From: Clostridium cylindrosporum DSM 605
GTDB lineage: Bacteria; Bacillota; Clostridia; Clostridiales; Caloramatoraceae
NCBI RefSeq assembly: GCF_001047375.1
Contig: NZ_LFVU01000026.1
Location: forward strand, 186,001 to 250,000
Direction of reading: 5' to 3'
DNA: 64,000 nt
In this document: one piece after another, positions 1 through 64,000 of the stretch
Numbering within the stretch: the stretch's first letter is position 1
How the letters are laid out: every line of letters starts with the position of its first letter
Made by a program: the position numbers and the translations under genes
Notes under the pieces: generated by a model
Databases searched by the model: none
The model's input: only the letters and a program-made list of their open reading frames with translations
What the model was told of the DNA's origin: nothing

Positions 1-560
1 TCCTTGATAATTAGGCGGTTTGCCATAGGACTACCAAGTAGAGAACCTGCTACAAGTCCAAATGTTGCTGCTGTTAAAGCTACTGTTAGAGCCTCAGGAT
101 ATCCAAGGGCCTCAATGCTAGGTGCTACAGCTGCTGATGTACCATGTCCACCAGTTAAAGCTGGAGATGCAGTAAGTAGTGCTAGAAGTGGATTAATTCC
201 TACGACTTTAGCAAGTCCAACAGCTACTACATTTTGAAGAACTGCAAAAACCGCTGCTATAAGTAGAAATATAAGTACTTTCTTGCCACCGATTTTAAGC
301 ATCTTTAAGCTTGCATTAAATCCAATAGTACAGAAGAACATAATTTGGAAAAATGTTTGTAATGTTGTATTGAATTCAAATGAAGCAACATTACTTTGTC
401 TTAGAATCATATGGATAATTGAAAATATAAGTCCTCCAATTACCGGTGAAGGTATTGCGTATTTAGAGAATAAACTAACTTTACTTTTAACTGCCTTACC
501 AAGTAAAAGGAAAATTACAGCCAATCCCATAGATTGAATCATATCTAATTGAATTGTCAT
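1..560 (-). CDS. gltS: Sodium/glutamate symporter GltS, partial (C-terminus off the window)
   Basis: Reading the reverse strand from the ATG at 560-558 gives an open frame to the window edge of about 186 residues, MTIQLDMIQSMGLAVIFLL and onward. It has alternating hydrophobic segments and the GltS hallmark LTGGHGTSAA, the glycine-rich re-entrant motif, near residues 135-145. GltS proteins are Na+-coupled glutamate importers of about 400 residues in the inner membrane, so roughly half is present. A strong AGGAGG site sits seven bases before the ATG. A near-consensus promoter and a folded leader lie upstream. The assignment to the family is firm; glutamate as substrate comes from family knowledge. 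Confidence 0.9.
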   Translation of the reverse strand, partial: MTIQLDMIQSMGLAVIFLLLGKAVKSKVSLFSKYAIPSPVIGGLIFSIIHMILRQSNVASFEFNTTLQTFFQIMFFCTIGFNASLKMLKIGGKKVLIFLLIAAVFAVLQNVVAVGLAKVVGINPLLALLTASPALTGGHGTSAAVAPSIEALGYPEALTVALTAATFGLVAGSLLGSPMANRLIIK

Positions 561-620
561 TTTAAAGCCTCCTAAAAGCTACGAAAATTTTTTTGAATCA
601 TTTTAATAACCTAAGATTTT

Positions 621-700
621 AGTTCTATATAAAAGCCTATTATAGGTGTAGTGTATAGAACTATATCGCTATGTTATTATATGAATAATAGGGTATTATT
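621..700 (-). promoter_or_regulatory. Structured 5' leader of gltS
   Basis: Between the predicted transcription start (about 744) and the gltS ATG lie about 184 nt without a reading frame. They hold a perfect 9-bp inverted repeat (621-629 with 654-662) enclosing a second small stem (636-640 with 642-646, CCTAT/ATAGG), and a perfect 7-bp hairpin at 684-700. No U-tract follows, so this is not a simple terminator. It could be a regulatory RNA element or an mRNA-stability structure. It does not match a riboswitch class I recognise. Confidence 0.4.
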
Positions 701-750
701 GTCTTGGTCTGACTATATTAGACAAATAATTTATAAGTTCGACATTCTGT

Positions 751-779
751 ATAATAATTCATTTTTAATGTAAAGTCAA
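751..779 (-). promoter_or_regulatory. SigmaA-type promoter of gltS
   Basis: On the reverse strand TTGACT (779-774) and TATTAT (756-751) are separated by exactly 17 bases, a near-consensus housekeeping promoter reading toward gltS. The expected start is near 744. Confidence 0.75.
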
Positions 780-808
780 TTAAAGGTTTAAATTTATGAT
801 ATTAATCT

Positions 809-845
809 AAAAAGGCTACATGTATTTAATATACATGTAGCCTTT
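809..845 (-). terminator. Rho-independent terminator of the 873-1298 gene
   Basis: A perfect 15-bp stem (811-825 with 831-845) with a 5-nt loop is followed on the reverse strand by a run of five T. It lies 28 bases past the stop of the reverse-strand gene at 873. Confidence 0.9.
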
Positions 846-872
846 GAATAGTATTCCTTAAGTTAATGCTTT

Positions 873-1298
873 TTATATCTCCATGTTTGATATAATGTCG
901 TCTATAGATACGTTTTCTAGTCCCTTAGGTATTTTAAAGTTAGGATTATCAAGTTCTCCTCCAAGACTCTTAAGAACCTGAATTGCTTTTTCAGCATCAG
1001 CTTCACTTGTCTCAACAATTACACAGCAATTAACATCTGCTATTTCCTCGAATCCTCCCATTCCACTAGCCATAGGACTTGCGGCTAAAAGAGGGTTAGG
1101 ATCATCATTCCTCTCTGATCCTAATACAAGTCCAGAAAGGTTAGGTGCACTTTGTGTACCAGCCATGTTCGTAGTTACATTTCCAGTAACATAGTGATCA
1201 TTTATATCTACATAAGCATTGGAAAATCCAGTGCTTTTCAGTTCTCTTACAGCTTGGTTAGCATTTTTAAATCCTTCAAAAAAGCACTTTATTTTCAA
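873..1298 (-). CDS. Small uncharacterised protein (possible YflT/general-stress-like alpha-beta fold)
   Basis: The protein has about 141 residues, no signal peptide and no membrane span. The N-terminus (FFEGFKNANQAVRELKSTGFSNAYVDI) and the later stretch with ETSEADAEKAIQVLKSLGG resemble the alternating beta-alpha layout of short YflT-like stress domains with a Gly/Met/Asn-rich middle. This is a fold impression only. The reading frame opens at GTG 1307, but the Shine-Dalgarno AGAGGTGA overlaps that codon. It is correctly placed six bases before TTG at 1298, so TTG is preferred. It is monocistronic, with its own terminator. A perfect dyad lies just upstream of the ribosome site. Confidence 0.6.
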   Translation of the reverse strand: MKIKCFFEGFKNANQAVRELKSTGFSNAYVDINDHYVTGNVTTNMAGTQSAPNLSGLVLGSERNDDPNPLLAASPMASGMGGFEEIADVNCCVIVETSEADAEKAIQVLKSLGGELDNPNFKIPKGLENVSIDDIISNMEI

Positions 1299-1310
1299 AG
1301 AAATCACCTC

Positions 1311-1340
1311 TCATATTCTAATGACATTATGTCATATTCA
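1311..1340 (-). promoter_or_regulatory. Operator-like dyad upstream of the 873-1298 gene
   Basis: ATGACAT-T-ATGTCAT (1321-1335) is a perfect 7+1+7 inverted repeat. It is flanked by the direct repeat TCATATTC (1311-1318 and 1333-1340). It lies between the ribosome site and a -10-like CATATTATAAT near 1365-1375, a position suited to a repressor. No regulator gene is adjacent. Confidence 0.35.
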
Positions 1341-1484
1341 TATAATATTTTCTCCATAGAGTTATTATAATATGCAGTATTTTTTCCAAGTTACTTAAAG
1401 TATAAATAATCTACTTTAGGTTATAAAATAATAACAAGGATTGTAGGGAAGTTATAGTTTTAAATATATAAAGGCGGTGAACAA

Positions 1485-3089
1485 ATGAAAAAGGTATCTA
1501 GTATTAATTTAAAGTTTATATTAATAATTATTTTACTTATAGGAGTTATAGTAGGTTCTTTCACAATAAATTTTAAAGGTAACAGTGAAACACAAGCAAC
1601 TTTTAAAGCGCAAAACATTAATGATATTATCCCAAAGCCTTTAAGTTATAAAAAAGGCGCAGGTAAGTTTATACTAAAAAAAGATGCTTTAATTTATGTA
1701 AAGGGAAATAGCGAAAAAGAAACAGAAGAAATTAGGAAAATTGCAGAATTTTTAAGAGGAAAATTAAAGCCTTCAACAGGTTTTGAGCTAAATATTATTA
1801 AAGGAGATAATCCTCCAGCAGGTAGTATTTATTTAACTACTGTAGGAGGAGAAGAAGGCATGGGCAATGAAGGGTATAGAGTTATAACCACTCCTGAAAA
1901 GGTTGAAATAATTGCATATAAGCCAGAGGGACTTTCAAGGGGAGTTCAAACATTAAGACAGCTACTACCACCTGATATTGAGAAAAGTGCTGTAGTTACT
2001 AATGTGGAATGGAGTATTCCAGTTTCAACAATAGATGATAAGCCTGAATATGGTTACAGAGGATTAATGATTGATGTAGCTAGACATTTCTTTACTGTAG
2101 ATGAAATTAAGCGTCAAATAGATCATGCAGCTCAGTACAAAATAAATAAAGTTCATTTACACCTTAGCGACGATCAAGGATGGCGCTTAGAAATAAAAAA
2201 ATGGCCAGACTTAACCACTATAGGTGGAAGTACACAGGTTGGTGGTGGACCTGGAGGGTATTATACACAGGAGCAATTTAAAGATTTAGTTAAATATGAA
2301 TCTGAGAGATATGTGGAAATAATTCCTGAGTTTGATATGCCAGGTCATAGCAATGCAGCATTAGCTTCCTATGGATTTCTAAATCCAGATGGTAAAAAGA
2401 AGCCTTTATATACAGGTACAAAGGTAGGATTTAGTTCTTTTATGACACGTGATGAAAAAACATATGCATTTATTGATGATGTAATTAGGGAAGTTTCTGA
2501 AATATCACCTTCAAAATATATTCATATAGGAGGAGATGAGGCAGAGGCTACTAAAAAGCCAGAATATGATTATTTTGTAGGTAGGGTATCTGAAATAGTT
2601 AAGAAGTATGGAAAAACTCCAGTAGGTTGGGACCCAATTGATACATCCTCTACAATAGATTCAAGTGTAGTACTTCAAAATTGGAAGGATTCAAATACAG
2701 TAGCTAGAGAAAAAAATATGAAGATGATTATATCAATTGCGAAAAAGGCTTATTTAGATATGAAATATAATGAAAATACACCATATGGACTAAACTGGGC
2801 AGGGTACATTCCAGTAGAAACTGCATATAAATGGGATCCTACTGATTATGCTCCAAAGGAATTAGTTTTAGGTGTAGAAGCACCATTATGGACAGAAACA
2901 ATTGCTGATGTAAAGGCTATGGACTATATGATATATCCAAGATTATTAGGTTATGCTGAAATAGGCTGGACACCTAAAGCCTCTAGAGATTGGAATGAGT
3001 ATAAGATTAGACTGGAAAAGCAAGGTGAAAGAATGAAAAACCAAGGAATAAATTACTACAACGATAGTAGTATATGGGGAACTAAATAA
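1485..3089 (+). CDS. Family 20 glycoside hydrolase, exported beta-N-acetylhexosaminidase
   Basis: The protein has 534 residues. A hydrophobic segment at about 9-27 acts as a signal peptide or membrane anchor, so the enzyme works outside the membrane. Residues of roughly 45-180 fit the GH20b accessory domain. The catalytic barrel follows with HLHLSDDQGWRLEI (from about 225), EIIPEFDMPGHS, and IHIGGDEAEAT. D351-E352 is the catalytic Asp-Glu pair of substrate-assisted GH20 catalysis. It would release terminal GlcNAc/GalNAc from chitin fragments, glycans or murein. The start is supported by AAAGGCGGTG upstream. A single gene with its own terminator. The exact substrate is not visible. Confidence 0.9.
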   Translation: MKKVSSINLKFILIIILLIGVIVGSFTINFKGNSETQATFKAQNINDIIPKPLSYKKGAGKFILKKDALIYVKGNSEKETEEIRKIAEFLRGKLKPSTGFELNIIKGDNPPAGSIYLTTVGGEEGMGNEGYRVITTPEKVEIIAYKPEGLSRGVQTLRQLLPPDIEKSAVVTNVEWSIPVSTIDDKPEYGYRGLMIDVARHFFTVDEIKRQIDHAAQYKINKVHLHLSDDQGWRLEIKKWPDLTTIGGSTQVGGGPGGYYTQEQFKDLVKYESERYVEIIPEFDMPGHSNAALASYGFLNPDGKKKPLYTGTKVGFSSFMTRDEKTYAFIDDVIREVSEISPSKYIHIGGDEAEATKKPEYDYFVGRVSEIVKKYGKTPVGWDPIDTSSTIDSSVVLQNWKDSNTVAREKNMKMIISIAKKAYLDMKYNENTPYGLNWAGYIPVETAYKWDPTDYAPKELVLGVEAPLWTETIADVKAMDYMIYPRLLGYAEIGWTPKASRDWNEYKIRLEKQGERMKNQGINYYNDSSIWGTK

Positions 3090-3098
3090 GAATAATTA

Positions 3099-3137
3099 AA
3101 AAACAGTCTGAAGAAAGTATTTATCAGACTGTTTTTA
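3099..3137 (+). terminator. Terminator after the GH20 gene
   Basis: Stem AAAACAGTCTGA / TCAGACTGTTTT (about 3100-3111 with 3124-3135) with a 12-nt loop is followed by TTTTATTTT. Confidence 0.85.
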
Positions 3138-3255
3138 TTTTGATATATCCTAGCAGGAATAATTAGGGTTATCATACAAATGAACTAGTATAATTTTGAT
3201 ATAATGAAGATAAAGTTAAGACTTAATAATAACTATAGAATTTTGGAGGGTGTTT

Positions 3256-3963
3256 ATGGAATTCGAAGATAAAGTTGTAGTTGTCACAGGTGGAGCTACA
3301 GGGATTGGTAAAACTATATGTGATGAGTTTAGAAAAGCTGGAGCAATAGTTTGTACAATTGATAAGGATAATAATGAATACTTCCTAGGTGACATAGCTG
3401 ATGAAAGAACACTTAAAGAATTTGCTGAAAAGGTGATTTCAGATTATGGAAGAGTAGATTGCCTAATAAACAATGCAATGCTTAGTAAAGGCGGAATATT
3501 AGACTGTTCCTATGATGATTTTAATTATGTGCTACGTGTAGGAGTTAGTGCGCCATTTATGCTTTCAAAGCTTTTTTCTGAGCATTTTACACCAGGTGCA
3601 AGCATCATAAACATATCTTCCTCCCGTGATAGGATGAGTCAGCCTAATACAGAAAGTTATACTTCAGCTAAAGGGGGCATATCAGCTTTGACACATGCTT
3701 TAGCAGTGAGTTTTTCTGGGAAGGTACGTGTAAATTCAATATCCCCAGGTTGGATAGACAATTCATTTACAGTATATGATGATGCAAACGCATACCAACA
3801 TCCTGCTGGTAGAGTAGGAAATCCAATAGACATAGCAAATATGGTTCTTTATTTGTGTAGTGATAAAGCAGGGTTTATTACAGGTGAAGATATTTGCATC
3901 GATGGAGGTATGACAAAACAGATGATTTATCATGATGACCTTGGGTGGAAATTAGATTTATAA
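3256..3963 (+). CDS. Short-chain dehydrogenase/reductase
   Basis: A cytosolic 235-residue SDR. It shows the dinucleotide-binding TGGATGIGKT near residues 8-17, NNA near 75, the SSS stretch of the catalytic serine, and YTSAK with Y135 and K139. The late ITGEDICIDGG is typical of classical SDRs. ATG 3256 is preferred over the in-frame GTG at 3250 because GGAGGG overlaps the GTG and is well spaced for the ATG. An extended -10 (TGATATAAT, 3197-3205) lies upstream. It heads an operon with an ABC exporter 13 bases downstream, so it might modify the exported compound. Substrate unknown. Confidence 0.88.
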   Translation: MEFEDKVVVVTGGATGIGKTICDEFRKAGAIVCTIDKDNNEYFLGDIADERTLKEFAEKVISDYGRVDCLINNAMLSKGGILDCSYDDFNYVLRVGVSAPFMLSKLFSEHFTPGASIINISSSRDRMSQPNTESYTSAKGGISALTHALAVSFSGKVRVNSISPGWIDNSFTVYDDANAYQHPAGRVGNPIDIANMVLYLCSDKAGFITGEDICIDGGMTKQMIYHDDLGWKLDL

Positions 3964-3976
3964 GGAATGATTAATT

Positions 3977-4981
3977 ATGATAAAAGTAAGTAATTTAAGA
4001 AAAAATTATGAGGTATACAAGCCTAAATACTCTGGTATTAGAGGATACATATTTAAAGAGAAAACAGAGGCTCAGGCTATAAAGGACATAAGCTTTGAAG
4101 TAGGAGCAGGTGAGATAGTAGGCTATATAGGTACTAATGGAGCGGGAAAGTCAACTACTGTAAAGATTCTTACAGGAATACTATCATCTACAAGTGGAGA
4201 TATATCTGTTTGCAATATGGATCCATTTAAAATGAGAAAAAAGCTAGCTCGAGAAATAGGTGTGGTTTTTGGTCAGAGAAATCAATTGTTTTGGGATTTA
4301 ACAGTTAAGGATACCTTTGAATTTAACAAAAGTATATATGAAATACCAGAAGGTGAATTTAAAAAACAACTAAATGTATTAAATGAGTGCTTTGACCTTG
4401 ATAAAATATACAATAAGCACGTAAGAAGGCTTTCACTAGGACAAAGAATGAAGGCTAACTTTGCGCTAAACTATCTTCATAAACCTAAGATAGTATTTTT
4501 AGATGAGCCTACAATTGGACTTGATTTAGTTATAAAGAATTCTGTAAGGGAGTTCATAAAATACGATAGCCAAAAAAACAATACAACAGTTATGTTTACA
4601 TCCCATGATATCTCTGATATAGATAGGATCTGCTCAAGAGTTATACTTATAGATGAGGGTAAAGTTAAGTATGATGGTGATAAGGATAGCTTAGCTACGG
4701 AATTTGATAAGTTATATTCAATAGAAATTAAGTTTTCAAAGGATATTAGTAAATTAGAAATAGAGAATTTAACTAGCTTAAAAGGTGTCACAGGAGCCCA
4801 GTTAAGCGGTGAGAATAGTATATTAATTAATTTCAATAATAACATAACAAGTCATATTTCAATAATAGATAATGCACTTAAAACCTATGGAGATATGGTT
4901 ATAGACATTGATATTATAAGGCCTCAATTTGAGAAAGCTGTTTATGAGCTATTTCAAAGTAGGGAGGGGAAAAATGAATAA
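3977..4981 (+). CDS. ABC transporter ATP-binding protein (ABC-2 exporter type, COG4586-like)
   Basis: A 334-residue ATPase. Walker A GTNGAGKST lies at about 51-59, the signature LSLGQRMKAN near 155, Walker B KIVFLDEPTIGLD, and the H-loop TSHDISDI. The C-terminal extension of about 90 residues and the two downstream permeases match the three-component COG4586/COG4587/COG3694 exporters. These are ABC-2 systems of mostly unknown substrate. The stop codon overlaps the next gene by eight bases, indicating translational coupling. The ribosome site (AAGGAATG) is modest, consistent with coupling to the SDR gene. Confidence 0.9.
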   Translation: MIKVSNLRKNYEVYKPKYSGIRGYIFKEKTEAQAIKDISFEVGAGEIVGYIGTNGAGKSTTVKILTGILSSTSGDISVCNMDPFKMRKKLAREIGVVFGQRNQLFWDLTVKDTFEFNKSIYEIPEGEFKKQLNVLNECFDLDKIYNKHVRRLSLGQRMKANFALNYLHKPKIVFLDEPTIGLDLVIKNSVREFIKYDSQKNNTTVMFTSHDISDIDRICSRVILIDEGKVKYDGDKDSLATEFDKLYSIEIKFSKDISKLEIENLTSLKGVTGAQLSGENSILINFNNNITSHISIIDNALKTYGDMVIDIDIIRPQFEKAVYELFQSREGKNE

Positions 4982-5759
4982 GTATATGAAGCTTATAGCT
5001 ATGAGCTTTAAAGAAAACACAGTCTATAGGTCAAAGGTCATTTTATATATTATAGGTGGACTCATTCAAGTTTTTATGTACTACTATATATGGAATGCGG
5101 TGTTTGATAATGGTGGAAATGTAATTGGAGGCTATTCACGACTGGAATTTATAACATATATAATAGTATCATTTTCATTATCAGGGGTAATGCCAAGTTC
5201 AGTATCTAATGCCCTGTCAAAGGACGTAAGGACAGGAGACATAGTTTCATTAATGACTAAACCTATATCCATAGACTATTACTACTTATTTTATAATATA
5301 GGAGATGGGATTATCACAGGTATATTTATGGGACTTCCACTATTTATTATAGGATATTTTTATTTAGGGGTAATGCTACCTTACAATATACTCACATTTA
5401 TAATAAGTTTAGCTTTAGGATTTGTTGTGGTTTTCTATCTAAACTTCATAATTGGACAACTTAGCTTTTTTACAACTAGTGTAGTTGGCATAGTTATAGC
5501 ATATCAAAGCGTATCTATGTTTCTTTCGGGAAGTATAGTTCCACTTAGCCTACTGCCAGGTAGCGTTAGAACAGTTATAGAGGTACTTCCATTTAAGTCG
5601 GGATTTTCTATTCCCTTAAATATATACCTAGGTAAAATATCCGGAGAAGAAGTAGTGTATAATATTTTATTTCAAGTGATGTGGATATTTATATTGAAAT
5701 TTCTCTCCGATAGAATATATAAACTTGGACTTGAAAAGAATTCAATATTAGGTGGATAG
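4974..5759 (+). CDS. ABC-2 type permease (COG4587-like)
   Basis: A 261-residue membrane protein with about six transmembrane helices, first of the two permeases that pair with the ATPase upstream. The start is ATG 4974, placed after AGGGAGGGG and overlapping the stop of the ATPase gene. An upstream in-frame ATG at 4929 lies deep inside the ATPase gene and has no ribosome site. The C-terminus (KLGLEKNSILGG) is like that of the family. The next gene starts one base after its stop. Substrate not predictable. Confidence 0.88.
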   Translation: MNKYMKLIAMSFKENTVYRSKVILYIIGGLIQVFMYYYIWNAVFDNGGNVIGGYSRLEFITYIIVSFSLSGVMPSSVSNALSKDVRTGDIVSLMTKPISIDYYYLFYNIGDGIITGIFMGLPLFIIGYFYLGVMLPYNILTFIISLALGFVVVFYLNFIIGQLSFFTTSVVGIVIAYQSVSMFLSGSIVPLSLLPGSVRTVIEVLPFKSGFSIPLNIYLGKISGEEVVYNILFQVMWIFILKFLSDRIYKLGLEKNSILGG

Positions 5760-5760
5760 T

Positions 5761-6539
5761 ATGAAAAATTATTTGAAAATTATTATGAAGATAATAAAGG
5801 TAAAGTTTTTATCCTGTTATGAATATAGAATAGACTTTTTCACTGGGATAATGTCCTCACTGGTGGTTCAGGTTACGAATATTTTGTTTTTATATATTAT
5901 ATTTGATAAGATTCCAAGGCTTAATGGATGGAGTCTTTATGAGACAGCTATATTGTCCTTTTCTGTAAGTCTTGCTATAGACTTTTATAAGCTTATATTT
6001 TCAGGATTAACTTATTTTCCTGATTATTATGTAAAGAGAGGACATTTTGATATTATTCTACTTAAGCCGATAAATGAGCTTTTGTTTCTAATTTTAGAAG
6101 GTATGCTGTTTACTAAGATATCAGGTATAATAGTTGACCTCATAATTCTTTTTATAGGGGTTAGTGGTGCAGGTTTTGGTATTGCGGAGTTTTTCGTTTT
6201 AGTTCTTACTAGCTTTATAGGGTCTTTAGTTATGGGAGCCTTACTTATCATATTTTGCTATATAAGTTTTTTACAACAGAGGTTTTTGCAGCTATAAAGA
6301 TAATCAGCAATGTATGTGAGTTTTCTAAATACCCGGCTACAATATATCCAAATGCTATAAATGTTTTATTTACCTTTATACTTCCTTTATTTATAGTTGG
6401 ATTTATTCCAGTTAGCTACTTTAAAGGTAGTGATATTACTATATTTATAGCACCTGTTTTAGTATCAGTAGCAATTATTGCACTAGCCTTAGTTCTTTGG
6501 AAAAAAGGACTTACAAAATATCAAAGTACAGGATCTTAA
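5761..6539 (+). CDS. ABC-2 type permease (COG3694-like), reading frame interrupted at a slippery site
   Basis: The second permease is split over two frames. Frame one runs from ATG 5761 (after AGGTGG) and would stop at 6297 after 178 residues, ending RFLQL. The family continues in the -1 frame with TTEVFAAIKII...EFSKYPATIYPNAI and finishes GLTKYQSTGS, a typical COG3694 ending. Joined, the product is about 260 residues, the normal family length. The two frames meet at T TTT TTA (6267-6273), a perfect -1 slippery heptamer in the zero frame. Either the gene uses programmed frameshifting, or one T was lost from a T7 run by mutation or sequencing error. All other operon members are intact. Confidence 0.75.
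6267..6273 (+). other. Candidate -1 ribosomal frameshift site U UUU UUA
   Basis: The zero frame reads AGT TTT TTA CAA. A one-base backward slip on TTT TTA resumes at ACA ACA GAG and restores the permease. The heptamer is of the X XXY YYZ class. I did not identify a clear stimulatory hairpin downstream. Confidence 0.45.
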
Positions 6540-6543
6540 ATAT

Positions 6544-6575
6544 AAAAAGGACTTACTAAAATGTAGTAAGTCCTT
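6544..6575 (-). terminator. Terminator between convergent ABC exporter operon and nitroreductase
   Basis: A perfect 12-bp stem (6547-6558 with 6564-6575) and 5-nt loop. The T-run (AAAAA at 6544-6548 on the plus strand) favours termination of the reverse-strand gene, but the stem can serve both directions. Confidence 0.85.
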
Positions 6576-6586
6576 AAATGTTTCAC

Positions 6587-7111
6587 CTATCTATTAGTAA
6601 AACCGTTAAAGTGAACCTTGTCATACAGTAAATCATTATCTTCATAGGCCTTTTTATCCTCAGCTGGATAGCCTACTGCTATAATGCATTCCACTGCATA
6701 AGTATCAGGAAGATTAAACAGGTTCTTTACATAGTCCTCTGACATTCCTTCTTCACTAAATCTTTGTCTAGTTTGAATCCAGCATGAACCAAGTCCCATA
6801 GAATGTGCTGTAATATGTATTATAGATGCTGCAATAGAAGCGTCTTCTATCCACACGTCAGAGCGTTCCGTATCTGCAATTACTACTATGCACAGTGGTG
6901 CTTCTTCTAGAAACTGACTTCCATGCCTTTTACTTTGGGATAGTTTCTTAAGCAGCTCTTTATCTGTAACAGCTATAAATTCCCATGGTCTTTTGCTTCT
7001 AGATGATGGAGCTAAAAGTGCAGATTTTAAAAGTGTATCTACTTTTTCCATTTCTATTTCTTTATCTTGATATTTTCTTATGCTTCTTCTTGATTTTAAT
7101 AATTCAATCAT
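6587..7111 (-). CDS. Nitroreductase-family FMN oxidoreductase
   Basis: A 174-residue cytosolic flavoprotein. It shows the nitroreductase start ELLKSRRSIRKYQDKEI, the FMN-contacting APSSRSKRPWEF near 36-47, and the later SMGLGSCWIQ and IIAVGYPAE. Members reduce nitro compounds, quinones or flavins with NAD(P)H. It is short for the family and probably a homodimer. The ATG has a strong AGGAGG upstream. It is a single gene between terminators; the physiological substrate is unknown. Confidence 0.9.
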   Translation of the reverse strand: MIELLKSRRSIRKYQDKEIEMEKVDTLLKSALLAPSSRSKRPWEFIAVTDKELLKKLSQSKRHGSQFLEEAPLCIVVIADTERSDVWIEDASIAASIIHITAHSMGLGSCWIQTRQRFSEEGMSEDYVKNLFNLPDTYAVECIIAVGYPAEDKKAYEDNDLLYDKVHFNGFTNR

Positions 7112-7236
7112 TTTAAAAACCTCCTATAAAATTAAATCCCTTAAAATATTAAAAATAATTATAGCATAAGTGGCGTAGATTTTTTCAAGGTCTTCATAGG
7201 TATCATACAAAAATTTGTACACATTTATTTTATTGA

Positions 7237-7267
7237 AAGGGGTAGAGAAACCTATATCTCTACCCCT
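7237..7267 (-). terminator. Terminator of the BcrAB-like ABC operon
   Basis: GGGGTAGAGA (7239-7248) pairs perfectly with TCTCTACCCC (7257-7266). On the reverse strand it is followed by TTTCAATAAAA. It lies 11 bases past the stop of the permease. Confidence 0.8.
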
Positions 7268-7277
7268 ACTTAATATA

Positions 7278-8954
7278 TTAGTTTTTGATATCTGATTTAA
7301 GGAATGTAATAAAGCTTGCTACTATAAATATCACAGATAATACTGCAAGCTGAATTGCTCCAGATTTAACATCAAGTGTAACTCCGAAGCTACCCTTCAT
7401 CATATTAGCGAACTCAGGAATTAACTTAAATATTGATAGGTTAATATATCCAAGTACAAACTTTGTTATTGACCCAAGCTTAAAGTTTGCAATTATAAAT
7501 GTTATAGGTAGTGAACCTAGGTATAGTATTGAGCTAAGTCCTACAGAAAGTGCAGTACTTTTTACTATAGTTGATATCATAAAAGATAGTGATATTACAA
7601 AGATAACACTGATACTTGAGAAAAGTATGTTAGAAAGTAGGTACATAAAGTAGCTTTTCTCTACAACATTTCCATCTACAACAGAAAGTACATTTATGGA
7701 TAAGCTATCAAATCCCATTACAAATCCACCGGATATTACAAGAACTAAAATACTTAAAAACATTACACCATAACCAATTAAGAAAACAGATACAAGCTTT
7801 GATAGAAGAATCTTAAACCTTGAAGCTGGTCTTATTAGTAGAAGTCTAACAGTTCCCTTAGAAAACTCTGATGATACTATTCCTCCTGCAATTATTATTG
7901 ATATAATAGCAGATAACATAATAAATAGTTCATATGTTGCTTTAGTCATTCCCCTAGCACCATTATCAAAGTCTAGCTGAGGGATATTATTGTTTAGGCT
8001 ATACCATCCTAACTTAATGTTATCTTGATTTTTCTTCTTGTTTTCACTATAAATTTGCTTATAGTCTTCATATGTTTTTCCCATGCCCATGTACTCAGGA
8101 GGGTTCTTTCTAAACTCTTCCTTTGACATCATTGGAGTATTTAATGCATTAATACTTGATGACATTTCTTCTAAGGTATTGCTTCTCCAGTTATCTTTCT
8201 CATATGTAATTTTATTTTTTAGTCTATATTCATCTAATTTAAGTAAGCTTTTTTCTGTATTTAAGTTTTCTTTAAGTGAAGCAATTTGATTTGAAATCTC
8301 TTTTTTATTAGTATTTAGCTTCTTTTCAAGATTTGCTATTTCAGTATTAGTATTCTTTATTGTTAAATCTCTATTTTTTATAGATTTTTTCACATAAGCT
8401 ATATAATCATTTGATTTAATAGTCTTTTTAATTTCTTCCTTTTCCTTAGTTAAAGCATCTTTTTTACTTTTTAACTCTTCCTTTGATAGTTTTAAGTAAC
8501 TTTGCAGTTCTTCTGCTTCAATAGGGTTAGCGCTTTTAGATGCATTAGTCATTACTATATTTTCATTTATCCCATTTAAAATACTATTTATTATAACTAT
8601 TTTACTTGATATTTGTGAGTAAGATAGTACCTCGTTGTTTCTCCAATCATGATAATCTAAATTATTATCAATGCTTAGTTTAACAGATTCCTTTTCAGCT
8701 TCTAAAAAAGCCTTTTCAATTTTGTTTTCAGTTTTATCAATCTTTGATAATTCAGCAATTCTAGATTCTATACTAGTTAAGTTATATTTGTGGCTATTCA
8801 TCATGAAATTTTTATCGTTATTCTTAGTAGAATTTAATATTAGAGGTAATGCTAATGCGAAAATTAAAGTAATTGCTATTATTACTTTAATACTTATTTT
8901 TTTATATTGTTTAGTAAGTTCATTTCTTGTTAGATTTAAAAGCTTCTTTAACAA
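7278..8954 (-). CDS. ABC-2 permease with a large extracytoplasmic coiled-coil insertion
   Basis: A 558-residue partner of the adjacent ATPase. One transmembrane helix lies near the N-terminus (IIAITLIFALALPLIL). It is followed by about 270 Lys/Glu/Asn-rich residues with heptad-like stretches (KSKKDALTKEKEEIKKTIK), predicted as an outside coiled coil. Five or six more helices fill the C-terminal half. This topology is that of ABC-2 permeases of peptide-antibiotic export or resistance. The frame is open to 9023, but TTG 8954 is preferred. GAAGGG lies six bases before it, and it leaves a 16-base gap instead of an overlap with the ATPase gene. Substrate unknown. Confidence 0.85.
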   Translation of the reverse strand: MLKKLLNLTRNELTKQYKKISIKVIIAITLIFALALPLILNSTKNNDKNFMMNSHKYNLTSIESRIAELSKIDKTENKIEKAFLEAEKESVKLSIDNNLDYHDWRNNEVLSYSQISSKIVIINSILNGINENIVMTNASKSANPIEAEELQSYLKLSKEELKSKKDALTKEKEEIKKTIKSNDYIAYVKKSIKNRDLTIKNTNTEIANLEKKLNTNKKEISNQIASLKENLNTEKSLLKLDEYRLKNKITYEKDNWRSNTLEEMSSSINALNTPMMSKEEFRKNPPEYMGMGKTYEDYKQIYSENKKKNQDNIKLGWYSLNNNIPQLDFDNGARGMTKATYELFIMLSAIISIIIAGGIVSSEFSKGTVRLLLIRPASRFKILLSKLVSVFLIGYGVMFLSILVLVISGGFVMGFDSLSINVLSVVDGNVVEKSYFMYLLSNILFSSISVIFVISLSFMISTIVKSTALSVGLSSILYLGSLPITFIIANFKLGSITKFVLGYINLSIFKLIPEFANMMKGSFGVTLDVKSGAIQLAVLSVIFIVASFITFLKSDIKN

Positions 8955-8970
8955 AATTAACCCTTCCCTT

Positions 8971-9900
8971 CTATATAATTTGATTTTTAGAACCCTTTGT
9001 AACTTCCATAAATTCTTCCTCAAGTGTTTTAGTTACAACAGAACCTGGATAAATATTTATTCCTTCACTAATTAAAAGCTTGTTAATTTCCAGAGTCTCC
9101 TCTCTAGTACACTTAACTAAAATTCCATCATCACACTTAGAAACATTAGTGTTGTTAAATTCTTTAATAAGTTTAATCGCTTTATCAGAGTCATCAACAT
9201 CAAGAAGAAAGGTTTTTATACTTTGTGATTTATCCTTTTTAAGGTCACCTATTGTCTTGAAATCTATAATTTTTCCTTGGTCTATTATTCCAAACCTATC
9301 ACACATAAGCTCCATTTCACTTAAAAGATGACTAGATACAAGTACAGAAAGTCCTTCACTTTTACATAGGTTCTTTAGAGTTTGACGAAGCTCTTTGATT
9401 CCCATAGGATCAAGTCCATTTGTAGGCTCATCAAGTATTAAAAGTTTTGGCCTATGTAGTAGCGCCTGTGCAACACCAAGTCTTTGTCTCATACCTAGTG
9501 AGTATGTTTTAACCTTGTTGTTAATTCTATTTTCTAGCTTTACTAATTTCACTATTTCATTAATTCTCTCTATGCTAATGTTTCCGTGCATATTAGCATA
9601 AAGTTTAAGGTTGTCCATTCCGGATAAATAACCATACATTTCAGGGTTTTCAATTATCCCCCCAACATTTTCTAGGGCAGCTTCAAATTCATTTTTTACA
9701 TTCTTACCATTTATAATTATTTCGCCCTCATCTATGCTTAAAAGCCCTGTAATCATTTTGATAGTAGTAGTTTTCCCAGCTCCATTAGGTCCTAGGAAGC
9801 CGAATATCTCTCCTTCGCTAATTTTAAAGCTTATGTTATCTACAACTCTTTTCTTACTAAGGATTTTACTAACATTTTTTAATTCAAGTATTGTTTTCAT
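8971..9900 (-). CDS. ABC transporter ATP-binding protein, BcrA-like
   Basis: A 309-residue ATPase. Walker A GPNGAGKTT lies at about 36-44, the signature YSLGMRQRLGVAQA, Walker B LLILDEPTNGLDP, and the H-loop SSHLL. The C-terminal 90 residues fit the BcrA/YxlF type of ATPase, whose partners confer resistance to bacitracin or lantibiotics or export peptides. GAAGGTG precedes the ATG. It is first in a two-gene operon with the coiled-coil permease and lies behind a promoter with overlapping dyads. No two-component system or regulator is adjacent. Confidence 0.92.
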   Translation of the reverse strand: MKTILELKNVSKILSKKRVVDNISFKISEGEIFGFLGPNGAGKTTTIKMITGLLSIDEGEIIINGKNVKNEFEAALENVGGIIENPEMYGYLSGMDNLKLYANMHGNISIERINEIVKLVKLENRINNKVKTYSLGMRQRLGVAQALLHRPKLLILDEPTNGLDPMGIKELRQTLKNLCKSEGLSVLVSSHLLSEMELMCDRFGIIDQGKIIDFKTIGDLKKDKSQSIKTFLLDVDDSDKAIKLIKEFNNTNVSKCDDGILVKCTREETLEINKLLISEGINIYPGSVVTKTLEEEFMEVTKGSKNQII

Positions 9901-9924
9901 TTATTCACCTTCTTATTTATAAAT

Positions 9925-9968
9925 ATTATATTTAATACTAGTATTAATGTACTAGTTGAATTAGTACA
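9925..9968 (-). promoter_or_regulatory. Promoter with palindromic operators for the BcrAB-like operon
   Basis: On the reverse strand AGTACA (9953-9948) and TATAAT (9930-9925) are 17 bases apart. A perfect 16-bp palindrome TTAATACTAGTATTAA (9932-9947) fills the spacer. A second dyad, TGTACTA-N7-TAGTACA (9948-9954 with 9962-9968), overlaps the -35. Both share TACTAGT-like half-sites. This geometry fits a repressor or a MerR/GntR-type regulator that acts on the spacer. Confidence 0.6.
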
Positions 9969-10233
9969 CCTAAAACATATCATACTAGAATGAAAAATTC
10001 AATAGCCTTCTTCATATTTTATATAGTTTTTCTAAATATAGGCATTTTACCGCTATAAGTTTCTTTAATATTCTTCATAGGTGTTTAGATTTATGCCATG
10101 AGTAAGAGGAGATATAAGGGATGTAAGTTTAAAACTTTGTTTTATATTAGGTTTAAAAAGTTATTTATATTAGATATACTTTTTAAGTAGACTTACATAA
10201 AAGTGACATTATACTTAGAAAGGAAGACTTGAG
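9969..10233. other. Gene-free gap between the ABC operon and the EamA-like gene
   Basis: No convincing gene is seen. A 30-codon ATG frame (MSKRRYKGCK..., from about 10098) has no ribosome site. A plausible promoter for the next gene is TAGACT (10188-10193), 16 bases, TATACT (10210-10215), with AAAGGAAG before the ATG. Confidence 0.4.
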
Positions 10234-10665
10234 ATGACGTTTAATTACTTTTTTCCACTTGTTTTAGTGATATTATCTAATCTTATTTATCATATAACAG
10301 CGAAGAATACTCCTAACAATATAAATTCATTTTTATCATTAACAGTAACATATGTTGTAGGTGCTATTGTTTCAGTTTTAATGTACTTTATTATTTCAAA
10401 ACCTAGTGATGTACTTAAGGATATAAATAAATTAAATTGGACTACCTATATTTTAGGATTAGTGATTGTAGGACTAGAAATAGGCTATATTTATATGTAC
10501 CGTGTAGGATGGAATATAAGCAAAGGTTCTATTGTAGCAAGTATTTCTGTTGCTATTTTACTAGTTTTAGTTGGTACATTGTTTTATAAAGAGATTATAG
10601 GAATGTATCAAGTTTCAGGTATTGTATTTTGTATTATTGGACTAATTTTAATTAACCTACATTAA
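10234..10665 (+). CDS. EamA/DMT-like small membrane transporter, single-domain
   Basis: 143 residues with about five hydrophobic helices. The C-terminal ISVAILLVLVGTLFYKEIIGMYQVSGIVFCIIGLILI is the ending typical of one EamA half (the drug/metabolite transporter superfamily). Full EamA proteins have two such halves, so this probably works as a dimer, like SMR proteins. AAAGGAAG lies upstream of ATG 10234. No neighbour suggests a substrate, and none is claimed. Confidence 0.75.
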   Translation: MTFNYFFPLVLVILSNLIYHITAKNTPNNINSFLSLTVTYVVGAIVSVLMYFIISKPSDVLKDINKLNWTTYILGLVIVGLEIGYIYMYRVGWNISKGSIVASISVAILLVLVGTLFYKEIIGMYQVSGIVFCIIGLILINLH

Positions 10666-10736
10666 TGTGTAATATTATTTAATAAATAAAAGGACCTGCT
10701 TCATAAAAGCTTAAGTAGACATAATAAGGTAATGAG

Positions 10737-11876
10737 GTGAATGCAATACAGAAGAATACTCTTTCGAATAAAAGAAAGAAACAACGGATAAAAATAAGTA
10801 GCTTAAATGACTTTAAATGTGAATTGAAAAAAGAAGGATATGAGATAAATGAACTTGATGAAGAAGGTTTTAAAAGGGAAGTTGCAAAAATATTTAAGGT
10901 AGATAATAGTGTAGTAGAGAGTTTATATACATGCATTAGTGAGGATGAGATTACCTATAGGGCAAATGATATTATGGACTTAATTGACTACATAAAGAAA
11001 ATGATATTATTTGAGAATGAACATAATAGGTTATGGGAGAAAATAAGTAAAATAAAAACATTAACTGTAGATAGGATTGAATATGAACGAGAACCCAGTG
11101 TTCAAGATAATGTTGATGATTTGCTAAGAACTGTTGAAGAAGTAGCAAGTGAAGTATCTAGAGTAATAAGTGAAGAAGATAAAATTAAACTAAGAGATTT
11201 GGAAAAGGAATTAGATAAGGAATACCTTTATGCAAAGGATATTGAATTACTAAAGAAGATGGTTATTATTAAGGGGGAAGAGATAAAAGAAACATATAAT
11301 ACTGGAACTAGAACTAAAACAATATCTATAGAAATACCTAAAAAAGTAAACCATCAATATATTACAGCAAAGAGGGGTACTGTACAGTATCATGATTATC
11401 TAAACAATAACATACCAAGAATGCAGCGTTTAATTAAGAATATACACAAATATATAAATGTGGATGAAGAAGAATCAGACGCATATAAAATACATCAAAG
11501 TGAAGCATTGCAGGATTCTATAAACATAGCAGTAGCAGTATATGATGAAAAAGAATTTAGGGCAATCAGTGGAAGTAATGAGATAATAAATTATTGCAGT
11601 GCACCACCACTAGAAAAGGCAAACTTTAAAAGTAGTAAAGTTAATAAGTTAGGTAAACTAGGAATAGGATATGATAGAGTTAATGATAGTGAAAAAAAGA
11701 TATTTGAAGAAATACACAGACAAATAGAAGAGAAATCATTGAAGAATGAAGGTAGTCTTATTTTATATAGCAAATGGAAACCATGTCCAAGCTGCTATTC
11801 AGTAATCAATCAGTTTCGAAAAAGGCATCCAGGTATAAAGGTTCAAGTAAGATATGTAAAGAAGTATGGTGAATAA
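10737..11876 (+). CDS. Protein with a C-terminal toxin-type deaminase-like domain
   Basis: 379 residues, soluble, without signal peptide. Residues 1-260 are charged, helical and of no family I recognise. The last 130 residues fit the zinc deaminase fold seen in bacterial toxin deaminases: SEALQDSINIAVAVYDE, then the motif NDSEKKIFEEI with D317-S318-E319 as the proposed ligand/catalytic Glu, then WKPCPSCYSVINQFRKRHPGIKVQVRY with C350 and C353. In many relatives this domain ends a secreted polymorphic toxin. Here no secretion module or obvious immunity gene is adjacent. The start is GTG 10737 with AAGGT upstream; no ATG fits. It may act on nucleotides, RNA or DNA inside the cell. Function is inferred from the fold only. 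Confidence 0.65.
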   Translation: MNAIQKNTLSNKRKKQRIKISSLNDFKCELKKEGYEINELDEEGFKREVAKIFKVDNSVVESLYTCISEDEITYRANDIMDLIDYIKKMILFENEHNRLWEKISKIKTLTVDRIEYEREPSVQDNVDDLLRTVEEVASEVSRVISEEDKIKLRDLEKELDKEYLYAKDIELLKKMVIIKGEEIKETYNTGTRTKTISIEIPKKVNHQYITAKRGTVQYHDYLNNNIPRMQRLIKNIHKYINVDEEESDAYKIHQSEALQDSINIAVAVYDEKEFRAISGSNEIINYCSAPPLEKANFKSSKVNKLGKLGIGYDRVNDSEKKIFEEIHRQIEEKSLKNEGSLILYSKWKPCPSCYSVINQFRKRHPGIKVQVRYVKKYGE

Positions 11877-11933
11877 TAGTAGAGGAGATAGCTGAGATTT
11901 CTATAAGTTAAGGGAAAATATATATTTAATATT

Positions 11934-11975
11934 AGGTGTTAGAGATAGAAATCAATCTCTAACACCTTTTGTTTT
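11934..11975 (+). terminator. Terminator after the deaminase gene, overlapping the end of the convergent gene
   Basis: A perfect 12-bp stem (11934-11945 with 11956-11967) is followed by TTTTGTTTTGTTT on the plus strand. The stem includes the stop codon and last codons of the reverse-strand DUF2382 gene. Confidence 0.85.
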
Positions 11976-12653
11976 GTTTGTGACTTTGGGAGATCCTGAA
12001 ACCTTAACTTTAACTTCTTCTTTTTTTAGTGTTTCTTCAATGTGTTTAATTTCCTGTATCTTTTGTTTATATATAGATACATCCTCTAGGGCAACTTTGT
12101 GTTTTGTTAATTCAACTTGTTCTTCACTAAGAGGTATACGGATAGTCTCTGTAGGAGAATCTTTAAGCTTTGAGTTGTTTGAAGAAAGAACTTTCTTCTC
12201 AATTACTAGTTCTTCACGTATAACAGGTATAGTAAAACTTTTTTCTTCAGTAAATTCTTCTCTATAGATTTTTACCTCTCCTGTTTTTATTAACTTCTTT
12301 GCTATATTAAGTTGTTCCTCTTTAATTTCAAGGGTTGCACTTTTACTAGGGATATATTTTTTCTGTTTACTTGAATTTGTTTGCTGATTATACTCAGAGT
12401 TTTTATTTTCAGGGGAGTATAGAGACAAGATTGCTCCAATAAATCCACCAATTATAATACCTAATAAAGTTGCAGAAATAATTTCATTAAGAGGGATATA
12501 GGAAAATACATTATATAGTGCTGGAATAGCTAGGATGCCGAATCTGTGAAGAGCTCCTAATAATATTCCTATAATACCTCCTATTATCATTCCAAAAAGT
12601 ATATCCTTTGACATACCTGTCTTTTCATGTGTAACTGATGAACTTTTAGTCAT
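11952..12653 (-). CDS. DUF2382 (YsnF/AvaK) domain protein with N-terminal membrane hairpin
   Basis: 233 residues. Two hydrophobic, Gly/Ile-rich segments (about 17-80, GMIIGGIIGILLG and ATLLGIIIGGFIGAIL) are followed by a DUF2382 domain. The domain is two stretches, EEQLNIAKKLIKTGEVKIYRE and EEQVELTKHKVALEDVSIYKQ, each continuing into charged beta strands. DUF2382 proteins are linked to stress in Bacillus (YsnF) and cyanobacteria (AvaK), and the biochemical role is unknown. The start is ATG 12653, seven bases after GGAGGG; an ATG 15 bases earlier would overlap that site. It follows a second DUF2382 gene and is probably cotranscribed past a terminator. Confidence 0.85.
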   Translation of the reverse strand: MTKSSSVTHEKTGMSKDILFGMIIGGIIGILLGALHRFGILAIPALYNVFSYIPLNEIISATLLGIIIGGFIGAILSLYSPENKNSEYNQQTNSSKQKKYIPSKSATLEIKEEQLNIAKKLIKTGEVKIYREEFTEEKSFTIPVIREELVIEKKVLSSNNSKLKDSPTETIRIPLSEEQVELTKHKVALEDVSIYKQKIQEIKHIEETLKKEEVKVKVSGSPKVTNKTKGVRD

Positions 12654-12672
12654 ATATTTACCCTCCATTTAT

Positions 12673-12715
12673 TTTTAAAAACACCTGCGAATCTTCGTTG
12701 AGATCCGCAGGTGTT
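12673..12715 (-). terminator. Terminator/attenuator between the two DUF2382 genes
   Basis: A 15-bp stem (12680-12694 with 12701-12715) with one wobble pair and a loop of about six bases is followed by a T-run on the reverse strand. Because the next gene lacks room for its own promoter, read-through here probably sets its level. Confidence 0.85.
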
Positions 12716-12732
12716 CAAAGTTTTACTAATGG

Positions 12733-13182
12733 TTATTGGTTGTTACTGCTACTATCAACTACATCTGGGTTACCGATTTTGTTTACCAGAACCTCTTCAC
12801 GTTTAAGAGTTTCGTCTATACGTTCTGTACTTTCTATAGTACGCTTATGAGCTGAAACCTCACCTGTTACTACTGTACGTTTATCTACATCTATTCTTTC
12901 TTCATTTACAGGAATTTTAATTGGTTCTTCGTTAGTAATACATGAATTACTTGATTCATTGTTTATGCATTTTCTTTCAATTACTATTTCTTCACGTGTT
13001 ACAGGAACCTCAACTGTTTTTTGCTCTTCTATAATTTCCTTACCAAGCTCTACTTCACCTTTTTGTACACTATATTTATTAATATCTAATTCTTCTTTAT
13101 GAAGACGAAGTTTTGCGTTATCACTATTATTTTGTTTTTTAGTATCATTGTCGTTGTTGAAAAGTCCACCAAATATGCTCAT
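12733..13182 (-). CDS. DUF2382 (YsnF/AvaK) domain protein, soluble
   Basis: 149 residues, no membrane segment. The DUF2382 halves are visible as KLRLHKEELDINKYSVQKGEVELGKE and NEERIDVDKRTVVTGEVSAHKR, each with the repeating pattern of E/K and hydrophobics, plus IPVNEE and TLKREEV. The short N-terminal MSIFGGLFNNDND and Asn/Ser-rich tail are probably disordered. GGAGGTG lies upstream of the ATG. It is the first gene of a stress-protein pair. DUF2382 function is unknown; a stress or sporulation role is only inferred. Confidence 0.85.
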   Translation of the reverse strand: MSIFGGLFNNDNDTKKQNNSDNAKLRLHKEELDINKYSVQKGEVELGKEIIEEQKTVEVPVTREEIVIERKCINNESSNSCITNEEPIKIPVNEERIDVDKRTVVTGEVSAHKRTIESTERIDETLKREEVLVNKIGNPDVVDSSSNNQ

Positions 13183-13292
13183 ATAGGCACCTCCAATAAA
13201 TAATAATCTTTTACTGATTATTATATTGCCCTTAGGAAGAGTATATTATTCTACATAAACCTACATATAAAAGGGAATTATAATTTTAATAA

Positions 13293-13856
13293 TTAATTTT
13301 TATTAAAAAAGGGATTACAAGCATACCTACTTACTTTATCAATGAAGGAAGCAATTTCCTTTGGGCTTTTTACCATACCACCTTGTATCCAGTTTTGCAG
13401 TATTGCAACACTTCCATTTATGGAGTAAATATAAAGTAGTTCTAGTTCATCTCCATTATAATTACCTTCACCTAGAACTTCCTTCCACTGGGTAAGTGTT
13501 TTATCATAGGCAATGTTTATAAGTTTTTTTAAAAACTCTTTATCTCCATATTCAGAAAAAAGGATTTTACATAGTTCACTATTTTCAACAATACGTTGAC
13601 ATATATCTTGAATACAATTAACTTCACTATTAATAGATGATTGGATTTTATCAAAAAACTTGTTTTCGATATGTATAAGTAGTTCCTGTGGACTAGAGTA
13701 GTGTGTGTAAAATGTATTTCTATTAATGTCTGCTAGTTTACATATATCAGTTACAGTAATTTTATTTATAGGTTTTTCCTTCATAATATCTAGAAGACTT
13801 TGTTCTAGAACCATTTTCGTATATCGAACCCTTCTATCTTCTTTTTCTGATTTCAT
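13293..13856 (-). CDS. TetR/AcrR-family transcriptional regulator
   Basis: 187 residues. The N-terminal DNA-binding domain spans about 10-58: VRYTKMVLEQSLLDIMKEKPINKITVTDICKLADINRNTFYTHY, a clear TetR helix-turn-helix. The C-terminal helical domain is of the TetR_C_7/DhaS-like type (EFLKKLINIAYDKTLTQWK... GSVAILQNWIQGG), which senses ligand. AAGGAG precedes the ATG. It is divergent from an MMPL exporter 175 bases away and probably represses it; the shared interval holds inverted repeats. Typical arrangement of a drug or lipid exporter with its local repressor. Confidence 0.9.
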   Translation of the reverse strand: MKSEKEDRRVRYTKMVLEQSLLDIMKEKPINKITVTDICKLADINRNTFYTHYSSPQELLIHIENKFFDKIQSSINSEVNCIQDICQRIVENSELCKILFSEYGDKEFLKKLINIAYDKTLTQWKEVLGEGNYNGDELELLYIYSINGSVAILQNWIQGGMVKSPKEIASFIDKVSRYACNPFFNKN

Positions 13857-13914
13857 GGTTTTCTCCTTTAAGTTAAAAATTTTACTTTATTTATAAAATA
13901 ATAGACAGTTTTAA

Positions 13915-13987
13915 AGTTATTTGTTCGCTAAGTAACAAAAATATAACTAACTGCCTGTTGATAATCGAACACTGTGTATATTATAAT
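13915..13987 (+). promoter_or_regulatory. Promoter and dyads between tetR and the MMPL gene
   Basis: TTGATA (13958-13963), 18 bases, TATAAT (13982-13987) reads toward the MMPL gene. Upstream, TTTGTT-N8-AACAAA (13920-13939) is nested in AGTTAT...ATAACT (13915-13948). This is a candidate TetR operator between the divergent genes. Confidence 0.55.
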
Positions 13988-14031
13988 TCACTTAAATTAA
14001 AAAGGCAAATTATAGATAAAGGAGTAGAGAG

Positions 14032-17000
14032 ATGAGAAAAATTTTAAAACTACCTTGGGTTGTATTTGGGATATGGATAATAGCCACAGTGCTATTTGCA
14101 TTTAATCAACCAAATCTTAATAAAATTCTACAGGAGAAGGGACAAGCTACAATAAGTAATGATTCTCCATCTAGCATTTCAACAAAAATGCTAAACAAAA
14201 TGGGAGAATCAAAGGGTGAATCCCTAATTGTTGTTTTCAATAAATCCAGTAAAATGTCTGATAGTGATATGAAAAGTATTGAAAAAGGCATTAAAAATCT
14301 TGATTCGCAGAAGTCACAACTTAAGATAAATAATATAATTGATCCATTTAGTACTCCTGAAATTAAGAAGGAATTAACATCTAAGGATGGAACCACACTA
14401 ATGGTTCAAGTTACCTATGAAAAGGGAAATAGGGACCCAGAGGTAATTATTAATGAGTTTAATAGTGCCCTAAAGGATGTTAAGGTTTCTCATTATTTAA
14501 CCGGGGAAATGCCAATAAATCATGATTATAGCACTGCAACAACTGAGGGTGTAGATAAAAGTGCGATTATAACAGTTGGATTTATACTAATCGTACTAAT
14601 GATAGTATTCCGTTCATTTATAACACCCGCTATATCACTATTTGCAGTTGCTATTTCATATCTATGCTCACTAGGGATAATAGGAATATTAATAGATACT
14701 GTTGATTTTCCTATAACTATGTTAACCCAAATGTTCCTAATTCTTATTCTTTTCGGTATAGGTACCGATTATAATATACTTTTATTTAATAGATTTAAGG
14801 AAGAGTTAGGAAAGGGATTAAGTATTGATGAAGCTATTGTTACTACTTACAAAACCGCAGGAAAAACAATAATATTTAGTGGTTTAACTGTATTCGTAGC
14901 ATTTGCTAGTCTTAGTTTTGTACAGTTTCCTATATACCGTTCTGCAAATGCAGTAGCTATAGGAATTGCTGTACTACTTTTAGAGATATTAACATTTACT
15001 CCTGTAATAATGAAGTTTCTTGGTAAGAAGTTATTTTGGCCATCAAAAAATGCAGCTGGACACAAGGATAGTAGACTATGGGAAAAAGTTACTGCTACAA
15101 GTGTAAAGCATCCAGCTATATCTATGATATTAGTTGCTATAATTATTGCCCCAGTAATATTCTTTAATAGTACAAAGTTATCCTTTGATACTCTTAAGGA
15201 TTTAAGGCCTGATACTCCATCAGTTAAAGGTTTTAACATTATAGCAGAGAAATTCGGACGTGGAAAGGCAATGCCAACTACGATAGTTATAGAGAATAAA
15301 GAGGCTATGAATAACAATGAATATCTTACTGTTATAGATACACTAACGGAAAAGTTAAAGAAGCTAGATGGTGTAGGTCAAGTATCCGGTGTAACACAGC
15401 CTACTGGAGAACCAATAGATAACTTTTATACAAATACTCAAGTTAACACCGTGGTAAATGGACTAGACTCTACTAATAATGGAGTTGAAAAGATAAACGG
15501 AGGACTTGAGAAGATAAATAGCAGTATGAAGACACCAGACTTTTCAAGTGTTCAAGACCTTTCTAATGGGACAGGTTCCATTGAAAATGGAATGGGAGAA
15601 GTAACAAAAGGTCTTGTAAAGATAAATACAGGGATAGAACAAGGTGCAAATGGTGCTGATAAGCTTACAAAGGGTATATCAGAACTTAAATCAGGAGTTT
15701 TATCAATTAATAAAGGGTTAAGGTCAATCTCAAGTAACCTAACTAGAGTTGAATCTGGATATAATCAAATAGGAGAAGGGTATAAGTCACTACCTGGTTC
15801 TATAGGGCAAATTAAACAGTTAGCAAGTGCTATGCAAGGACAGCTAACAGTTATAGGTGCTAAGCTTCCTGGAGATAAAGATGTAGCTCAGCTTAGTGGA
15901 CTTATTTCCCAGCTTTCTTCAAGCTTAGATAAGGTATCAGGTGGATTAAGTTCTTTAAATTCAAATTATTCTGAGTTAACTTCAGGGCTTAATAAGCTAA
16001 ATGATGGACTAAAGGTTATAATTCAAAACACTAGCAGTGAATCACAGTTAGTTAAAGGGATAAATCAGTTAGAAGCAGGTGAAGCTGCCTTAGCAAATGG
16101 ACTTAGACAAGGAAGTGCAGGTCAAAAAACTGTAATTAGTAGCATGTTACAGTTAAAGGACGGGGCAGGTAAGGTAAAGGCAGGCCAGGAAGCTTTATAT
16201 ACTGGTCTTAATACCTTAAGCGGAGGAATGACAAAGCTTAAGGATGGAATAGGTAAAAGTAGTAATGGTTTAAAATCAGTTAGTAATGGTATAGGCAAAA
16301 CTAATGATTTCCTAAATCAGCTAACGAATTCAAGATCTTTCTATATACCTAAGGAAGCCTTTAAAGCTAAGGATTTTAATAAAATGTTAGATGCTTATAT
16401 GTCAAAGGACAGAAAGGTAACTAAGATAACTGTAAGCTTAAGTTCAGATCCATACTCATCAGAAGCTATAAAGGTTATAGGTGAAATGGATAATCTAGTT
16501 AAAAATCAATTAAAGGGAACAAAGCTTTCCAAAGCTAGCTACGGTATAGCAGGACCTACTGCAACTACAAATGATTTAAACAACATAGCTAACCATGATA
16601 TAGTTTTCACACAAATTATAGTGCTTGTATCTATATTTATATTACTAGTAATAGTAATAAGGTCATTCTGGATTCCAGTTTATATAGTAGGATCACTTAT
16701 GGCTGCTTACTATACTGCAATTTCAGTAACTTCATTCCTAACAGATAAACTGTTTAGTGGTGTAGGTGGAATGTCATGGAATGTACCTTTCTTCTCATTT
16801 ATAGTAATTGCAGCCCTTGGGGTAGATTACAGTATATTTATTATGGAACGCTATAAAGAATATACTGACCTAAAGCCTACAGAGGCAATAGTTCTTGCAT
16901 CTAAGAATATAGGTGGAGTAGTTATGTCTGCGGTAGTAATATTATGTGGTACCTTTGCTACACTATATCCATCAAACATACATCTATTAATGGAACTTGC

Positions 17001-17148
17001 TATTTGTATAATAACAGGACTTGTGGTATTAAGTTTTGTACTACTTCCTATTGCTATACCAGCGTTAATATCTATTAATCATAGGTTGACCACTAGGGAA
17101 GAAAAAACTAAAGCTGCTTCTAATAGTAGACAAATATTACAAAACTAA
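14032..17148 (+). CDS. MMPL/RND-family exporter with LxxG-repeat extracytoplasmic domain (YdgH-like)
   Basis: 1038 residues in RND layout. The first helix is at about 8-26, followed by an outside domain, then five helices (about 178-330). A second large outside domain follows (about 400-830), then the last helices. The second outside domain contains many LxxGLxxIxxG repeats (LSNGTGSIENGMGEVTKGL and similar), the heptad pattern found in YhgE/YdgH proteins. The proton-relay region TDYNILLFNRFKEEL and its second copy VDYSIFIMERYKEY are present. Such proteins export lipids, surfactants or drugs by proton motive force. GGAG lies upstream of the ATG. Substrate unknown; regulation by the divergent TetR is likely. 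Confidence 0.9.
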   Translation: MRKILKLPWVVFGIWIIATVLFAFNQPNLNKILQEKGQATISNDSPSSISTKMLNKMGESKGESLIVVFNKSSKMSDSDMKSIEKGIKNLDSQKSQLKINNIIDPFSTPEIKKELTSKDGTTLMVQVTYEKGNRDPEVIINEFNSALKDVKVSHYLTGEMPINHDYSTATTEGVDKSAIITVGFILIVLMIVFRSFITPAISLFAVAISYLCSLGIIGILIDTVDFPITMLTQMFLILILFGIGTDYNILLFNRFKEELGKGLSIDEAIVTTYKTAGKTIIFSGLTVFVAFASLSFVQFPIYRSANAVAIGIAVLLLEILTFTPVIMKFLGKKLFWPSKNAAGHKDSRLWEKVTATSVKHPAISMILVAIIIAPVIFFNSTKLSFDTLKDLRPDTPSVKGFNIIAEKFGRGKAMPTTIVIENKEAMNNNEYLTVIDTLTEKLKKLDGVGQVSGVTQPTGEPIDNFYTNTQVNTVVNGLDSTNNGVEKINGGLEKINSSMKTPDFSSVQDLSNGTGSIENGMGEVTKGLVKINTGIEQGANGADKLTKGISELKSGVLSINKGLRSISSNLTRVESGYNQIGEGYKSLPGSIGQIKQLASAMQGQLTVIGAKLPGDKDVAQLSGLISQLSSSLDKVSGGLSSLNSNYSELTSGLNKLNDGLKVIIQNTSSESQLVKGINQLEAGEAALANGLRQGSAGQKTVISSMLQLKDGAGKVKAGQEALYTGLNTLSGGMTKLKDGIGKSSNGLKSVSNGIGKTNDFLNQLTNSRSFYIPKEAFKAKDFNKMLDAYMSKDRKVTKITVSLSSDPYSSEAIKVIGEMDNLVKNQLKGTKLSKASYGIAGPTATTNDLNNIANHDIVFTQIIVLVSIFILLVIVIRSFWIPVYIVGSLMAAYYTAISVTSFLTDKLFSGVGGMSWNVPFFSFIVIAALGVDYSIFIMERYKEYTDLKPTEAIVLASKNIGGVVMSAVVILCGTFATLYPSNIHLLMELAICIITGLVVLSFVLLPIAIPALISINHRLTTREEKTKAASNSRQILQN

Positions 17149-17161
17149 AATCTCAAAATAT

Positions 17162-17212
17162 AAAAGAGTTAAGGAATTACTATGATAATGTAAATCCTTA
17201 ACTCTTTTTATA
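17162..17212. terminator. Bidirectional terminator between MMPL and motB
   Basis: AAAAGAGTTAAGGA pairs with TCCTTAACTCTTTT (17163-17176 with 17195-17208), with A- and T-runs on both flanks, between convergent genes. Confidence 0.88.
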
Positions 17213-17222
17213 ATTTATAATT

Positions 17223-17948
17223 CTACTTATCTTTTTCTTTGTCAGTTGGATGATTACGGACTATAAGAATTTCTACTCTTCTATTTTTAGCCCTTCCATC
17301 TGGTGTTGAATTATCAAACTTAGGCTTGTACTCTGCAAAAGCTTGAACTGAGAATTTATTAGCAGGAAGGCCACCTTTAGAAACCATAAACTTCATTACA
17401 TTTAGAGAACGTGTATAGCTTAGGTCCCAGTTAGAATGGAATTTACTATTACTTATTGGCAGATTATCTGTATGTCCTGCAATTCTTATGTCATTATTAA
17501 AACCTTTTATTAAAGTAGAGATTTGGGTAAGTGCAGGATGAAACCCTGTTAGTATCTCTGCATCACCTGAATTAAAAAGTACCGTGTCTTGCATAGAAAT
17601 CAATAGTCCTTCACCATTAAGTTCTACCTTTACTTTGTCGGCATGTCCACTTTTTTTAATTTCTTCTTCTAATGTACTCTTAACTGATACCATTTTATCC
17701 TGTTCAACTATTTGGCTCATTGTAGTATTACCCGGTGTAATTGTACTACCGCTATTTTCAAGAACCCCAGTACCCCCAGCAAAAACAATATTAAATTGTT
17801 CAGCGGCTTTTTGAAGTTTTTCCTTATCTACTTGACTCATAGCAAACATAACGATAAATAGTGCTAGTAGAAGAGTAAGCATATCTGCATAAGGAAGTAG
17901 CCATGCTTCATCAACATGTTCCTCATGATGCTGTTTTTTCTTGCCCAT
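17223..17948 (-). CDS. motB: Flagellar motor stator protein MotB
   Basis: 241 residues. The single N-terminal membrane helix is LLPYADMLTLLLALFIVMFAMS, with D22 as the ion-carrying aspartate. A linker and plug follow, then an OmpA-like peptidoglycan-binding domain from about 115: IRIAGHTDNLPI, SYTRSLNVMKFMV, and GRAKNRRVEILIV. Together with MotA it forms the stator that powers flagellar rotation. The gene starts 17 bases after motA. No other flagellar gene is in the window, so the stator genes are detached from the main flagellar cluster. Confidence 0.95.
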   Translation of the reverse strand: MGKKKQHHEEHVDEAWLLPYADMLTLLLALFIVMFAMSQVDKEKLQKAAEQFNIVFAGGTGVLENSGSTITPGNTTMSQIVEQDKMVSVKSTLEEEIKKSGHADKVKVELNGEGLLISMQDTVLFNSGDAEILTGFHPALTQISTLIKGFNNDIRIAGHTDNLPISNSKFHSNWDLSYTRSLNVMKFMVSKGGLPANKFSVQAFAEYKPKFDNSTPDGRAKNRRVEILIVRNHPTDKEKDK

Positions 17949-17965
17949 CGCTAATCTCCTTGTTA

Positions 17966-18751
17966 TTATTCATTACTACTATTTTGTTCTAGTCTTGCTC
18001 TATCCTTTGGTTTTAGCATAGTTGCTAACTTCTTTTCAATAGCATTAGGATTAACTCCTTGTTGAATAGCTATAGCGCCTTCAAGGATTATTTGCATTTT
18101 ATTAGCTTCTACTTGAGATTTTCTCTTAAGTCTAGATGCAAATGGGTGACAAACTACATAACCGATGAATATACCGTAAAGAGTTGCAACAAAGGCTGCT
18201 GCTATCATGTGTGCAAGTTTTTCCGTGTCATTTAGGTTTCCAAGGGCACCGATAAGACCGATAACTGCACCTAAAACCCCAAGGGTTGGAGCACTACTAC
18301 CAGCACAAGTAAAAAGCTGTGCTCCTGCACGGTGTCTATCCTCCATGCATGAAATTTCATCACTTAAAACTTCTCTAACGTATTGTGGATCTGAACCATC
18401 CACTATCATTTCTAAGGCTGTTTTCATAAACTTATTATCTACACCCTCTATCATACTTTCTAGGGCAAGTAGTCCATTTTTTCTAGTTTCCTTTGACATA
18501 TTTACTAATCTTTCTATCAAAGAAACAGGATCATCGCCTTTTTTGTCACTAAAAAGAACTCCTAAGAGTTTACCAGTATTAAGGAATTCCTCCTTAGGGA
18601 AAGAGTTCATAACAGCAGCTACAGTACCAACACAGATTATTATCGCTGCAGCAGGGTTTAGAAGTACTGCTACATCTGCACCTTTTACAATCATACCTAC
18701 AATAACTGAAAGAAGACCTGTAATTAAGCCTATAATTAAAAAGATATCCAT
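17966..18751 (-). CDS. motA: Flagellar motor stator protein MotA
   Basis: 261 residues with four membrane helices (about 1-18, 32-50, 150-170 and 182-202) and a large cytoplasmic loop. Recognisable MotA features are the start FLIIGLITGLLSVIVGMIVKG, the loop with RKNGLLALESMIEG, and the conserved PTLGVLGAVIGLIGALGNL. It forms the proton or sodium channel with MotB. A ribosome site GAGAGGTGAAC precedes the ATG. The 5' leader contains a perfect 8-bp inverted repeat. No clear sigma28 promoter is seen. Confidence 0.95.
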   Translation of the reverse strand: MDIFLIIGLITGLLSVIVGMIVKGADVAVLLNPAAAIIICVGTVAAVMNSFPKEEFLNTGKLLGVLFSDKKGDDPVSLIERLVNMSKETRKNGLLALESMIEGVDNKFMKTALEMIVDGSDPQYVREVLSDEISCMEDRHRAGAQLFTCAGSSAPTLGVLGAVIGLIGALGNLNDTEKLAHMIAAAFVATLYGIFIGYVVCHPFASRLKRKSQVEANKMQIILEGAIAIQQGVNPNAIEKKLATMLKPKDRARLEQNSSNE

Positions 18752-18793
18752 AGTTCACCTCTCGAAAATAATTAATATGTACTTAATGAAAAT

Positions 18794-18829
18794 GAAACTT
18801 GTAGATATTTATATATATTTGCAAGTTTC
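18794..18829 (-). promoter_or_regulatory. Inverted repeat in the motA leader
   Basis: GAAACTTG (18794-18801) and CAAGTTTC (18822-18829) form an 8-bp dyad about 45 bases before the motA ATG. It could be an operator or an mRNA hairpin. Confidence 0.35.
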
Positions 18830-19004
18830 TGATATACATATAATAACATAACAGTTATTATATAATAAATAGTGAATATTATAACAATAAAACTATTTAC
18901 TATAATTTATGAAATACATTTGCTAAAAATTAATTCATTATACTTATAAAGTTACAAGCTACTATATTTATCGTATGATTTAATTTAGGAGATAGAGGCT
19001 ATAG

Positions 19005-19076
19005 TTGATAAAATACTATATTAATTTAAGTTATTTATGTAATGATATCGAATGCCTTAGATTTCAAGGGTGTTAA
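19005..19076 (+). CDS. Candidate 23-residue peptide gene
   Basis: In an otherwise empty 516-bp gap, TTG 19005 opens a 23-codon frame after AGAGG with a six-base spacer. The product ends with three cysteines in LCNDIECLRFQGC. A strong terminator begins 15 bases after its TAA. A weak promoter TTACAA-16-TATGAT (18952-18979) would start transcription about 20 bases before the ribosome site. The set promoter, ribosome site, frame and terminator argues for a small transcript. It could be a peptide gene, a leader or an sRNA. No relative is recognised. Confidence 0.3.
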   Translation: MIKYYINLSYLCNDIECLRFQGC

Positions 19077-19090
19077 GTGGTGCTTAATAT

Positions 19091-19132
19091 AAAAGTAAAG
19101 GACTTACGGTTTTGTGTAAGTCCTTTACTTTT
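19091..19132 (+). terminator. Very strong hairpin upstream of the GGDEF-EAL gene
   Basis: A perfect 17-bp stem (19091-19107 with 19116-19132) with an 8-nt loop. The flanking A and T runs are part of the stem, so it can end transcription on either strand. No annotated gene ends nearby on either strand, apart from the candidate 23-codon frame. The rest of the gap (18830-19004 and 19133-19267) shows no other gene. Confidence 0.7.
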
Positions 19133-19267
19133 AGAAATTTTAAGATGAATAGTTAATAACTAGGAAAACTATGGAGTATATCGCATATTGTGCATTAAAA
19201 ATTGTAGAAAAAAATCGATAAATATAGTAGACATTTAGACTAATCTACGTGGGAATAAGGTGAATTT

Positions 19268-21547
19268 ATGAAACTTATTAAGAAGGATATTTGTAAGATA
19301 GTAGTTTTATTAGTTGTATTTATTATATATGTAATTGGATTAATATATAAAAATCACCTGATAGGGTATATATTATCTCCTTTAGTTGCTTTTTTTGCAA
19401 CTTTGATTATATTTAATGTTTATAGAAAAAGTAATAATATAGCTTGGTTAGTTTTGTTACTATCTGGAACTAGTTGGGTGATAGCAGATATGATATGGGG
19501 GTATTATGCTATAGCGTTAAAGCTAAAACCACAAGAGTTGTTAATGTTTGATTATATATATATGATCCCAGGATTATTTATATTAGGCTCTCTAATACTA
19601 TTATTTAAGAATAAAATGGGATATATAGAGAAAGAAAAACTTATAATAGATGTACTTACAATTGTTATACTACTTATAAGTATATTTTGGATTATGATTC
19701 TTAAAAGACAGTTTCAACTTAAGCTAAAAACGATTCAAGAAATCATAATACTTATATATATTACAATTGATTTTGCCATAATAAGCGTATTATGTCTGAA
19801 CTATTTATCATTTAGACCTATTAATGTAAAAGATGATATTCGTTATATATATTTAGGAGCACTTACATATTTTTTTGCAGATATTTGTCTTGAACATCAG
19901 TGGATAAATGGTACTTATACCCCAAATTCAATTGTGGACGGAGGATTTATCTTAGCATTTGTTATATTTGCGGTAGGAGGACTTATAGAAACTTCAATTA
20001 AAGAAAAAAAGCAAACCTATGAAAAAAACGAAAATAAAGTAGTAAAATCAGTTCAGGTTAACAGCTGGATTATGCTAGGGGTAGTGATAATACTTTATTT
20101 ACTTGGAGGTCTAGATAACTTGGTGGCTATACTAATGATAGTGGTGATATTTACACATAGGGCAGCAAGTTCATATATTAAGAATCAAAGTATTAATAAA
20201 AAGATACTAGAAGAGAAGATAGAAGAGAAGACAAGAAGCCTAAGTGAATCAAATGAAAAGTTAAGTATACTATTACAACATGATTCTATGAGCGGATTAT
20301 ATAATAGAAGGTATTTTATAGAGAAATTAGAAGTGTTAATTTCTGAGAAAAAAGCTGAGGAAGTAATAGCTGTATTATTTATAGATTTAGATAGATTCAA
20401 GGCTATAAATGATTACTATGGTCATGATATGGGTGATAACGTACTAAAAATAATATCTAGTAGGCTAAAGTCTATTATGCCAGAAGATACACTATTGGCT
20501 CGCCTTGGGGGAGATGAGTTTGTAATTGCAAAATCAGGGATATTTGAGAATAGCAAACTTGAACTATTTGTAAAGAAAATGATTGAAACCTGTAAAGAGC
20601 CTATAATAATAGAACCCTATAATTTTAATATTTCTATGAGTGTTGGTATTGCAACTACTGGGATATGCAAATCAGATAGAGGTATATTAATGAAAAATGC
20701 AGATATTGCAATGTATGATGCAAAGGAATGTGTAAGTAAAAATTACTCCTTCTATAATCAAGAACTTCATAGAAAAATAGAAAGAAAAAACAAACTAGAA
20801 TTACTTCTTAAGAGAATATCATTTGATAAAGAGTTTGAAGTTTATTATCAACCTCAATTCAAAACCAAAACAAAAGAGTTAGTTGGAATAGAGGCACTTG
20901 TAAGATGGTCTAATTCTAAGGAAGGATCTATATCACCTAGAGAGTTTATACCAATAGCTGAAGAATCAAATCTAATAGTTAAAATAGGAAGTTGGGTTAT
21001 GAAAAAAGCAATAGAACAAGTATCTAAGTGGAATAGAGATTACAATAAAAGTCTTAGAGTTGGAATTAATATCTCACCGAAGCAAATGGATTCTATTGAT
21101 TTTGTAAGTAATCTAAAGGAAATAGTAAAAAAAACAGATATGAATCCAAATTTAGTAGATATAGAAATAACCGAAAGTGTTGCTATGGATAAAGGAACAG
21201 GTATAAAAAATGTTTTGAATAAGCTTTCTGAAGAAGGCTTTATAATATCTGTTGATGATTTTGGCACAGGATATTCATCATTAGGGTATATCAAAAGATA
21301 TGATATAGACAGGCTGAAAATAGCAAAGGAATTAATAGATAATATATCTATAGATGAAGTAGAATTTCAAATAGTTGAAGCTATTATAATGATGGCAAGG
21401 TCTATGAAGATTGAAACTATAGCTGAGGGAGTAGAAAAAGATTGGCAATTAGAAAGGCTTAGAGATTTAGGGTGTGACGAAGTGCAGGGATATATATGGG
21501 AAAAACCTTTAACTGTTACTGAATTTGAAAAGAAATACTTAAATTAA
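19268..21547 (+). CDS. Membrane GGDEF-EAL cyclic-di-GMP enzyme
   Basis: 759 residues. About nine membrane helices fill 1-300, followed by a short coiled coil (KKILEEKIEEKTRSLSESNEKL). Next is a GGDEF domain with intact GGDEF at about 414-418, and an EAL domain with EAL at about 542-544. EAL-site features are kept: GINISPKQ, EITES, DDFGTGYSS, the lysine in RLKIA, AEGVE and QGYIW. The allosteric RxxD site before GGDEF is absent (PEDT instead). Both making and breaking c-di-GMP look possible, and the direction cannot be told. The membrane part probably senses a signal. ATG 19268 follows AAGGTG. Monocistronic. Confidence 0.93.
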   Translation: MKLIKKDICKIVVLLVVFIIYVIGLIYKNHLIGYILSPLVAFFATLIIFNVYRKSNNIAWLVLLLSGTSWVIADMIWGYYAIALKLKPQELLMFDYIYMIPGLFILGSLILLFKNKMGYIEKEKLIIDVLTIVILLISIFWIMILKRQFQLKLKTIQEIIILIYITIDFAIISVLCLNYLSFRPINVKDDIRYIYLGALTYFFADICLEHQWINGTYTPNSIVDGGFILAFVIFAVGGLIETSIKEKKQTYEKNENKVVKSVQVNSWIMLGVVIILYLLGGLDNLVAILMIVVIFTHRAASSYIKNQSINKKILEEKIEEKTRSLSESNEKLSILLQHDSMSGLYNRRYFIEKLEVLISEKKAEEVIAVLFIDLDRFKAINDYYGHDMGDNVLKIISSRLKSIMPEDTLLARLGGDEFVIAKSGIFENSKLELFVKKMIETCKEPIIIEPYNFNISMSVGIATTGICKSDRGILMKNADIAMYDAKECVSKNYSFYNQELHRKIERKNKLELLLKRISFDKEFEVYYQPQFKTKTKELVGIEALVRWSNSKEGSISPREFIPIAEESNLIVKIGSWVMKKAIEQVSKWNRDYNKSLRVGINISPKQMDSIDFVSNLKEIVKKTDMNPNLVDIEITESVAMDKGTGIKNVLNKLSEEGFIISVDDFGTGYSSLGYIKRYDIDRLKIAKELIDNISIDEVEFQIVEAIIMMARSMKIETIAEGVEKDWQLERLRDLGCDEVQGYIWEKPLTVTEFEKKYLN

Positions 21548-21564
21548 ATTTCATGATTATAAGT

Positions 21565-21597
21565 AAAAGTGATCTATCCAAATGATAGATCACTTTT
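21565..21597. terminator. Bidirectional terminator between the GGDEF-EAL gene and the first DUF2512 gene
   Basis: A perfect 14-bp stem (21565-21578 with 21584-21597) with a 5-nt loop lies between convergent genes. The sequence is related to the terminator of the second DUF2512 gene at 25879-25912. Confidence 0.92.
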
Positions 21598-21604
21598 TAA
21601 ATAA

Positions 21605-22162
21605 CTATCTATTTATTTCATCCTCATCAGAATCAGAAGGGGTGACATTATTTATACCAGTGTATATACCACTATATATGCCATTCCTTATAGCATTATC
21701 AATTTTATCATCTGTACTATTCTTATTTCCTATATTATCAATATCGAAGTCTTCTCCTGCTTCCATATTAAAGCTAGCTCTGTTACTTTGGAATAGGTTA
21801 GCATCAGAATTTGGGGCAACTTCCCTATTATTAAGTAGATATTTATGGAAGAAGTATTCTGCCACAGCTATAATAACCCCAAAAACAATATAGCCTGTTC
21901 CAGTAGCTCTAAAACCATAGGTGAATAGACCTATAAGATAGGCTGTAAACATAGCAAGAAAACCATCACCTATAGATGCTATTGTATTGCCAAAACTACG
22001 AAGAACAATTAAATCTCCTATTACATAACTTATCAAGGTGGCAACTATAGAAACTATTAGTATAGATGTAAAAGTACTAGCACCAAGTAGTGAAAAGGCA
22101 ATCCAAGTAACTACTAGGGTTATCACAAATTTAATTAATAGTGCTGTTGATGTCTTACTCAT
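21605..22162 (-). CDS. DUF2512 (YndM-like) membrane protein, paralogue A
   Basis: 185 residues, four membrane helices in the first 110: MSKTSTALLIKFVITLVVTWIAFSLLG, then ILIVSIVATLISYVIGDLIVLRSFGN, then two more and EYFFHKYLL. An acidic tail with the conserved FNMEAGEDFD follows. DUF2512 has no known biochemical role; relatives occur in spore formers. GAAAGGGGTAATAAA precedes the ATG and the same motif precedes paralogue B. It is the first of three copies in 5.5 kb, each with a sigmaG/F-like promoter. Its last codons carry an Asp/Glu-rich tail absent from the others. Confidence 0.85.
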   Translation of the reverse strand: MSKTSTALLIKFVITLVVTWIAFSLLGASTFTSILIVSIVATLISYVIGDLIVLRSFGNTIASIGDGFLAMFTAYLIGLFTYGFRATGTGYIVFGVIIAVAEYFFHKYLLNNREVAPNSDANLFQSNRASFNMEAGEDFDIDNIGNKNSTDDKIDNAIRNGIYSGIYTGINNVTPSDSDEDEINR

Positions 22163-22262
22163 TTTATTACCCCTTTCAATATAGTTTATAAGTTCTACTA
22201 TGAAACTTCTTTAATAAACTTAAAGTTGTTAAATTCTATTTTAAAAGCTTTAAGTTTATTAA

Positions 22263-22291
22263 AAGTATGTGTAGAAATCTGTAAAATATCC
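22263..22291 (-). promoter_or_regulatory. SigmaG/sigmaF-like promoter of DUF2512 paralogue A
   Basis: On the reverse strand GGATA (22291-22287), 17 bases, CATACTT (22269-22263). This fits the forespore consensus GNATA / CATNNTA apart from the last base. The spacer (TTTTACAGATTTCTACA) is identical to that of paralogue B. Predicted leader about 95 nt. Confidence 0.6.
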
Positions 22292-22375
22292 AGATTTCAA
22301 TAATTTATATATAGTAAGTTGCATATAATTTATAGTTATAAATGAAGAAAAGAAATTCATAAAAAGGGGGATATT

Positions 22376-24307
22376 ATGAATTTTAATCATAACCAAAATG
22401 AAGAGATAAGAATTAAAGATTTAAGAAAAAATGCAACATATAAAACAAAGCTTATAAATGAAGAAACATATAAAAAAATAAATTGGGATAAAGTACAAAA
22501 TGAAAATAATTTAGCAAAGAAAGGAATGCTCCTTAATGCAAACTTACCTGTAATTAAAAGTGAGGACTCTTTAATTCCTGTTTGGGACTTAAGAAGTTAT
22601 GATTTTTTATTAAATAATGTTATACCTTATACCGTAAATCCAAAGCTATGGATACAAGGTAATCTAAATCTAAATGTGGGACTATTTAAGGTTACAGATA
22701 ATATATATCAGGTTAGAGGCTTTGATCTTGCTAATATGACATTTGTTAAAGGCGATAGTGGCTGGATTGTAATTGATTGTTTAAGTTCAAAGGAAACTGC
22801 AGAAGCAGCCATAGATTTAGTTAATGATTATTTCGGAGAGATTCCTGTTAGTGCAGTTATTATAACTCACTCACATGAGGATCATTATGGAGGAATATTA
22901 GGTGTTTTAGGTAGCTTCACCAAAAAGGATGTTAAGATTTATGCTCCGAAAAATTTTATCCATTCAGCTTTAGAAGAGAATGTAAATGCAGGTGTTGCAA
23001 TGTCTAGACGAGGCATCTATATGTTCGGTGTAGAACTACCTCGAGATAAGAAAGGACAGATTGATGATGGTATTGGAAAAAGGCAATCAACTGGAACAGT
23101 AACCTTTACACAAAATCTTTATGAAATTAATGAACAATATGCAGAAATATTAGTTGATGGAATTAAAATGGAGTTTCAACTAGCCTTAGATACTGAGGCA
23201 CCATCGGAAATGTTTGTATATATACCAAGTGAACGTTCATTATGTATAGCAGAGGATTGCAATGCAACACTTCATAATTTACTAACATTAAGAGGTGCTA
23301 AGGTTAGAGATGCAATATCCTGGGCTAAAAGTTTACAAAACGCAATTGACTTATGGGGAAGTAAATTAACTTCTGTATTCGGAGTTCACAATTGGCCTCG
23401 ATTTGGAAATAAATCCTGCATCGAATACCTAGAAAAACAAAGAGATTTATACCAATATATAAATGATCAAACTTTAAGACTTATAAACAAAGGGCATACA
23501 ATTGAAGAGGTTGGAAGAATGGTTAAGATTCCAGATAGCCTTTCAGATGAATGGTATAATAGTCAATTTTATGGAACTGTCATTCATAATGCAAAGGCAG
23601 TTTATCAAAGATATCTAGGATGGTATAACGGGAATCCGGTGGAGCTAAATAAATTACTTCCAGAGGAATCTGCAAAGAAGTATGTAGAATATATGGGCGG
23701 AGAAGATAGTGTTATAGAGAAGGCTAGAAGGTCTTTCTTAGATGGAGAATACCAATGGGTTGCAGAGGTTACAAAGCAAGTGATTTATGCGAATCCAAAT
23801 AATAAAGATGCAAAAATGCTGTGTGCTGATGCCCTAGAGCAATTAGGATATATTGCGGAATCAGGGCCTTGGAGAAATGAATACTTAATGGGGGCTCAGG
23901 AACTACGCTATGGTATTATTCCAATTAAAGGTGAATTTATTTCCTATGACGTGTTAAATAACTTACCTATAGAAGACGTTATTTATCTACTTAGTATACG
24001 AATAGAAGGGTATAAAGCTGGAGATCTTGATTACAAAATTAATTTTATTATTCCAGATAGAGAAGAGACAGCTTCAACAGAGGTTAAACGAGGGATATTT
24101 AGGTATTTAAATGATAGCCTAGCAGAGGATGCAGCTGTTACTGTTACTATGCCAAAGGAAGTTTTATATAACTTGGCAACAACTAATGAAAAAATAGATA
24201 ATTCGAAGATATTAGTAGAAGGAGACATTAATAAATGGAATACATTTGTATCTCTAATAGATAGGATAAATCATAACTTTAATATTATGACACCTGTATC
24301 TAAATAA
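22376..24307 (+). CDS. Alkyl/aryl sulfatase of the metallo-beta-lactamase fold (SdsA1/BDS1-like)
   Basis: 643 residues. The zinc-binding motif is H165-S-H167-E-D169-H170 in ITHSHEDHYGG. The middle contains the all-alpha dimerisation domain of alkylsulfatases (LRYGI, AKMLCADALEQLGY). The C-terminal 110 residues (SIRIEGYKAGDLDYKINFIIPDREE...) fit an SCP2-like lipid-binding domain. Family members release sulfate from primary or secondary alkyl sulfates such as SDS. No signal peptide is visible, so it is probably cytosolic. AAAGGGGG lies before ATG 22376. Divergent from DUF2512 paralogue A. The likely role is use or detoxification of sulfate esters. Confidence 0.92.
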   Translation: MNFNHNQNEEIRIKDLRKNATYKTKLINEETYKKINWDKVQNENNLAKKGMLLNANLPVIKSEDSLIPVWDLRSYDFLLNNVIPYTVNPKLWIQGNLNLNVGLFKVTDNIYQVRGFDLANMTFVKGDSGWIVIDCLSSKETAEAAIDLVNDYFGEIPVSAVIITHSHEDHYGGILGVLGSFTKKDVKIYAPKNFIHSALEENVNAGVAMSRRGIYMFGVELPRDKKGQIDDGIGKRQSTGTVTFTQNLYEINEQYAEILVDGIKMEFQLALDTEAPSEMFVYIPSERSLCIAEDCNATLHNLLTLRGAKVRDAISWAKSLQNAIDLWGSKLTSVFGVHNWPRFGNKSCIEYLEKQRDLYQYINDQTLRLINKGHTIEEVGRMVKIPDSLSDEWYNSQFYGTVIHNAKAVYQRYLGWYNGNPVELNKLLPEESAKKYVEYMGGEDSVIEKARRSFLDGEYQWVAEVTKQVIYANPNNKDAKMLCADALEQLGYIAESGPWRNEYLMGAQELRYGIIPIKGEFISYDVLNNLPIEDVIYLLSIRIEGYKAGDLDYKINFIIPDREETASTEVKRGIFRYLNDSLAEDAAVTVTMPKEVLYNLATTNEKIDNSKILVEGDINKWNTFVSLIDRINHNFNIMTPVSK

Positions 24308-24342
24308 TTAGTACTATTATGAATGTCTACTTAAAATAAAGT

Positions 24343-24371
24343 AAGGAATATTCTCTATGAATATTCCTTTT
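24343..24371 (+). terminator. Terminator after the alkylsulfatase
   Basis: A perfect 11-bp stem (24343-24353 with 24359-24369), loop TCTAT, followed by TTTT. Confidence 0.85.
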
Positions 24372-24469
24372 AAATTTAAGATTCTACTTACAAATAGGTT
24401 CTTCCCACCAACCAAGTGCTATTGAAGCTTTGGAACTAGAATTAAGTGAATCTATACTAGATAAAAACA

Positions 24470-25051
24470 CTAAAAAGGAACCTCCAGGTGGAAAATAAAT
24501 TTACCATCTTCTTCGGATACCAGGGTTGAGCCAGGTTGTCCAATTCTAAAGTAAGCTTCATCTCCTCCATTAGGTTCTCCTGTAACATCTTTTGAATACT
24601 GAAGTTTTATCCTTGATTTAGGTAAAGGGTGAAGTGCTAAATTCGCAGGGGTTACGAAATTTGATTTATAAGGTACTCCAGGGGGATTCGTATTAAACCA
24701 GATTCCAGCACGAAAAGGAGATTCAGATAAATCTGATACAGTCCAAACTGTTACATGTAGGTTTACCCCTGAATCTTTAGGGTTATATAGCCTAGCCCAG
24801 GCCCCAGTACATCTTCCAAATGTTAAGTTTTCAACATGACCAACAAAGTATTTTCCTTCTAAAGATTTAGCTAGGCTAATTGGAACAGAAACGTTATAGT
24901 CTAGTGAGGGCTTGACTATGCTTGGTTTAATATGATTATCACATTGGTGATGTCTATTATGTTCATGGTAATAATTATCTTCATTATCATATCTATAGGT
25001 ATCTCGTCTTTCATATTCTCTATCGTAATCATTGTTATAGTAGTTTCCCAT
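24470..25051 (-). CDS. Spore-type protein of unknown function (DUF6143-like)
   Basis: 193 residues. The N-terminal 45 residues are rich in Tyr, Asn, His, Asp and Arg (NNDYDREYERRDTYRYDNED), a low-complexity head like those of spore coat proteins. The remaining domain is beta-rich: YFVGHVENLTFGR, GAWARLYNPKDSGVNLHVTVWTV, SPFRAGIWFNTNPPG. It resembles what I know as DUF6143, but this is from memory. The start is ATG 25051 after GGAAAGGATG. The earlier GTG 25081 lies upstream of the predicted transcription start and is rejected. A sigmaK-like promoter implies late mother-cell expression. Confidence 0.7.
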   Translation of the reverse strand: MGNYYNNDYDREYERRDTYRYDNEDNYYHEHNRHHQCDNHIKPSIVKPSLDYNVSVPISLAKSLEGKYFVGHVENLTFGRCTGAWARLYNPKDSGVNLHVTVWTVSDLSESPFRAGIWFNTNPPGVPYKSNFVTPANLALHPLPKSRIKLQYSKDVTGEPNGGDEAYFRIGQPGSTLVSEEDGKFIFHLEVPF

Positions 25052-25083
25052 AAAATAAACATCCTTTCCTATTATTTTCACAT

Positions 25084-25112
25084 TATAATATGTGATTTAC
25101 TAAAAAAGGTGC
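25084..25112 (-). promoter_or_regulatory. SigmaK-like promoter of the spore-type protein gene
   Basis: Reverse strand: GCAC (25112-25109), 16 bases, CATATTATA (25092-25084). This matches the known Bacillus sigmaK pattern AC-N16/17-CATANNNTA. The same ATTGCAC / 16 / CATANNNTA pattern occurs before the SleL-like gene at 56351-56379. Confidence 0.6.
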
Positions 25113-25139
25113 AATTATAAGTATATATCTTAAATGGTG

Positions 25140-25181
25140 AAGAAAGAGATGACTATCTTAACATGATAATCATCTCTTTCT
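25140..25181. terminator. Hairpin downstream of the phosphoribosyltransferase
   Basis: AGAAAGAGATGA and TCATCTCTTTCT arms with one internal mismatch. The T-run is short (TTTCTTC on the reverse strand). Probable terminator for the reverse-strand gene ending at 25191. Confidence 0.65.
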
Positions 25182-25190
25182 ATAATAAGC

Positions 25191-25826
25191 CTATTTTGTT
25201 TTAAGTTCATCTACTATATTAATAACTTCTTCATCGGTAGTTTGCTGGAAGTTTTCGTAGTATGCCCCAACAGCATAAAAGTCGTAGGGTACTATTAGGC
25301 ATATAACTTCATCTACAATTTCTTCAAGCTGTGATATTACATCCTGAGCACCTACTGGTACTGCTAGGATAATTTTCTTTGCATTATGTTTTTTAATTGA
25401 TTCTATAGCAGCTTGTATAGTAAAGCCAGTTGCAATTCCATCATCGATAATTATAACTGTTCTTTTATTTACATCAGGGAAATCTTCATTTCCTTTATAT
25501 TTTTTCAGTCTTCTTTTAATCTCTTCTGTTTGCTTTGATATCTCTTCACCTAAATAGTCATGGGAGATATTTAGCATATCTAGGTATCTTTCATTAAAAA
25601 GATAGGTTCCATCTAAGGAAATAGCACCAATAGCAACTTCTTTATTTTGAGGGGCACCGATTTTTCTTGGTATAATTAAATCCCAGTCGAATCCAAGCCT
25701 TTTAATAGTGTCATAGGCTGTTACTATTCCTCCCCTTGGTATAGCAAGAACAATTGGATTATCATCTTTGAATTTCTCAAGAACTACAGAAAGCTTTTCT
25801 CCTGCATCTTTTCTATCTATAAACAT
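25191..25826 (-). CDS. Phosphoribosyltransferase-domain protein (COG1926-like)
   Basis: 211 residues. The PRPP-binding motif VIIIDDGIATGFTIQAAI lies at about 124-141. The N-terminal region FIDRKDAGEKLSVVLEKF, IPRGGIVTAYDTI and IPRKIGAPQN is typical of the COG1926 group, which is annotated as predicted phosphoribosyltransferase. The exact substrate of this group is unknown. GGAGAG precedes ATG 25826. It is followed by a weak terminator. It sits inside a stretch of sporulation-type genes, but no sporulation promoter was identified for it. Confidence 0.88.
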   Translation of the reverse strand: MFIDRKDAGEKLSVVLEKFKDDNPIVLAIPRGGIVTAYDTIKRLGFDWDLIIPRKIGAPQNKEVAIGAISLDGTYLFNERYLDMLNISHDYLGEEISKQTEEIKRRLKKYKGNEDFPDVNKRTVIIIDDGIATGFTIQAAIESIKKHNAKKIILAVPVGAQDVISQLEEIVDEVICLIVPYDFYAVGAYYENFQQTTDEEVINIVDELKTK

Positions 25827-25878
25827 AATATTAACTCTCCTTAATTTATCCCATAGTCAAAGGTGTTTAATATAATTT

Positions 25879-25912
25879 AAAAATGGCCTATCCACATGAT
25901 AGACCACTTTTT
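25879..25912 (-). terminator. Terminator of DUF2512 paralogue B
   Basis: Stem around 25881-25893 / 25899-25911 with two mismatches and loop CACAT, with a T-run. It is clearly related to the terminator at 21565-21597 (shared CCTATCCAxATGATAG core and the following TTTTTAAATAACTAT), so the duplication included the 3' flank. Confidence 0.65.
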
Positions 25913-25918
25913 AAATAA

Positions 25919-26452
25919 CTATTTATTTTTTTTACGTTGGTTCTTAGTATCCTTATTACAAGATACATTATTTGTATTATTTGAATTACTTGAATGCTCT
26001 CTTAGATCTCTAACTATTATATTATCATCAGCACCAAGGTCTTCTCCTGCTTCCATGTTGAAATTCGGCTTTTGATTCTCTAATACGTCAGATTCATATT
26101 TGGGGGAAAAGTCTTCGTTTTTAGCCAAGTATGCATGGAAGAAATATTCACCTACAGCTATAATAACTCCAAAGAGAATATAAGCAGTTGCAGGGAATCT
26201 AATACCGTATATAACTGCTATAGCATAAGCTGTTAGGATAGAAATAATACCATCACATATACAACCTACTATATTTCCTAAATTACGAAGGATTAGTAAG
26301 TCTCCAAGTAAATAGTTTATTATAGTACCCACTACTCCAACTACTAGTACAAATGTAAATGCACCAGTAGCTCCAAATAATGAAAATGCAATCCAAGCGG
26401 CTGCTAGTGTTAGTAAAAACTTAATTAATAATGCGGTTGATGTTCTACTCAT
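25919..26452 (-). CDS. DUF2512 (YndM-like) membrane protein, paralogue B
   Basis: 177 residues, four helices: MSRTSTALLIKFLLTLAAAWIAFSLFG, FVLVVGVVGTIINYLLGDLLILRNLGN, and two more, then EYFFHAYLA and FNMEAGEDLG. It is closest to paralogue A, sharing the ribosome-site region (GAAAGGGGTAATAAA), the promoter spacer and terminator. Its tail is basic and Asn-rich (NTNNVSCNKDTKNQRKKNK), unlike the acidic tail of A. No known function; forespore expression inferred from the promoter. Confidence 0.85.
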   Translation of the reverse strand: MSRTSTALLIKFLLTLAAAWIAFSLFGATGAFTFVLVVGVVGTIINYLLGDLLILRNLGNIVGCICDGIISILTAYAIAVIYGIRFPATAYILFGVIIAVGEYFFHAYLAKNEDFSPKYESDVLENQKPNFNMEAGEDLGADDNIIVRDLREHSSNSNNTNNVSCNKDTKNQRKKNK

Positions 26453-26498
26453 TTTATTACCCCTTTCAAAGTTGATTTTTAGATTGTAAGGCTAATAA

Positions 26499-26527
26499 AA
26501 GTATGTGTAGAAATCTGTAAAATATTC
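26499..26527 (-). promoter_or_regulatory. SigmaG/sigmaF-like promoter of DUF2512 paralogue B
   Basis: Reverse strand: GAATA (26527-26523), 17 bases, CATACTT (26505-26499), and a leader of about 40 nt. Confidence 0.6.
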
Positions 26528-26560
26528 TGGTTTTAATATTTGGAAGAGTCTAAATATATT

Positions 26561-27040
26561 TTAGTTTTTAGTCTTTTGCTTATTAATCTTATTATCTGTA
26601 TTGCTACTATTTATATCTGGATTAATTTCATTTCCTGCTTCAGTATTATAGTTAACTCTATTACTACGAAATAAGTCGTCATTAGGATTTGGTGCAACCT
26701 CTTTAGTTCTAAGTATATACATATGAAGAAAATATTCTATAATAGCTATAAGAACTCCATAGGTAATAAAGGAAATTATATTAGCATTGAAGCTAGCAGC
26801 AAATGAACCTACTATATAAGCTGTTATCATAGCGAGTCCACTATCAGATATAGTAGCTGTGAGATTTCCAAAGTTGCGAAGAACAAACAATTCACCTACT
26901 AAGTAATTTAAAACTGTAACAACTACGGAGAGTGTTAGTACAAATGCAAGGATATTATTAGCAATTAGTGAAAAAGAAATCCAAGTAGCAACTAGAGTAG
27001 CAATAAGTTTAGTTAATAAAAGACCTGTTGATTTACTCAT
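26561..27040 (-). CDS. DUF2512 (YndM-like) membrane protein, paralogue C
   Basis: 159 residues. MSKSTGLLLTKLIATLVATWISFSL, LVGELFVLRNFGN, two further helices, EYFLHMYIL, and the tail motif VNYNTEAGNEINPD in place of FNMEAGED. It is the most divergent copy, with a shorter basic tail ending NKINKQKTKN. GAGAGGTG precedes the ATG. It lies directly downstream of paralogue B's promoter region in a tandem arrangement, but has its own promoter. Function unknown. Confidence 0.85.
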   Translation of the reverse strand: MSKSTGLLLTKLIATLVATWISFSLIANNILAFVLTLSVVVTVLNYLVGELFVLRNFGNLTATISDSGLAMITAYIVGSFAASFNANIISFITYGVLIAIIEYFLHMYILRTKEVAPNPNDDLFRSNRVNYNTEAGNEINPDINSSNTDNKINKQKTKN

Positions 27041-27125
27041 TTTTCTACACCTCTCAAAAGCTTTATAAGTTCTATATTAAAAATTTTTATCATTAAAACT
27101 TAATTAGAATTTATAAGTTTAGTAG

Positions 27126-27154
27126 AAGTATGCGTAGAATTATATAAAGTATTC
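27126..27154 (-). promoter_or_regulatory. SigmaG/sigmaF-like promoter of DUF2512 paralogue C
   Basis: Reverse strand: GAATA (27154-27150), 17 bases, CATACTT (27132-27126). The spacer has drifted from the other two copies while the -35 and -10 are kept, which argues that the hexamers are under selection. Confidence 0.6.
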
Positions 27155-27169
27155 GGGTTAAAATATATC

Positions 27170-27868
27170 TTATATATCAGAAAAATTAAAATATACTTCC
27201 TGTAGCTTTTTAATATCCAACAACTTAAATCTATCTCTATGGTATGAGATTATCCCTTCTTTTTGTAGTTCAGAAAGTTCTCTAGATAGGGCACTACGAT
27301 TCACTGCTAAGTAGTTAGCAAGTTCCTCTCTATTAAATGGTATAGTTACCTCTGTTTTTTTGTCTATATGCATTTCAGATACTAAATAAAAAAGCAGCTT
27401 TTCCTTAGTTGTTTTCTTAGTTATACAGTGTATTCTATTATTTAGGTTAAGATTTTTCTTGGCTACTAGTTTAAGCATATTATCAATTATTTTCTTATGA
27501 AAACTACATGCATTACTACATACTGAAGTTATCTTCTCACCTCTTATGAGAAGAACAGTACTATCAACAACTGCTTGAGCTGACACTTCATATGCATCAA
27601 CCTTTCCTATGCAAAATGCCTCGCCAAATACCTGAGATGGTGAAGTGCTTGATATAACAATTCTATTTCCAAGTATATCTTCTTTTATAATGTTAATTTG
27701 TCCTTTAACAACAATTCCAAAGTAGTCAGCACTGTCACCATCATGCCAGATATAAGAACCCTTTGGGAATTCCTTTTCCTTTACGTCGAGACAATTTAAG
27801 GCGTAACTTATTTCCTTTTCATTTAGGCCATCAAATAGTGGAGAATTAGTATCATATATATTTTTCAA
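27170..27868 (-). CDS. Crp/Fnr-family regulator, divergent from hcp (HcpR-like)
   Basis: 232 residues. The cNMP-like beta-roll sensor domain spans about 10-125 (FPKGSYIWHDGDSADYFGIVVKGQINII, FGEAFCIG). A long helix follows, then a Crp-type helix-turn-helix with EELANYLAVNRSALSRELSELQKEGII. Cysteines in AFCIG and VCSNACSF are present, but not in an Fnr iron-sulfur pattern. TTG 27868 is preferred over GTG 27877 because AGAGGTGA overlaps the GTG. It is divergent from hcp. A perfect dyad in between is placed exactly for activation of hcp, so control of the nitrosative-stress gene hcp is likely. Confidence 0.85.
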   Translation of the reverse strand: MKNIYDTNSPLFDGLNEKEISYALNCLDVKEKEFPKGSYIWHDGDSADYFGIVVKGQINIIKEDILGNRIVISSTSPSQVFGEAFCIGKVDAYEVSAQAVVDSTVLLIRGEKITSVCSNACSFHKKIIDNMLKLVAKKNLNLNNRIHCITKKTTKEKLLFYLVSEMHIDKKTEVTIPFNREELANYLAVNRSALSRELSELQKEGIISYHRDRFKLLDIKKLQEVYFNFSDI

Positions 27869-27884
27869 AAAAATCACCTCTTAA

Positions 27885-27926
27885 GTTGCAATTGCAACAT
27901 AAACTTTTATTAGAGTGTATTATACT
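27885..27926 (+). promoter_or_regulatory. Crp/Fnr operator and hcp promoter
   Basis: GTTGCAATTGCAAC (27885-27898) is a perfect 14-bp palindrome centred at 27891.5. A -10 TATACT lies at 27921-27926, with the start expected near 27933. The dyad is therefore at about -41.5, the standard class II position for Crp/Fnr activators. No good -35 is present, as expected for such promoters. The dyad is also 17 bases from the regulator start codon, so autoregulation is possible. Confidence 0.65.
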
Positions 27927-28023
27927 ATGATTAACAAGTCAAGACAACATTACTTAACAAGCAGTAGTTAAGAAGAAATATAAGAAATATTATTAGAAGC
28001 AATTAGAAGGAGAAGATATAAAT

Positions 28024-29733
28024 ATGATTAATTGTTTAATAAATAAATATAAAAAATACTTCGGTAAAAGTGAAGCTGAAATTCAGCAAATGTTCTGTTT
28101 CCAATGCCAAGAAGCAGCAGGGGGAAAGGGATGTTCTAAAGTTGGTGTTTGTGGAAAGAAGCCAGAAACAGCAGGACTACAAGATACTTTAGTTTATACA
28201 CTAAAGGGAATTTCATACCTAGCTAATAAGGCGAATAATGCAGGAATCAAAACAAAGGATGCTGATGAATTTGTTATGAATGGACTATTTATGACAATCA
28301 CTAACGCAAACTTTGATGATGAAAGATTCGTAGAAGAAATACTAAAAGGTTTAAAATTAAGAGACAGCCTAAAGGATAAACTAGCAGCTAAGAAGATTAA
28401 GTTCGATAAGGCTCTAGATGTAGTAAGATGGACAGCTAAAACATCTGAAGATATTAAGGCTAAGGCAAATGCTAAGGAAGTTGGAGTTCTTTCAACTGAT
28501 AACGAAGATTTAAGATCTCTTAGAGAACTAATCACTTATGGACTAAAAGGTCTAACTGCATATGCTCATCATGCAGCTAACCTAAAATTTGAAAGTGAAG
28601 ATATATATAAATTTGTGCACAAGGCTATGGCAGCACTAGTTGATGATTCACTAAGCAGTGGAGATTTAATAGCTCTAACACTTGAAACAGGTAAATACGG
28701 TGTTGATGTAATGGCTCTACTAGATAAGGCTAATACATCAAGATTCGGTAACCCAGAAATTACAGAGGTTAATATAGGTGTTAGAAATAACCCAGCAATT
28801 CTTATTAGTGGACATGATCTAAACGACATGGAACAACTATTAGAACAAACAAATGGTACTGGAGTAGATGTATATACTCATAGTGAAATGCTACCAGCTA
28901 ATTACTACCCAGCATTTAAGAAGTATGATCACTTTGTAGGAAATTACGGAAATGCATGGTGGAAGCAATTAGAAGAGTTTAAGACATTTAATGGTCCTAT
29001 ACTATTTACAACAAACTGTATAGTTCCACCAAGAGATGAGGAAATAAGAAAGAGAATATTTACTACAGGTGCATCAGGATACCCAGGATGTACTCATATA
29101 GAAGAAGATAAAAACGGTAAGAAGGATTTCTCAAAGGTTATTGAAATGGCTAAGAAATGTAAACCACCAGTAGAAATTGAAAAGGGTAAAATAGTAGGTG
29201 GATTCGCACATGCACAGGTATTTGCAGTAGCAGATAAGGTAGTAGAAGCAGTTAAAACAGGTGCTATTAAGAAGTTCTTCGTAATGGCAGGTTGTGACGG
29301 TAGAATGAAGTCTAGAGATTACTATGCTGAATTTGCTTCAAAACTACCAAAGGATACTGTTATATTAACAGCAGGTTGCGCGAAGTATAAATACAACAAA
29401 CTTGATTTAGGTGATATAGGGGGAATTCCAAGAGTTCTTGATGCTGGTCAATGTAACGACTCATATTCACTAGCAGTTATAGCACTTAAACTTAAGGAAA
29501 TATTCGAACTTGAAGATATTAATGAATTACCAATTGCATATAATATCGCATGGTATGAGCAAAAGGCTGTAATAGTTTTACTTGCTCTGCTACACCTAGG
29601 AGTTAAGAACATACACCTAGGACCAACTCTACCAGCTTTCCTTTCACCAAATGTAGCTAAGGTACTAGTTGAAAACTTTGGAATAGCTGGAATTGGAACA
29701 GTTGATGAAGATTTAAAACTATTCTTATCATAA
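28024..29733 (+). CDS. hcp: Hydroxylamine reductase / hybrid-cluster protein Hcp (class I)
   Basis: 569 residues. The N-terminal cubane motif is [19 protein letters not shown], which is Cx2Cx8Cx5C, the class I pattern of strict anaerobes. Later residues that bind the hybrid cluster lie in [33 protein letters not shown] and GQCNDSYS. Hcp reduces hydroxylamine in vitro and nitric oxide in vivo. ATG 28024 follows AAGGAGAAG and adds 22 residues before the usual MFCFQCQ start; the internal ATG 28090 has no ribosome site. The divergent Crp/Fnr protein is the expected regulator. Cytosolic. Confidence 0.96.
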
Positions 29734-29749
29734 TAGCATTATATAAATC

Positions 29750-29783
29750 AAAGACATCTGCAGTATTTGTAGATGTCTTTGTT
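29750..29783 (+). terminator. Terminator after hcp
   Basis: AAAGACATCTGCA / TGTAGATGTCTTT, 13 bp with one wobble, loop GTATT, followed by TTTGTTG. Confidence 0.8.
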
Positions 29784-29928
29784 GTAATATGTTGATATAG
29801 ATTGAAAAATGAGGAACATTCTGATATTATTTTACAGTGGATATATTTATGTAAATAAATTACTTTATTTCATAAAGTATATAGAATGTATATGCGTTTT
29901 AGAAAGGTAATAATTAAGAGTGTTCAAA

Positions 29929-32043
29929 ATGGAGATTACTAATATTAAAGAAAAGTTTTTAGATAGGTTAAGAAGTAGATATCTTAGTGCGCTTATATAT
30001 ATAGTGCTATTTGCAGGGTCTATATATTTAGGTAATAAGAATTTCTTGGTGTATCATACTGTAATAGAGTTAGTTGGGGTTATAATTGGTTTTGCTATGA
30101 GCATAATTTCTATTAATACCTATAATTTAAACAAGGATAATAGAATAATATTTCTTGGAGTAGCCTTTGGGTTTATAGCCTTTACTAGCTTAATACATCT
30201 ACTAGGATATAAAGGGATGAATATAAGTAATATATTGACCTTCAATACTTCTATACAACTATGGCTGGTTGGTACATATATACAAAGTATATCTTTTTTA
30301 ATTTGTTTTATGTTACCACATAAGAGATATAGTTTAGCAAGATTATTATTTACATATTCACTTATATTAGGGTTAGTTCTTATTTCTATATTTTATCTGC
30401 ATGTTTTTCCAGCTGTTTATATAGAGGGCGTTGGATTTACTCATTTTAAATTAATAATTGGGTATATTAATTGTGGAATTCTATTAATTGGACTTTTATA
30501 TCTAATAAAGAACAAACCTAAGAATCTAAGTAAGGCTGATAAAGCTTTGAATTTTTCTATAGTATTTAAAGCAATATCAGAGTTAATTTTTCTTTTTTAT
30601 AGTAGCGTTGGTGACTTTTATAGTGTTATAGGACATGTATTTGAGTTATTATCTTTTTATTATATATATATTGCTTTAGTTCGATCAAGCCTTCAAGAGC
30701 CTCACTATTCTCTTATTGAATTAAATAATATTTTAAGTAATAAGAACGAAAGACTAGAAAGTTTAGTTAATAGACTAGCCTTAGAATGTGAAGAAAGAAA
30801 AAAAGTTGAAGTTGAGAGGCAAAGGAAGAAACAAATATTAAATGGAATATTAGAATCTGTAGTAGATGGGATATTAGTTATAAATAATAATGGAAAGATA
30901 CTACGTGTAAATAATCAATTTATAAATATGCTAAATATCCCCTTTGATGTTAATTCTAAAACTACTAATCATGAAGTTATAGATTTTGTTATGAAGCAAA
31001 TTGAGAATCCAGAGGAATTTTTAGATCATATTAAAAATGAGTGGAAAATAGAGAAAGAATATATACAGTATATGTATCTAAAAGATGGAAGAATAATAGA
31101 AACATCATCTGTTCCTCTTTTCGATAACAACACTATTCAAGGAAGAGTAATTGTATATAGAGATATTACTGAGAAGAGGAAAATTGAAGAACTACAAAAG
31201 CAGGTAGAGATAAGACAAGCTTCACTAGAAAAAGCAAGAGAATTTGATCAACTGAAAACTGACTTTTTCTGTACTGTATCCCACGAACTTAAAACCCCAA
31301 TTAATATTATTTTAGGGGTTATACAGCTAGCGGCATACACAAATGAAGGTAGTTCAGAGTGTGTAAATGGGTTTTCTAATAAGTACATTAAGATGATGAA
31401 ACAAAACTGTTATAGATTAATAAAACTCGCTAATAACCTTATAGATATTACTAAAATCGATGCAGGTTATACAGAGATGAAAATTAGAAACCATAATATT
31501 GTTTCTGTTATTGAAGATATTACATTATCAGTAGCAGAGTACGTTAAGAGCAAAGATATTTCTCTAGTTTTTGATACCGATATAGAGGTGAAGACTATTG
31601 CATGTGATGGTGAACAGTTAGAAAGAGTAATGCTTAATCTATTATCAAATGCAATTAAGTATACAGATGCAAAGGGTGAAATAGAAGTATATATAAAAGA
31701 TAAGGAAGATTCCGTAGTTATATCCGTAAAGGATAGTGGTGTTGGCATACCAAAGGATAAGATAGATATAGTTTTCGATAGATTTAGACAGGTTGACTCT
31801 ACCTTAACAAGACAAAAAGAGGGTAGTGGAATAGGTCTTGCCCTTGTTAAATCAATAATAGAAAAGCATGGAGGAAGTATTTCACTAAAAAGTGAAATAG
31901 GTAAAGGTAGTGAATTTATAATTGAATTACCTGTAAAAGTAGTTGATGAGAACATTGTAGATGAAGTAGCTGCAACTAAGGATATGAATGTAGATAGGAT
32001 AAACATAGAGTTTTCTGATATATATGAATTAAATGTATACTAG
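29929..32043 (+). CDS. Membrane sensor histidine kinase (MASE3-PAS-HisKA-HATPase), orphan, copy 1
   Basis: 704 residues. About eight helices in the first 245 fit a MASE3-type sensor. Next come a coiled coil (NERLESLVNRLALECEERKK), a PAS domain (GILESVVDGILVINNNGK), and DHp with H452 in CTVSHELKTPINIILG. The ATPase has N-box QLERVMLNLLSNAIKYT, DSGVGIP and GSGIGLALVKS. The last 25 residues end MNVDRINIEFSDIYELNVY, almost invariant in all three copies. ATG 29929 aligns with the starts of the other copies and all three then have the histidine at 452. No response regulator is adjacent. Confidence 0.93.
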   Translation: MEITNIKEKFLDRLRSRYLSALIYIVLFAGSIYLGNKNFLVYHTVIELVGVIIGFAMSIISINTYNLNKDNRIIFLGVAFGFIAFTSLIHLLGYKGMNISNILTFNTSIQLWLVGTYIQSISFLICFMLPHKRYSLARLLFTYSLILGLVLISIFYLHVFPAVYIEGVGFTHFKLIIGYINCGILLIGLLYLIKNKPKNLSKADKALNFSIVFKAISELIFLFYSSVGDFYSVIGHVFELLSFYYIYIALVRSSLQEPHYSLIELNNILSNKNERLESLVNRLALECEERKKVEVERQRKKQILNGILESVVDGILVINNNGKILRVNNQFINMLNIPFDVNSKTTNHEVIDFVMKQIENPEEFLDHIKNEWKIEKEYIQYMYLKDGRIIETSSVPLFDNNTIQGRVIVYRDITEKRKIEELQKQVEIRQASLEKAREFDQLKTDFFCTVSHELKTPINIILGVIQLAAYTNEGSSECVNGFSNKYIKMMKQNCYRLIKLANNLIDITKIDAGYTEMKIRNHNIVSVIEDITLSVAEYVKSKDISLVFDTDIEVKTIACDGEQLERVMLNLLSNAIKYTDAKGEIEVYIKDKEDSVVISVKDSGVGIPKDKIDIVFDRFRQVDSTLTRQKEGSGIGLALVKSIIEKHGGSISLKSEIGKGSEFIIELPVKVVDENIVDEVAATKDMNVDRINIEFSDIYELNVY

Positions 32044-32084
32044 AAAAATATCTTTATAAAACTTAATATAAAAAGCTTTATGTT

Positions 32085-32140
32085 AAAGGGGGCTGTCTCG
32101 CTATAGAAGTTACTTTCTATTTTGAGACAGACCCTTTAAT
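32085..32140. terminator. Bidirectional terminator between kinase 1 and the anti-sigma gene
   Basis: AAAGGG..CTGTCTC (32085-32099) pairs with GAGACAG.CCCTTT (32124-32136), with a small asymmetric bulge and an inner ATAGAA/TTCTAT stem, between convergent genes. Confidence 0.8.
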
Positions 32141-32143
32141 AAT

Positions 32144-33169
32144 TTATTTTAAAGGCAATTCAATTCTCCTAAAGTTTGGTGAGTTTTTATCATCATATTC
32201 TACTATAATTTTACTAGGAATTTTCTTCATAGGTTTAAATTTCTCTAAACCACTATATCCCCAGAAGTCATCACCATAACCACTTCCTCCAATAACTTCG
32301 ATAACATTTTCGTTTTCATTTTTAAATTTTAATTTACTACTATCAAAGTCAGAATTATTTGCACTAAATAGAATAACTGTAGATATTGGAGAGAAGCTTA
32401 ACTTTTCGAATGTGAAAGTAACATTCTTTCCATTATCATTTTTAATTATAAGTTGCTTGTTAAGGAAATATGTTTTAATACTTTTAGAGATTTTTTCCTT
32501 AGAGTAAAAGAAACCAAATTTCCAATTTCCATTAATTCTATTAACTTTTTTAAAATCAATTTCTACATCAAGGTTTTGTGAAATATTTTTTGTGTATATA
32601 TCATAATCTTCAATTACCTGAACAGTATAATCATTAATTATTTTATAATTAGCCCTTGATGCACCGCCAAAGTCCTTACCATTAAACTTTATACTTTTAC
32701 CAGGAGTATATGGGTATGAAGTAGTCCAACCTTTAGTGATTTCAGAGAACTTTTTATCGGATTTTATTGTGTATATTAACCTAAAGCTAAAGTCATCCAT
32801 AACTACTTCATCTATTTTAACCTCATATCCTTTGTCCTTTTTTACTTTTCCTACGACCTGAGTATAATCTTCAAAGTTTCCTCCATATGAGGAATCAAAG
32901 CTCTTGAATACTGAATTTAGTATTGGTATATTTTCAGCAAGTGCAGTAAATGAAAGCTTAGGTATAATTGATGAGGATAGAAGAATTAGTAATATCCCAG
33001 ATACAATTAATCTAGTTTTAAATATAACTCTGTGTTTTTTTACTTTAATTGAATTTTTTATATTGTTTTTAATTCTCTTCTTAGCTATATCATCAAGTTC
33101 TAGATTAACTGAATTTATCTCATCTAAATCAACTTCTATATCATTAAATTTCTTGTATATATTGCTCAT
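32144..33169 (-). CDS. Membrane anti-sigma factor-like protein with DUF4179 domain
   Basis: 341 residues. A cytosolic N-terminus of about 50 residues is followed by one membrane helix (VSGILLILLSSSIIPKLSFTALA) and a beta-rich outside domain of about 260 residues. That domain begins NIPILNSVFKSFDSSYGG, the mark of DUF4179. In clostridia and bacilli such proteins are encoded after ECF-type sigma factors and are taken as their anti-sigma or signal-sensing partners. The ATG follows GGGAGG and overlaps the sigma gene by 26 bases, implying coupled translation. The signal is unknown. Confidence 0.82.
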   Translation of the reverse strand: MSNIYKKFNDIEVDLDEINSVNLELDDIAKKRIKNNIKNSIKVKKHRVIFKTRLIVSGILLILLSSSIIPKLSFTALAENIPILNSVFKSFDSSYGGNFEDYTQVVGKVKKDKGYEVKIDEVVMDDFSFRLIYTIKSDKKFSEITKGWTTSYPYTPGKSIKFNGKDFGGASRANYKIINDYTVQVIEDYDIYTKNISQNLDVEIDFKKVNRINGNWKFGFFYSKEKISKSIKTYFLNKQLIIKNDNGKNVTFTFEKLSFSPISTVILFSANNSDFDSSKLKFKNENENVIEVIGGSGYGDDFWGYSGLEKFKPMKKIPSKIIVEYDDKNSPNFRRIELPLK

Positions 33170-33734
33170 TAATGGTTTCCTCCCTTTGAGAAGATAGTAA
33201 TTTTTGTTTTAATAATTTTTTACCCCTTGAAAGCCTTGTATCCACAACGTTTCTTGATACAGAAAGTTTAACTGCGATGCCATTTATGCTTTCTTCTAGG
33301 TAAAATCTCATTAAAAATATCTTTCTATCAATTTCATTCATTTCATTAATATAGGCAAGTATCTCTTTCCTATTTTCATTTATGAGTATCTTATCCTCTG
33401 TTGTAAAGTCAGAGGCAATTACACAATCATTAATATTAATTACTTCTTTATTCTTTGAAATTTTTCTTTGATAGTCTATAGCCTTATATTTAGCAATTAC
33501 GCAAATCCAATGAATGAATTTTTCAGGTTTTCCTGAAAACATATTTGAGTTATCCCATATAGCGAGGAGTACATCATTTAAGCATTCTTCAATTATTTCT
33601 TTTTCATCGTAACTTCCTAGAACTTTGTATATAACCTTATACAACAGGTTACTATATGTATCAACTAAAAAGTCCAAGGCTTTTAAATTCCTATTTTGCA
33701 ATTGCTTAGCTAGGTTAGTTTCAGTTATTTTCAA
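33144..33734 (-). CDS. ECF-type RNA polymerase sigma factor
   Basis: 196 residues. Region 2 covers about 15-95: ALDFLVDTYSNLLYKVIYKVLG, DEKEIIEECLNDVLLAIWDN, and FIHWICVIAKYKAIDYQRK. Region 4 covers about 125-180: IDRKIFLMRFYLEESINGIAVKLSVSRNVVDTRLSRGKKLLKQ. It therefore has the two domains of an ECF sigma. The start is TTG 33734 with AAAGGAG nine bases upstream; no ATG fits. It is cotranscribed with the overlapping DUF4179 anti-sigma gene. An ECF-like promoter is found 44 bases upstream, suggesting autoregulation. Confidence 0.9.
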   Translation of the reverse strand: MKITETNLAKQLQNRNLKALDFLVDTYSNLLYKVIYKVLGSYDEKEIIEECLNDVLLAIWDNSNMFSGKPEKFIHWICVIAKYKAIDYQRKISKNKEVININDCVIASDFTTEDKILINENRKEILAYINEMNEIDRKIFLMRFYLEESINGIAVKLSVSRNVVDTRLSRGKKLLKQKLLSSQREETINEQYIQEI

Positions 33735-33777
33735 ATCTTCTATCTCCTTTACCTGTATTTGAGAGCCTTTATCTATA

Positions 33778-33806
33778 TAAACGAAGTATCTACCTGATTT
33801 CTTACA
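33778..33806 (-). promoter_or_regulatory. Candidate ECF-type autoregulated promoter
   Basis: Reverse strand: TGTAAG (33806-33801), 17 bases, CGTTTA (33783-33778). This matches the general TGWAAC / CGT style of ECF promoters and would give a leader of about 35 nt before the sigma gene. Confidence 0.45.
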
Positions 33807-33974
33807 GCAAAAGTAAAAAATATCTTTTAATTACCTAAATTGAAAAATAAATATAGCATGATTTTCCAGGGAATAAAAGATAGTTTATTAATATATGTTT
33901 AAATTAATTATATTTCTATGTAAAATGTTCTTAGAAAGATAAAATAATAAACGTAATAGTATGGAGGAATTATA

Positions 33975-35972
33975 ATGGTTTATGCTGATGATGATATCAT
34001 TCAAGAGTTTGAAGGTGAACTTAGATATTTAAAGCTTTTATCAAAGCAATATCCAACTATAGCTGCAGCTTGTACAGAGATAATAAACCTACAGGCAGTA
34101 CTAAACCTTCCTAAGGGGACTGAGCATTTTTTAACAGATATTCATGGTGAGTATGAAGCCTTTAACCATGTATTGAAAAATGCATCAGGGGTTATAAAGC
34201 GTAAGATAAAGGATTCATTAGGAAACTCTTTAACTGAAAAAGATGTAAAAAGCCTAGCAACACTTATTTATTATCCAGAACAAAAGCTTGAACTTATTCT
34301 TAAAAATGAGCAAAATATCGATGATTGGTACAAGGTTACTCTATATAGATTAGTTGAGATATGTAGACATGTAGCTTCTAAGTATACTAGACACAAGGTA
34401 AGAAAGGCTTTGCCAAAGGATTTTGCATATATAATAGAGGAGCTTTTACATGAGCGTCCTGATAGGATTGATAAGGAAGAATATTATAGTGAAATTATAA
34501 AGACGATAATTAGAATTGGACGTGCTAATGAATTTATAACTGCAATATCGAAGCTTATACAAAGGCTTGTAATAGATAGACTTCATATTGTAGGAGACAT
34601 ATTTGATAGAGGCCCTGGTGCAGATATTGTAATGGATACACTTATAAATTATCACAATGTAGATATTCAATGGGGTAACCATGACATTCTGTGGATGGGG
34701 GCAGCTGCTGGAAGTGAAGCCTGCATAGCAACTGTTCTTAGAATATGCGCGAGATACGTGAACTTAGACACTATAGAAGATGGATATGGAATTAACCTTC
34801 TTCCCCTAGCTACATTTGCCTTAGAATTCTATAAGAATGATGATTGCAAGTGCTTTAAGCCAAAGGTTGATAACAACATGGATTATAGCGAAAAGGACAT
34901 AAAGCTTATAGCTAAGATGCATAAAGCTATATCTATTTTACAGTTTAAATTAGAAGGGGAAATAATCAAAAGACGCCCTCATCTAGGTATGGATGATAGA
35001 CTTCTATTAAATAATATTGATTATAAAGAGGGTACAATTAATATAGATGGGAAGATATATAAGTTAAAGGACAACAATTTCTCAACTATAAATCCTGAGA
35101 ACCCATATGAACTAAGTCCAGAAGAAAAGGAACTTATGGAAAAGCTTAAGTCATCATTTGTTAATAGTGAAAGACTTCAAAAACACGTTAGGTTCCTATT
35201 TGCTAAGGGTAGTGTATACCTAAAGTGTAACTCTAACCTAATGTATCATGCATGTATTCCATTAAATGAAGATGGAAGCTTTAAAAAGGTAAAGATAGGT
35301 GCATCAGGAAAGGAATACAGTGGTAAGGCTTACTTAGATAGAATAGACATGTTAGTAAGGGAAGGGTATTTCTATAAAAATAATCCTGAAGCTAAGTTAT
35401 ATGGTATGGATTTAATTTGGTACCTATGGACTGGTTCAGATTCTCCTTTATTCGGTAAGGATAAAATGACTACCTTCGAAAGGTATTTTATAGAGGAGAA
35501 GGAAGCCCATGTTGAGAACAAGGATCCTTACTTTAAGTATCAAGATACTGAAGAAATGTGTAATATGATTTTAAAGGAATTTGGATTAAATCCTGAGGTT
35601 TCTCATATAGTTAATGGACATGTTCCTGTTAAACTAAAAAAAGGTGAAAGTCCTATAAAGGCAAATGGTAAATTATTAGTTATAGATGGTGGATTCTCAA
35701 GGGCTTACCAAAGCACAACTGGAATAGCTGGATATACACTTATATATAACTCATATGGTCTTTTACTAGTATCACATGAATCCTTTGAGTCAGCTCAAAA
35801 AGCTATTGAAGAGGAAAAGGATATTCTTTCAACTACTGTAGTATTAGAGCGTGAAGTTGAAAGAAAAAGAGTAGGAGATACAGACCTTGGTGAAGAACTA
35901 AGAAGTGAGATAAAGGATTTAGAGCTGCTTTTAGATGCTTACCAAAAGGGAGTTATTAAGGAACAAAAATAA
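33975..35972 (+). CDS. fbp: Class III fructose-1,6-bisphosphatase
   Basis: 665 residues, the usual length for the Firmicutes-specific class III enzyme. The calcineurin-like metal site is visible as [14 protein letters not shown] (from about 54), [26 protein letters not shown] and VNGHVPVK. It converts fructose 1,6-bisphosphate to fructose 6-phosphate in gluconeogenesis; it is Mn2+-dependent and cytosolic in Bacillus. GGAGG precedes ATG 33975. It appears monocistronic or leads into the small DUF2809 gene. Confidence 0.97.
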
Positions 35973-36052
35973 TAAAATTATATCTTGTAAAAGTATTAAG
36001 AGTTCTATAACCTGAAAATATAAATATTATCAGAGAATGGAATATTGAAATT

Positions 36053-36433
36053 ATGAAAAGAAATAGAATTATATACTTAATTGCATCTATAATTGTGATT
36101 ATACTAGGTTTAATGTCTAGGAAGATTAATAGCTTACCTAATTTTATTAAGACTTATTCAGGGGATGTTTTATGGGCATTAATGGTGTTTCTATTAATCT
36201 CTTTAATATTTAATAAAAGGTCCACTTTATTTAATGCAGTTTGTGCCATTGTATTTTCATATGGAATAGAGATAAGTCAACTTTATCATTCTCCATGGAT
36301 TGATAGTATAAGAGCTACTATGCTTGGTGGACTAGTTTTAGGGTTTGGCTTTTTATATAGTGACTTATTGTGTTATATATTTGGAATAGCGCTAGGTATT
36401 GTATTAGACAAATTACTTAGTGCTAATAAGTAA
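36053..36433 (+). CDS. DUF2809 (YjgA-like) small membrane protein
   Basis: 126 residues, four membrane helices: RIIYLIASIIVIILGLMSRK, SGDVLWALMVFLLISLIF, a central segment with the conserved EISQLYHSPWIDSIRATMLG, and a final FGIALGIVLDKLL. This Glu-Ile-Ser-Gln-Leu-Tyr stretch is the DUF2809 mark. Function unknown. The ribosome site is weak (GAATGGAATATTG). It lies 80 bases after fbp and may be cotranscribed. A terminator follows. Confidence 0.82.
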   Translation: MKRNRIIYLIASIIVIILGLMSRKINSLPNFIKTYSGDVLWALMVFLLISLIFNKRSTLFNAVCAIVFSYGIEISQLYHSPWIDSIRATMLGGLVLGFGFLYSDLLCYIFGIALGIVLDKLLSANK

Positions 36434-36487
36434 AATATAAATTGAACTTAAATATATATGTTTAGTTTAAAGAAGTTTTTGAGAATT

Positions 36488-36525
36488 AAAGTCTTTGCAG
36501 ATAAAATGTCTGCAAAGGCTTTTTT
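36488..36525 (+). terminator. Terminator after the DUF2809 gene
   Basis: AAAGTCTTTGCAGA / TCTGCAAAGGCTTT, 14 bp with one wobble, 7-nt loop, then TTTT. Confidence 0.88.
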
Positions 36526-36637
36526 AATTTGTACTAATTTAAGCAATCCAGTTTAAATTCATTTAACAATCATATGCTCATCACATTAAATATATATACT
36601 TAGCTATAAATTAAATGATTATAGTGGAGGTGTTTAC

Positions 36638-37591
36638 ATGGAAAGGACATTTATAGCCTTTGGGACTATGAACACTATTGCTATTCAAGATGATATTTCT
36701 AAGGACATTTTAGATGAAGCTGTAGATATTGCACTTAAGCTAGATGACAAATTATCTGTTTTTAAAGCTAATAGTGAAGTAAGTCTTATAAATAAAAATG
36801 CAGGGATTCGTCTAGTTGAGGTAAGTGAAGAAACCTTAATGCTTATAGAAAAAGCTGTTTATTTCTCTGAGATTACAGAGGGTGCATTTGATATAACTAT
36901 TCGCCCAGGAGTAAAGCTATGGAATATTGGGAAAGTAGAATCAAGAGAAAGGTATAGGTTTAGGATTTGGAATGTCTTATGTAAACATGTTATTCCTAAG
37001 ATATCAAGGCTAAGAAGAATTCAGTCATTAGTAAATTATCGTGATATTAGAATAAGTAAGGATAAGTGTCAGGTAATGCTTAGTAAAAGGGGTCAGGGAA
37101 TTGATCTTGGAGGTATAGCTAAGGGATATGCTGCGGATAAGATAAAAAGATATCTTATATCTAAAGGTGTTAAACATACCCTTATAAACCTTGGAGGAAA
37201 TGTAATGGCTATAGGGGGGAGAAGAGATGGTGAAGCATTTAAAGTTGGTATTCAAAATCCCCTAGGGCTTCGTGGGGAAATGATAGGATTTATAGAACTT
37301 AATGATTTATCACTTGTAACCTCAGGGGTTAATGAAAGATTTTTTATTAAAGATGGACATAGGTATCATCATATATTAGATCCAAAGACCTTATCCCCTA
37401 CAAACTCTCTACTTAGCGTTTCCCTTAAGGGAGAATGCTCTATGGAACTAGACGCCCTAACTACTGCATTGTTTGTAATTGGATATGAAAAGGGTATGGA
37501 TTTGGTTCAAAGACTTGGTCTTGAGGCATTATTCATTTTAGATGATAAGCGCGTTTTCGCAACTAAAGACTTTGCGAATATGAAGATTTAA
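36638..37591 (+). CDS. apbE: FAD:protein FMN transferase ApbE
   Basis: 317 residues. ApbE features are GTMNTI near the start, ANSEVSLINKNAG, GAFDITIRP, DLGGIAKGYAADKI, INLGGNVMAIGG, and TSGVNERFF...HRYHHILDPKT. It attaches FMN from FAD to a Thr or Ser of target flavoproteins. The next gene, 24 bases downstream, carries the target FMN-binding domain, so substrate and enzyme are coupled in one operon. No signal peptide is visible, so flavinylation may occur inside or at the membrane. A basic insertion (about 105-130, RERYRFRIWNVLCKHVIPK) is unusual. Confidence 0.94.
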   Translation: MERTFIAFGTMNTIAIQDDISKDILDEAVDIALKLDDKLSVFKANSEVSLINKNAGIRLVEVSEETLMLIEKAVYFSEITEGAFDITIRPGVKLWNIGKVESRERYRFRIWNVLCKHVIPKISRLRRIQSLVNYRDIRISKDKCQVMLSKRGQGIDLGGIAKGYAADKIKRYLISKGVKHTLINLGGNVMAIGGRRDGEAFKVGIQNPLGLRGEMIGFIELNDLSLVTSGVNERFFIKDGHRYHHILDPKTLSPTNSLLSVSLKGECSMELDALTTALFVIGYEKGMDLVQRLGLEALFILDDKRVFATKDFANMKI

Positions 37592-37615
37592 GAATAAATT
37601 TGAAAGGAAGATTCT

Positions 37616-38857
37616 ATGAAAAGAATAAAAGAAATGGCATGGATTAGGACAATTATTCAGGCAATATGTTTTGTACTACTTCCAGGGTTATTTATAAGTA
37701 CTTACACAAGTGTAAAAAATGTATTTAGTGGAATTATTCATCATACAACAAGTTTTAAAGGACTTTTACCTGATATATTACTAGTGGTAGCTATAGTTCC
37801 TATTACAATGATACTAGGAAGATTTTTCTGTGGATGGATGTGTTCATTTGGTAGCTTGCAGGATTTATTATTTAATATTACAAAAACCCTAAGAGGAAGG
37901 TCATTAACTCTCCCAGAGAAAGTTGATTTTTTGTTAAAGGGTATAAAGTATATTGTTTTAGGTATTTCAGTTATATTTATATGGACTCTTCAAATAGTGA
38001 CTGTACCTAAAGGATACAATCCTTGGGATGTCTTTGGGATGGTAGTATCATTTGATGGGATGCTAAATCTAAAATTAGTTATTACAGATTTTTTACCAGG
38101 AGCTATACTGCTATTAGCATTAGTTTCAGCATCACTATTTATTGAAAGATTTTTCTGTAGATATATATGTCCACTAGGTGCTGTTTTTGCTATAGTTTCA
38201 AGGATAAGAATATTTAATATTAACAAGGAAAAAAGCAAGTGCGGTGCTTGCCGTGTATGTACTAAAGAATGTAGTATGGGGATTTCTTTATACAAGAAAG
38301 ATGTTATTCATTCTGGAGAATGTATAAACTGCTTTAAATGTGTAGATGCTTGTCCAAGGGAAAATGTTAATTCAAAGCTAACTAAATTAGAAGTTACTCC
38401 TGAAGCTGCAGGCACAGTTGCAGCGGCGACAATGATTGGATTCTTTTACCTAGGTAATTTAGCTTCAAGTACACTTGAGGTATCAAGTAGTACACAAGGT
38501 GTACATGAAGTAGTTACTTCTTCTAAGTCCTCAAATGCAAAGGGTACCTATAAAGATGGCACATATGAAGGTGCTGGAACAGGTTTCCGTGGAAGCACAA
38601 CTGTAGAAGTTAAGGTTTCAGGTGGAAAGATTACAGATGTTCAGCTTATTTCATCAGAGGATGATGATAGGTTTCTAGACAGGGCTACAGATACGGTTAT
38701 TAGTGAAATAGTATCTAATCAGTCAGTTGATGTAGATGCAGTTTCAGGGGCTACTTATAGTAGTAATGGAATTATGGAGGCTGTAGCTAATGCATTAAAC
38801 CTACCATATGAAAGTAAGCCAATTCAGGAAAGACCAGGTCACCGACATAGAGAATAA
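37616..38857 (+). CDS. Membrane ferredoxin (NapH-like) fused to a flavinylated FMN-binding domain
   Basis: 413 residues. The N-terminal half has about five helices with the NapH/RnfH-type CGWMCSFGSLQD and CRYICPLGAVF. Two 4Fe-4S motifs follow (CGACRVCTKEC and CINCFKCVDACP), then a further hydrophobic segment. The C-terminal FMN-bind domain begins about 315 (GTYKDGTYEGAGTGFRG) and contains DAVSGATYSS with T380 as the FMN-acceptor residue. With ApbE upstream it fits the extracytosolic flavinylated electron-transfer systems. Electrons would pass from the cytosolic 4Fe-4S sites across the membrane to the outside flavin. Acceptor unknown. Confidence 0.92.
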   Translation: MKRIKEMAWIRTIIQAICFVLLPGLFISTYTSVKNVFSGIIHHTTSFKGLLPDILLVVAIVPITMILGRFFCGWMCSFGSLQDLLFNITKTLRGRSLTLPEKVDFLLKGIKYIVLGISVIFIWTLQIVTVPKGYNPWDVFGMVVSFDGMLNLKLVITDFLPGAILLLALVSASLFIERFFCRYICPLGAVFAIVSRIRIFNINKEKSKCGACRVCTKECSMGISLYKKDVIHSGECINCFKCVDACPRENVNSKLTKLEVTPEAAGTVAAATMIGFFYLGNLASSTLEVSSSTQGVHEVVTSSKSSNAKGTYKDGTYEGAGTGFRGSTTVEVKVSGGKITDVQLISSEDDDRFLDRATDTVISEIVSNQSVDVDAVSGATYSSNGIMEAVANALNLPYESKPIQERPGHRHRE

Positions 38858-38864
38858 ATAGCTG

Positions 38865-38898
38865 AATAACCCTATCATGGTTATATGATAGGGTTATT
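38865..38898 (+). terminator. Terminator after the ApbE operon
   Basis: A perfect 14-bp stem (38865-38878 with 38885-38898), 6-nt loop. The U-tract is short (TTATTCTTAT). Confidence 0.8.
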
Positions 38899-38986
38899 CT
38901 TATATAATTTCTTAAGGTGTAGTTATGTATAATTATGTGGTATAGTAACTTTTAATATATTAATTACATAATTAGGAGAATTTCAT

Positions 38987-39829
38987 ATGGAGAGTATTTA
39001 TTTAATATTATCAGGGATAATTTTATTAGGAGTATTTTTCTACTGGGAAAATAATGTAATACAAACAACAAGAATAAAACTAGAAAGAAACCTTAAGTCC
39101 CCTATTAAAATTGTTCACCTATCTGATATTCATAGTAAGGAGTTTGGAGAAGGAAATCATAAGTTAATTAACAAAGTAGTAAGGTTAAAGCCAGATTTGA
39201 TTATAGTCACAGGGGATCTTATTAACATGGACGGAAAAAATATTAATAAGATGATAGGTTTATTATGTTCATTAAATTCTATTGCTAATGTTTACTATAT
39301 ATTTGGTAACCATGAACATAGATTGAGGAACTTAGATAAATTAGCAGAGGATATAAAGGCAATTGGAGTTAAGTTACTATGTGATGAAATAGATACTATA
39401 AATATCAATAATAATAGGATTAGTATATTAGGGCTTGATGAGAATCAAGCATCTAGAGATGATTATATAAAACGAATGAAGGGAATTTATGAGTATAAGG
39501 ATTATAGCAATCTGTTTAGTAAATTAGAAAGTGAGTGTAGTTTTAAGATTGTACTGTCTCATTATCCTGAGAACTTTTCTTTAATTGGGGATTTTTCCTA
39601 TAAGAATTATAACTTTGATTTAATGATGTCAGGACATGCCCATGGTGGGCAATTTAGACTTCCCTTTATAGGTGGACTATATGCCCCAGGTCAAGGGGTT
39701 TTCCCAAGGTATACCGCTGGTCTTTATAAGGAAGATAGAAATCTCATTGTTAGTAGAGGTCTTGGTCCTAGTAGGTTCCCCTTAAGGCTTTTTAATAGAC
39801 CTGAGATTATTCTTGTAGAGGTTATATAA
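38987..39829 (+). CDS. Membrane-anchored metallophosphoesterase (YkuE-like)
   Basis: 280 residues. An N-terminal hydrophobic anchor (about 1-20) is followed by a calcineurin-like fold: HLSDIHSKEFG, VTGDLINMDG, FGNHEHR, LSHYPENF and SGHAHGGQFRLPFIGGLYAPGQGVFP. The last motif is typical of the YkuE/YpbG group, thought to act on cell-wall or lipid phosphates outside the cell; the substrate is not settled. AGGAG lies before ATG 38987. It is a single gene followed by a terminator. Confidence 0.9.
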   Translation: MESIYLILSGIILLGVFFYWENNVIQTTRIKLERNLKSPIKIVHLSDIHSKEFGEGNHKLINKVVRLKPDLIIVTGDLINMDGKNINKMIGLLCSLNSIANVYYIFGNHEHRLRNLDKLAEDIKAIGVKLLCDEIDTININNNRISILGLDENQASRDDYIKRMKGIYEYKDYSNLFSKLESECSFKIVLSHYPENFSLIGDFSYKNYNFDLMMSGHAHGGQFRLPFIGGLYAPGQGVFPRYTAGLYKEDRNLIVSRGLGPSRFPLRLFNRPEIILVEVI

Positions 39830-39881
39830 TGTTTTGATAAACTATTTACAGTTAAAAAATATAACTTTATATATTGATTGT

Positions 39882-39918
39882 TAGAGGATGTTGACTTAAT
39901 TAAACATCCTCTATTTTT
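39882..39918 (+). terminator. Terminator after the metallophosphoesterase
   Basis: A perfect 11-bp stem (39882-39892 with 39903-39913), followed by TTTTTAT. Confidence 0.88.
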
Positions 39919-40039
39919 ATTTAATTAAAAGATAATTTTTAATCCCTGGGATTCTTCTGATAAATACCTTCTATGGTGGCGTAAAATAAAACAATTTTTC
40001 GTAATATTGAATAATAAGTATTTTTTTATGAATAAAAAA

Positions 40040-40048
40040 TGATATAAT
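40040..40048 (+). promoter_or_regulatory. Extended -10 promoter of kinase copy 2
   Basis: TGATATAATTG with TATAAT at 40043-40048, followed by TATATAAATTG. The same element precedes kinase copy 3. Confidence 0.5.
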
Positions 40049-40108
40049 TGTATATAAATTGTAAATTTACCATATAATATGAAAGTTTGTGTGTTAGGGG
40101 TGAGGGAA

Positions 40109-42229
40109 GTGGATAGTATCAATGTTAAGGAAGAATTTTTGAATATGAATTATGGTATATTTCACAAAGTATTTATCTATATACTATTCTTTATAGGGGC
40201 ATTGTACCTAGGAAAACAAAACTTTTTAGTATATCATACTTTAGTAGAGATTTTTGGTGTAGTTATTGGCTTTGTTATGGCAGTAATTTCTGTAAATACA
40301 TATAAGCTACGTAAAGGTAATAAAATAATATTTTTAGGAATTGTATTTGGATTTGTTGCTTTCATTGACTTAATACATTTGTTAGCATATCAAGGGATTA
40401 ATTATAGTAAAGTATTTACATTTAATACTTCCATGCAGGTTTGGTTAGTTGGAAGGTACATCCAAAGTACATCTTTTTTAATTTTCTTTATTTCAGGGGA
40501 TAAAATATATAATTTGGTAAAAGCATCAATTAACTGCTTAGTTATCTTAGGGGTATCTTTTATTACAATATTCTATATTAAAGTTTTTCCTGACTATTAT
40601 ATAGAGGCATCTGGATTTACATTTTTCAAGTCAATAACTGCTTATATAAATTGTGGAATCCTATTATTTATGTTAGTTTTTTCAAGAAGAAAAGGTTCTG
40701 ATAAATTAAGAAGGACAGACATATTTTTATATCTTTCCATAGTAAGTAGCTTAATTTGTGAAGTGCTTTTCATTTTTTCAGTTGAGAAATATGATTATTA
40801 TTGTATTTTAGCACATATATTTCAGTTATTATCATTTTACTACATATATGTTGCTTTGATTCAATCAAGTTTAAGAGAACCTCACTATGCCCTGATTGAA
40901 TTGAATAATGTACTGAAAAGTAAAAATGAGAACCTAAAAAGTCTAATTAAAAAGCTTGAATTAGAATATAAACAAAGAAGAGATTTAGAATATGAAAGGG
41001 AGAGAAAAAAACAAATACTAGATGGAATATTGGAATCGGTATTAGATGGCATATTAGTTATAAATATAGATAATAAAATAGTACATGTTAATAATCAATA
41101 TATAAAAATGCTAGATATCCCCTTCAAAATAACCTCTGAAACCACTAATTACGAATTAATAGAATATATTAAAAGTCAAATAAATAATCCAGATGAATTC
41201 GTAAATCATATAAGAAAAGAATGGCGAACACAGGATGAATATATACAACATATATACTTTAAAAATGGAAAGATACTAGAAACATCATCTCTTCCATTTA
41301 CTGAAAATAACATAGTTAATGGGAAAGTAATTATAGTTAGAGATATCACTGAGAAAAGAAAAATTGAGGATCTTCAAAGTCAGATACAGGTAAAGCAAGC
41401 ATTACTAGAAAAAGCAAGGGAGTTTGATGAACTAAAAACTAACTTTTTCTGTACTGTATCACATGAACTAAAAACCCCAATAAATATTATCCTAGGTGTG
41501 ATACAGCTGCTATCAGCTACGACAAAAAATGATTTAGAATACCTAAAGGAGCTTTCATCTAGTAAATATATAAATATGATGAAGCAAAACTGCTATAGGC
41601 TTATAAAACTTTCGAATAATCTAATCGATATTACCAAGATTGATGCAGGATATACTGAAATGAAAATAAAAAACCAGGATATTGTTTCTGTTATTGAAGA
41701 TATTACTTTATCAGTAGCTGAATATGTTAAGATAAAGGATATATCATTAGTGTTTGATACAGATATAGAAGAAAGAGTTTTTGCCTTTGATAGTGAGCAA
41801 TTAGAGAGAGTAATGCTTAATTTATTATCAAATGCAATTAAATTTACAGATTCAAAGGGAATGATAGAAGTTAATATAAAAAATAACGAGGAATCCGTGA
41901 TTATATCAGTAAGGGATAGTGGAATTGGAATTCCTGAGGATAAGATAGATATAGTATTTGATAGATTTAGACAGGTTGATACTATCCTAAGAAGAAGAAA
42001 AGAGGGAAGTGGAATTGGTCTTTCACTTGTAAAGTCTATAATAGAAAAGCATGGTGGAAGTATTTCACTAAAAAGCAAAATAGGTAGGGGGAGCGAGTTT
42101 ATTATTGAACTACCAATAAATGTGGTGGAGGATAATGATATTTTAGATGAAGTAAGTGCATCTAAAGAGATGAATGTTGATAGAATAAACATAGAGTTTT
42201 CTGATATATATGAATTAAATGTATACTAA
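40109..42229 (+). CDS. Membrane sensor histidine kinase (MASE3-PAS-HisKA-HATPase), orphan, copy 2
   Basis: 706 residues with the same architecture as copy 1: about eight helices to residue 245, a coiled coil (NENLKSLIKKLELEYKQRRD), PAS (GILESVLDGILVINIDNK), H452 in the H-box, N-box, DSGIGIP, and GSGIGLSLVKS. The tail is EMNVDRINIEFSDIYELNVY. The frame opens at 40079, but GTG 40109 after GGGGTGAGGG aligns with the starts of copies 1 and 3 and gives the histidine the same number. Insert differences in the DHp helix (LLSATTKNDLEYLKELSS) show that this part diverges fastest. No response regulator nearby. Confidence 0.93.
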   Translation: MDSINVKEEFLNMNYGIFHKVFIYILFFIGALYLGKQNFLVYHTLVEIFGVVIGFVMAVISVNTYKLRKGNKIIFLGIVFGFVAFIDLIHLLAYQGINYSKVFTFNTSMQVWLVGRYIQSTSFLIFFISGDKIYNLVKASINCLVILGVSFITIFYIKVFPDYYIEASGFTFFKSITAYINCGILLFMLVFSRRKGSDKLRRTDIFLYLSIVSSLICEVLFIFSVEKYDYYCILAHIFQLLSFYYIYVALIQSSLREPHYALIELNNVLKSKNENLKSLIKKLELEYKQRRDLEYERERKKQILDGILESVLDGILVINIDNKIVHVNNQYIKMLDIPFKITSETTNYELIEYIKSQINNPDEFVNHIRKEWRTQDEYIQHIYFKNGKILETSSLPFTENNIVNGKVIIVRDITEKRKIEDLQSQIQVKQALLEKAREFDELKTNFFCTVSHELKTPINIILGVIQLLSATTKNDLEYLKELSSSKYINMMKQNCYRLIKLSNNLIDITKIDAGYTEMKIKNQDIVSVIEDITLSVAEYVKIKDISLVFDTDIEERVFAFDSEQLERVMLNLLSNAIKFTDSKGMIEVNIKNNEESVIISVRDSGIGIPEDKIDIVFDRFRQVDTILRRRKEGSGIGLSLVKSIIEKHGGSISLKSKIGRGSEFIIELPINVVEDNDILDEVSASKEMNVDRINIEFSDIYELNVY

Positions 42230-42242
42230 AAAGTAATAAAAG

Positions 42243-42290
42243 ATAACTAAAGCGTAGACTACAAAGTGTGTACGCTTTAGTTATTTTAAT
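42243..42290. terminator. Bidirectional terminator between kinase 2 and the GGDEF gene
   Basis: A perfect 14-bp stem (42243-42256 with 42271-42284) with a 14-nt loop and TTTTAATTTT after it, between convergent genes. Confidence 0.85.
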
Positions 42291-42303
42291 TTTAATAATT
42301 TAT

Positions 42304-43377
42304 TTAGGAACAAACCATATTTCTTCCGCTTTGCTTTGCAATGTATAGTTTTTGGTCTGAGATTTCCTTTAAGTAGTTTATGTCATTTGTTGTTTCAGCA
42401 TAAACAGCAATTCCTATAGAAATTGTTATAGAAACATTTTTCCCGCATGGGAGAATGAACCAGTGATTTTCAACAGCTATTCTTAATCTTTCCGCTATCT
42501 CCTTAGTTTTTTCCGCGGATAACCCTCGAAGTATTATAGAGAATTCCTCTCCACCAACTCTTGCTATAAAGTCATCTTCTCTAAAAGACTTTTTAAGTAC
42601 CTTGCTTATCTCTCTTAATACAAAGTCTCCAGAATCATGTCCATATGTATCATTAATACTTTTAAAGTGATCAATATCTATAGTTATTAAGGATATGCTT
42701 TCATCAAGGTTATCTACATTTTCAATTATATTTTTATATCTTAGCTCAAATTCTCCCTTGTTGTATACTCCTGTTAAATAATCATAAATTGATTTTTTAT
42801 ATAATTCCGTAACCCTTTTGTGGCTTTCAATAAGATAGTTTATAAAAAAATATAATGCCACAGATACAATTATAGTAGCAAGGTTTATAAGATTTTCGTC
42901 ATTAGAGGCTTCCTTATTACCGCTTAAGATTACCGAAAATACTGCTCTACGTATAAGTATGGAATAGATAAACATTAAAATCCACTTTAGGCGATCATTA
43001 ATATTGAAGCTTGAGAATATACCACAGCCTAAACTTACAAGAATGGTACCTATAGCTGATACTATAGATATATCATTTATACCATGATAAGCTAGGTTAA
43101 ATATGATAGATATTATCCCTGCAACTACAGATGGAACTATACCACCGAAAAAGGATACTATAATTATACAAAAGTACCTAAAATCAAGTGTTACATTAGA
43201 TTTTATATGTATGGTAAAAACCATCATAATGCACGTAGATACTCCTGCGATAAACCCAAATAAGAGTCTTTGTTTAATTGGTGAAGAGGGGGTTATGCCC
43301 TTACCCATAAAAGCTTTAGCTGTTAAGAATATCAAAACCATAAGAATACATATATTTACAAATATGTCATGTAACAT
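42304..43377 (-). CDS. Membrane diguanylate cyclase with 5TM (5TMR-LYT-like) sensor
   Basis: 357 residues. Five or six helices in 1-185 include FGFIAGVSTCIMMVF, SFFGGIVPSVVAGIISIIFNLAYHG and TILVSLGCGIFSSF, resembling the 5TMR-LYT sensor. GGDEF follows, with GGEEF at about 275-279 (RVGGEEFS). The inhibitory I-site RxxD is present as REDD nine residues before GGEEF, so product inhibition is expected. There is no EAL domain. It should make c-di-GMP. AGGAGG precedes ATG 43377. It lies between the second and third kinase, and a functional link is possible but unproven. Confidence 0.92.
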   Translation of the reverse strand: MLHDIFVNICILMVLIFLTAKAFMGKGITPSSPIKQRLLFGFIAGVSTCIMMVFTIHIKSNVTLDFRYFCIIIVSFFGGIVPSVVAGIISIIFNLAYHGINDISIVSAIGTILVSLGCGIFSSFNINDRLKWILMFIYSILIRRAVFSVILSGNKEASNDENLINLATIIVSVALYFFINYLIESHKRVTELYKKSIYDYLTGVYNKGEFELRYKNIIENVDNLDESISLITIDIDHFKSINDTYGHDSGDFVLREISKVLKKSFREDDFIARVGGEEFSIILRGLSAEKTKEIAERLRIAVENHWFILPCGKNVSITISIGIAVYAETTNDINYLKEISDQKLYIAKQSGRNMVCS

Positions 43378-43544
43378 TTAATCAATCCTCCTAATCATAT
43401 GTCTACTACTTAATAAGTCTAACTATAGTTTCGTCTCTCTTATGCATTTACTTTAAGGTAATAAAGCATAGATTATATAGGTAAATATTCAAAATAAAAT
43501 TAATTATAATATTATTTGTAATAAATGTACTTAAGTGGAAAAGG

Positions 43545-43553
43545 TGATATAAT
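43545..43553 (+). promoter_or_regulatory. Extended -10 promoter of kinase copy 3
   Basis: TGATATAATTG with TATAAT at 43548-43553, then ATATATATTGTA. It matches the region upstream of kinase copy 2 in sequence and spacing to the start (about 60 bases), suggesting common control. Confidence 0.5.
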
Positions 43554-43613
43554 TGATATATATTGTATAAGATTATCTTTTTATAGAAAGATAGTAATCA
43601 GGGGTGTTGAAAA

Positions 43614-45734
43614 GTGGAGAATAATAGTATTAATAAAAAAATTTTAGGCATGTCCTATGGTGTATATCTTAGTGCACTTATATATATACTATTTTTTACC
43701 GGTGCTATATATATGGGTATTAGGGATTTTTTAATATTTCATACTATGGTTGAGTTGTTCGGAATTGTAATTGGTTTTGTTATGGCTATAATTGCTATCA
43801 ACACATATAAATTAAATAAGGATAATAGGATAGTATTTTTAGGTGTGGTATTTGGATTTATCGCATTTATTAACTTGATACATTTATTTGCCTATAGGGG
43901 AATGAATATTAGTGAAGTTTTTACATTTAATATTTCTATACAAGTATGGACTATTGGAAGATATCTTCAAGGCATAGCCTTTTTAGTTTTATTTACATCA
44001 AGAGAGGGGAACTATAACATAAAAAATATATCCATTACATGTTTGATTGTAGTAGGATTGCTCCTTGGTTCCGTATTCTATATAAAGGTATTTCCACAAC
44101 TTTATATAAAGGGAACTGGATTTACCCTTGTAAAAATTATAGCTGGTTATCTAAATTGTGGTATTTTATTAGGTTTGCTAATTTTGTTAAGAAAAAGGAA
44201 TCCTAATGGTTTAAATAAAAACGATAAGGCTTTAAGTTTATCGATATTATCTAACTTAGTATGTGAAATGTTTTTTGTTGCTTCTAGTATTACTTATGAT
44301 ATATATAGTGTTTTCGGACATGTATTCCAAATTGTATCATTTTACTATATATATATTGCTGTGGTTCGTTCAAGTCTACAGGAGCCACATTATTCTCTAA
44401 TTGAACTAAATAGTGTTTTGGTAAATAAGAATGAAAATTTAAAAGCTTTGATTAGAAAGCTTGAGTTAGAATACCAACAAAGAAAAGAGCTTGAGGATGA
44501 GAAGGAAAGAAAGCAACAAATATTAAATGGAATACTAGAATCATCGGTAGATGGTATGATTGTTATAGATGATGATGATAAGGTAATTCATTTTAATAAT
44601 CAATTTATAAGAATGTTAAATATCCCATTTGAAATAACTTCTAAAACAACTAATAGTGAGATTATAGAATTTGTTAAAAAGCAAATAAAAAATCCAGAAG
44701 AGTTTGAAGGTCATGTTAGAAAAGAGTGGGAAACATATGATGAATATTTACAATACATATACTTGAAGGATGGGAAGATATTCGAGACATCCTCAGTTCC
44801 CTTTATTGATAGTAACACAATCAAAGGGAGATTAATCATATGTAGAGATATAACTGAGAAGAGAAAGATTGAAGAACTTAAAAAGCAGATAGAAATAAGA
44901 CAAGCCTCATTGGAAAAAGCAAGGGAATTTGATGAACTAAAAACTAATTTCTTCTGTACAGTATCTCATGAGCTGAAAACTCCAATAAATATTATTTTAG
45001 GTGTAATACAGCTAGTATCAAGAACAAAGGAAAGTGATTTAGAATATATAAAGAAGTTTTTATCTAATAAATATATTAATATGATGAAACAAAATTGTTT
45101 TAGGCTTATCAAGCTTTCAAATAACCTAATAGATATTACTAAAATTGACGCAGGTTATACAGAAATGAAAATTAAGAATCATGATATTATATCTGTTATT
45201 GAGGACATTATATTATCCGTTGCAGAATATACGAGAATTAAGGGTATAAACCTAACCTTTGACACGGATATAGAGGAAAAGATTGTTGCCTGTGATGCTG
45301 AACAGTTAGAAAGGGTAATGTTAAATTTATTATCAAATGCAATTAAGTATACAGAGTCTAATGGAGAAATAGAAGTAAATATAAAGGATAAGGAAGACTC
45401 TGTAGTTATATCAGTAAAGGATAGTGGAATCGGAATACCTAATGATAAGCTAAGTTTAGTATTTGAGAGATTTAGACAAGTTGATTCTACTTTAACTAGA
45501 CAGAAAGAGGGAAGTGGAATTGGACTTGCTCTTGTAAAGTCTATTGTAGAAAAGCATGGGGGAAAAGTTTCACTAAAAAGTGAAATAGGCAAAGGAAGTG
45601 AGTTCATAGTTGAACTGCCAGCTAATTTAGTAATGGATGAAGATGCTATTAATGAAGTAGCTGCAACTAAGGACATGAATGTAGATAGAATAAATATAGA
45701 GTTTTCTGATATATATGAGCTAAATATATATTAG
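43614..45734 (+). CDS. Membrane sensor histidine kinase (MASE3-PAS-HisKA-HATPase), orphan, copy 3
   Basis: 706 residues, same domains and the same histidine number (H452) as copies 1 and 2. The PAS begins GILESSVDGMIVIDDDDK, the H-box is CTVSHELKTPINIILG, and the ATPase DSGIGIPNDKLSLVFERF. The tail is DMNVDRINIEFSDIYELNIY. Start GTG 43614 after GGGGTG. Sequence is closest to copy 1 in the kinase region (RQKEGSGIGLALVKS). Orphan kinases of clostridia can phosphorylate Spo0A directly; that is one possible role here. Confidence 0.93.
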   Translation: MENNSINKKILGMSYGVYLSALIYILFFTGAIYMGIRDFLIFHTMVELFGIVIGFVMAIIAINTYKLNKDNRIVFLGVVFGFIAFINLIHLFAYRGMNISEVFTFNISIQVWTIGRYLQGIAFLVLFTSREGNYNIKNISITCLIVVGLLLGSVFYIKVFPQLYIKGTGFTLVKIIAGYLNCGILLGLLILLRKRNPNGLNKNDKALSLSILSNLVCEMFFVASSITYDIYSVFGHVFQIVSFYYIYIAVVRSSLQEPHYSLIELNSVLVNKNENLKALIRKLELEYQQRKELEDEKERKQQILNGILESSVDGMIVIDDDDKVIHFNNQFIRMLNIPFEITSKTTNSEIIEFVKKQIKNPEEFEGHVRKEWETYDEYLQYIYLKDGKIFETSSVPFIDSNTIKGRLIICRDITEKRKIEELKKQIEIRQASLEKAREFDELKTNFFCTVSHELKTPINIILGVIQLVSRTKESDLEYIKKFLSNKYINMMKQNCFRLIKLSNNLIDITKIDAGYTEMKIKNHDIISVIEDIILSVAEYTRIKGINLTFDTDIEEKIVACDAEQLERVMLNLLSNAIKYTESNGEIEVNIKDKEDSVVISVKDSGIGIPNDKLSLVFERFRQVDSTLTRQKEGSGIGLALVKSIVEKHGGKVSLKSEIGKGSEFIVELPANLVMDEDAINEVAATKDMNVDRINIEFSDIYELNIY

Positions 45735-45751
45735 AAAAATATAGAATATAA

Positions 45752-45787
45752 AGCGCCAAGTTATTAAGATAGATAACTTGGCGTTTT
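45752..45787 (+). terminator. Terminator after kinase 3
   Basis: CGCCAAGTTAT / ATAACTTGGCG (45754-45764 with 45773-45783), loop of eight, then TTTTAT. Confidence 0.88.
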
Positions 45788-45914
45788 ATATTTTAGTGTG
45801 TTAATTTTACAAATTATTCTGAAAAGTGCTGATGTATCCTAGGAATCTACACGATAATTAAAATAGTGAATAAATGGAAAATTAATAATCTAAAATTAGT
45901 GAGGAGAGGATTCG

Positions 45915-47180
45915 ATGGATAAGCATTTCTATTCTATGGGAGAAGTACTAGCATACTTAAAAAGCAACAATATATCTGATGTAGAGGAAAGAGCCAGATA
46001 TGTACAGCACTTTATAGATAAAGAAAATATGGACATTGGATATGAATATGATAGATATATGGAGTATGGTGCTTCTAACTTTTCAAGTGTTGTTACAGAG
46101 CACAATAAAAAAAAGAAAGAATGTATATTATGGTGTGTTAATCACTATTTAAGTTTAAATAGAAATACAAGGGTAATAGACAATGCCTGTGATACTATAA
46201 GAAAGTTTGGTACAGGATGTGGTACCTCTGCATCATCCTGTGGCATGAGCTCACTACATAAGGAAATAGAAGAGAAGGTAGCAAAACTTGTTGGAAAGGA
46301 GAAGGCTATTCTTTTTCCTACAGGATTTAGTGCAAATGTAGCTGCAATTTCCTATCTAGTAGGCGCAAATGATTTAATTATTTTTGATAGAGAGTGTCAT
46401 TCATCTATAATAAATGGGTTAAAATTATCTAATGCAAAATGGATTTCATTTAAGCATAATAATGTTTTAGACCTAAAGTCAAAAATAAAAAAGTATGAAA
46501 ATTCCTATGATAATATATTTGTAGTTGTAGAGTCTGCATATTCTATGAGTGGAGATTTAGCACCTTTAAAGGAAATAATAGAACTTAAGAAAGATTTTAA
46601 ATTCTACTTATATGTAGATGAAGCACATACCTTTGGTATCTACGGAGATAAAGGTCAAGGATATTGTTATCATGAGGGAGTAACTGAAGATGTTGATTTC
46701 ATTATGTCAACTTTATCAAAGTCCACTGCATCTATAGGAGGTTTTATAGCTGCTAAGGAAAAGTATTGTTCACTACTTAAGTGGTCAGACCCCTATGTAT
46801 TTCAGGCTTGTATGTCCCCAGCTGATGCCTCTGTAGTTCTTTCATCACTAGAAGAAATTGAAAGAAATCCATGGATGATAAAAGAAATCCATAAAAAGAA
46901 TAGCTACATGAGGGAGTTATTAAAATCAAAGGGATTTAATTTAGGCAATAGTCAAAGTCCTATTATTCCAATATTTATAGAAGACCATGAAAAATTAAGA
47001 ATGGTGGTTCGAGACCTTTATGATGAGGGAATATATTCAACTCCAATATGCTATCCAGCTGTTAAGCTAAATGAAGGTAGAATAAGACTTATTCTAAATC
47101 TTGGACATACAGTGGAACATATAAATATTACAGTAGAGGCACTTGAGAAGATATGTTCAAAGCATAATTGTTTGGCTTAA
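45915..47180 (+). CDS. PLP-dependent alpha-oxoamine synthase-family enzyme (Kbl/BioF/CqsA-like)
   Basis: 421 residues, fold-type I aminotransferase. It shows FGTGCGTSASSCGMSSLHKEIEEKVAKLVGKEKAILFPTGFSAN, DRECHSSIINGLKLS, YVDEAHTFGIYGDKGQGY, and the PLP lysine K269 in STLSKSTASIGGFIA. This is the alpha-oxoamine synthase family, which joins an amino acid to an acyl-CoA: glycine C-acetyltransferase, BioF, serine palmitoyltransferase, or CqsA/LqsA signal synthases. The N-terminal 60 residues are longer than in BioF. No bio or threonine genes are nearby, so the product is open. GAGGAGAGG precedes ATG 45915. Directly downstream of three membrane kinases. Confidence 0.85.
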   Translation: MDKHFYSMGEVLAYLKSNNISDVEERARYVQHFIDKENMDIGYEYDRYMEYGASNFSSVVTEHNKKKKECILWCVNHYLSLNRNTRVIDNACDTIRKFGTGCGTSASSCGMSSLHKEIEEKVAKLVGKEKAILFPTGFSANVAAISYLVGANDLIIFDRECHSSIINGLKLSNAKWISFKHNNVLDLKSKIKKYENSYDNIFVVVESAYSMSGDLAPLKEIIELKKDFKFYLYVDEAHTFGIYGDKGQGYCYHEGVTEDVDFIMSTLSKSTASIGGFIAAKEKYCSLLKWSDPYVFQACMSPADASVVLSSLEEIERNPWMIKEIHKKNSYMRELLKSKGFNLGNSQSPIIPIFIEDHEKLRMVVRDLYDEGIYSTPICYPAVKLNEGRIRLILNLGHTVEHINITVEALEKICSKHNCLA

Positions 47181-47185
47181 ATAAA

Positions 47186-47222
47186 AAATAGCTCACAGGA
47201 AACCTGGGAGCTATTTCAATTT
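47186..47222. terminator. Bidirectional terminator overlapping the end of thpR
   Basis: AAATAGCTC / GAGCTATTT (47186-47194 with 47208-47216) with an inner CAGG/CCTG stem. It overlaps the stop codon of the reverse-strand gene at 47211 and serves the forward gene. Confidence 0.8.
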
Positions 47223-47771
47223 CTTTACATATAGGGGTATATACTTTAACTTTCCATTTATTCGGGTACTTTCCATCAAGGAAATCTTATCTACTATTAT
47301 TGTCAAATCCTCTATAGCTATTTCATCTACTAGTTTACTGAAATCTCTATTTAGTACTACTTGTCTTCCTAGGGTAATATGTGGAGTAAACTTTTTACCT
47401 TCTTTCTTGATACTCACTTCTTCAAGTGAATTTTCCATATCTAGGTGAAGCTTATCAAGTGATTCACTTCTTTTTACTCCTACCCAAGGCATTGTTTTAT
47501 TCCCTCTTGGGAACTCACCTAGTCTAGAAAATTGTAGGTTAAAATCATTTTGCCTTGAGGCTACATCATCTATACATACCTTGATCTTTTCTATGATTTC
47601 GTCCTCTACTTCTCCGATAAATTTAAGAGTTAAATGGAAGTTATCTTTAATAGTAAAGTTTCCTCTTGTGCTGTTTTTAATAATTTTATTTTGCATTTCC
47701 TGTAGGTAGTCCTTTATGCTTTCCTCAAGTTCTATTGCAATAAAAACTCTTTTATTGGTCAATTTAATCAC
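47211..47771 (-). CDS. thpR: RNA 2',3'-cyclic phosphodiesterase (LigT/ThpR family)
   Basis: 186 residues of the 2H phosphoesterase fold. The two HxTx motifs are HLTLKFIG (about 46-53) and HITLGR (about 130-135). RVFIAIELEESIKDYL at the start and WVGVKRSESLDKLHLDMENSL are typical of ThpR. It hydrolyses 2',3'-cyclic phosphate RNA ends; the in vivo role is unclear. It starts 20 bases after the MATE gene and is probably cotranscribed with it. Cytosolic. Confidence 0.92.
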   Translation of the reverse strand: MIKLTNKRVFIAIELEESIKDYLQEMQNKIIKNSTRGNFTIKDNFHLTLKFIGEVEDEIIEKIKVCIDDVASRQNDFNLQFSRLGEFPRGNKTMPWVGVKRSESLDKLHLDMENSLEEVSIKKEGKKFTPHITLGRQVVLNRDFSKLVDEIAIEDLTIIVDKISLMESTRINGKLKYIPLYVKKLK

Positions 47772-47791
47772 ATCTTTCTTTTATTAATACA

Positions 47792-49162
47792 TTATTTAGT
47801 ATTACCATTTATAGATATTTTATTGTTTTTAATGATTAATTGCCATTTACCTTTTTTATAAACTATAAATCCTACAATATCTGCGAGTATCCATCCAATA
47901 GGTATAGACCACCATATGCCCTTTTCTCCAATGAAAGGAATAGCAGAAAGAGAATATGCCATTAGAACCCTAGTACCAAGTGATATTACAGTGAGGATAA
48001 TAGACATATTAAGACTTCCAACCCCTCTAAAAAATCCATAGAACATAAATAGGAACCCTATTAGGACATAAAAGATTCCAACTACAGATATATAATCTAC
48101 ACCTGTTTGTATTACATTTATTTCACTAGAATCTACAAACATTCTCATAAAATACTCAGAAAATGAGAATATGATTATAGATGCTATAGTACAAAAGGCT
48201 ATAATTATCTTAACTGATGAGACTACACCTTTTTTTATTCTATCTAGTTTGCCTCCTCCTATGTTTTGAGCTACATAGGTAGAAAATGCATTTCCAAAGT
48301 CTTGAACAGGAAGGTATGCAAGTGAGTCAACCTTGACTGCTGCAGTATATGCGGCTATTACATCGGAGCCGAAGATGTTTACACGTCCCTGTACAGCTAC
48401 CATTCCTATAGCCATAATGGACTGCTGCATAGATGATAAAATACTAAATCTCGCTATAGTAGAAAATAGTGACTTATCAAATACAAATTCTCCTATTTTC
48501 ATCGTGAAAATTGGAACCTTAGAAAATGCATATATTAAGCAAAGTATAGAGGAAACAGCCTGAGCAATAACAGTTGCATATGCAGCACCATCTACACCCA
48601 TATTGAAGTTTATAATGAATACTAGGTCTAGTACTACATTGATAACAGATGCGATAATTAGAAAATACAAAGGGGTTACCGAGTCCCCAACTGCTCTAAG
48701 CAATGATGCAGATATATTATATAGTGATGTAAATATTAATCCAGCAAATATTATACTAAGGTAGGAGGTTGCGCTATTTAATATCTCAGGAGGTGTTTTA
48801 ATTAGTATCAAAAGCGGCTTAGTAAATACAACAGTTATAATTGTTAGGAATATAGTAAGGCCAAGTATAAATATAATAGAGGTTGATACTGAACCTTTTA
48901 AATTCTTATAATCCTCAGCACCAAAGTACTGGGATATAACTATTGAACTACCTATACATAGTCCTATGATAAGTAGGGTTATAAAGTTCATAAGGGAAAA
49001 TGATGAGCCAACAGCAGCAAGGGCTTCTTTTCCTATGAATCTTCCAACAACAATAGAATCAACCATGTTATATAATTGCTGAAACACATTCCCTATCAAC
49101 ATAGGAAATGCAAACTTTAGCATAAGCTTAGTTGGATTACCTCTCCTCATATCAAGTGACAT
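47792..49162 (-). CDS. MATE-family multidrug/organic cation antiporter
   Basis: 456 residues, about twelve helices. The start is PTKLMLKFAFPMLIGNVFQQLYNMVDSIVVGRFIGKEALAAVG, the classical MATE beginning. Inner repeats of the same motif are visible in RFSILSSMQQSIMAIGMVAVQGRV. The protein exports drugs or metabolites using Na+ or H+. GGAGGTAAG precedes ATG 49162. It is divergent from a LysR regulator 166 bases away, its likely controller, and is followed by thpR. Confidence 0.93.
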   Translation of the reverse strand: MSLDMRRGNPTKLMLKFAFPMLIGNVFQQLYNMVDSIVVGRFIGKEALAAVGSSFSLMNFITLLIIGLCIGSSIVISQYFGAEDYKNLKGSVSTSIIFILGLTIFLTIITVVFTKPLLILIKTPPEILNSATSYLSIIFAGLIFTSLYNISASLLRAVGDSVTPLYFLIIASVINVVLDLVFIINFNMGVDGAAYATVIAQAVSSILCLIYAFSKVPIFTMKIGEFVFDKSLFSTIARFSILSSMQQSIMAIGMVAVQGRVNIFGSDVIAAYTAAVKVDSLAYLPVQDFGNAFSTYVAQNIGGGKLDRIKKGVVSSVKIIIAFCTIASIIIFSFSEYFMRMFVDSSEINVIQTGVDYISVVGIFYVLIGFLFMFYGFFRGVGSLNMSIILTVISLGTRVLMAYSLSAIPFIGEKGIWWSIPIGWILADIVGFIVYKKGKWQLIIKNNKISINGNTK

Positions 49163-49292
49163 GCACTTACCTCCTTTACTTTAGATTATTTATAGTTGAA
49201 CATCTTGAATGTTTCTACTTACTACATAATTAGCATTGATGCTATGATAACATGTAAGTAAATATATTAAAAATATTGATTATATTTGATTT

Positions 49293-49311
49293 GTATATGT
49301 TTTTCATATAC
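49293..49311. promoter_or_regulatory. Inverted repeat between MATE and LysR genes
   Basis: GTATATG-TTTTT-CATATAC is a perfect 7-bp dyad, 18 bases before the LysR ATG. Candidate LysR binding or an mRNA hairpin in the leader. Nothing else is recognisable in the 166-bp interval. Confidence 0.4.
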
Positions 49312-49328
49312 TTGAAGGAGAATGATTA

Positions 49329-50210
49329 ATGGATATTAAACAATTACGTTATTTTGTTGCTATAGTAGAGGAAGGGCAAATAACAGCTGCAGCTAAAAGA
49401 CTACATATGACTCAGCCACCTTTAAGTCAGCAGTTAAGTATAATGGAAGAGGAGCTTGGTACCCGTTTATTTCACAAGGTAGGAAAGAGGCTAGAGCTTA
49501 CAGATGCAGGGGAAGCACTGTATAGAAATGCTATAAACATAGTAAATCTTATGGAAGAATCAAATAAAGAAGTAAAGGAAATAGGAAAAGGGGATAGGGG
49601 TAAACTACTAATAGGGGTGAATACACTTTCCCACTATAAGCTTTCAAGTGTGCTTAGAAGATTTCAAGAAAGGCATCCTGAGGTTTCCTATAAGGTGCAA
49701 CAAAATGAATCAGGTCAGCTATGTAAGTTATTGAAGGAAAGGGAGATAGAACTTGCTATAGTTCGTTTTCCAGTCGACTTAAAGAACTTTTCTGCCTTTT
49801 ACTTTAAGGAGGATCCATTTTATTTTGTAACATCTAATAAGTTGGCCCTGCAAGGGAATAAGGTATCCTATGAGGATATAAAGGAGTTTCCTCTAATACT
49901 TCCAAGTACCGATGGGCTTGGACTTTATAATATGATTTTAGAGCAGTTTTCAAGTAGAGAATTAGAGGCAAATGTAATATGTGAGTGCTCTGATATATTA
50001 GTTTTACTAGAGTTAGTATCAGAGAGCTTCGGAGGAACTATAATTCCTGAGTCAGTACTTAAAATCCATAAAGGTTATAATTTAAAGAAATATAAAATAG
50101 ATGATGATGCTTTCACCTCATCATCAGGAGTGATTTGGTTAAAGGATCGTTATCTATCTATGGCATCAAGAAACTTTATAAAACTTCTAAGGGAAATACA
50201 CGAAGCATAG
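49329..50210 (+). CDS. LysR-family transcriptional regulator
   Basis: 293 residues. The N-terminal winged helix-turn-helix is MDIKQLRYFVAIVEEGQITAAAKRLHMTQPPLSQQLSIMEEELGTRLFHK (about 1-50). A linker helix and a periplasmic-binding-like effector domain follow (from about 90: LLIGVNTLSHYKLSSVLRRFQERHPE). GAAGGAG precedes ATG 49329. It is divergent from the MATE gene and upstream of a ferredoxin-nitroreductase, either of which may be its target. Confidence 0.93.
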   Translation: MDIKQLRYFVAIVEEGQITAAAKRLHMTQPPLSQQLSIMEEELGTRLFHKVGKRLELTDAGEALYRNAINIVNLMEESNKEVKEIGKGDRGKLLIGVNTLSHYKLSSVLRRFQERHPEVSYKVQQNESGQLCKLLKEREIELAIVRFPVDLKNFSAFYFKEDPFYFVTSNKLALQGNKVSYEDIKEFPLILPSTDGLGLYNMILEQFSSRELEANVICECSDILVLLELVSESFGGTIIPESVLKIHKGYNLKKYKIDDDAFTSSSGVIWLKDRYLSMASRNFIKLLREIHEA

Positions 50211-50309
50211 TAATCTTATTTATTAGATTTTTCTAAGGATTTGTTACAAATTTTCAAACTGGAATAGGAAAAACAAAAGTGATATCATGGGTTCTAGAGG
50301 TGATTTCTA

Positions 50310-51131
50310 ATGATGAAGGTTGATATTGAAAAATGTATTGGATGTAAACAATGTGTAAGAGATTGCTTTCCAGGGGACATTAAGGTTGATAATGGCAAAG
50401 CAGAGATTAGAAATGTTGCCTGCTTTAAATGTGGGCACTGTATAGCTGTTTGCCCAACAGGAGCAATTTCAACAGATGATTATAAAATGGAAGACGTTGT
50501 AGAATATAATGAAGAAAAGTTTAACATAGACTCAGATACTCTGCTTAATTTTATTAAGTTTAGAAGAAGTATAAGACATTTCAAGGACAAGGATGTTGAA
50601 AAGGAAAAGCTTGAAAAGATAATAGAAGCAGGACGTTTTACTCAAACAGGTAGTAATAGTCAAGGGGTATCCTATGTAGTAGTAAAGGATAAATTAGAAG
50701 ACTTAAAGGAAATCGTATTAAGAAGACTTAGTATTTTAGGTGAAGAAATACTAAATAATTTAAATTCCGAGACTATAAAATATAAAAGATATGCAATGAT
50801 GTGGCAACAAATGTATAAGGATTATAAGGAAAATCCAAAGGCTGGAGATAAAGTATTCTTCAATGCACCAGCTGTAATACTTGTAATTTCAGACTCCCCA
50901 GTTGATGCAGCACTTGCATCATCAAACATGGAACTTATGACAAATGCACTTGGCCTTGGTACATTCTTTAGTGGATTCCTAGTAAGAGCTGCTATAGATA
51001 ATCAAGAGTTAGTTGATCTACTAGGACTTAAGCCAAGTGATAAAATAGTAACCTCTATGGTTATAGGATATCCAGATATAAAGTTTAAAAGAACGGTACC
51101 TAGAAAAGATGCATCTATATTATGGAAATAA
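50310..51131 (+). CDS. Ferredoxin-nitroreductase fusion
   Basis: 273 residues. The N-terminal 60 residues carry two 4Fe-4S motifs (CIGCKQCVRDC and CFKCGHCIAVCP). A nitroreductase domain follows from about 75: LNFIKFRRSIRHFKDKDVE, TQTGSNSQGVSYVVV, NALGLGTFFSGFLVRA, MVIGYPDIKFKRTVPR. Such fusions are common in anaerobes and reduce nitro compounds or act as flavin reductases, using ferredoxin-type electrons. GAGGTGA precedes ATG 50310, and a second ATG follows at once. Probably under the upstream LysR; the substrate is unknown. Confidence 0.92.
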   Translation: MMKVDIEKCIGCKQCVRDCFPGDIKVDNGKAEIRNVACFKCGHCIAVCPTGAISTDDYKMEDVVEYNEEKFNIDSDTLLNFIKFRRSIRHFKDKDVEKEKLEKIIEAGRFTQTGSNSQGVSYVVVKDKLEDLKEIVLRRLSILGEEILNNLNSETIKYKRYAMMWQQMYKDYKENPKAGDKVFFNAPAVILVISDSPVDAALASSNMELMTNALGLGTFFSGFLVRAAIDNQELVDLLGLKPSDKIVTSMVIGYPDIKFKRTVPRKDASILWK

Positions 51132-51141
51132 TTAATATTAG

Positions 51142-51180
51142 AGCCTACTTGCACTAAGTTTAGTGTAAGTAGGCTTTTTT
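51142..51180 (+). terminator. Terminator after the ferredoxin-nitroreductase
   Basis: A 15-bp stem (51142-51156 with 51161-51175) with one wobble, loop AGTT, followed by six T. Confidence 0.93.
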
Positions 51181-51472
51181 AGATTTTAGAAGGATGAATA
51201 TTAGAGTTATTAATAATAATTTCATAGTAAATTGGTAGTAATTAAGCATAGATAATCGCCTATAAACATTATTATTTGTGCTTTTTTATTTTACTTTAGT
51301 AACTTCAATTACCTTTAAAGTTACTATTACCAAGGTATAGGTAAAGAAGCTATTTAAAGCAATAATTAATACACTTTAAGCATACAATTTCTATCAATTA
51401 AGTAGGGTAGGGGGTTAAAATCGACAAAAAAGTTTGTTATAATACGTAATGTGACAGAAAGGAGATGATTAA
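51181..51472 (+). promoter_or_regulatory. Leader and promoter of the sulfur-transport operon
   Basis: No gene is seen in this interval. TAGTAACTT-N12-AAGTTACTA (51297-51305 with 51318-51326) is a perfect 9-bp dyad. An extended -10 TGTTATAAT (TATAAT at 51438-51443) lies 30 bases before the YeeE gene with AAAGGAGATG. The dyad is a candidate operator about 115 bases upstream of the -10. Confidence 0.5.
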
Positions 51473-52132
51473 ATGTCAGAGGTTAAAGCTTCAATTAATA
51501 GAAAGCCTAAAAAGAAAAGGATTAATCAGATTCCATTTGGAGTTGCATTATTTATATGTATTATAGGAGCAGGATACTTTATTGCAAACAGTTCACCTAA
51601 AGCTGCTTTGATGTGGACATTCGGAGTTATTTTAGGATTTACACTACAAAGGTCAAGGTTCTGTTTCACCGCTTCATTACGTGATCCTGTTTTAACAGGA
51701 AGCACATCATTAACAAAGGCGGTTGTAATTGCTATTGCAGTTGCTACAGTAGGATTTGCAGCTATCCAATATGGTGCTGAGCTAAAGAATATAGCTGTAC
51801 CTGGCAATATTTCGCCGGTTGGTATTCATATAGTTATAGGGGCTGTAATGTTTGGTATAGGTATGGTAATCGCTGGGGGATGTGCCTCTGGAACTCTTAT
51901 GAGAGTAGGAGAAGGATTCCTTATGCAAATACTTGCCTTAGTGTTTTTTATAATAGGGTCACTTTGGGGAGCAAAGGACTTTGGATGGTGGAAAAGCACA
52001 TTTATGCCTAAAAAGGGTATATTCCTTCCTGAAGTTATAGGATGGGTACCAGCTTTACTTCTACAGTTCGGACTATTACTTGCAATATATATATTTGCGG
52101 ACTGGTTTGGAAACAGAAAGTCAAACCAATAA
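51473..52132 (+). CDS. YeeE/YedE-family sulfur-compound transporter, first subunit
   Basis: 219 residues with about five or six helices. It contains RSRFCFTASLRDPVLTGS and AGGCASGTLMRVGEG, the cysteine motifs of the Sulf_transp (YeeE/YedE) family. These Cys residues guide thiosulfate through the channel in TsuA. In this operon the family's two halves are separate genes (this and the one at 52428) with TusA between them. The probable role is import of thiosulfate or a similar sulfur (or selenium) species. AAAGGAGATG precedes ATG 51473. Membrane protein. Confidence 0.9.
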   Translation: MSEVKASINRKPKKKRINQIPFGVALFICIIGAGYFIANSSPKAALMWTFGVILGFTLQRSRFCFTASLRDPVLTGSTSLTKAVVIAIAVATVGFAAIQYGAELKNIAVPGNISPVGIHIVIGAVMFGIGMVIAGGCASGTLMRVGEGFLMQILALVFFIIGSLWGAKDFGWWKSTFMPKKGIFLPEVIGWVPALLLQFGLLLAIYIFADWFGNRKSNQ

Positions 52133-52166
52133 TTGAATTTATTATTTATTTTTAGGAGGTATTATT

Positions 52167-52394
52167 ATGTCAGAACATAGATTAGATTGTTTAGGAGAGG
52201 CATGTCCAGTGCCATTAATAAAGACTCAAAAGAAATTTAGCACTTTAAATGTTGGAGATGTACTTATAGTTGAAATTGACCATAGCTGTGCTATGAAAAA
52301 CGTACCAGAATGGGCAAGAAAAGAAGGATACAATGTGGAAATCGAAGAAGTTGACGATGGACAATGGGAAGTATATATAGAAAAAAATAAATAA
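52167..52394 (+). CDS. TusA-like sulfur carrier protein
   Basis: 75 residues of the TusA/SirA fold. The start is HRLDCLGEACPVPLIKTQKK. C13 in the CPxP motif is the persulfide-carrying cysteine, and C8 is a second. In E. coli TusA relays sulfur in tRNA thiolation; YeeE-linked copies (TsuB-like) hand imported sulfur inward. It lies 34 bases after the first YeeE gene, with a strong AGGAGG before the ATG. Confidence 0.92.
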   Translation: MSEHRLDCLGEACPVPLIKTQKKFSTLNVGDVLIVEIDHSCAMKNVPEWARKEGYNVEIEEVDDGQWEVYIEKNK

Positions 52395-52427
52395 TGTTTT
52401 CCTTATGAATAAACAGGGGGTGAAACA

Positions 52428-52961
52428 GTGGATATTAGAAATAATTCTTATTATAAAAAATTATTAAAGGATCCATGGACATATACAACTGGAGCTGTAA
52501 TACTAGGTATTATAAATATAGCTATGTTTGCTTCAACTAGTAAGGCATGGGGAGTAACAACTCCATTTTCTTATTGGGGAGCTTGGATATATAAGGCACT
52601 TGGTGGCCATCCTGAAAATTGGGTGTATTTTCAACAAAAAGCTCATGCAGCGGCTATTGCTAAAGGATTCTTTAATGATATGCACTCAGTATCAAATATA
52701 GGTATAATAGCAGGAGCATCTTTAGCTACATTGCTGGCTTCACAGTTTAAAATTAAAAAGATAAAATCATGGAAGCAGGTTGTAGCTGCAATTCTAGGTG
52801 GTTTGCTTATGGGATACGGTGCAAGAATTTCCTTTGGATGTAATATTGGAGCCTTATTTAGTGGAGTAGCGTCAATGTCTCTTCACGGATGGCTATACTG
52901 GATATTTATATTCCTTGGTGCTTGGATTGGAAGCAAGCTTTTAGTTAAATATTTTATATAG
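52428..52961 (+). CDS. YeeE/YedE-family sulfur-compound transporter, second subunit
   Basis: 177 residues with four or five helices. GYGARISFGCNIGALFSGVASMSLHGW is the second Cys motif of the family. It completes the two-part channel with the 219-residue subunit. The start is GTG 52428 after GGGGGTG. The N-terminal region has a Trp-rich stretch (SYWGAWIYKALGGHPENW). A terminator-like hairpin follows before the next gene, so the downstream oxidoreductase may be expressed at lower level. Confidence 0.88.
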   Translation: MDIRNNSYYKKLLKDPWTYTTGAVILGIINIAMFASTSKAWGVTTPFSYWGAWIYKALGGHPENWVYFQQKAHAAAIAKGFFNDMHSVSNIGIIAGASLATLLASQFKIKKIKSWKQVVAAILGGLLMGYGARISFGCNIGALFSGVASMSLHGWLYWIFIFLGAWIGSKLLVKYFI

Positions 52962-52971
52962 CATATACAGG

Positions 52972-53021
52972 GAATCAGGTTCGTTTAATAAACTTTAGTA
53001 TTAGAACCTGGTTCTCTTTTT
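52972..53021 (+). terminator. Hairpin (terminator or attenuator) inside the sulfur cluster
   Basis: GAATCAGGTTC / GAACCTGGTTC (52972-52982 with 53004-53014), 11 bp with one wobble, 21-nt loop, followed by TCTTTTT. The oxidoreductase starts 36 bases later. Confidence 0.75.
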
Positions 53022-53056
53022 AGATTGAGAATATTTAAAACATGGAGATGATTGAT

Positions 53057-54283
53057 ATGGAAAAGAAACATGAATACTATGATGCAGTTATAATAGGAGG
53101 AGGAGCTTCAGGGTTAACATCTGCAATATACTGTGGAAGAGCAAAACTTAAAACTCTACTAATAGAAAAATCACTAGTAGGTGGACTTGCTACTTATACA
53201 AATGAAATAGCAAATTATCCAGGATTCCCAGGAGGAATAACAGGGACAGAACTTATGAACTTATTCCACAAGCAGGCAAAGGAATTTGGAGTGAATTTTA
53301 AACTTACTGATGTAAAGAAAGTTCAGCTTGAAGGAAAGGACAAACTAGTTGAAACCTTTAGAGTAGTGTATCATGCAAAATCAGTTATAATTTCTACTGG
53401 TGGGAAGCCAAGACTTACACAGGCTAAAAATGAGGAAAACTTCCTATATGATAGGGGAATCTCCTTCTGTGCAACCTGTGATGCAGCCTATAACACAGAT
53501 AAGACGGTTATGGTTATAGGAAGTGGAGATGCAGCTATAGAGGAAGGGATATTCCTTACAAAGTTTGCAAGTAAGGTTATAGTCTCTGTAGTTCACGATG
53601 AAGGGATAATGGATGCAAATAAAATTGCACAGGAGCAGGCTCTGAAGAATCCAAGAATGGAATTTAAGTGGAATACTACTGTAGATTCATTTGAGGGTGA
53701 GGAAAGGTTAAATGCAGTAGTTCTAAAGAATGTTAAAACTGGGGAGATTGATAAGGTAGAGGTTGATGGATGTTTCCTATTTATAGGATATGTTCCTAAC
53801 ACAGAAATATTTGAGGGACAAATTAATCTTAGTCCTCAAGGTAATATAATAACAAATGAAAAGATGGAAACCAATCTTGAAGGTGTTTTTGCTATTGGAG
53901 ATGTTAGAGATAAGTACGTGAAGCAAGTTGCTACAGCGGTAGGTGATGGTGCTATTGCTGGAGTAGGCGCAGAGAAATACATCGCTGAATCAGAAGTATT
54001 CGAAAATGAAATAATGCAAAGTGAAAAGATAGGGCTTATATATTTATGGGCACCTACTGATGAAACTAGCAGAAATTATATGAAGGTTATAGAAGAGGTT
54101 GAAAAGGAATTAAAGGAAAGTATAAAAGTTCAAAAAATAGATGTATATAAAAACTCAGGTCTTGCATCAAGACTTGGCACTACAGAGGTATCAACACTTG
54201 TTTATACTAAGGATGGTAAAGTAGTGAAAATTGATAAAGAAATTTCTAAAGAACATATAAAGGATATAATATCTTCACTTTAA
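53057..54283 (+). CDS. Thioredoxin reductase-like flavoprotein with C-terminal thioredoxin-like domain lacking CxxC
   Basis: 408 residues. The FAD motif is VIIGGGASGLTSAIY near the start, followed by the redox pair C138-x-x-C141 in FCATCDAA, MVIGSGDAAIEEG for NAD(P)H, and GVFAIGDVRDKYVKQVATAVGDG. This is a TrxB core to about 310. The last 95 residues look like a thioredoxin fold (IGLIYLWAPTDETSRNYMKVIEEV...), where WAPTDETS replaces the WCGPC motif, so no active cysteines. The context suggests it reduces persulfide or polysulfide on TusA. ATG 53057 follows GGAGATGAT; an earlier ATG at 53042 overlaps that site. Confidence 0.88.
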   Translation: MEKKHEYYDAVIIGGGASGLTSAIYCGRAKLKTLLIEKSLVGGLATYTNEIANYPGFPGGITGTELMNLFHKQAKEFGVNFKLTDVKKVQLEGKDKLVETFRVVYHAKSVIISTGGKPRLTQAKNEENFLYDRGISFCATCDAAYNTDKTVMVIGSGDAAIEEGIFLTKFASKVIVSVVHDEGIMDANKIAQEQALKNPRMEFKWNTTVDSFEGEERLNAVVLKNVKTGEIDKVEVDGCFLFIGYVPNTEIFEGQINLSPQGNIITNEKMETNLEGVFAIGDVRDKYVKQVATAVGDGAIAGVGAEKYIAESEVFENEIMQSEKIGLIYLWAPTDETSRNYMKVIEEVEKELKESIKVQKIDVYKNSGLASRLGTTEVSTLVYTKDGKVVKIDKEISKEHIKDIISSL

Positions 54284-54297
54284 TATTAATATGTATG

Positions 54298-54330
54298 AAA
54301 AAGGCTCAATGTTTTTACATTGAGCCTTTT
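54298..54330. terminator. Bidirectional terminator after the sulfur cluster
   Basis: AAAAGGCTCAATGT / ACATTGAGCCTTTT, perfect stem with a TTTT loop (54298-54312 with 54317-54330), between convergent genes. Confidence 0.92.
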
Positions 54331-54341
54331 AAAATATAGTA

Positions 54342-54905
54342 TTACTTTTTAAGTACTCCTACCTTAGGTAGATTTTCTAGAATACTTGATGATCCGTGGC
54401 AATTTTGAAACTCAGAGGTTAAATCTTTACCAGCTGATACTCCGAAGTGTACTCCTGAACTCCAATTTGGATTGTTGGTTACATCATATACAATTCCATT
54501 AACTGCTACATAGGTAGGTTTTCCCGCGGTGCCATCATACTGAGATAGTTCACTTAAAGTAAATTCCCTAGTCTCATTATCAGGATTCCTTAATCTAGAC
54601 CAGTATTCCTCAGCTTCCTCTTCAAGCTTAACAAGTCTTACATAGTAATCAGGAAACTCTCTAAGATGTGATAAAGTTATTTTCCCTGTTAGAATTGGAT
54701 CATCATTAGTTATATTTGTTTCAGAAAACTTTGATCCATGTTCTAGTTCAACATTTAATCCTATATTAAATTGTTTTAAATCAAAGAGTTCCTTATTAAA
54801 ATCAAGTCTAAGTGCCTTTGCAATATCAGCTGCTTCCTCAGATGTAAACTCATCTTTATAAGATCTATAAATTTCATTTAAACTACTAAATGGGGTAAAG
54901 TACAT
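54342..54905 (-). CDS. Cytochrome b5-like heme/steroid-binding domain protein (DUF5661-like N-terminus)
   Basis: 187 residues, soluble. Residues 1-100 are helical (SEEAADIAKALRLDFNKELFDLKQFNIGLNVELEHGSKF) and fit DUF5661. The last 80 residues are a cytochrome b5-like domain: REFTLSELSQYDGTAGKPTYVAVNGIVYDVTNNPNW, then GVHFGVSAGKDLTSEFQNCHGSSSIL. Two histidines (VHFG and NCHG) are possible heme ligands, though not in the HPGG arrangement. In anaerobes such domains may bind heme or other hydrophobic ligands. A strong AGGAGG precedes the ATG. Monocistronic. Confidence 0.85.
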   Translation of the reverse strand: MYFTPFSSLNEIYRSYKDEFTSEEAADIAKALRLDFNKELFDLKQFNIGLNVELEHGSKFSETNITNDDPILTGKITLSHLREFPDYYVRLVKLEEEAEEYWSRLRNPDNETREFTLSELSQYDGTAGKPTYVAVNGIVYDVTNNPNWSSGVHFGVSAGKDLTSEFQNCHGSSSILENLPKVGVLKK

Positions 54906-55001
54906 TAGATTCCTCCTAAAATATAATTACATTACTATTTTATGCTATTGATTTGATTGTAGGACTCTAATACTAGATGTATAAGTTTATCTACAAAGTG
55001 T

Positions 55002-55031
55002 AAAGTCCAATACTTTTTAGTACTGGACTTT
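55002..55031 (-). terminator. Hairpin after the SleL-like gene
   Basis: AAAGTCCAATACT / AGTACTGGACTTT with one mismatch and a TTTT loop, 13 bases beyond the stop of the reverse-strand gene. The T-run is short. Confidence 0.65.
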
Positions 55032-55043
55032 ATAGTTAAGGAT

Positions 55044-56315
55044 CTATTTGAATTTTTTAATAGTAAAGGTATCATTTAATAGTGACCAGTTTTCAGGATA
55101 AGGGAAACCAAGTGCCCAGTAAGTGATACCACGAAGATTATATTTTTTAACTAAGTCAAATTTGGCCTTAGCACTTCTTGCATCTTCAAACCAAACCTCA
55201 TGTCCCTGTCCGTTTTCATCTACATATCGATAAAATGGTGCCTGTGCATTTGTATCATATTGAATTGTAGCACCATATTTCATTGCTCGATTTAGTGCTT
55301 CCTGAGGGCTAAATGTTTCTGCTACATTACCCTTAACGTGAGGAATAAGCCAATCCCTTGCATATATTTCGAAGCCTAAATGTATTTTATTAGCAGGCAT
55401 AACTGACAGGGCATACTTAACTACTTTCTCTATTTCTTTTATAGGTGAGATTGCTTGAGGCGGTCCTAGACGGTACCCCCATTCATATGTCATTAAAACC
55501 ACGAAATCAACGATATTACCAAGTGCGGGATAGTCATGTGCTTCATATAAAAGCCCAGGTTGAGTGCCACTTGTCTTTGGGGCAAGTGCAGTAGATACAA
55601 TATATCCCCTTGGATGAAGGCGATTAACAGCAAGCTGAACAAAGCCAATATAAGCTTCACGATCAGATGGAAGCACATTTTCGAAATTTATGTTTAGTCC
55701 TTTATAACCTTTTTCATCCATAACATTAATAACATTTCTTAATAGCTTTTCTTGTAGGTCTTTACTAGATAAGATAGCATGAGCTGTTTGAGATCCAATG
55801 TCCCCGGGTTTGAAATTCATAATAGATAGAGTAGGAATAACATTGTTAAGCTTTGCAGCGGCAAGTTGCATCTCGTCTGGAGTTTCATCAAGTGTACCAC
55901 TTTTTGTAACTACATAGGCTTTAGGGCTAAAGTAAGTAAGTGATTTTCCTACCTCATTAACAGACTTAGCACCTAATTTATCATCTTCATAGCTATAAGC
56001 ATACACATCAATTATTGGTTTAGATGTAGGAATGATTAGTAGCATTCCAGGATAAATAATATTTGGGTTTGTAATTTCATTTGCGGATACAATTGACTCA
56101 ACTGTTACTCCATGCTTATGTGCTATTGACCATAATGTATCTCCAGGCTGAACCCTATGGTATCCATTAAGTTTTGGAATAAGTAAGGCTTGACCAATTG
56201 CTAGTTGATTTGGACTTTGAAGCCCATTAACTTTAGCTATTAAGTCCATATTAACATTATAGCGATTGGCAATTTTCCAAAGAGTATCGCCTTTGTTAAC
56301 AACATATATATCCAA
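55044..56315 (-). CDS. Spore cortex-lytic-type GH18 enzyme with two LysM domains (SleL/YaaH-like)
   Basis: 423 residues. LysM 1 (about 2-46, YVVNKGDTLWKIANRYNVN) and LysM 2 (about 50-95, HRVQPGDTLWSIAHKHGVT) bind peptidoglycan. A GH18 barrel follows with SKDLQEKLLRNVINVMDEKGYKGLNINFENVLPSDR, E212 as catalytic acid, and LMTYEWGYRLGPPQAISP. N210 occupies a place often taken by Asp. SleL enzymes cleave cortex muramic-delta-lactam fragments in germination. No signal peptide, as in coat-borne homologues. Start TTG 56315 after AAGGAGG. Sigma-K-like promoter. Confidence 0.9.
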   Translation of the reverse strand: MDIYVVNKGDTLWKIANRYNVNMDLIAKVNGLQSPNQLAIGQALLIPKLNGYHRVQPGDTLWSIAHKHGVTVESIVSANEITNPNIIYPGMLLIIPTSKPIIDVYAYSYEDDKLGAKSVNEVGKSLTYFSPKAYVVTKSGTLDETPDEMQLAAAKLNNVIPTLSIMNFKPGDIGSQTAHAILSSKDLQEKLLRNVINVMDEKGYKGLNINFENVLPSDREAYIGFVQLAVNRLHPRGYIVSTALAPKTSGTQPGLLYEAHDYPALGNIVDFVVLMTYEWGYRLGPPQAISPIKEIEKVVKYALSVMPANKIHLGFEIYARDWLIPHVKGNVAETFSPQEALNRAMKYGATIQYDTNAQAPFYRYVDENGQGHEVWFEDARSAKAKFDLVKKYNLRGITYWALGFPYPENWSLLNDTFTIKKFK

Positions 56316-56350
56316 AAAAGGCCTCCTTAAAATATTTACTCTCAATAATT

Positions 56351-56379
56351 TAATATATGTGGATTGTTGTAAAATGTGC
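56351..56379 (-). promoter_or_regulatory. SigmaK-like promoter of the SleL-like gene
   Basis: Reverse strand: GCAC (56379-56376), 16 bases, CATATATTA (56359-56351), the AC-N16-CATANNNTA pattern. The start would be near 56344, giving a leader of about 29 nt. It also rules out the upstream ATG frame start at 56381. Confidence 0.6.
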
Positions 56380-56471
56380 AATAACTAACTTAAATCAAAG
56401 TCTAAATGGGTATACTACTTATAAATATCTTTCAAATTAAGTTTTTAGCCTGTGGAGGGTAGGTGGAGCAT

Positions 56472-57221
56472 ATGAATAAAGTAGAAAATGAAGAATTGGT
56501 GATAAAGTGTATTTTACTAGTAGGAACTTTACTAATGAAAAGTGGATCAGAGACCTATAGGGTTCAGGATACTATGAGAGATATTGCGCTTTCTAAGGGG
56601 TTTAATAATTCCAGAATAACTGTTACCTCTACGAAAGTTATTTTTTTACCAGGTACTAACTATGAATCAAAAACTATTAAGGTTACAAAACGAATAACGG
56701 ACCTTGAAAAGATTTCACGTATTAATTCTGTCTCTCTTAATTTAATAAAGTCTAAGATAACTATAAAAGAAGCTTATAACGCTTTGCTTTATATAGATAA
56801 AACAAACATTTCACTACCTATTTTTGCACAAGTAGTTTTGCCGGCACTTGCTAGTGGAGGTTTTATAGTTTTATTTCAAGGTAAATATATTGATATTCCA
56901 GCTGCTATACTTGCAGGAGGACTTGGATATGGAACATTTCTTATGCTTTTTAAGCTAACAAATATAAAATTTATATCAGATTTTATAGCTTCAGTTGTTA
57001 TTGCATTAGTGGCATTAGGAGCAACAAAATATGGCTTAGGGACAGATATAGAAAAGATTATTGTTGGTTCTGTTATGCCATTAGTACCAGGTATCACTAT
57101 TGCAAATGGAGTAAGGGATTTAGTAACAGGGCATTTTGTTGTGGCTATGCCAAGATGTGCAGAGTCTTGTCTTACTGCTTTAGCTGTTGGTTCAGGGATA
57201 GCTTCTGTAGTAGTATTTTAA
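56472..57221 (+). CDS. Threonine/serine exporter family, ThrE N-terminal part (PF06738-like)
   Basis: 249 residues. A cytosolic N-terminal half (KSGSETYRVQDTMRDIALSKG, RITVTSTKVIFLPG) has the pattern of the ThrE/YjjP N domain. About five helices follow (LPIFAQVVLPALASGGFIVLF, FISDFIASVVIALVALGATKYGL, ending with MPLVPGITIANGVRDLVTGHFVVA). It pairs with the next gene, which encodes the C-terminal four-helix part. The exporter releases Thr or Ser in Corynebacterium; clostridial substrates are uncertain. ATG 56472 follows AGGTGG with a five-base gap; an earlier GTG is less well placed. Confidence 0.9.
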   Translation: MNKVENEELVIKCILLVGTLLMKSGSETYRVQDTMRDIALSKGFNNSRITVTSTKVIFLPGTNYESKTIKVTKRITDLEKISRINSVSLNLIKSKITIKEAYNALLYIDKTNISLPIFAQVVLPALASGGFIVLFQGKYIDIPAAILAGGLGYGTFLMLFKLTNIKFISDFIASVVIALVALGATKYGLGTDIEKIIVGSVMPLVPGITIANGVRDLVTGHFVVAMPRCAESCLTALAVGSGIASVVVF

Positions 57222-57238
57222 GGTTAGGAGAAGAAAAG

Positions 57239-57688
57239 ATGGATTGGTTTATGCAAGGGATAGGTAGCTTTCTAGCGGCAGTTGGAATCTCTGTAGTTTT
57301 TAATGCACCTGCAAAATTTCTAGTAAACTGCGGTGTATTAGGAATAATGGGGTGGATGACTTCCTATATACTTATAAAAAATTCAGTTAATATATATCCA
57401 GCTTCATTTGCAGGGGCATTTATAGTTGGAATTTTAGCCCATGTTTTAGCGAGTTACTTTAAAATGCCAACAATCCTCTTTAATGTTGCTGGGATTATAC
57501 CTTTAGTTCCAGGGGGAATGGCATATGAAGCTATGCACTCGATTGCCTCAAATAAATATATTGAAGGGCTACAGTATGCAGCAAATGTAAGTGTATTATC
57601 AGCTGTAATTGTTGTAGGACTAGTATTTGCGGATGTGTTAATTAAATTAATAAGTTCGATTAAATATAGATTGAAAAGAGTGGTATAG
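57239..57688 (+). CDS. Threonine/serine exporter family, ThrE C-terminal part (YjjB-like)
   Basis: 149 residues with four helices: FMQGIGSFLAAVGISVVFNAP, CGVLGIMGWMTSYILIKN, SFAGAFIVGILAHVLASYF, and IVVGLVFADVLIKL. The stretch FNVAGIIPLVPGGMAYEAM is the YjjB mark. It forms the second part of the split ThrE exporter. ATG 57239 with AGGAG and 17 bases after the upstream gene. The frame is open further upstream inside the previous gene, but without a ribosome site. Confidence 0.9.
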   Translation: MDWFMQGIGSFLAAVGISVVFNAPAKFLVNCGVLGIMGWMTSYILIKNSVNIYPASFAGAFIVGILAHVLASYFKMPTILFNVAGIIPLVPGGMAYEAMHSIASNKYIEGLQYAANVSVLSAVIVVGLVFADVLIKLISSIKYRLKRVV

Positions 57689-57842
57689 TGTAATTCCAAA
57701 TAAAAATATCTAATCCTTATTAAGCTGACGTAGAAGCTTAATGAATTGAAGTCTTACGGTTTATGACTATGAAGTTAAATTAAATTTAAAATAGTTTAAG
57801 TAAAGCATATTATTGTAGTATAAACATTTTTCCACTTACATA

Positions 57843-57883
57843 ATAATAATTACTCTTGAAAAAATTTCCAGTGTAATTATTAT
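57843..57883 (+). promoter_or_regulatory. Dyad in the leader of the helicase gene
   Basis: ATAATAATTAC (57843-57853) and GTAATTATTAT (57873-57883) form a perfect 11-bp inverted repeat with a 19-nt loop, ending three bases before the ribosome site GAAGGGG. It could be an operator or an mRNA stem that controls translation. The interval 57689-57842 shows only a short 6-bp hairpin (57721-57740). Confidence 0.5.
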
Positions 57884-57900
57884 GTGAAGGGGATAGTATT

Positions 57901-58941
57901 TTGGCAATGGAAGGAATTTCTAAAAAGTGGATGGTTTCAGAAGCAGAGTTAGATGATGAACAATACAAAATAAGACAATTAAAGTTTGATAATTATCTTA
58001 TTGAGGGATGTGCAGGAAGCGGTAAAACTGTTTTGGCTTTACATAAAGCTAAAGAAATCCAAGATACAAAACGAGGTACTTATTTGGTAGTAATCTATAC
58101 TAAAGCCTTAAGAAGTTTTATAGAAGATGGTGTTAAAAGTTTAGGATTAGATGCTTCAAAGGTATGTCATTATGATGATTTATCTAGATCAGGTATTTCA
58201 TCTGCTGATTATATTATAGTAGATGAGGTACAGGATTTTTCAAGGGAAGAAATATCTAAGTTAATTAACATGGCAAACGAAAACTTTATCTTTTTTGGGG
58301 ATGATGCACAACAGATATATACATCAAAAACCCATAATATCACTTTAAGTGATATTGAGTCTATAGCCCAAATTGATAGTAAAAATCATAAGAGACTTGA
58401 TAAAAACTATCGTTTGCCGAGAAAAGTAGCTAAGTTTGCACAAAGCGTTACTGAAAAACAGAATAATATATTAAATAGATGTACTAGAATGGGTAAAGAA
58501 ATTCCTATGATTATAAAATGTAAAGGGTTATATCAGGAATTAGATTACATTATTAATACCATACAGAATGAAAGATGGAGTGATGTAGGTATTTTATTAG
58601 CAAGTAATAAGGAAGTTATAAGCGTAAAAGATTACTTTGAGAGTAAAGGTATTGATGTTGAGTACAAATATGATGAAAGGAGAAAAACCTATAATACTTT
58701 AGACTTCTATAGTAATAAGCCTAAAATACTTACCTATCATAGTTCAAAGGGATTACAATTTGAAAATGTCTTTTTACCTGCATGTGAAGTAAGAAGTGAT
58801 AGTATAAACTATAGCTATAAGGAGGCTTTATATGTAGCTGTTACTAGGACATGCAGCAATCTATTTATACTATATTCAAATGAATTATCTCCATTTTTAA
58901 AAAGTATTCCACGTGAATATTATGATTTTAAAGAATTTTAG
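57901..58941 (+). CDS. Compact SF1 (UvrD/Rep-like) helicase or ATPase
   Basis: 346 residues, about half the size of UvrD. SF1 motifs in order: GCAGSGKT (I, about 38-45), YIIVDEVQDF (II), FFGDDAQQIY (III), LDKNYRLPRKVA (IV), ILTYHSSKGLQFENVFLP (V), ALYVAVTRTCSNLFIL (VI). The 1B and 2B subdomains of UvrD are essentially missing, so it is a motor core or a regulatory ATPase. TTG 57901 after GAAGGGG is the likely start (ATG 57907 is the alternative). It is followed by the 599-residue gene after a 106-bp gap with a hairpin. Accessory rather than housekeeping, by comparison with full-length UvrD. Confidence 0.85.
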   Translation: MAMEGISKKWMVSEAELDDEQYKIRQLKFDNYLIEGCAGSGKTVLALHKAKEIQDTKRGTYLVVIYTKALRSFIEDGVKSLGLDASKVCHYDDLSRSGISSADYIIVDEVQDFSREEISKLINMANENFIFFGDDAQQIYTSKTHNITLSDIESIAQIDSKNHKRLDKNYRLPRKVAKFAQSVTEKQNNILNRCTRMGKEIPMIIKCKGLYQELDYIINTIQNERWSDVGILLASNKEVISVKDYFESKGIDVEYKYDERRKTYNTLDFYSNKPKILTYHSSKGLQFENVFLPACEVRSDSINYSYKEALYVAVTRTCSNLFILYSNELSPFLKSIPREYYDFKEF

Positions 58942-58974
58942 TGTAATAAGATTATAAATATACATTTGTAGTTG

Positions 58975-59012
58975 CTCCCAGTTTTTAGGCTATATATTAT
59001 AAGGACTGGGAG
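58975..59012 (+). other. Hairpin between helicase and 599-residue gene
   Basis: CTCCCAGT / ACTGGGAG (58975-58982 with 59005-59012), 8-bp G/C-rich stem, 22-nt loop, no U-tract. It is the most GC-rich element in the cassette. An attenuator, processing site or small RNA are possible. Confidence 0.45.
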
Positions 59013-59047
59013 TTAGCTTTATAATTTAATATATAAGGAGAAAAAGT

Positions 59048-60847
59048 ATGAAATTATATTTTCCAACTTCATCTTTGAATTTTAACGATATTTTTGCTAC
59101 AGAAAGTATATCTCCAAGAGCATTTTATGAAAAAAGAACATATGGGACAAAAAGACACTTTGGAACTGAGTTATCGATTGGCAATAAGTTTATAACATTA
59201 TTCTCAAAGGTTCCTAGTTTTAAATTAGCTGACAGCTTAGAGTCAGAATACGAGGAGTACCCTATAATTTTTGAATTTGATATTGATGATATAGAATATG
59301 AATTAGATAAGGTTTCACAAGATGTATATATTACATCAAAAACAATATACTTCAATAAGTCGAATACAAAGGTTTTATTTTTATCACAAGTACATTTGGA
59401 TAGAATTTTAGCAAAGTCTAAAACTGTGTATGAAACTAAGCTAATAATTAAATATATAGATAAGTTTGAAGTAATAAAGGATTTATATCTTAATAATATA
59501 GAATTAGATGAAAATAAAGATTGTGAGTATACTCAAAGTGATATTGAAATTGAAATAATAAAAGATACGCTTTTTAACAATGTTAAAGGACTATATTATG
59601 CATATGCTATTAGGAGATGTATAGACCAATACATCAGGAAAGCGGAAGAATATAATCTAATGTTAAAATATATATCACCAGTTAAGAATTTAATAGGATT
59701 CTATAAAAAAACCAATACAAAATATAGTGAGATATTTATAGATAAATTTACTTTTGATATTAAATATATAGAAAGATATTCAGAGCTTTTAAGAGAAGAG
59801 TGTGATGAGTTTAATAACTGGTTAAATGTAATTGATGTTAATAATAATGAGATAAGTTTTTGCGATATAGGACTAAAAGATTCAGAGGAATTAAAAGTTT
59901 ATGAAATTATTACTAACTGTATAATGAAAAGCCCAAAGTCTAAAGTTGGTGATATAGATAAGGAAGAGATAGAGGAGTTAATTAAAGGTATTGGAAAAGA
60001 AATTACAAAGCAATTTGGAGAAGAATCTTTGCAAAGAAAAGAATGTGCATTAATTTATAAAAAAATTGCAAATAGAATGTATGAGATAGATGTTAATGAA
60101 ATTACTTCTGATGTCCTTCAAAACTTCCTAGCTTTTATTTCTAAGTATGATAACATTAGTGATATGAATGATTACTTGCAGTATAAGAATATTAAATATG
60201 ATTATGTAGCATATTCTTTCTTAGGTGCATTTTTAGGTTTTTCTGGATTAGATAAGAATATATTTTATAATTTATTTAATAGTAGTAATGAAAAGATTCT
60301 AGAAACTATCGATAATAATTTAGATAAATTAAGAAAAGAAATTTATTTTAAAAATGAAGAACCTTCTAAATATGAAGAAAATAGTGGGGGAACTTTAGAG
60401 CCTATAGATGCCACTGAAAATAAAGGTGTAGTAGACGATGTCGAAAGTAAAAATGTATTAGAAGATAATGTGGTTAAGAAAGGAATATATGAAGAAATTC
60501 AAAGAATAAGAAAAGATAAAAAAATAAAGGATATTTTGAAGAAGAGTTTTATTGATGTTAAGAGTAGAATACAAGTAAAGATAGAGAACTTAGAATCCAA
60601 TATTAGAATTACAGTACCTGAATCCGAGAATTTTAAAACTATGTATGTTTATTTAATACATAAAGATAGTATCCAAGAAGGGGAAAGGGAAGAATTTAAA
60701 AAGCAATTAAATGATATAGGTATAATTAATAATAGAATTCAAGGAAATTATCCTATTTATAGGTATAATAAGTTTTTTGAAGATAATGTATTTACTCTAA
60801 ACCTTGAGGAAGAAGAGTTTTTATTGGAATGTTTAAAAGATATGTAG
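59048..60847 (+). CDS. Unknown 599-residue partner of the compact helicase
   Basis: A soluble protein with no family I recognise. The N-terminal stretch MKLYFPTSSLNFNDIFATES and the following ISPRAFYEKRTYGTKRHFG looks conserved and structured, perhaps an enzymatic head. A helical middle (about 130-420) follows. A low-complexity Glu/Asn/Val-rich hinge spans about 440-480 (EENSGGTLEP, DATENKGVVDDVESK). A charged C-terminal domain (about 495-599) ends the protein. It is very rich in Lys, Ile, Asn and Glu, more AT-rich than its neighbours, compatible with transfer. AAGGAG precedes ATG 59048. A terminator follows, so helicase plus this gene form a two-gene unit. Confidence 0.8.
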   Translation: MKLYFPTSSLNFNDIFATESISPRAFYEKRTYGTKRHFGTELSIGNKFITLFSKVPSFKLADSLESEYEEYPIIFEFDIDDIEYELDKVSQDVYITSKTIYFNKSNTKVLFLSQVHLDRILAKSKTVYETKLIIKYIDKFEVIKDLYLNNIELDENKDCEYTQSDIEIEIIKDTLFNNVKGLYYAYAIRRCIDQYIRKAEEYNLMLKYISPVKNLIGFYKKTNTKYSEIFIDKFTFDIKYIERYSELLREECDEFNNWLNVIDVNNNEISFCDIGLKDSEELKVYEIITNCIMKSPKSKVGDIDKEEIEELIKGIGKEITKQFGEESLQRKECALIYKKIANRMYEIDVNEITSDVLQNFLAFISKYDNISDMNDYLQYKNIKYDYVAYSFLGAFLGFSGLDKNIFYNLFNSSNEKILETIDNNLDKLRKEIYFKNEEPSKYEENSGGTLEPIDATENKGVVDDVESKNVLEDNVVKKGIYEEIQRIRKDKKIKDILKKSFIDVKSRIQVKIENLESNIRITVPESENFKTMYVYLIHKDSIQEGEREEFKKQLNDIGIINNRIQGNYPIYRYNKFFEDNVFTLNLEEEEFLLECLKDM

Positions 60848-60930
60848 TAAATTTTTTTACATAAAATAGCTTAAATTTTCAACAGATAGGGGCTTATCAA
60901 TAAACTTCTCATAGTATAGTTATATAATTA

Positions 60931-60970
60931 AAATAGTAGTAACCATTTGAAATTGGAGCTACTATTTTTT
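60931..60970 (+). terminator. Terminator of the helicase cassette
   Basis: AAATAGTAG / CTACTATTT (60931-60939 with 60959-60967) with an inner CCA..TTGG element and a run of T. Confidence 0.82.
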
Positions 60971-61199
60971 TGAGCTTTTTTCTATTAATGGCAATATTAA
61001 ATATAATAGATATATGTATCACATCCCTTCAAAAAGGATGAGTGATAACCATAGCGCACATACAACCATATTGAATTGTACTAAAAAGATATAGCATATG
61101 TTATAACATAATTCTATAATAGAGTTATGATTATAAAAGTAAAAGTATTGATAGGAAAGAGAGTTACTATATAAAAATTGATATTAAAGGGGGAGTCAT
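60971..61199 (+). promoter_or_regulatory. Gap upstream of the antiporter with a palindrome
   Basis: No gene is visible. TATGTTATAACATA (61097-61110) is a perfect 14-bp palindrome about 90 bases before the antiporter ATG. CATCC/GGATG (61022-61040) is a small hairpin. The palindrome is a candidate operator of the antiporter-deacetylase unit. I do not recognise a riboswitch. Confidence 0.4.
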
Positions 61200-63233
61200 A
61201 TGGATTTATTAATGACAGTATTATTATTGCTTGTTTGTTTATTAATTTCCAGTGTAATTAGCCATTACATACCATTTATTCCTACAGCTTTAACTCAAAT
61301 AGCTTTTGGAATAATAATTGCACTTGTATTTAAAAATGTTTCAGTGGAAATAGAAACAGAGTGGTTTTTGCTACTATTTGTAGCACCTCTTTTATATAAT
61401 GATGGGAGGCATTTCCCAAATGAAGAGTTGTGGAAGATGAGGGTACCAATACTAGGTAATGCAATTGTACTTGTGCTTTTAACAACTATTGGTGGAGGGT
61501 ATTTTATTTACTGGGTTATACCAGATATTCCTCTTGCTGCATCATTTGCATTAGCGGCTATTTTATCACCTACTGATCCTGTATCTGTAAATGGTATCGC
61601 TAAAAGAATTCATATTCCAGAAAAGGTACTGAATCTTGTTAGAGGAGAATCTCTAATAAATGATGCATCAGGATTAGTTGCCTTTAACTATGCAGTTACT
61701 GCGGTAGTAACTGGATACTTCTCACTACAAAAAGCACTTTTTGATTTTTCATATACGTTTTTTGTAGGGGCTATCCTAGGATTAGTTCTTAGTCTTCTTA
61801 TATCATGGATAGAATTTACTCTACGCAAACAGGGTATAAATGATGTTATATTTCATTCACTCCTTCAAATAATGACTCCATTTATTATTTTTATAATTAC
61901 AGAAAAAATGCTACATGCATCAGGAGTTATTGCTGTAGTAGTAGCCGGTGTTGTGCACTCTTTAAGAAGAGCAAGAGTAGAAGCTAAGGCGGCGCAGCAA
62001 CAATTACTTACAGAGAGTCTTTGGTCAACTGTTATATTTATTCTAAATGGGATTGTATTCTTATTATTAGGATTAAACATTCCTTCATCAATGGATGAAA
62101 CTGTAGCTAATCCTAATATAAGCAATTGGTTAGCTGTAGGATATGTAATTGCAATCGGTGTTAGTATACTAGGGATTCGATTTATTTGGTCTTATATATT
62201 TTCTAACTATGAATATTACATTAGAAGAGTAAATGATTGTGCAAAGCCAAGTATTAAAGCATCATTATTAATTAGTTTAACTGGTGTTCGTGGCGGAGTT
62301 ACAATGGCAGGGGTTTTATCAATACCTTATCTTTTAATGAGTGGAGAAGAATTTCCACAGCGTTCACTTATTCTCTTTTTAGCAGCTGGGGTTATCTTGT
62401 TTACACTAATTATTGCAACGGTGTTTTTACCTCTCTTAAGTAAAGTAGAGGTTGTAGAAGGTGAGGAAAAGGGCCTAATTGATATAAATGAGGCAAAAAG
62501 TAGACTTTTAATAGCAGCTATTAAAAAGATTAAGGAAGAAATAAATGAGGAAAATAGATCCGCAGCCTATGAGTTAATTAATGAATATAGAGTTATGTTT
62601 CAAAATACTCATCATGAAGAAAATTCAATTGAAAAAGGTTCAAGTGAATATCAACAGAGATTAAGAGAAGTACTATTAAAGGCTTTAAAAGCAGAAAGAA
62701 AGTACATTCATGATTTAAGAGAAAAGAATGGAATAGATGAAGAAGTCTTTAAAACATTTGAAAAATCTCTTGATCATAGAGAAGAAGCTATATCAAATAA
62801 TGTTCTGTCTCGTACAAGATATCTTATTGGGAAAATAATAAGGAGCTTAAAGGACTATTTTAGTCGTTATAATAAAAATAGTGAAAGTAAAGCTACACAG
62901 CTACGTCTAGCAAAGGATATTCAAGTAAAGGTTTTATATAAGGTTCTTAGGAGATTAGCAGAGTATGCAAAGGAATATGAAAGACCGGAGATTGTTTTAT
63001 CAGTGATTTTAGACTATAGAAAAATGGTTAATCGATTAAAAAGATCAACAACATCCTATAATCAAGAAATTGAAGTGCAGAAAGAAGAATTAAGGATTAA
63101 GGTTATAGATGTAGAGCGCTCTGAAATTCATAGAATGTATGAACTCGGTGAGATTAGTAGAGAACAGGTAAAGGAATTAAGAAGAGTTATTAACTATATT
63201 GAAAGTGTTACTTTATATGAACACGTTGAATAA
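61200..63233 (+). CDS. CPA1-family Na+(K+)/H+ antiporter (NhaK/NhaP-like)
   Basis: 677 residues. Twelve or so helices fill 1-415, with the CPA1 motifs FAPLLYNDGRHF-like VAPLLYNDGRH, ALAAILSPTDPVSV and ESLINDASGLVAFNYAV (the ion-binding Asp of ND). A long cytoplasmic C-terminal domain of about 250 residues (coiled and charged) follows. This regulatory tail is typical of NhaK-type exchangers. It exports Na+ or K+ in exchange for protons. AAAGGGGG precedes ATG 61200. It is followed at 22 bases by a polysaccharide deacetylase in the same operon. Confidence 0.93.
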   Translation: MDLLMTVLLLLVCLLISSVISHYIPFIPTALTQIAFGIIIALVFKNVSVEIETEWFLLLFVAPLLYNDGRHFPNEELWKMRVPILGNAIVLVLLTTIGGGYFIYWVIPDIPLAASFALAAILSPTDPVSVNGIAKRIHIPEKVLNLVRGESLINDASGLVAFNYAVTAVVTGYFSLQKALFDFSYTFFVGAILGLVLSLLISWIEFTLRKQGINDVIFHSLLQIMTPFIIFIITEKMLHASGVIAVVVAGVVHSLRRARVEAKAAQQQLLTESLWSTVIFILNGIVFLLLGLNIPSSMDETVANPNISNWLAVGYVIAIGVSILGIRFIWSYIFSNYEYYIRRVNDCAKPSIKASLLISLTGVRGGVTMAGVLSIPYLLMSGEEFPQRSLILFLAAGVILFTLIIATVFLPLLSKVEVVEGEEKGLIDINEAKSRLLIAAIKKIKEEINEENRSAAYELINEYRVMFQNTHHEENSIEKGSSEYQQRLREVLLKALKAERKYIHDLREKNGIDEEVFKTFEKSLDHREEAISNNVLSRTRYLIGKIIRSLKDYFSRYNKNSESKATQLRLAKDIQVKVLYKVLRRLAEYAKEYERPEIVLSVILDYRKMVNRLKRSTTSYNQEIEVQKEELRIKVIDVERSEIHRMYELGEISREQVKELRRVINYIESVTLYEHVE

Positions 63234-63255
63234 ATAATAAAAAAGGATTGTAATT

Positions 63256-63978
63256 ATGAAGAAGAAATTAATATTTATAGGAATAGGAATTATTATATTA
63301 TTCCTTGTATTACTTGGTACGTACAAGTTAATGGCCTCTAGAGAATATCAGTTATTTGGAGGGTTAACTAATTCCGTAAAGACAGATCAAAAAGTAGTGG
63401 CATTAACCTTTGATGATGGTCCCACGAAAAACGTAGATAAGATTTTACCTCTACTAGATAAATACAAGGCAAAGGTTACATTTTTTCTAATAGGAAGAGA
63501 AGTAGAGGAGAATCCTAAGGAAGCTAAAAAGATTATAGATGCAGGGCATCAAGTTGGAAACCATACATATTCACATAATCGAATGGTATTTAAAACTCCT
63601 TCCTATATAAAGAAAGAAGTAAATAAAACAGATAGGTTAATTAAATCCCAAGGATATAAGGGTAAAATTGACTTTAGACCACCAAATGGCAAGAAACTTA
63701 TAGGCCTTCCGTATTACCTACATAAAAGAAATAAAGATACTATTATGTGGAATATGGAACCTGATACTTACTATAGTAATGCATCAGATAAGATAAAGTA
63801 TGTTAAGGATAATGTAAAGCCAGGCTCTATAATACTAATGCATCCTATGTATGATAAGACTAATGAAGAATTTAAAGCAATCGAGGGAGTGCTTAAAGAG
63901 CTTTCTAAAGAAGGATATAAGTTTATAACAGTAGATGAACTTCAAAAACTTGAGGTTAATAAGTCTTTAAAACAATAA
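63256..63978 (+). CDS. Polysaccharide deacetylase (NodB-domain)
   Basis: 240 residues, complete. A hydrophobic segment at about 4-25 is a signal anchor, so the domain is outside the membrane. NodB motifs: TFDDGPTKN (metal and catalytic base D), GNHTYSH (metal His pair), DFRPPNG, and ILMHP. It deacetylates GlcNAc or MurNAc of peptidoglycan or another polysaccharide. The start ATG 63256 has AAAAGG upstream, 22 bases after the antiporter, probably the same mRNA. The stop TAA is at 63976-63978 and a hairpin may begin at the window end. Confidence 0.9.
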   Translation: MKKKLIFIGIGIIILFLVLLGTYKLMASREYQLFGGLTNSVKTDQKVVALTFDDGPTKNVDKILPLLDKYKAKVTFFLIGREVEENPKEAKKIIDAGHQVGNHTYSHNRMVFKTPSYIKKEVNKTDRLIKSQGYKGKIDFRPPNGKKLIGLPYYLHKRNKDTIMWNMEPDTYYSNASDKIKYVKDNVKPGSIILMHPMYDKTNEEFKAIEGVLKELSKEGYKFITVDELQKLEVNKSLKQ

Positions 63979-64000
63979 AAAGTTGTCTGAAAGTATATAT

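Follow-up and report, generated by a model that had tools for sequence, protein, structure and literature searches.

An SF1 ATPase gene paired with a gene for a predicted DarT-like and ARH-like protein in Clostridium cylindrosporum: a candidate anti-phage cassette

What does a compact helicase do beside a large protein that sequence searches fail to place? The window, a stretch of 64,000 nucleotides from Clostridium cylindrosporum DSM 605, carries such a pair on the forward strand, flanked by a ThrE-type exporter gene and a Na+/H+ antiporter gene (both recognised with Pfam). The first-pass annotation had described a UvrD-like ATPase of about 346 residues directly followed by a protein of 599 residues, and both open reading frames are indeed found at those places and sizes (Table 1). 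It had also called the second protein, referred to here as the partner, unplaceable. That part no longer stands, since predicted structures assign it a DarT-like fold and an ARH (ADP-ribosylhydrolase)-like fold within one chain. We infer a role for the pair in defence, and set out below how far the evidence carries this reading and where it fits others.

Table 1. Positions of the genes, predicted domains, motifs and nucleotide features of the cassette in the window.
Feature	Position	Strand	Basis
Leader dyad, inverted repeat, 19-nt arms, 89% complementary	57843..57883	+	
Promoter-like TTGAAA-N16-TATTAT, overlapped by leader dyad	57856-57883	+	Consensus match only
17-nt exact direct repeat, upstream copy	57863..57879	+	
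SF1 (UvrD/HelD-like) ATPase, 346 aa	57901..58941	+	ORF call; Pfam, PDB sequence searches, motifs
Walker A of ATPase, GCAGSGKT, residues 36-43	58006..58029	+	Motif alignment
Motif II of ATPase, DEVQD, residues 108-112	58222..58236	+	Motif alignment
Motif V region of ATPase, residues 278-287	58732..58761	+	Motif alignment
Motif VI of ATPase, YVAVTR, residues 311-316	58831..58848	+	Motif alignment
Intergenic hairpin between ATPase and partner genes	58975..59012	+	Computed fold
Partner, 599 aa: DarT-like, ARH-like and C-terminal domains	59048..60847	+	ORF call, alignments, predicted fold
Predicted DarT-like ADP-ribosyltransferase fold, partner residues 1-148	59048..59491	+	AlphaFold2 model, structure comparison, alignments
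Predicted ARH-like fold, partner residues 171-436	59558..60355	+	Predicted structure, alignments
C-terminal alpha/beta domain, partner residues 467-599, differs in second branch	60446..60844	+	Predicted fold, alignments
Hairpin then T-run, likely terminator, 3' of pair	60930..60968	+	Hairpin search
17-nt direct repeat, downstream copy, within start of Na+/H+ antiporter gene	61244..61260	+	

The UvrD-like identity of the ATPase is borne out. Its Pfam matches (Viral_helicase1, 9e-16; UvrD_C, 3.1e-13) lie far beyond chance, and the nearest proteins in Pfam, NCBIfam and PDB sequence searches are the cores of HelD, UvrD and viral RNA helicases, that is, SF1. The SF1 motifs I, II, III, V and VI are all present. 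Their core residues, in Walker A, DExQD, GDxxQ, KGLxF and YVAxTR, do not vary among the six loci that we read (the window and L002 to L006). Given its length of about 340 residues and the spacing of its motifs, the ATPase probably comprises little more than two RecA-type domains. The reading frame opens with TTG and has an ATG two codons downstream. Among the PADLOC models, a NERD+UvrD candidate scored best (2.5e-22), followed by GajB (6e-18) and AbiO. These defence models match the helicase only via the motor core, and because that core is common to many defence helicases the matches do not identify the system.

The partner is a different matter, with no match to Pfam, NCBIfam or PADLOC at E≤1. 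We judged as chance its sole PHROG match (PHROG 9011, E 0.1), six PDB sequence matches to designed repeat proteins and others (E 0.012-0.52) and single-member Pfam matches among its relatives (best 4.9e-4), and Pfam gave no support to the UniRef label DUF2357 on one relative, P0021. Apart from that label, the source names among the homologue rows listed all read 'hypothetical protein'. The homologues form 29 protein clusters around the window protein and 181 around a gut relative, the query being counted in each. From these we worked with three alignments: A1 holds 27 of the 29 window-type homologues (P0018 and P0022 omitted), A2 holds 18 gut-type homologues, drawn from 120 of the 181, together with P0029, and A3 has 41 rows. 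Profile searches of the PDB gave a best E of 0.21 with A1 and 0.18 with A2, likewise at chance level.

Predicted structure proved more informative. The first-pass annotation had proposed a Foldseek search, and a model of partner residues 1-148 alone matches DarT, which fills ranks 1-6 in Foldseek and ranks 1-7 in VIA among the matches listed; this region is thus predicted to adopt a DarT-like ADP-ribosyltransferase fold. No likeness to DarT at the level of sequence was found by Pfam or by comparison with 12 DarT loci (of 18, with fragments, in-frame stops and domains within longer ORFs omitted), and the DarT family model PF14487 had no match in the window protein, in 27 relatives (Pfam) or in the window's genome. 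In DarT, T15/H13 and N19 bind the ribose on the adenine side of NAD+, and R51 and E160 are required (PMC9967889). By analogy, T7, N11, R30 and E129 of the partner may form an NAD+ site resembling DarT T15, N19, R51 and E160, the spacing of T7 and N11 being equal to that of T15 and N19. All four residues are kept in 27 of 27 A1 rows, and R30 is invariant in 41 of 41 A3 rows. In A2, E129 is replaced in 18 of 19 rows, P0029 being the exception, and the Clostridial prophage variants L005 and L006 keep E129 and K131 and have lost R30, T7 and residues 22-42, with N11 lost too in one of them. Because of these losses, only the window's alignment holds the whole candidate set.

Residues 171-436 are predicted to form an ARH-like fold that lacks the conserved metal-ligand acids. 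The ARHs compared (16 of 26 loci, with fragments, in-frame stops and domains within longer ORFs omitted) carry GDALG, DDT and DxDT motifs, which we take to be the metal ligands. In the partner, the DxDT block is replaced in both branches, each with at most one Asp, which is not kept across rows (A1, A2 and profile alignment); the GDALG and DDT positions fall outside the profile alignment and were judged by conservation only, D173 being the sole acid among the nearly invariant positions of this region in A1. The partner has no match to Pfam ARH (PF03747). Since the metal-ligand motifs are not kept, the ARH-like domain is most likely not a hydrolase.

How might a motor and a protein of this kind work together? 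To our minds the chances are evenly poised that the cassette acts against phages as an abortive switch, the helicase licensing the transferase to ADP-ribosylate foreign nucleic acid. The motor would load on exposed or foreign nucleic acid, such as phage DNA, so that the ATPase would supply or sense single-stranded nucleic acid, and once engaged it could either alter the conformation of the partner or feed single strands to it. The transferase may be held in check within the chain that bears the ARH-like domain, and this domain, probably no longer hydrolysing, might restrain the transferase from within or read the ADP-ribosylated product. As for DarT1 and DarT2, the substrate would plausibly be nucleic acid, and the outcome would be that phage replication is blocked or that the infected cell is arrested. 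More tentatively, the pair could represent a new class of immune system, in which an SF1 motor licenses a DarT-fold transferase with a dead ARH domain as brake or reader, two genes unite transferase, regulator and nucleic-acid sensor, and these genes travel with prophages and with integrative elements, ranging from Bacillota to gut Bacteroidales. If this were true, sequence searches would have missed a helicase-coupled branch of ADP-ribosylation immunity, DarT-type DNA tagging would be tied to a motor protein, the ARH fold would have been reused as a regulatory domain, and there would be a hint as to how a DarT-type toxin stays off without a separate antitoxin.

The same residues can be read in another way. 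The partner could be a non-catalytic reader, both of its folds binding NAD+, ADP-ribose or ADP-ribosylated nucleic acid, with the ATPase removing or repairing the recognised target in protection against ADP-ribosylating toxins or phage enzymes. The missing metal-ligand acids of the ARH-like domain would fit this, as would the loss of the Glu from nearly the whole second branch and that of the Arg and its surroundings from the two Clostridial prophage variants, in which the partner core and helicase motifs persist. However, the complete retention of T7, N11, R30 and E129 in the window's branch exceeds the needs of a pure binding domain, and the modules found beside four of the six loci are toxin-antitoxin-like or damage-responsive defence modules (see below). 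We consider a non-catalytic reader unlikely and prefer the licensed transferase.

The two genes do belong together. They are adjacent in six of the six loci read. Five of these were found via the partner, and so address whether the helicase adjoins the partner; the reverse question, with the helicase first, was put to phage records, to the window's relatives and to the order of the L003 genome. The partner profile matched 4 of 99 genomes related to that of the window, of which G000, G041 and G046 were kept, whereas a match in G018 (E 3e-4 over 45 positions, in an ORF resembling an unrelated regulator) was judged spurious; the helicase at E≤1e-25 returned the identical three of 98. Within the order of L003, partner and helicase each occur in 1 of 299 genomes, one and the same, with at most four (partner) and seven (helicase) first-look candidates scored per genome. 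A search of 50,697 phage records with the partner (E≤1e-3) turned up a single record, in which the gap is 2 nt; the helicase (E≤1e-20) likewise found that record and no other. Judged by eye, 13 of the 29 partner clusters (the window's own counted) have a longest contig of exactly the same length as that of a helicase cluster among the 120 listed; the other 16 are without such agreement, which clustering, the limit of the listing or true absence may explain. The helicase family is larger than the partner family (755 clusters at E≤1e-30), and therefore further partners of it probably exist. Taken together, the data support the first-pass proposal of a two-gene helicase-plus-effector unit, conserved and unnamed by the defence models searched (PADLOC): the genes co-occur in other Bacillota genomes, in prophages and in a gut element rather than failing to do so, and the partner matched no characterised non-defence family.

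The gene order itself invites a further explanation. The gaps are 14 nt in L002, 6 nt in L005 and 2 nt in L004, with the smaller gene first, and this tight coupling would fit a toxin-antitoxin pair in which the ATPase, as antitoxin, holds a constitutively active ADP-ribosyltransferase, the partner, until phage attack disturbs the ATPase; DarT is itself the toxin of a toxin-antitoxin pair (PMC9967889). Against this, a gap of 106 nt that contains a hairpin separates the window's genes, and the ATPase has kept catalytic SF1 motifs, which mere binding would not need. We regard this arrangement as improbable.

Defence-type modules adjoin the cassette in four of the six loci. A 111-aa gene and a HigA-peptidase gene are oriented divergently from it at the loci of Paenibacillus tritici (L002) and Bacillus sp. 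FJAT-27445 (L003). The HigA-peptidase genes match PADLOC PD-Lambda-2_B (1.6e-36 and 9.6e-29), and the 111-aa gene is HigB-sized and HigB-placed, with no Pfam match above cutoff and no NCBIfam or PADLOC support. PMC9519451 describes PD-lambda-2 as a defence system comprising a HigB-like protein, a HigA-peptidase and a third protein. The intergenic regions of the two loci share an identical 27-nt block that holds the palindrome ATTAACCAA-N-TTGGTTAAT. G041 and G046 have genes for a prophage tail and for endolysin or holin (Pfam Prophage_tail, Amidase_2, Phage_holin_4_1) ahead of the cassette; after it come genes for a 119-aa protein, an M78 peptidase and a protein whose start is PIN-like. The peptidase matches the capP and PDC-M69B models; the 119-aa protein is HTH-like only in where it lies, in its size and, for one copy, in a weak PDC-M69A match, and the PIN-like start was recognised by eye, with no Pfam match. 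PMC13373217 describes how ssDNA activates CapP, which cuts the repressor CapH next to immune operons. The gut element L004 carries a tyrosine integrase, and a methyltransferase-like gene stands directly upstream of its cassette. The window's copy is without the HigA-peptidase, M78 peptidase, prophage or integrase neighbours seen elsewhere. No macrodomain (DarG) or NADAR antitoxin was found beside the cassette, either among the neighbours scanned (ThrE and the Na+/H+ antiporter in the window; HigA-peptidase, M78 peptidase, phage and methyltransferase proteins at the other loci) or, by eye, among the remaining ORFs. It is also improbable that the cassette serves mobile elements as a fitness module outside defence, for instance by helping prophages or integrative elements to replicate or recombine. 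In favour, two of the six loci lie in prophages beside genes for tail and lysis, a third lies on an element with an integrase, and a 17-nt direct repeat with no other copies in the genome (≤2 mismatches) flanks the window's copy. Against it, the site 3' of lysis genes is one where prophages often carry accessory cargo, no phage structural genes were seen near the cassettes of the window, L002 and L003 (ORF lists read by eye), and replication offers no obvious use for an ADP-ribosyltransferase fold.

Since the predicted folds of the partner are DarT-like and ARH-like, the closest design is DarT and not Gabija or Hachiman, the systems to which the pair had first been likened. DarT1 and DarT2 have in common with it the predicted fold of residues 1-148, a T, an N and an R conserved at plausibly equivalent positions, and nucleic acid as a plausible substrate. 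The partner differs in its fusion to an ARH-like domain and in the size of its DarT-like domain (148 versus about 200 residues), and the gene beside it encodes an SF1 ATPase where DarTG has a macrodomain or NADAR antitoxin. With the ARH family (ARH3, DraG; PF03747) the likeness is one of predicted fold, whereas GDALG, DDT and DxDT are not kept. Both folds are named together in the structure titles of ART-ARH toxin-immunity pairs (PDB 8za7 and 6dre), but there they are named as a toxin and its immunity protein, and here they lie in a single chain beside a helicase gene. Gabija (GajA/GajB) likewise consists of two genes, one for a UvrD-like SF1 ATPase, and GajB models match the core. The partner, however, has neither an OLD ATPase or TOPRIM nor, as Hachiman (HamA/HamB) would require, DUF1837 (Pfam, PADLOC), in keeping with the first-pass annotation, and both identities were therefore rejected. 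The GajB models listed have 369-685 positions, more than the 346 aa of the ATPase, and the NERD+UvrD candidate scores better than they do; the motifs of the ATPase are SF1 whereas HamB is SF2. CmdTAC also uses an ADP-ribosyltransferase effector in phage defence (PMC11618068, PMC9519451) but has an antitoxin and a chaperone, where an SF1 ATPase and an ARH-like domain may take the regulatory places here. Titles and abstract openings of the open-access literature matches listed, a set that excludes subscription papers and bioRxiv, name no DarT-helicase pair or DarT-ARH fusion; where DarT and UvrD are named together in the open-access text available, it is in separate places and for other systems. 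We have filed the pair as candidate ADP-ribosyltransferase-based defence with a new partner (the helicase) and a new fusion (the ARH-like domain).

Finally, the nucleotide features reported at first pass are largely upheld. The leader dyad and the intergenic hairpin are both present, the stretch containing the latter having a folding energy of -21.5 kcal/mol, and the region shows no excess of promoter-like matches over chance (35 versus 27.8 +/- 5.4 in shuffles). As for the terminator said to close the pair, a hairpin with a T-run is there, but a strict scan (≥3 G-C pairs, loop 3-8) reported none at the 3' end. The partner had been called rich in Asn, Lys and Ile and AT-rich: Ile (11.5%) and Lys (11.0%) are indeed abundant, but Asn is not (7.8%), its place being taken by Glu (11.0%). 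The GC content of the partner gene is 24.9%, compared with 30.9% for the window, and ranks second lowest among 208 overlapping windows of about equal size.

A 27-nt block bearing the palindrome ATTAACCAA-N-TTGGTTAAT is identical in the Paenibacillus tritici and Bacillus sp. FJAT-27445 cassette loci (L002 and L003, respectively), that is, across two genera, and it lies in the divergent promoter region common to the helicase cassette and the PD-lambda-2-like HigA-peptidase genes. In two prophages (L066 and L067), helicase and partner belong to a five-gene cargo which adjoins lysis/tail genes and keeps one gene order in both: helicase, shortened partner, a 119-aa protein, a CapP-like M78 peptidase and a protein labelled PIN-like by eye. 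The integrase-bearing gut element L004 encodes a 418-aa methyltransferase-like protein (L004:3701-4957) immediately upstream of its helicase.

Features of the cassette loci and their coordinates
Feature	Coordinates
Region with the 27-nt palindrome block	L002:8820-8930; L003:8809-8950
Five-gene prophage cargo	L066:7907-12268; L067:716-5046
Partner variant, Arg-bearing loop gone	L005:1390-2931; L006:1354-2898
17-nt exact direct repeat, two copies flanking cassette	window 57863-57879; 61244-61260

The partner encoded by two Clostridial prophage variants (L005 and L006) retains its core, with a DarT-like domain that is missing its Arg-bearing loop. It represents a natural loss-of-site branch, of use in probing the role of this domain. 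A typical ARH hydrolase gene (L044; PF03747, E 1.1e-74) is present elsewhere in the window's genome (G000:C4:128306-129145).

Allowing up to two mismatches, the 17-nt repeat occurs at only two sites in the 2.7-Mb genome, both flanking the cassette, and the reversed pattern, searched as a control with the same laxity, likewise gave two matches. Because the downstream copy falls within the start of the antiporter gene, the repeat may be an insertion footprint. Separately, positions 41423-42213 of the window contain four stretches of 20-23 nt that each recur exactly, in direct orientation, 3505 nt further on; these repeats probably reflect two paralogous genes.
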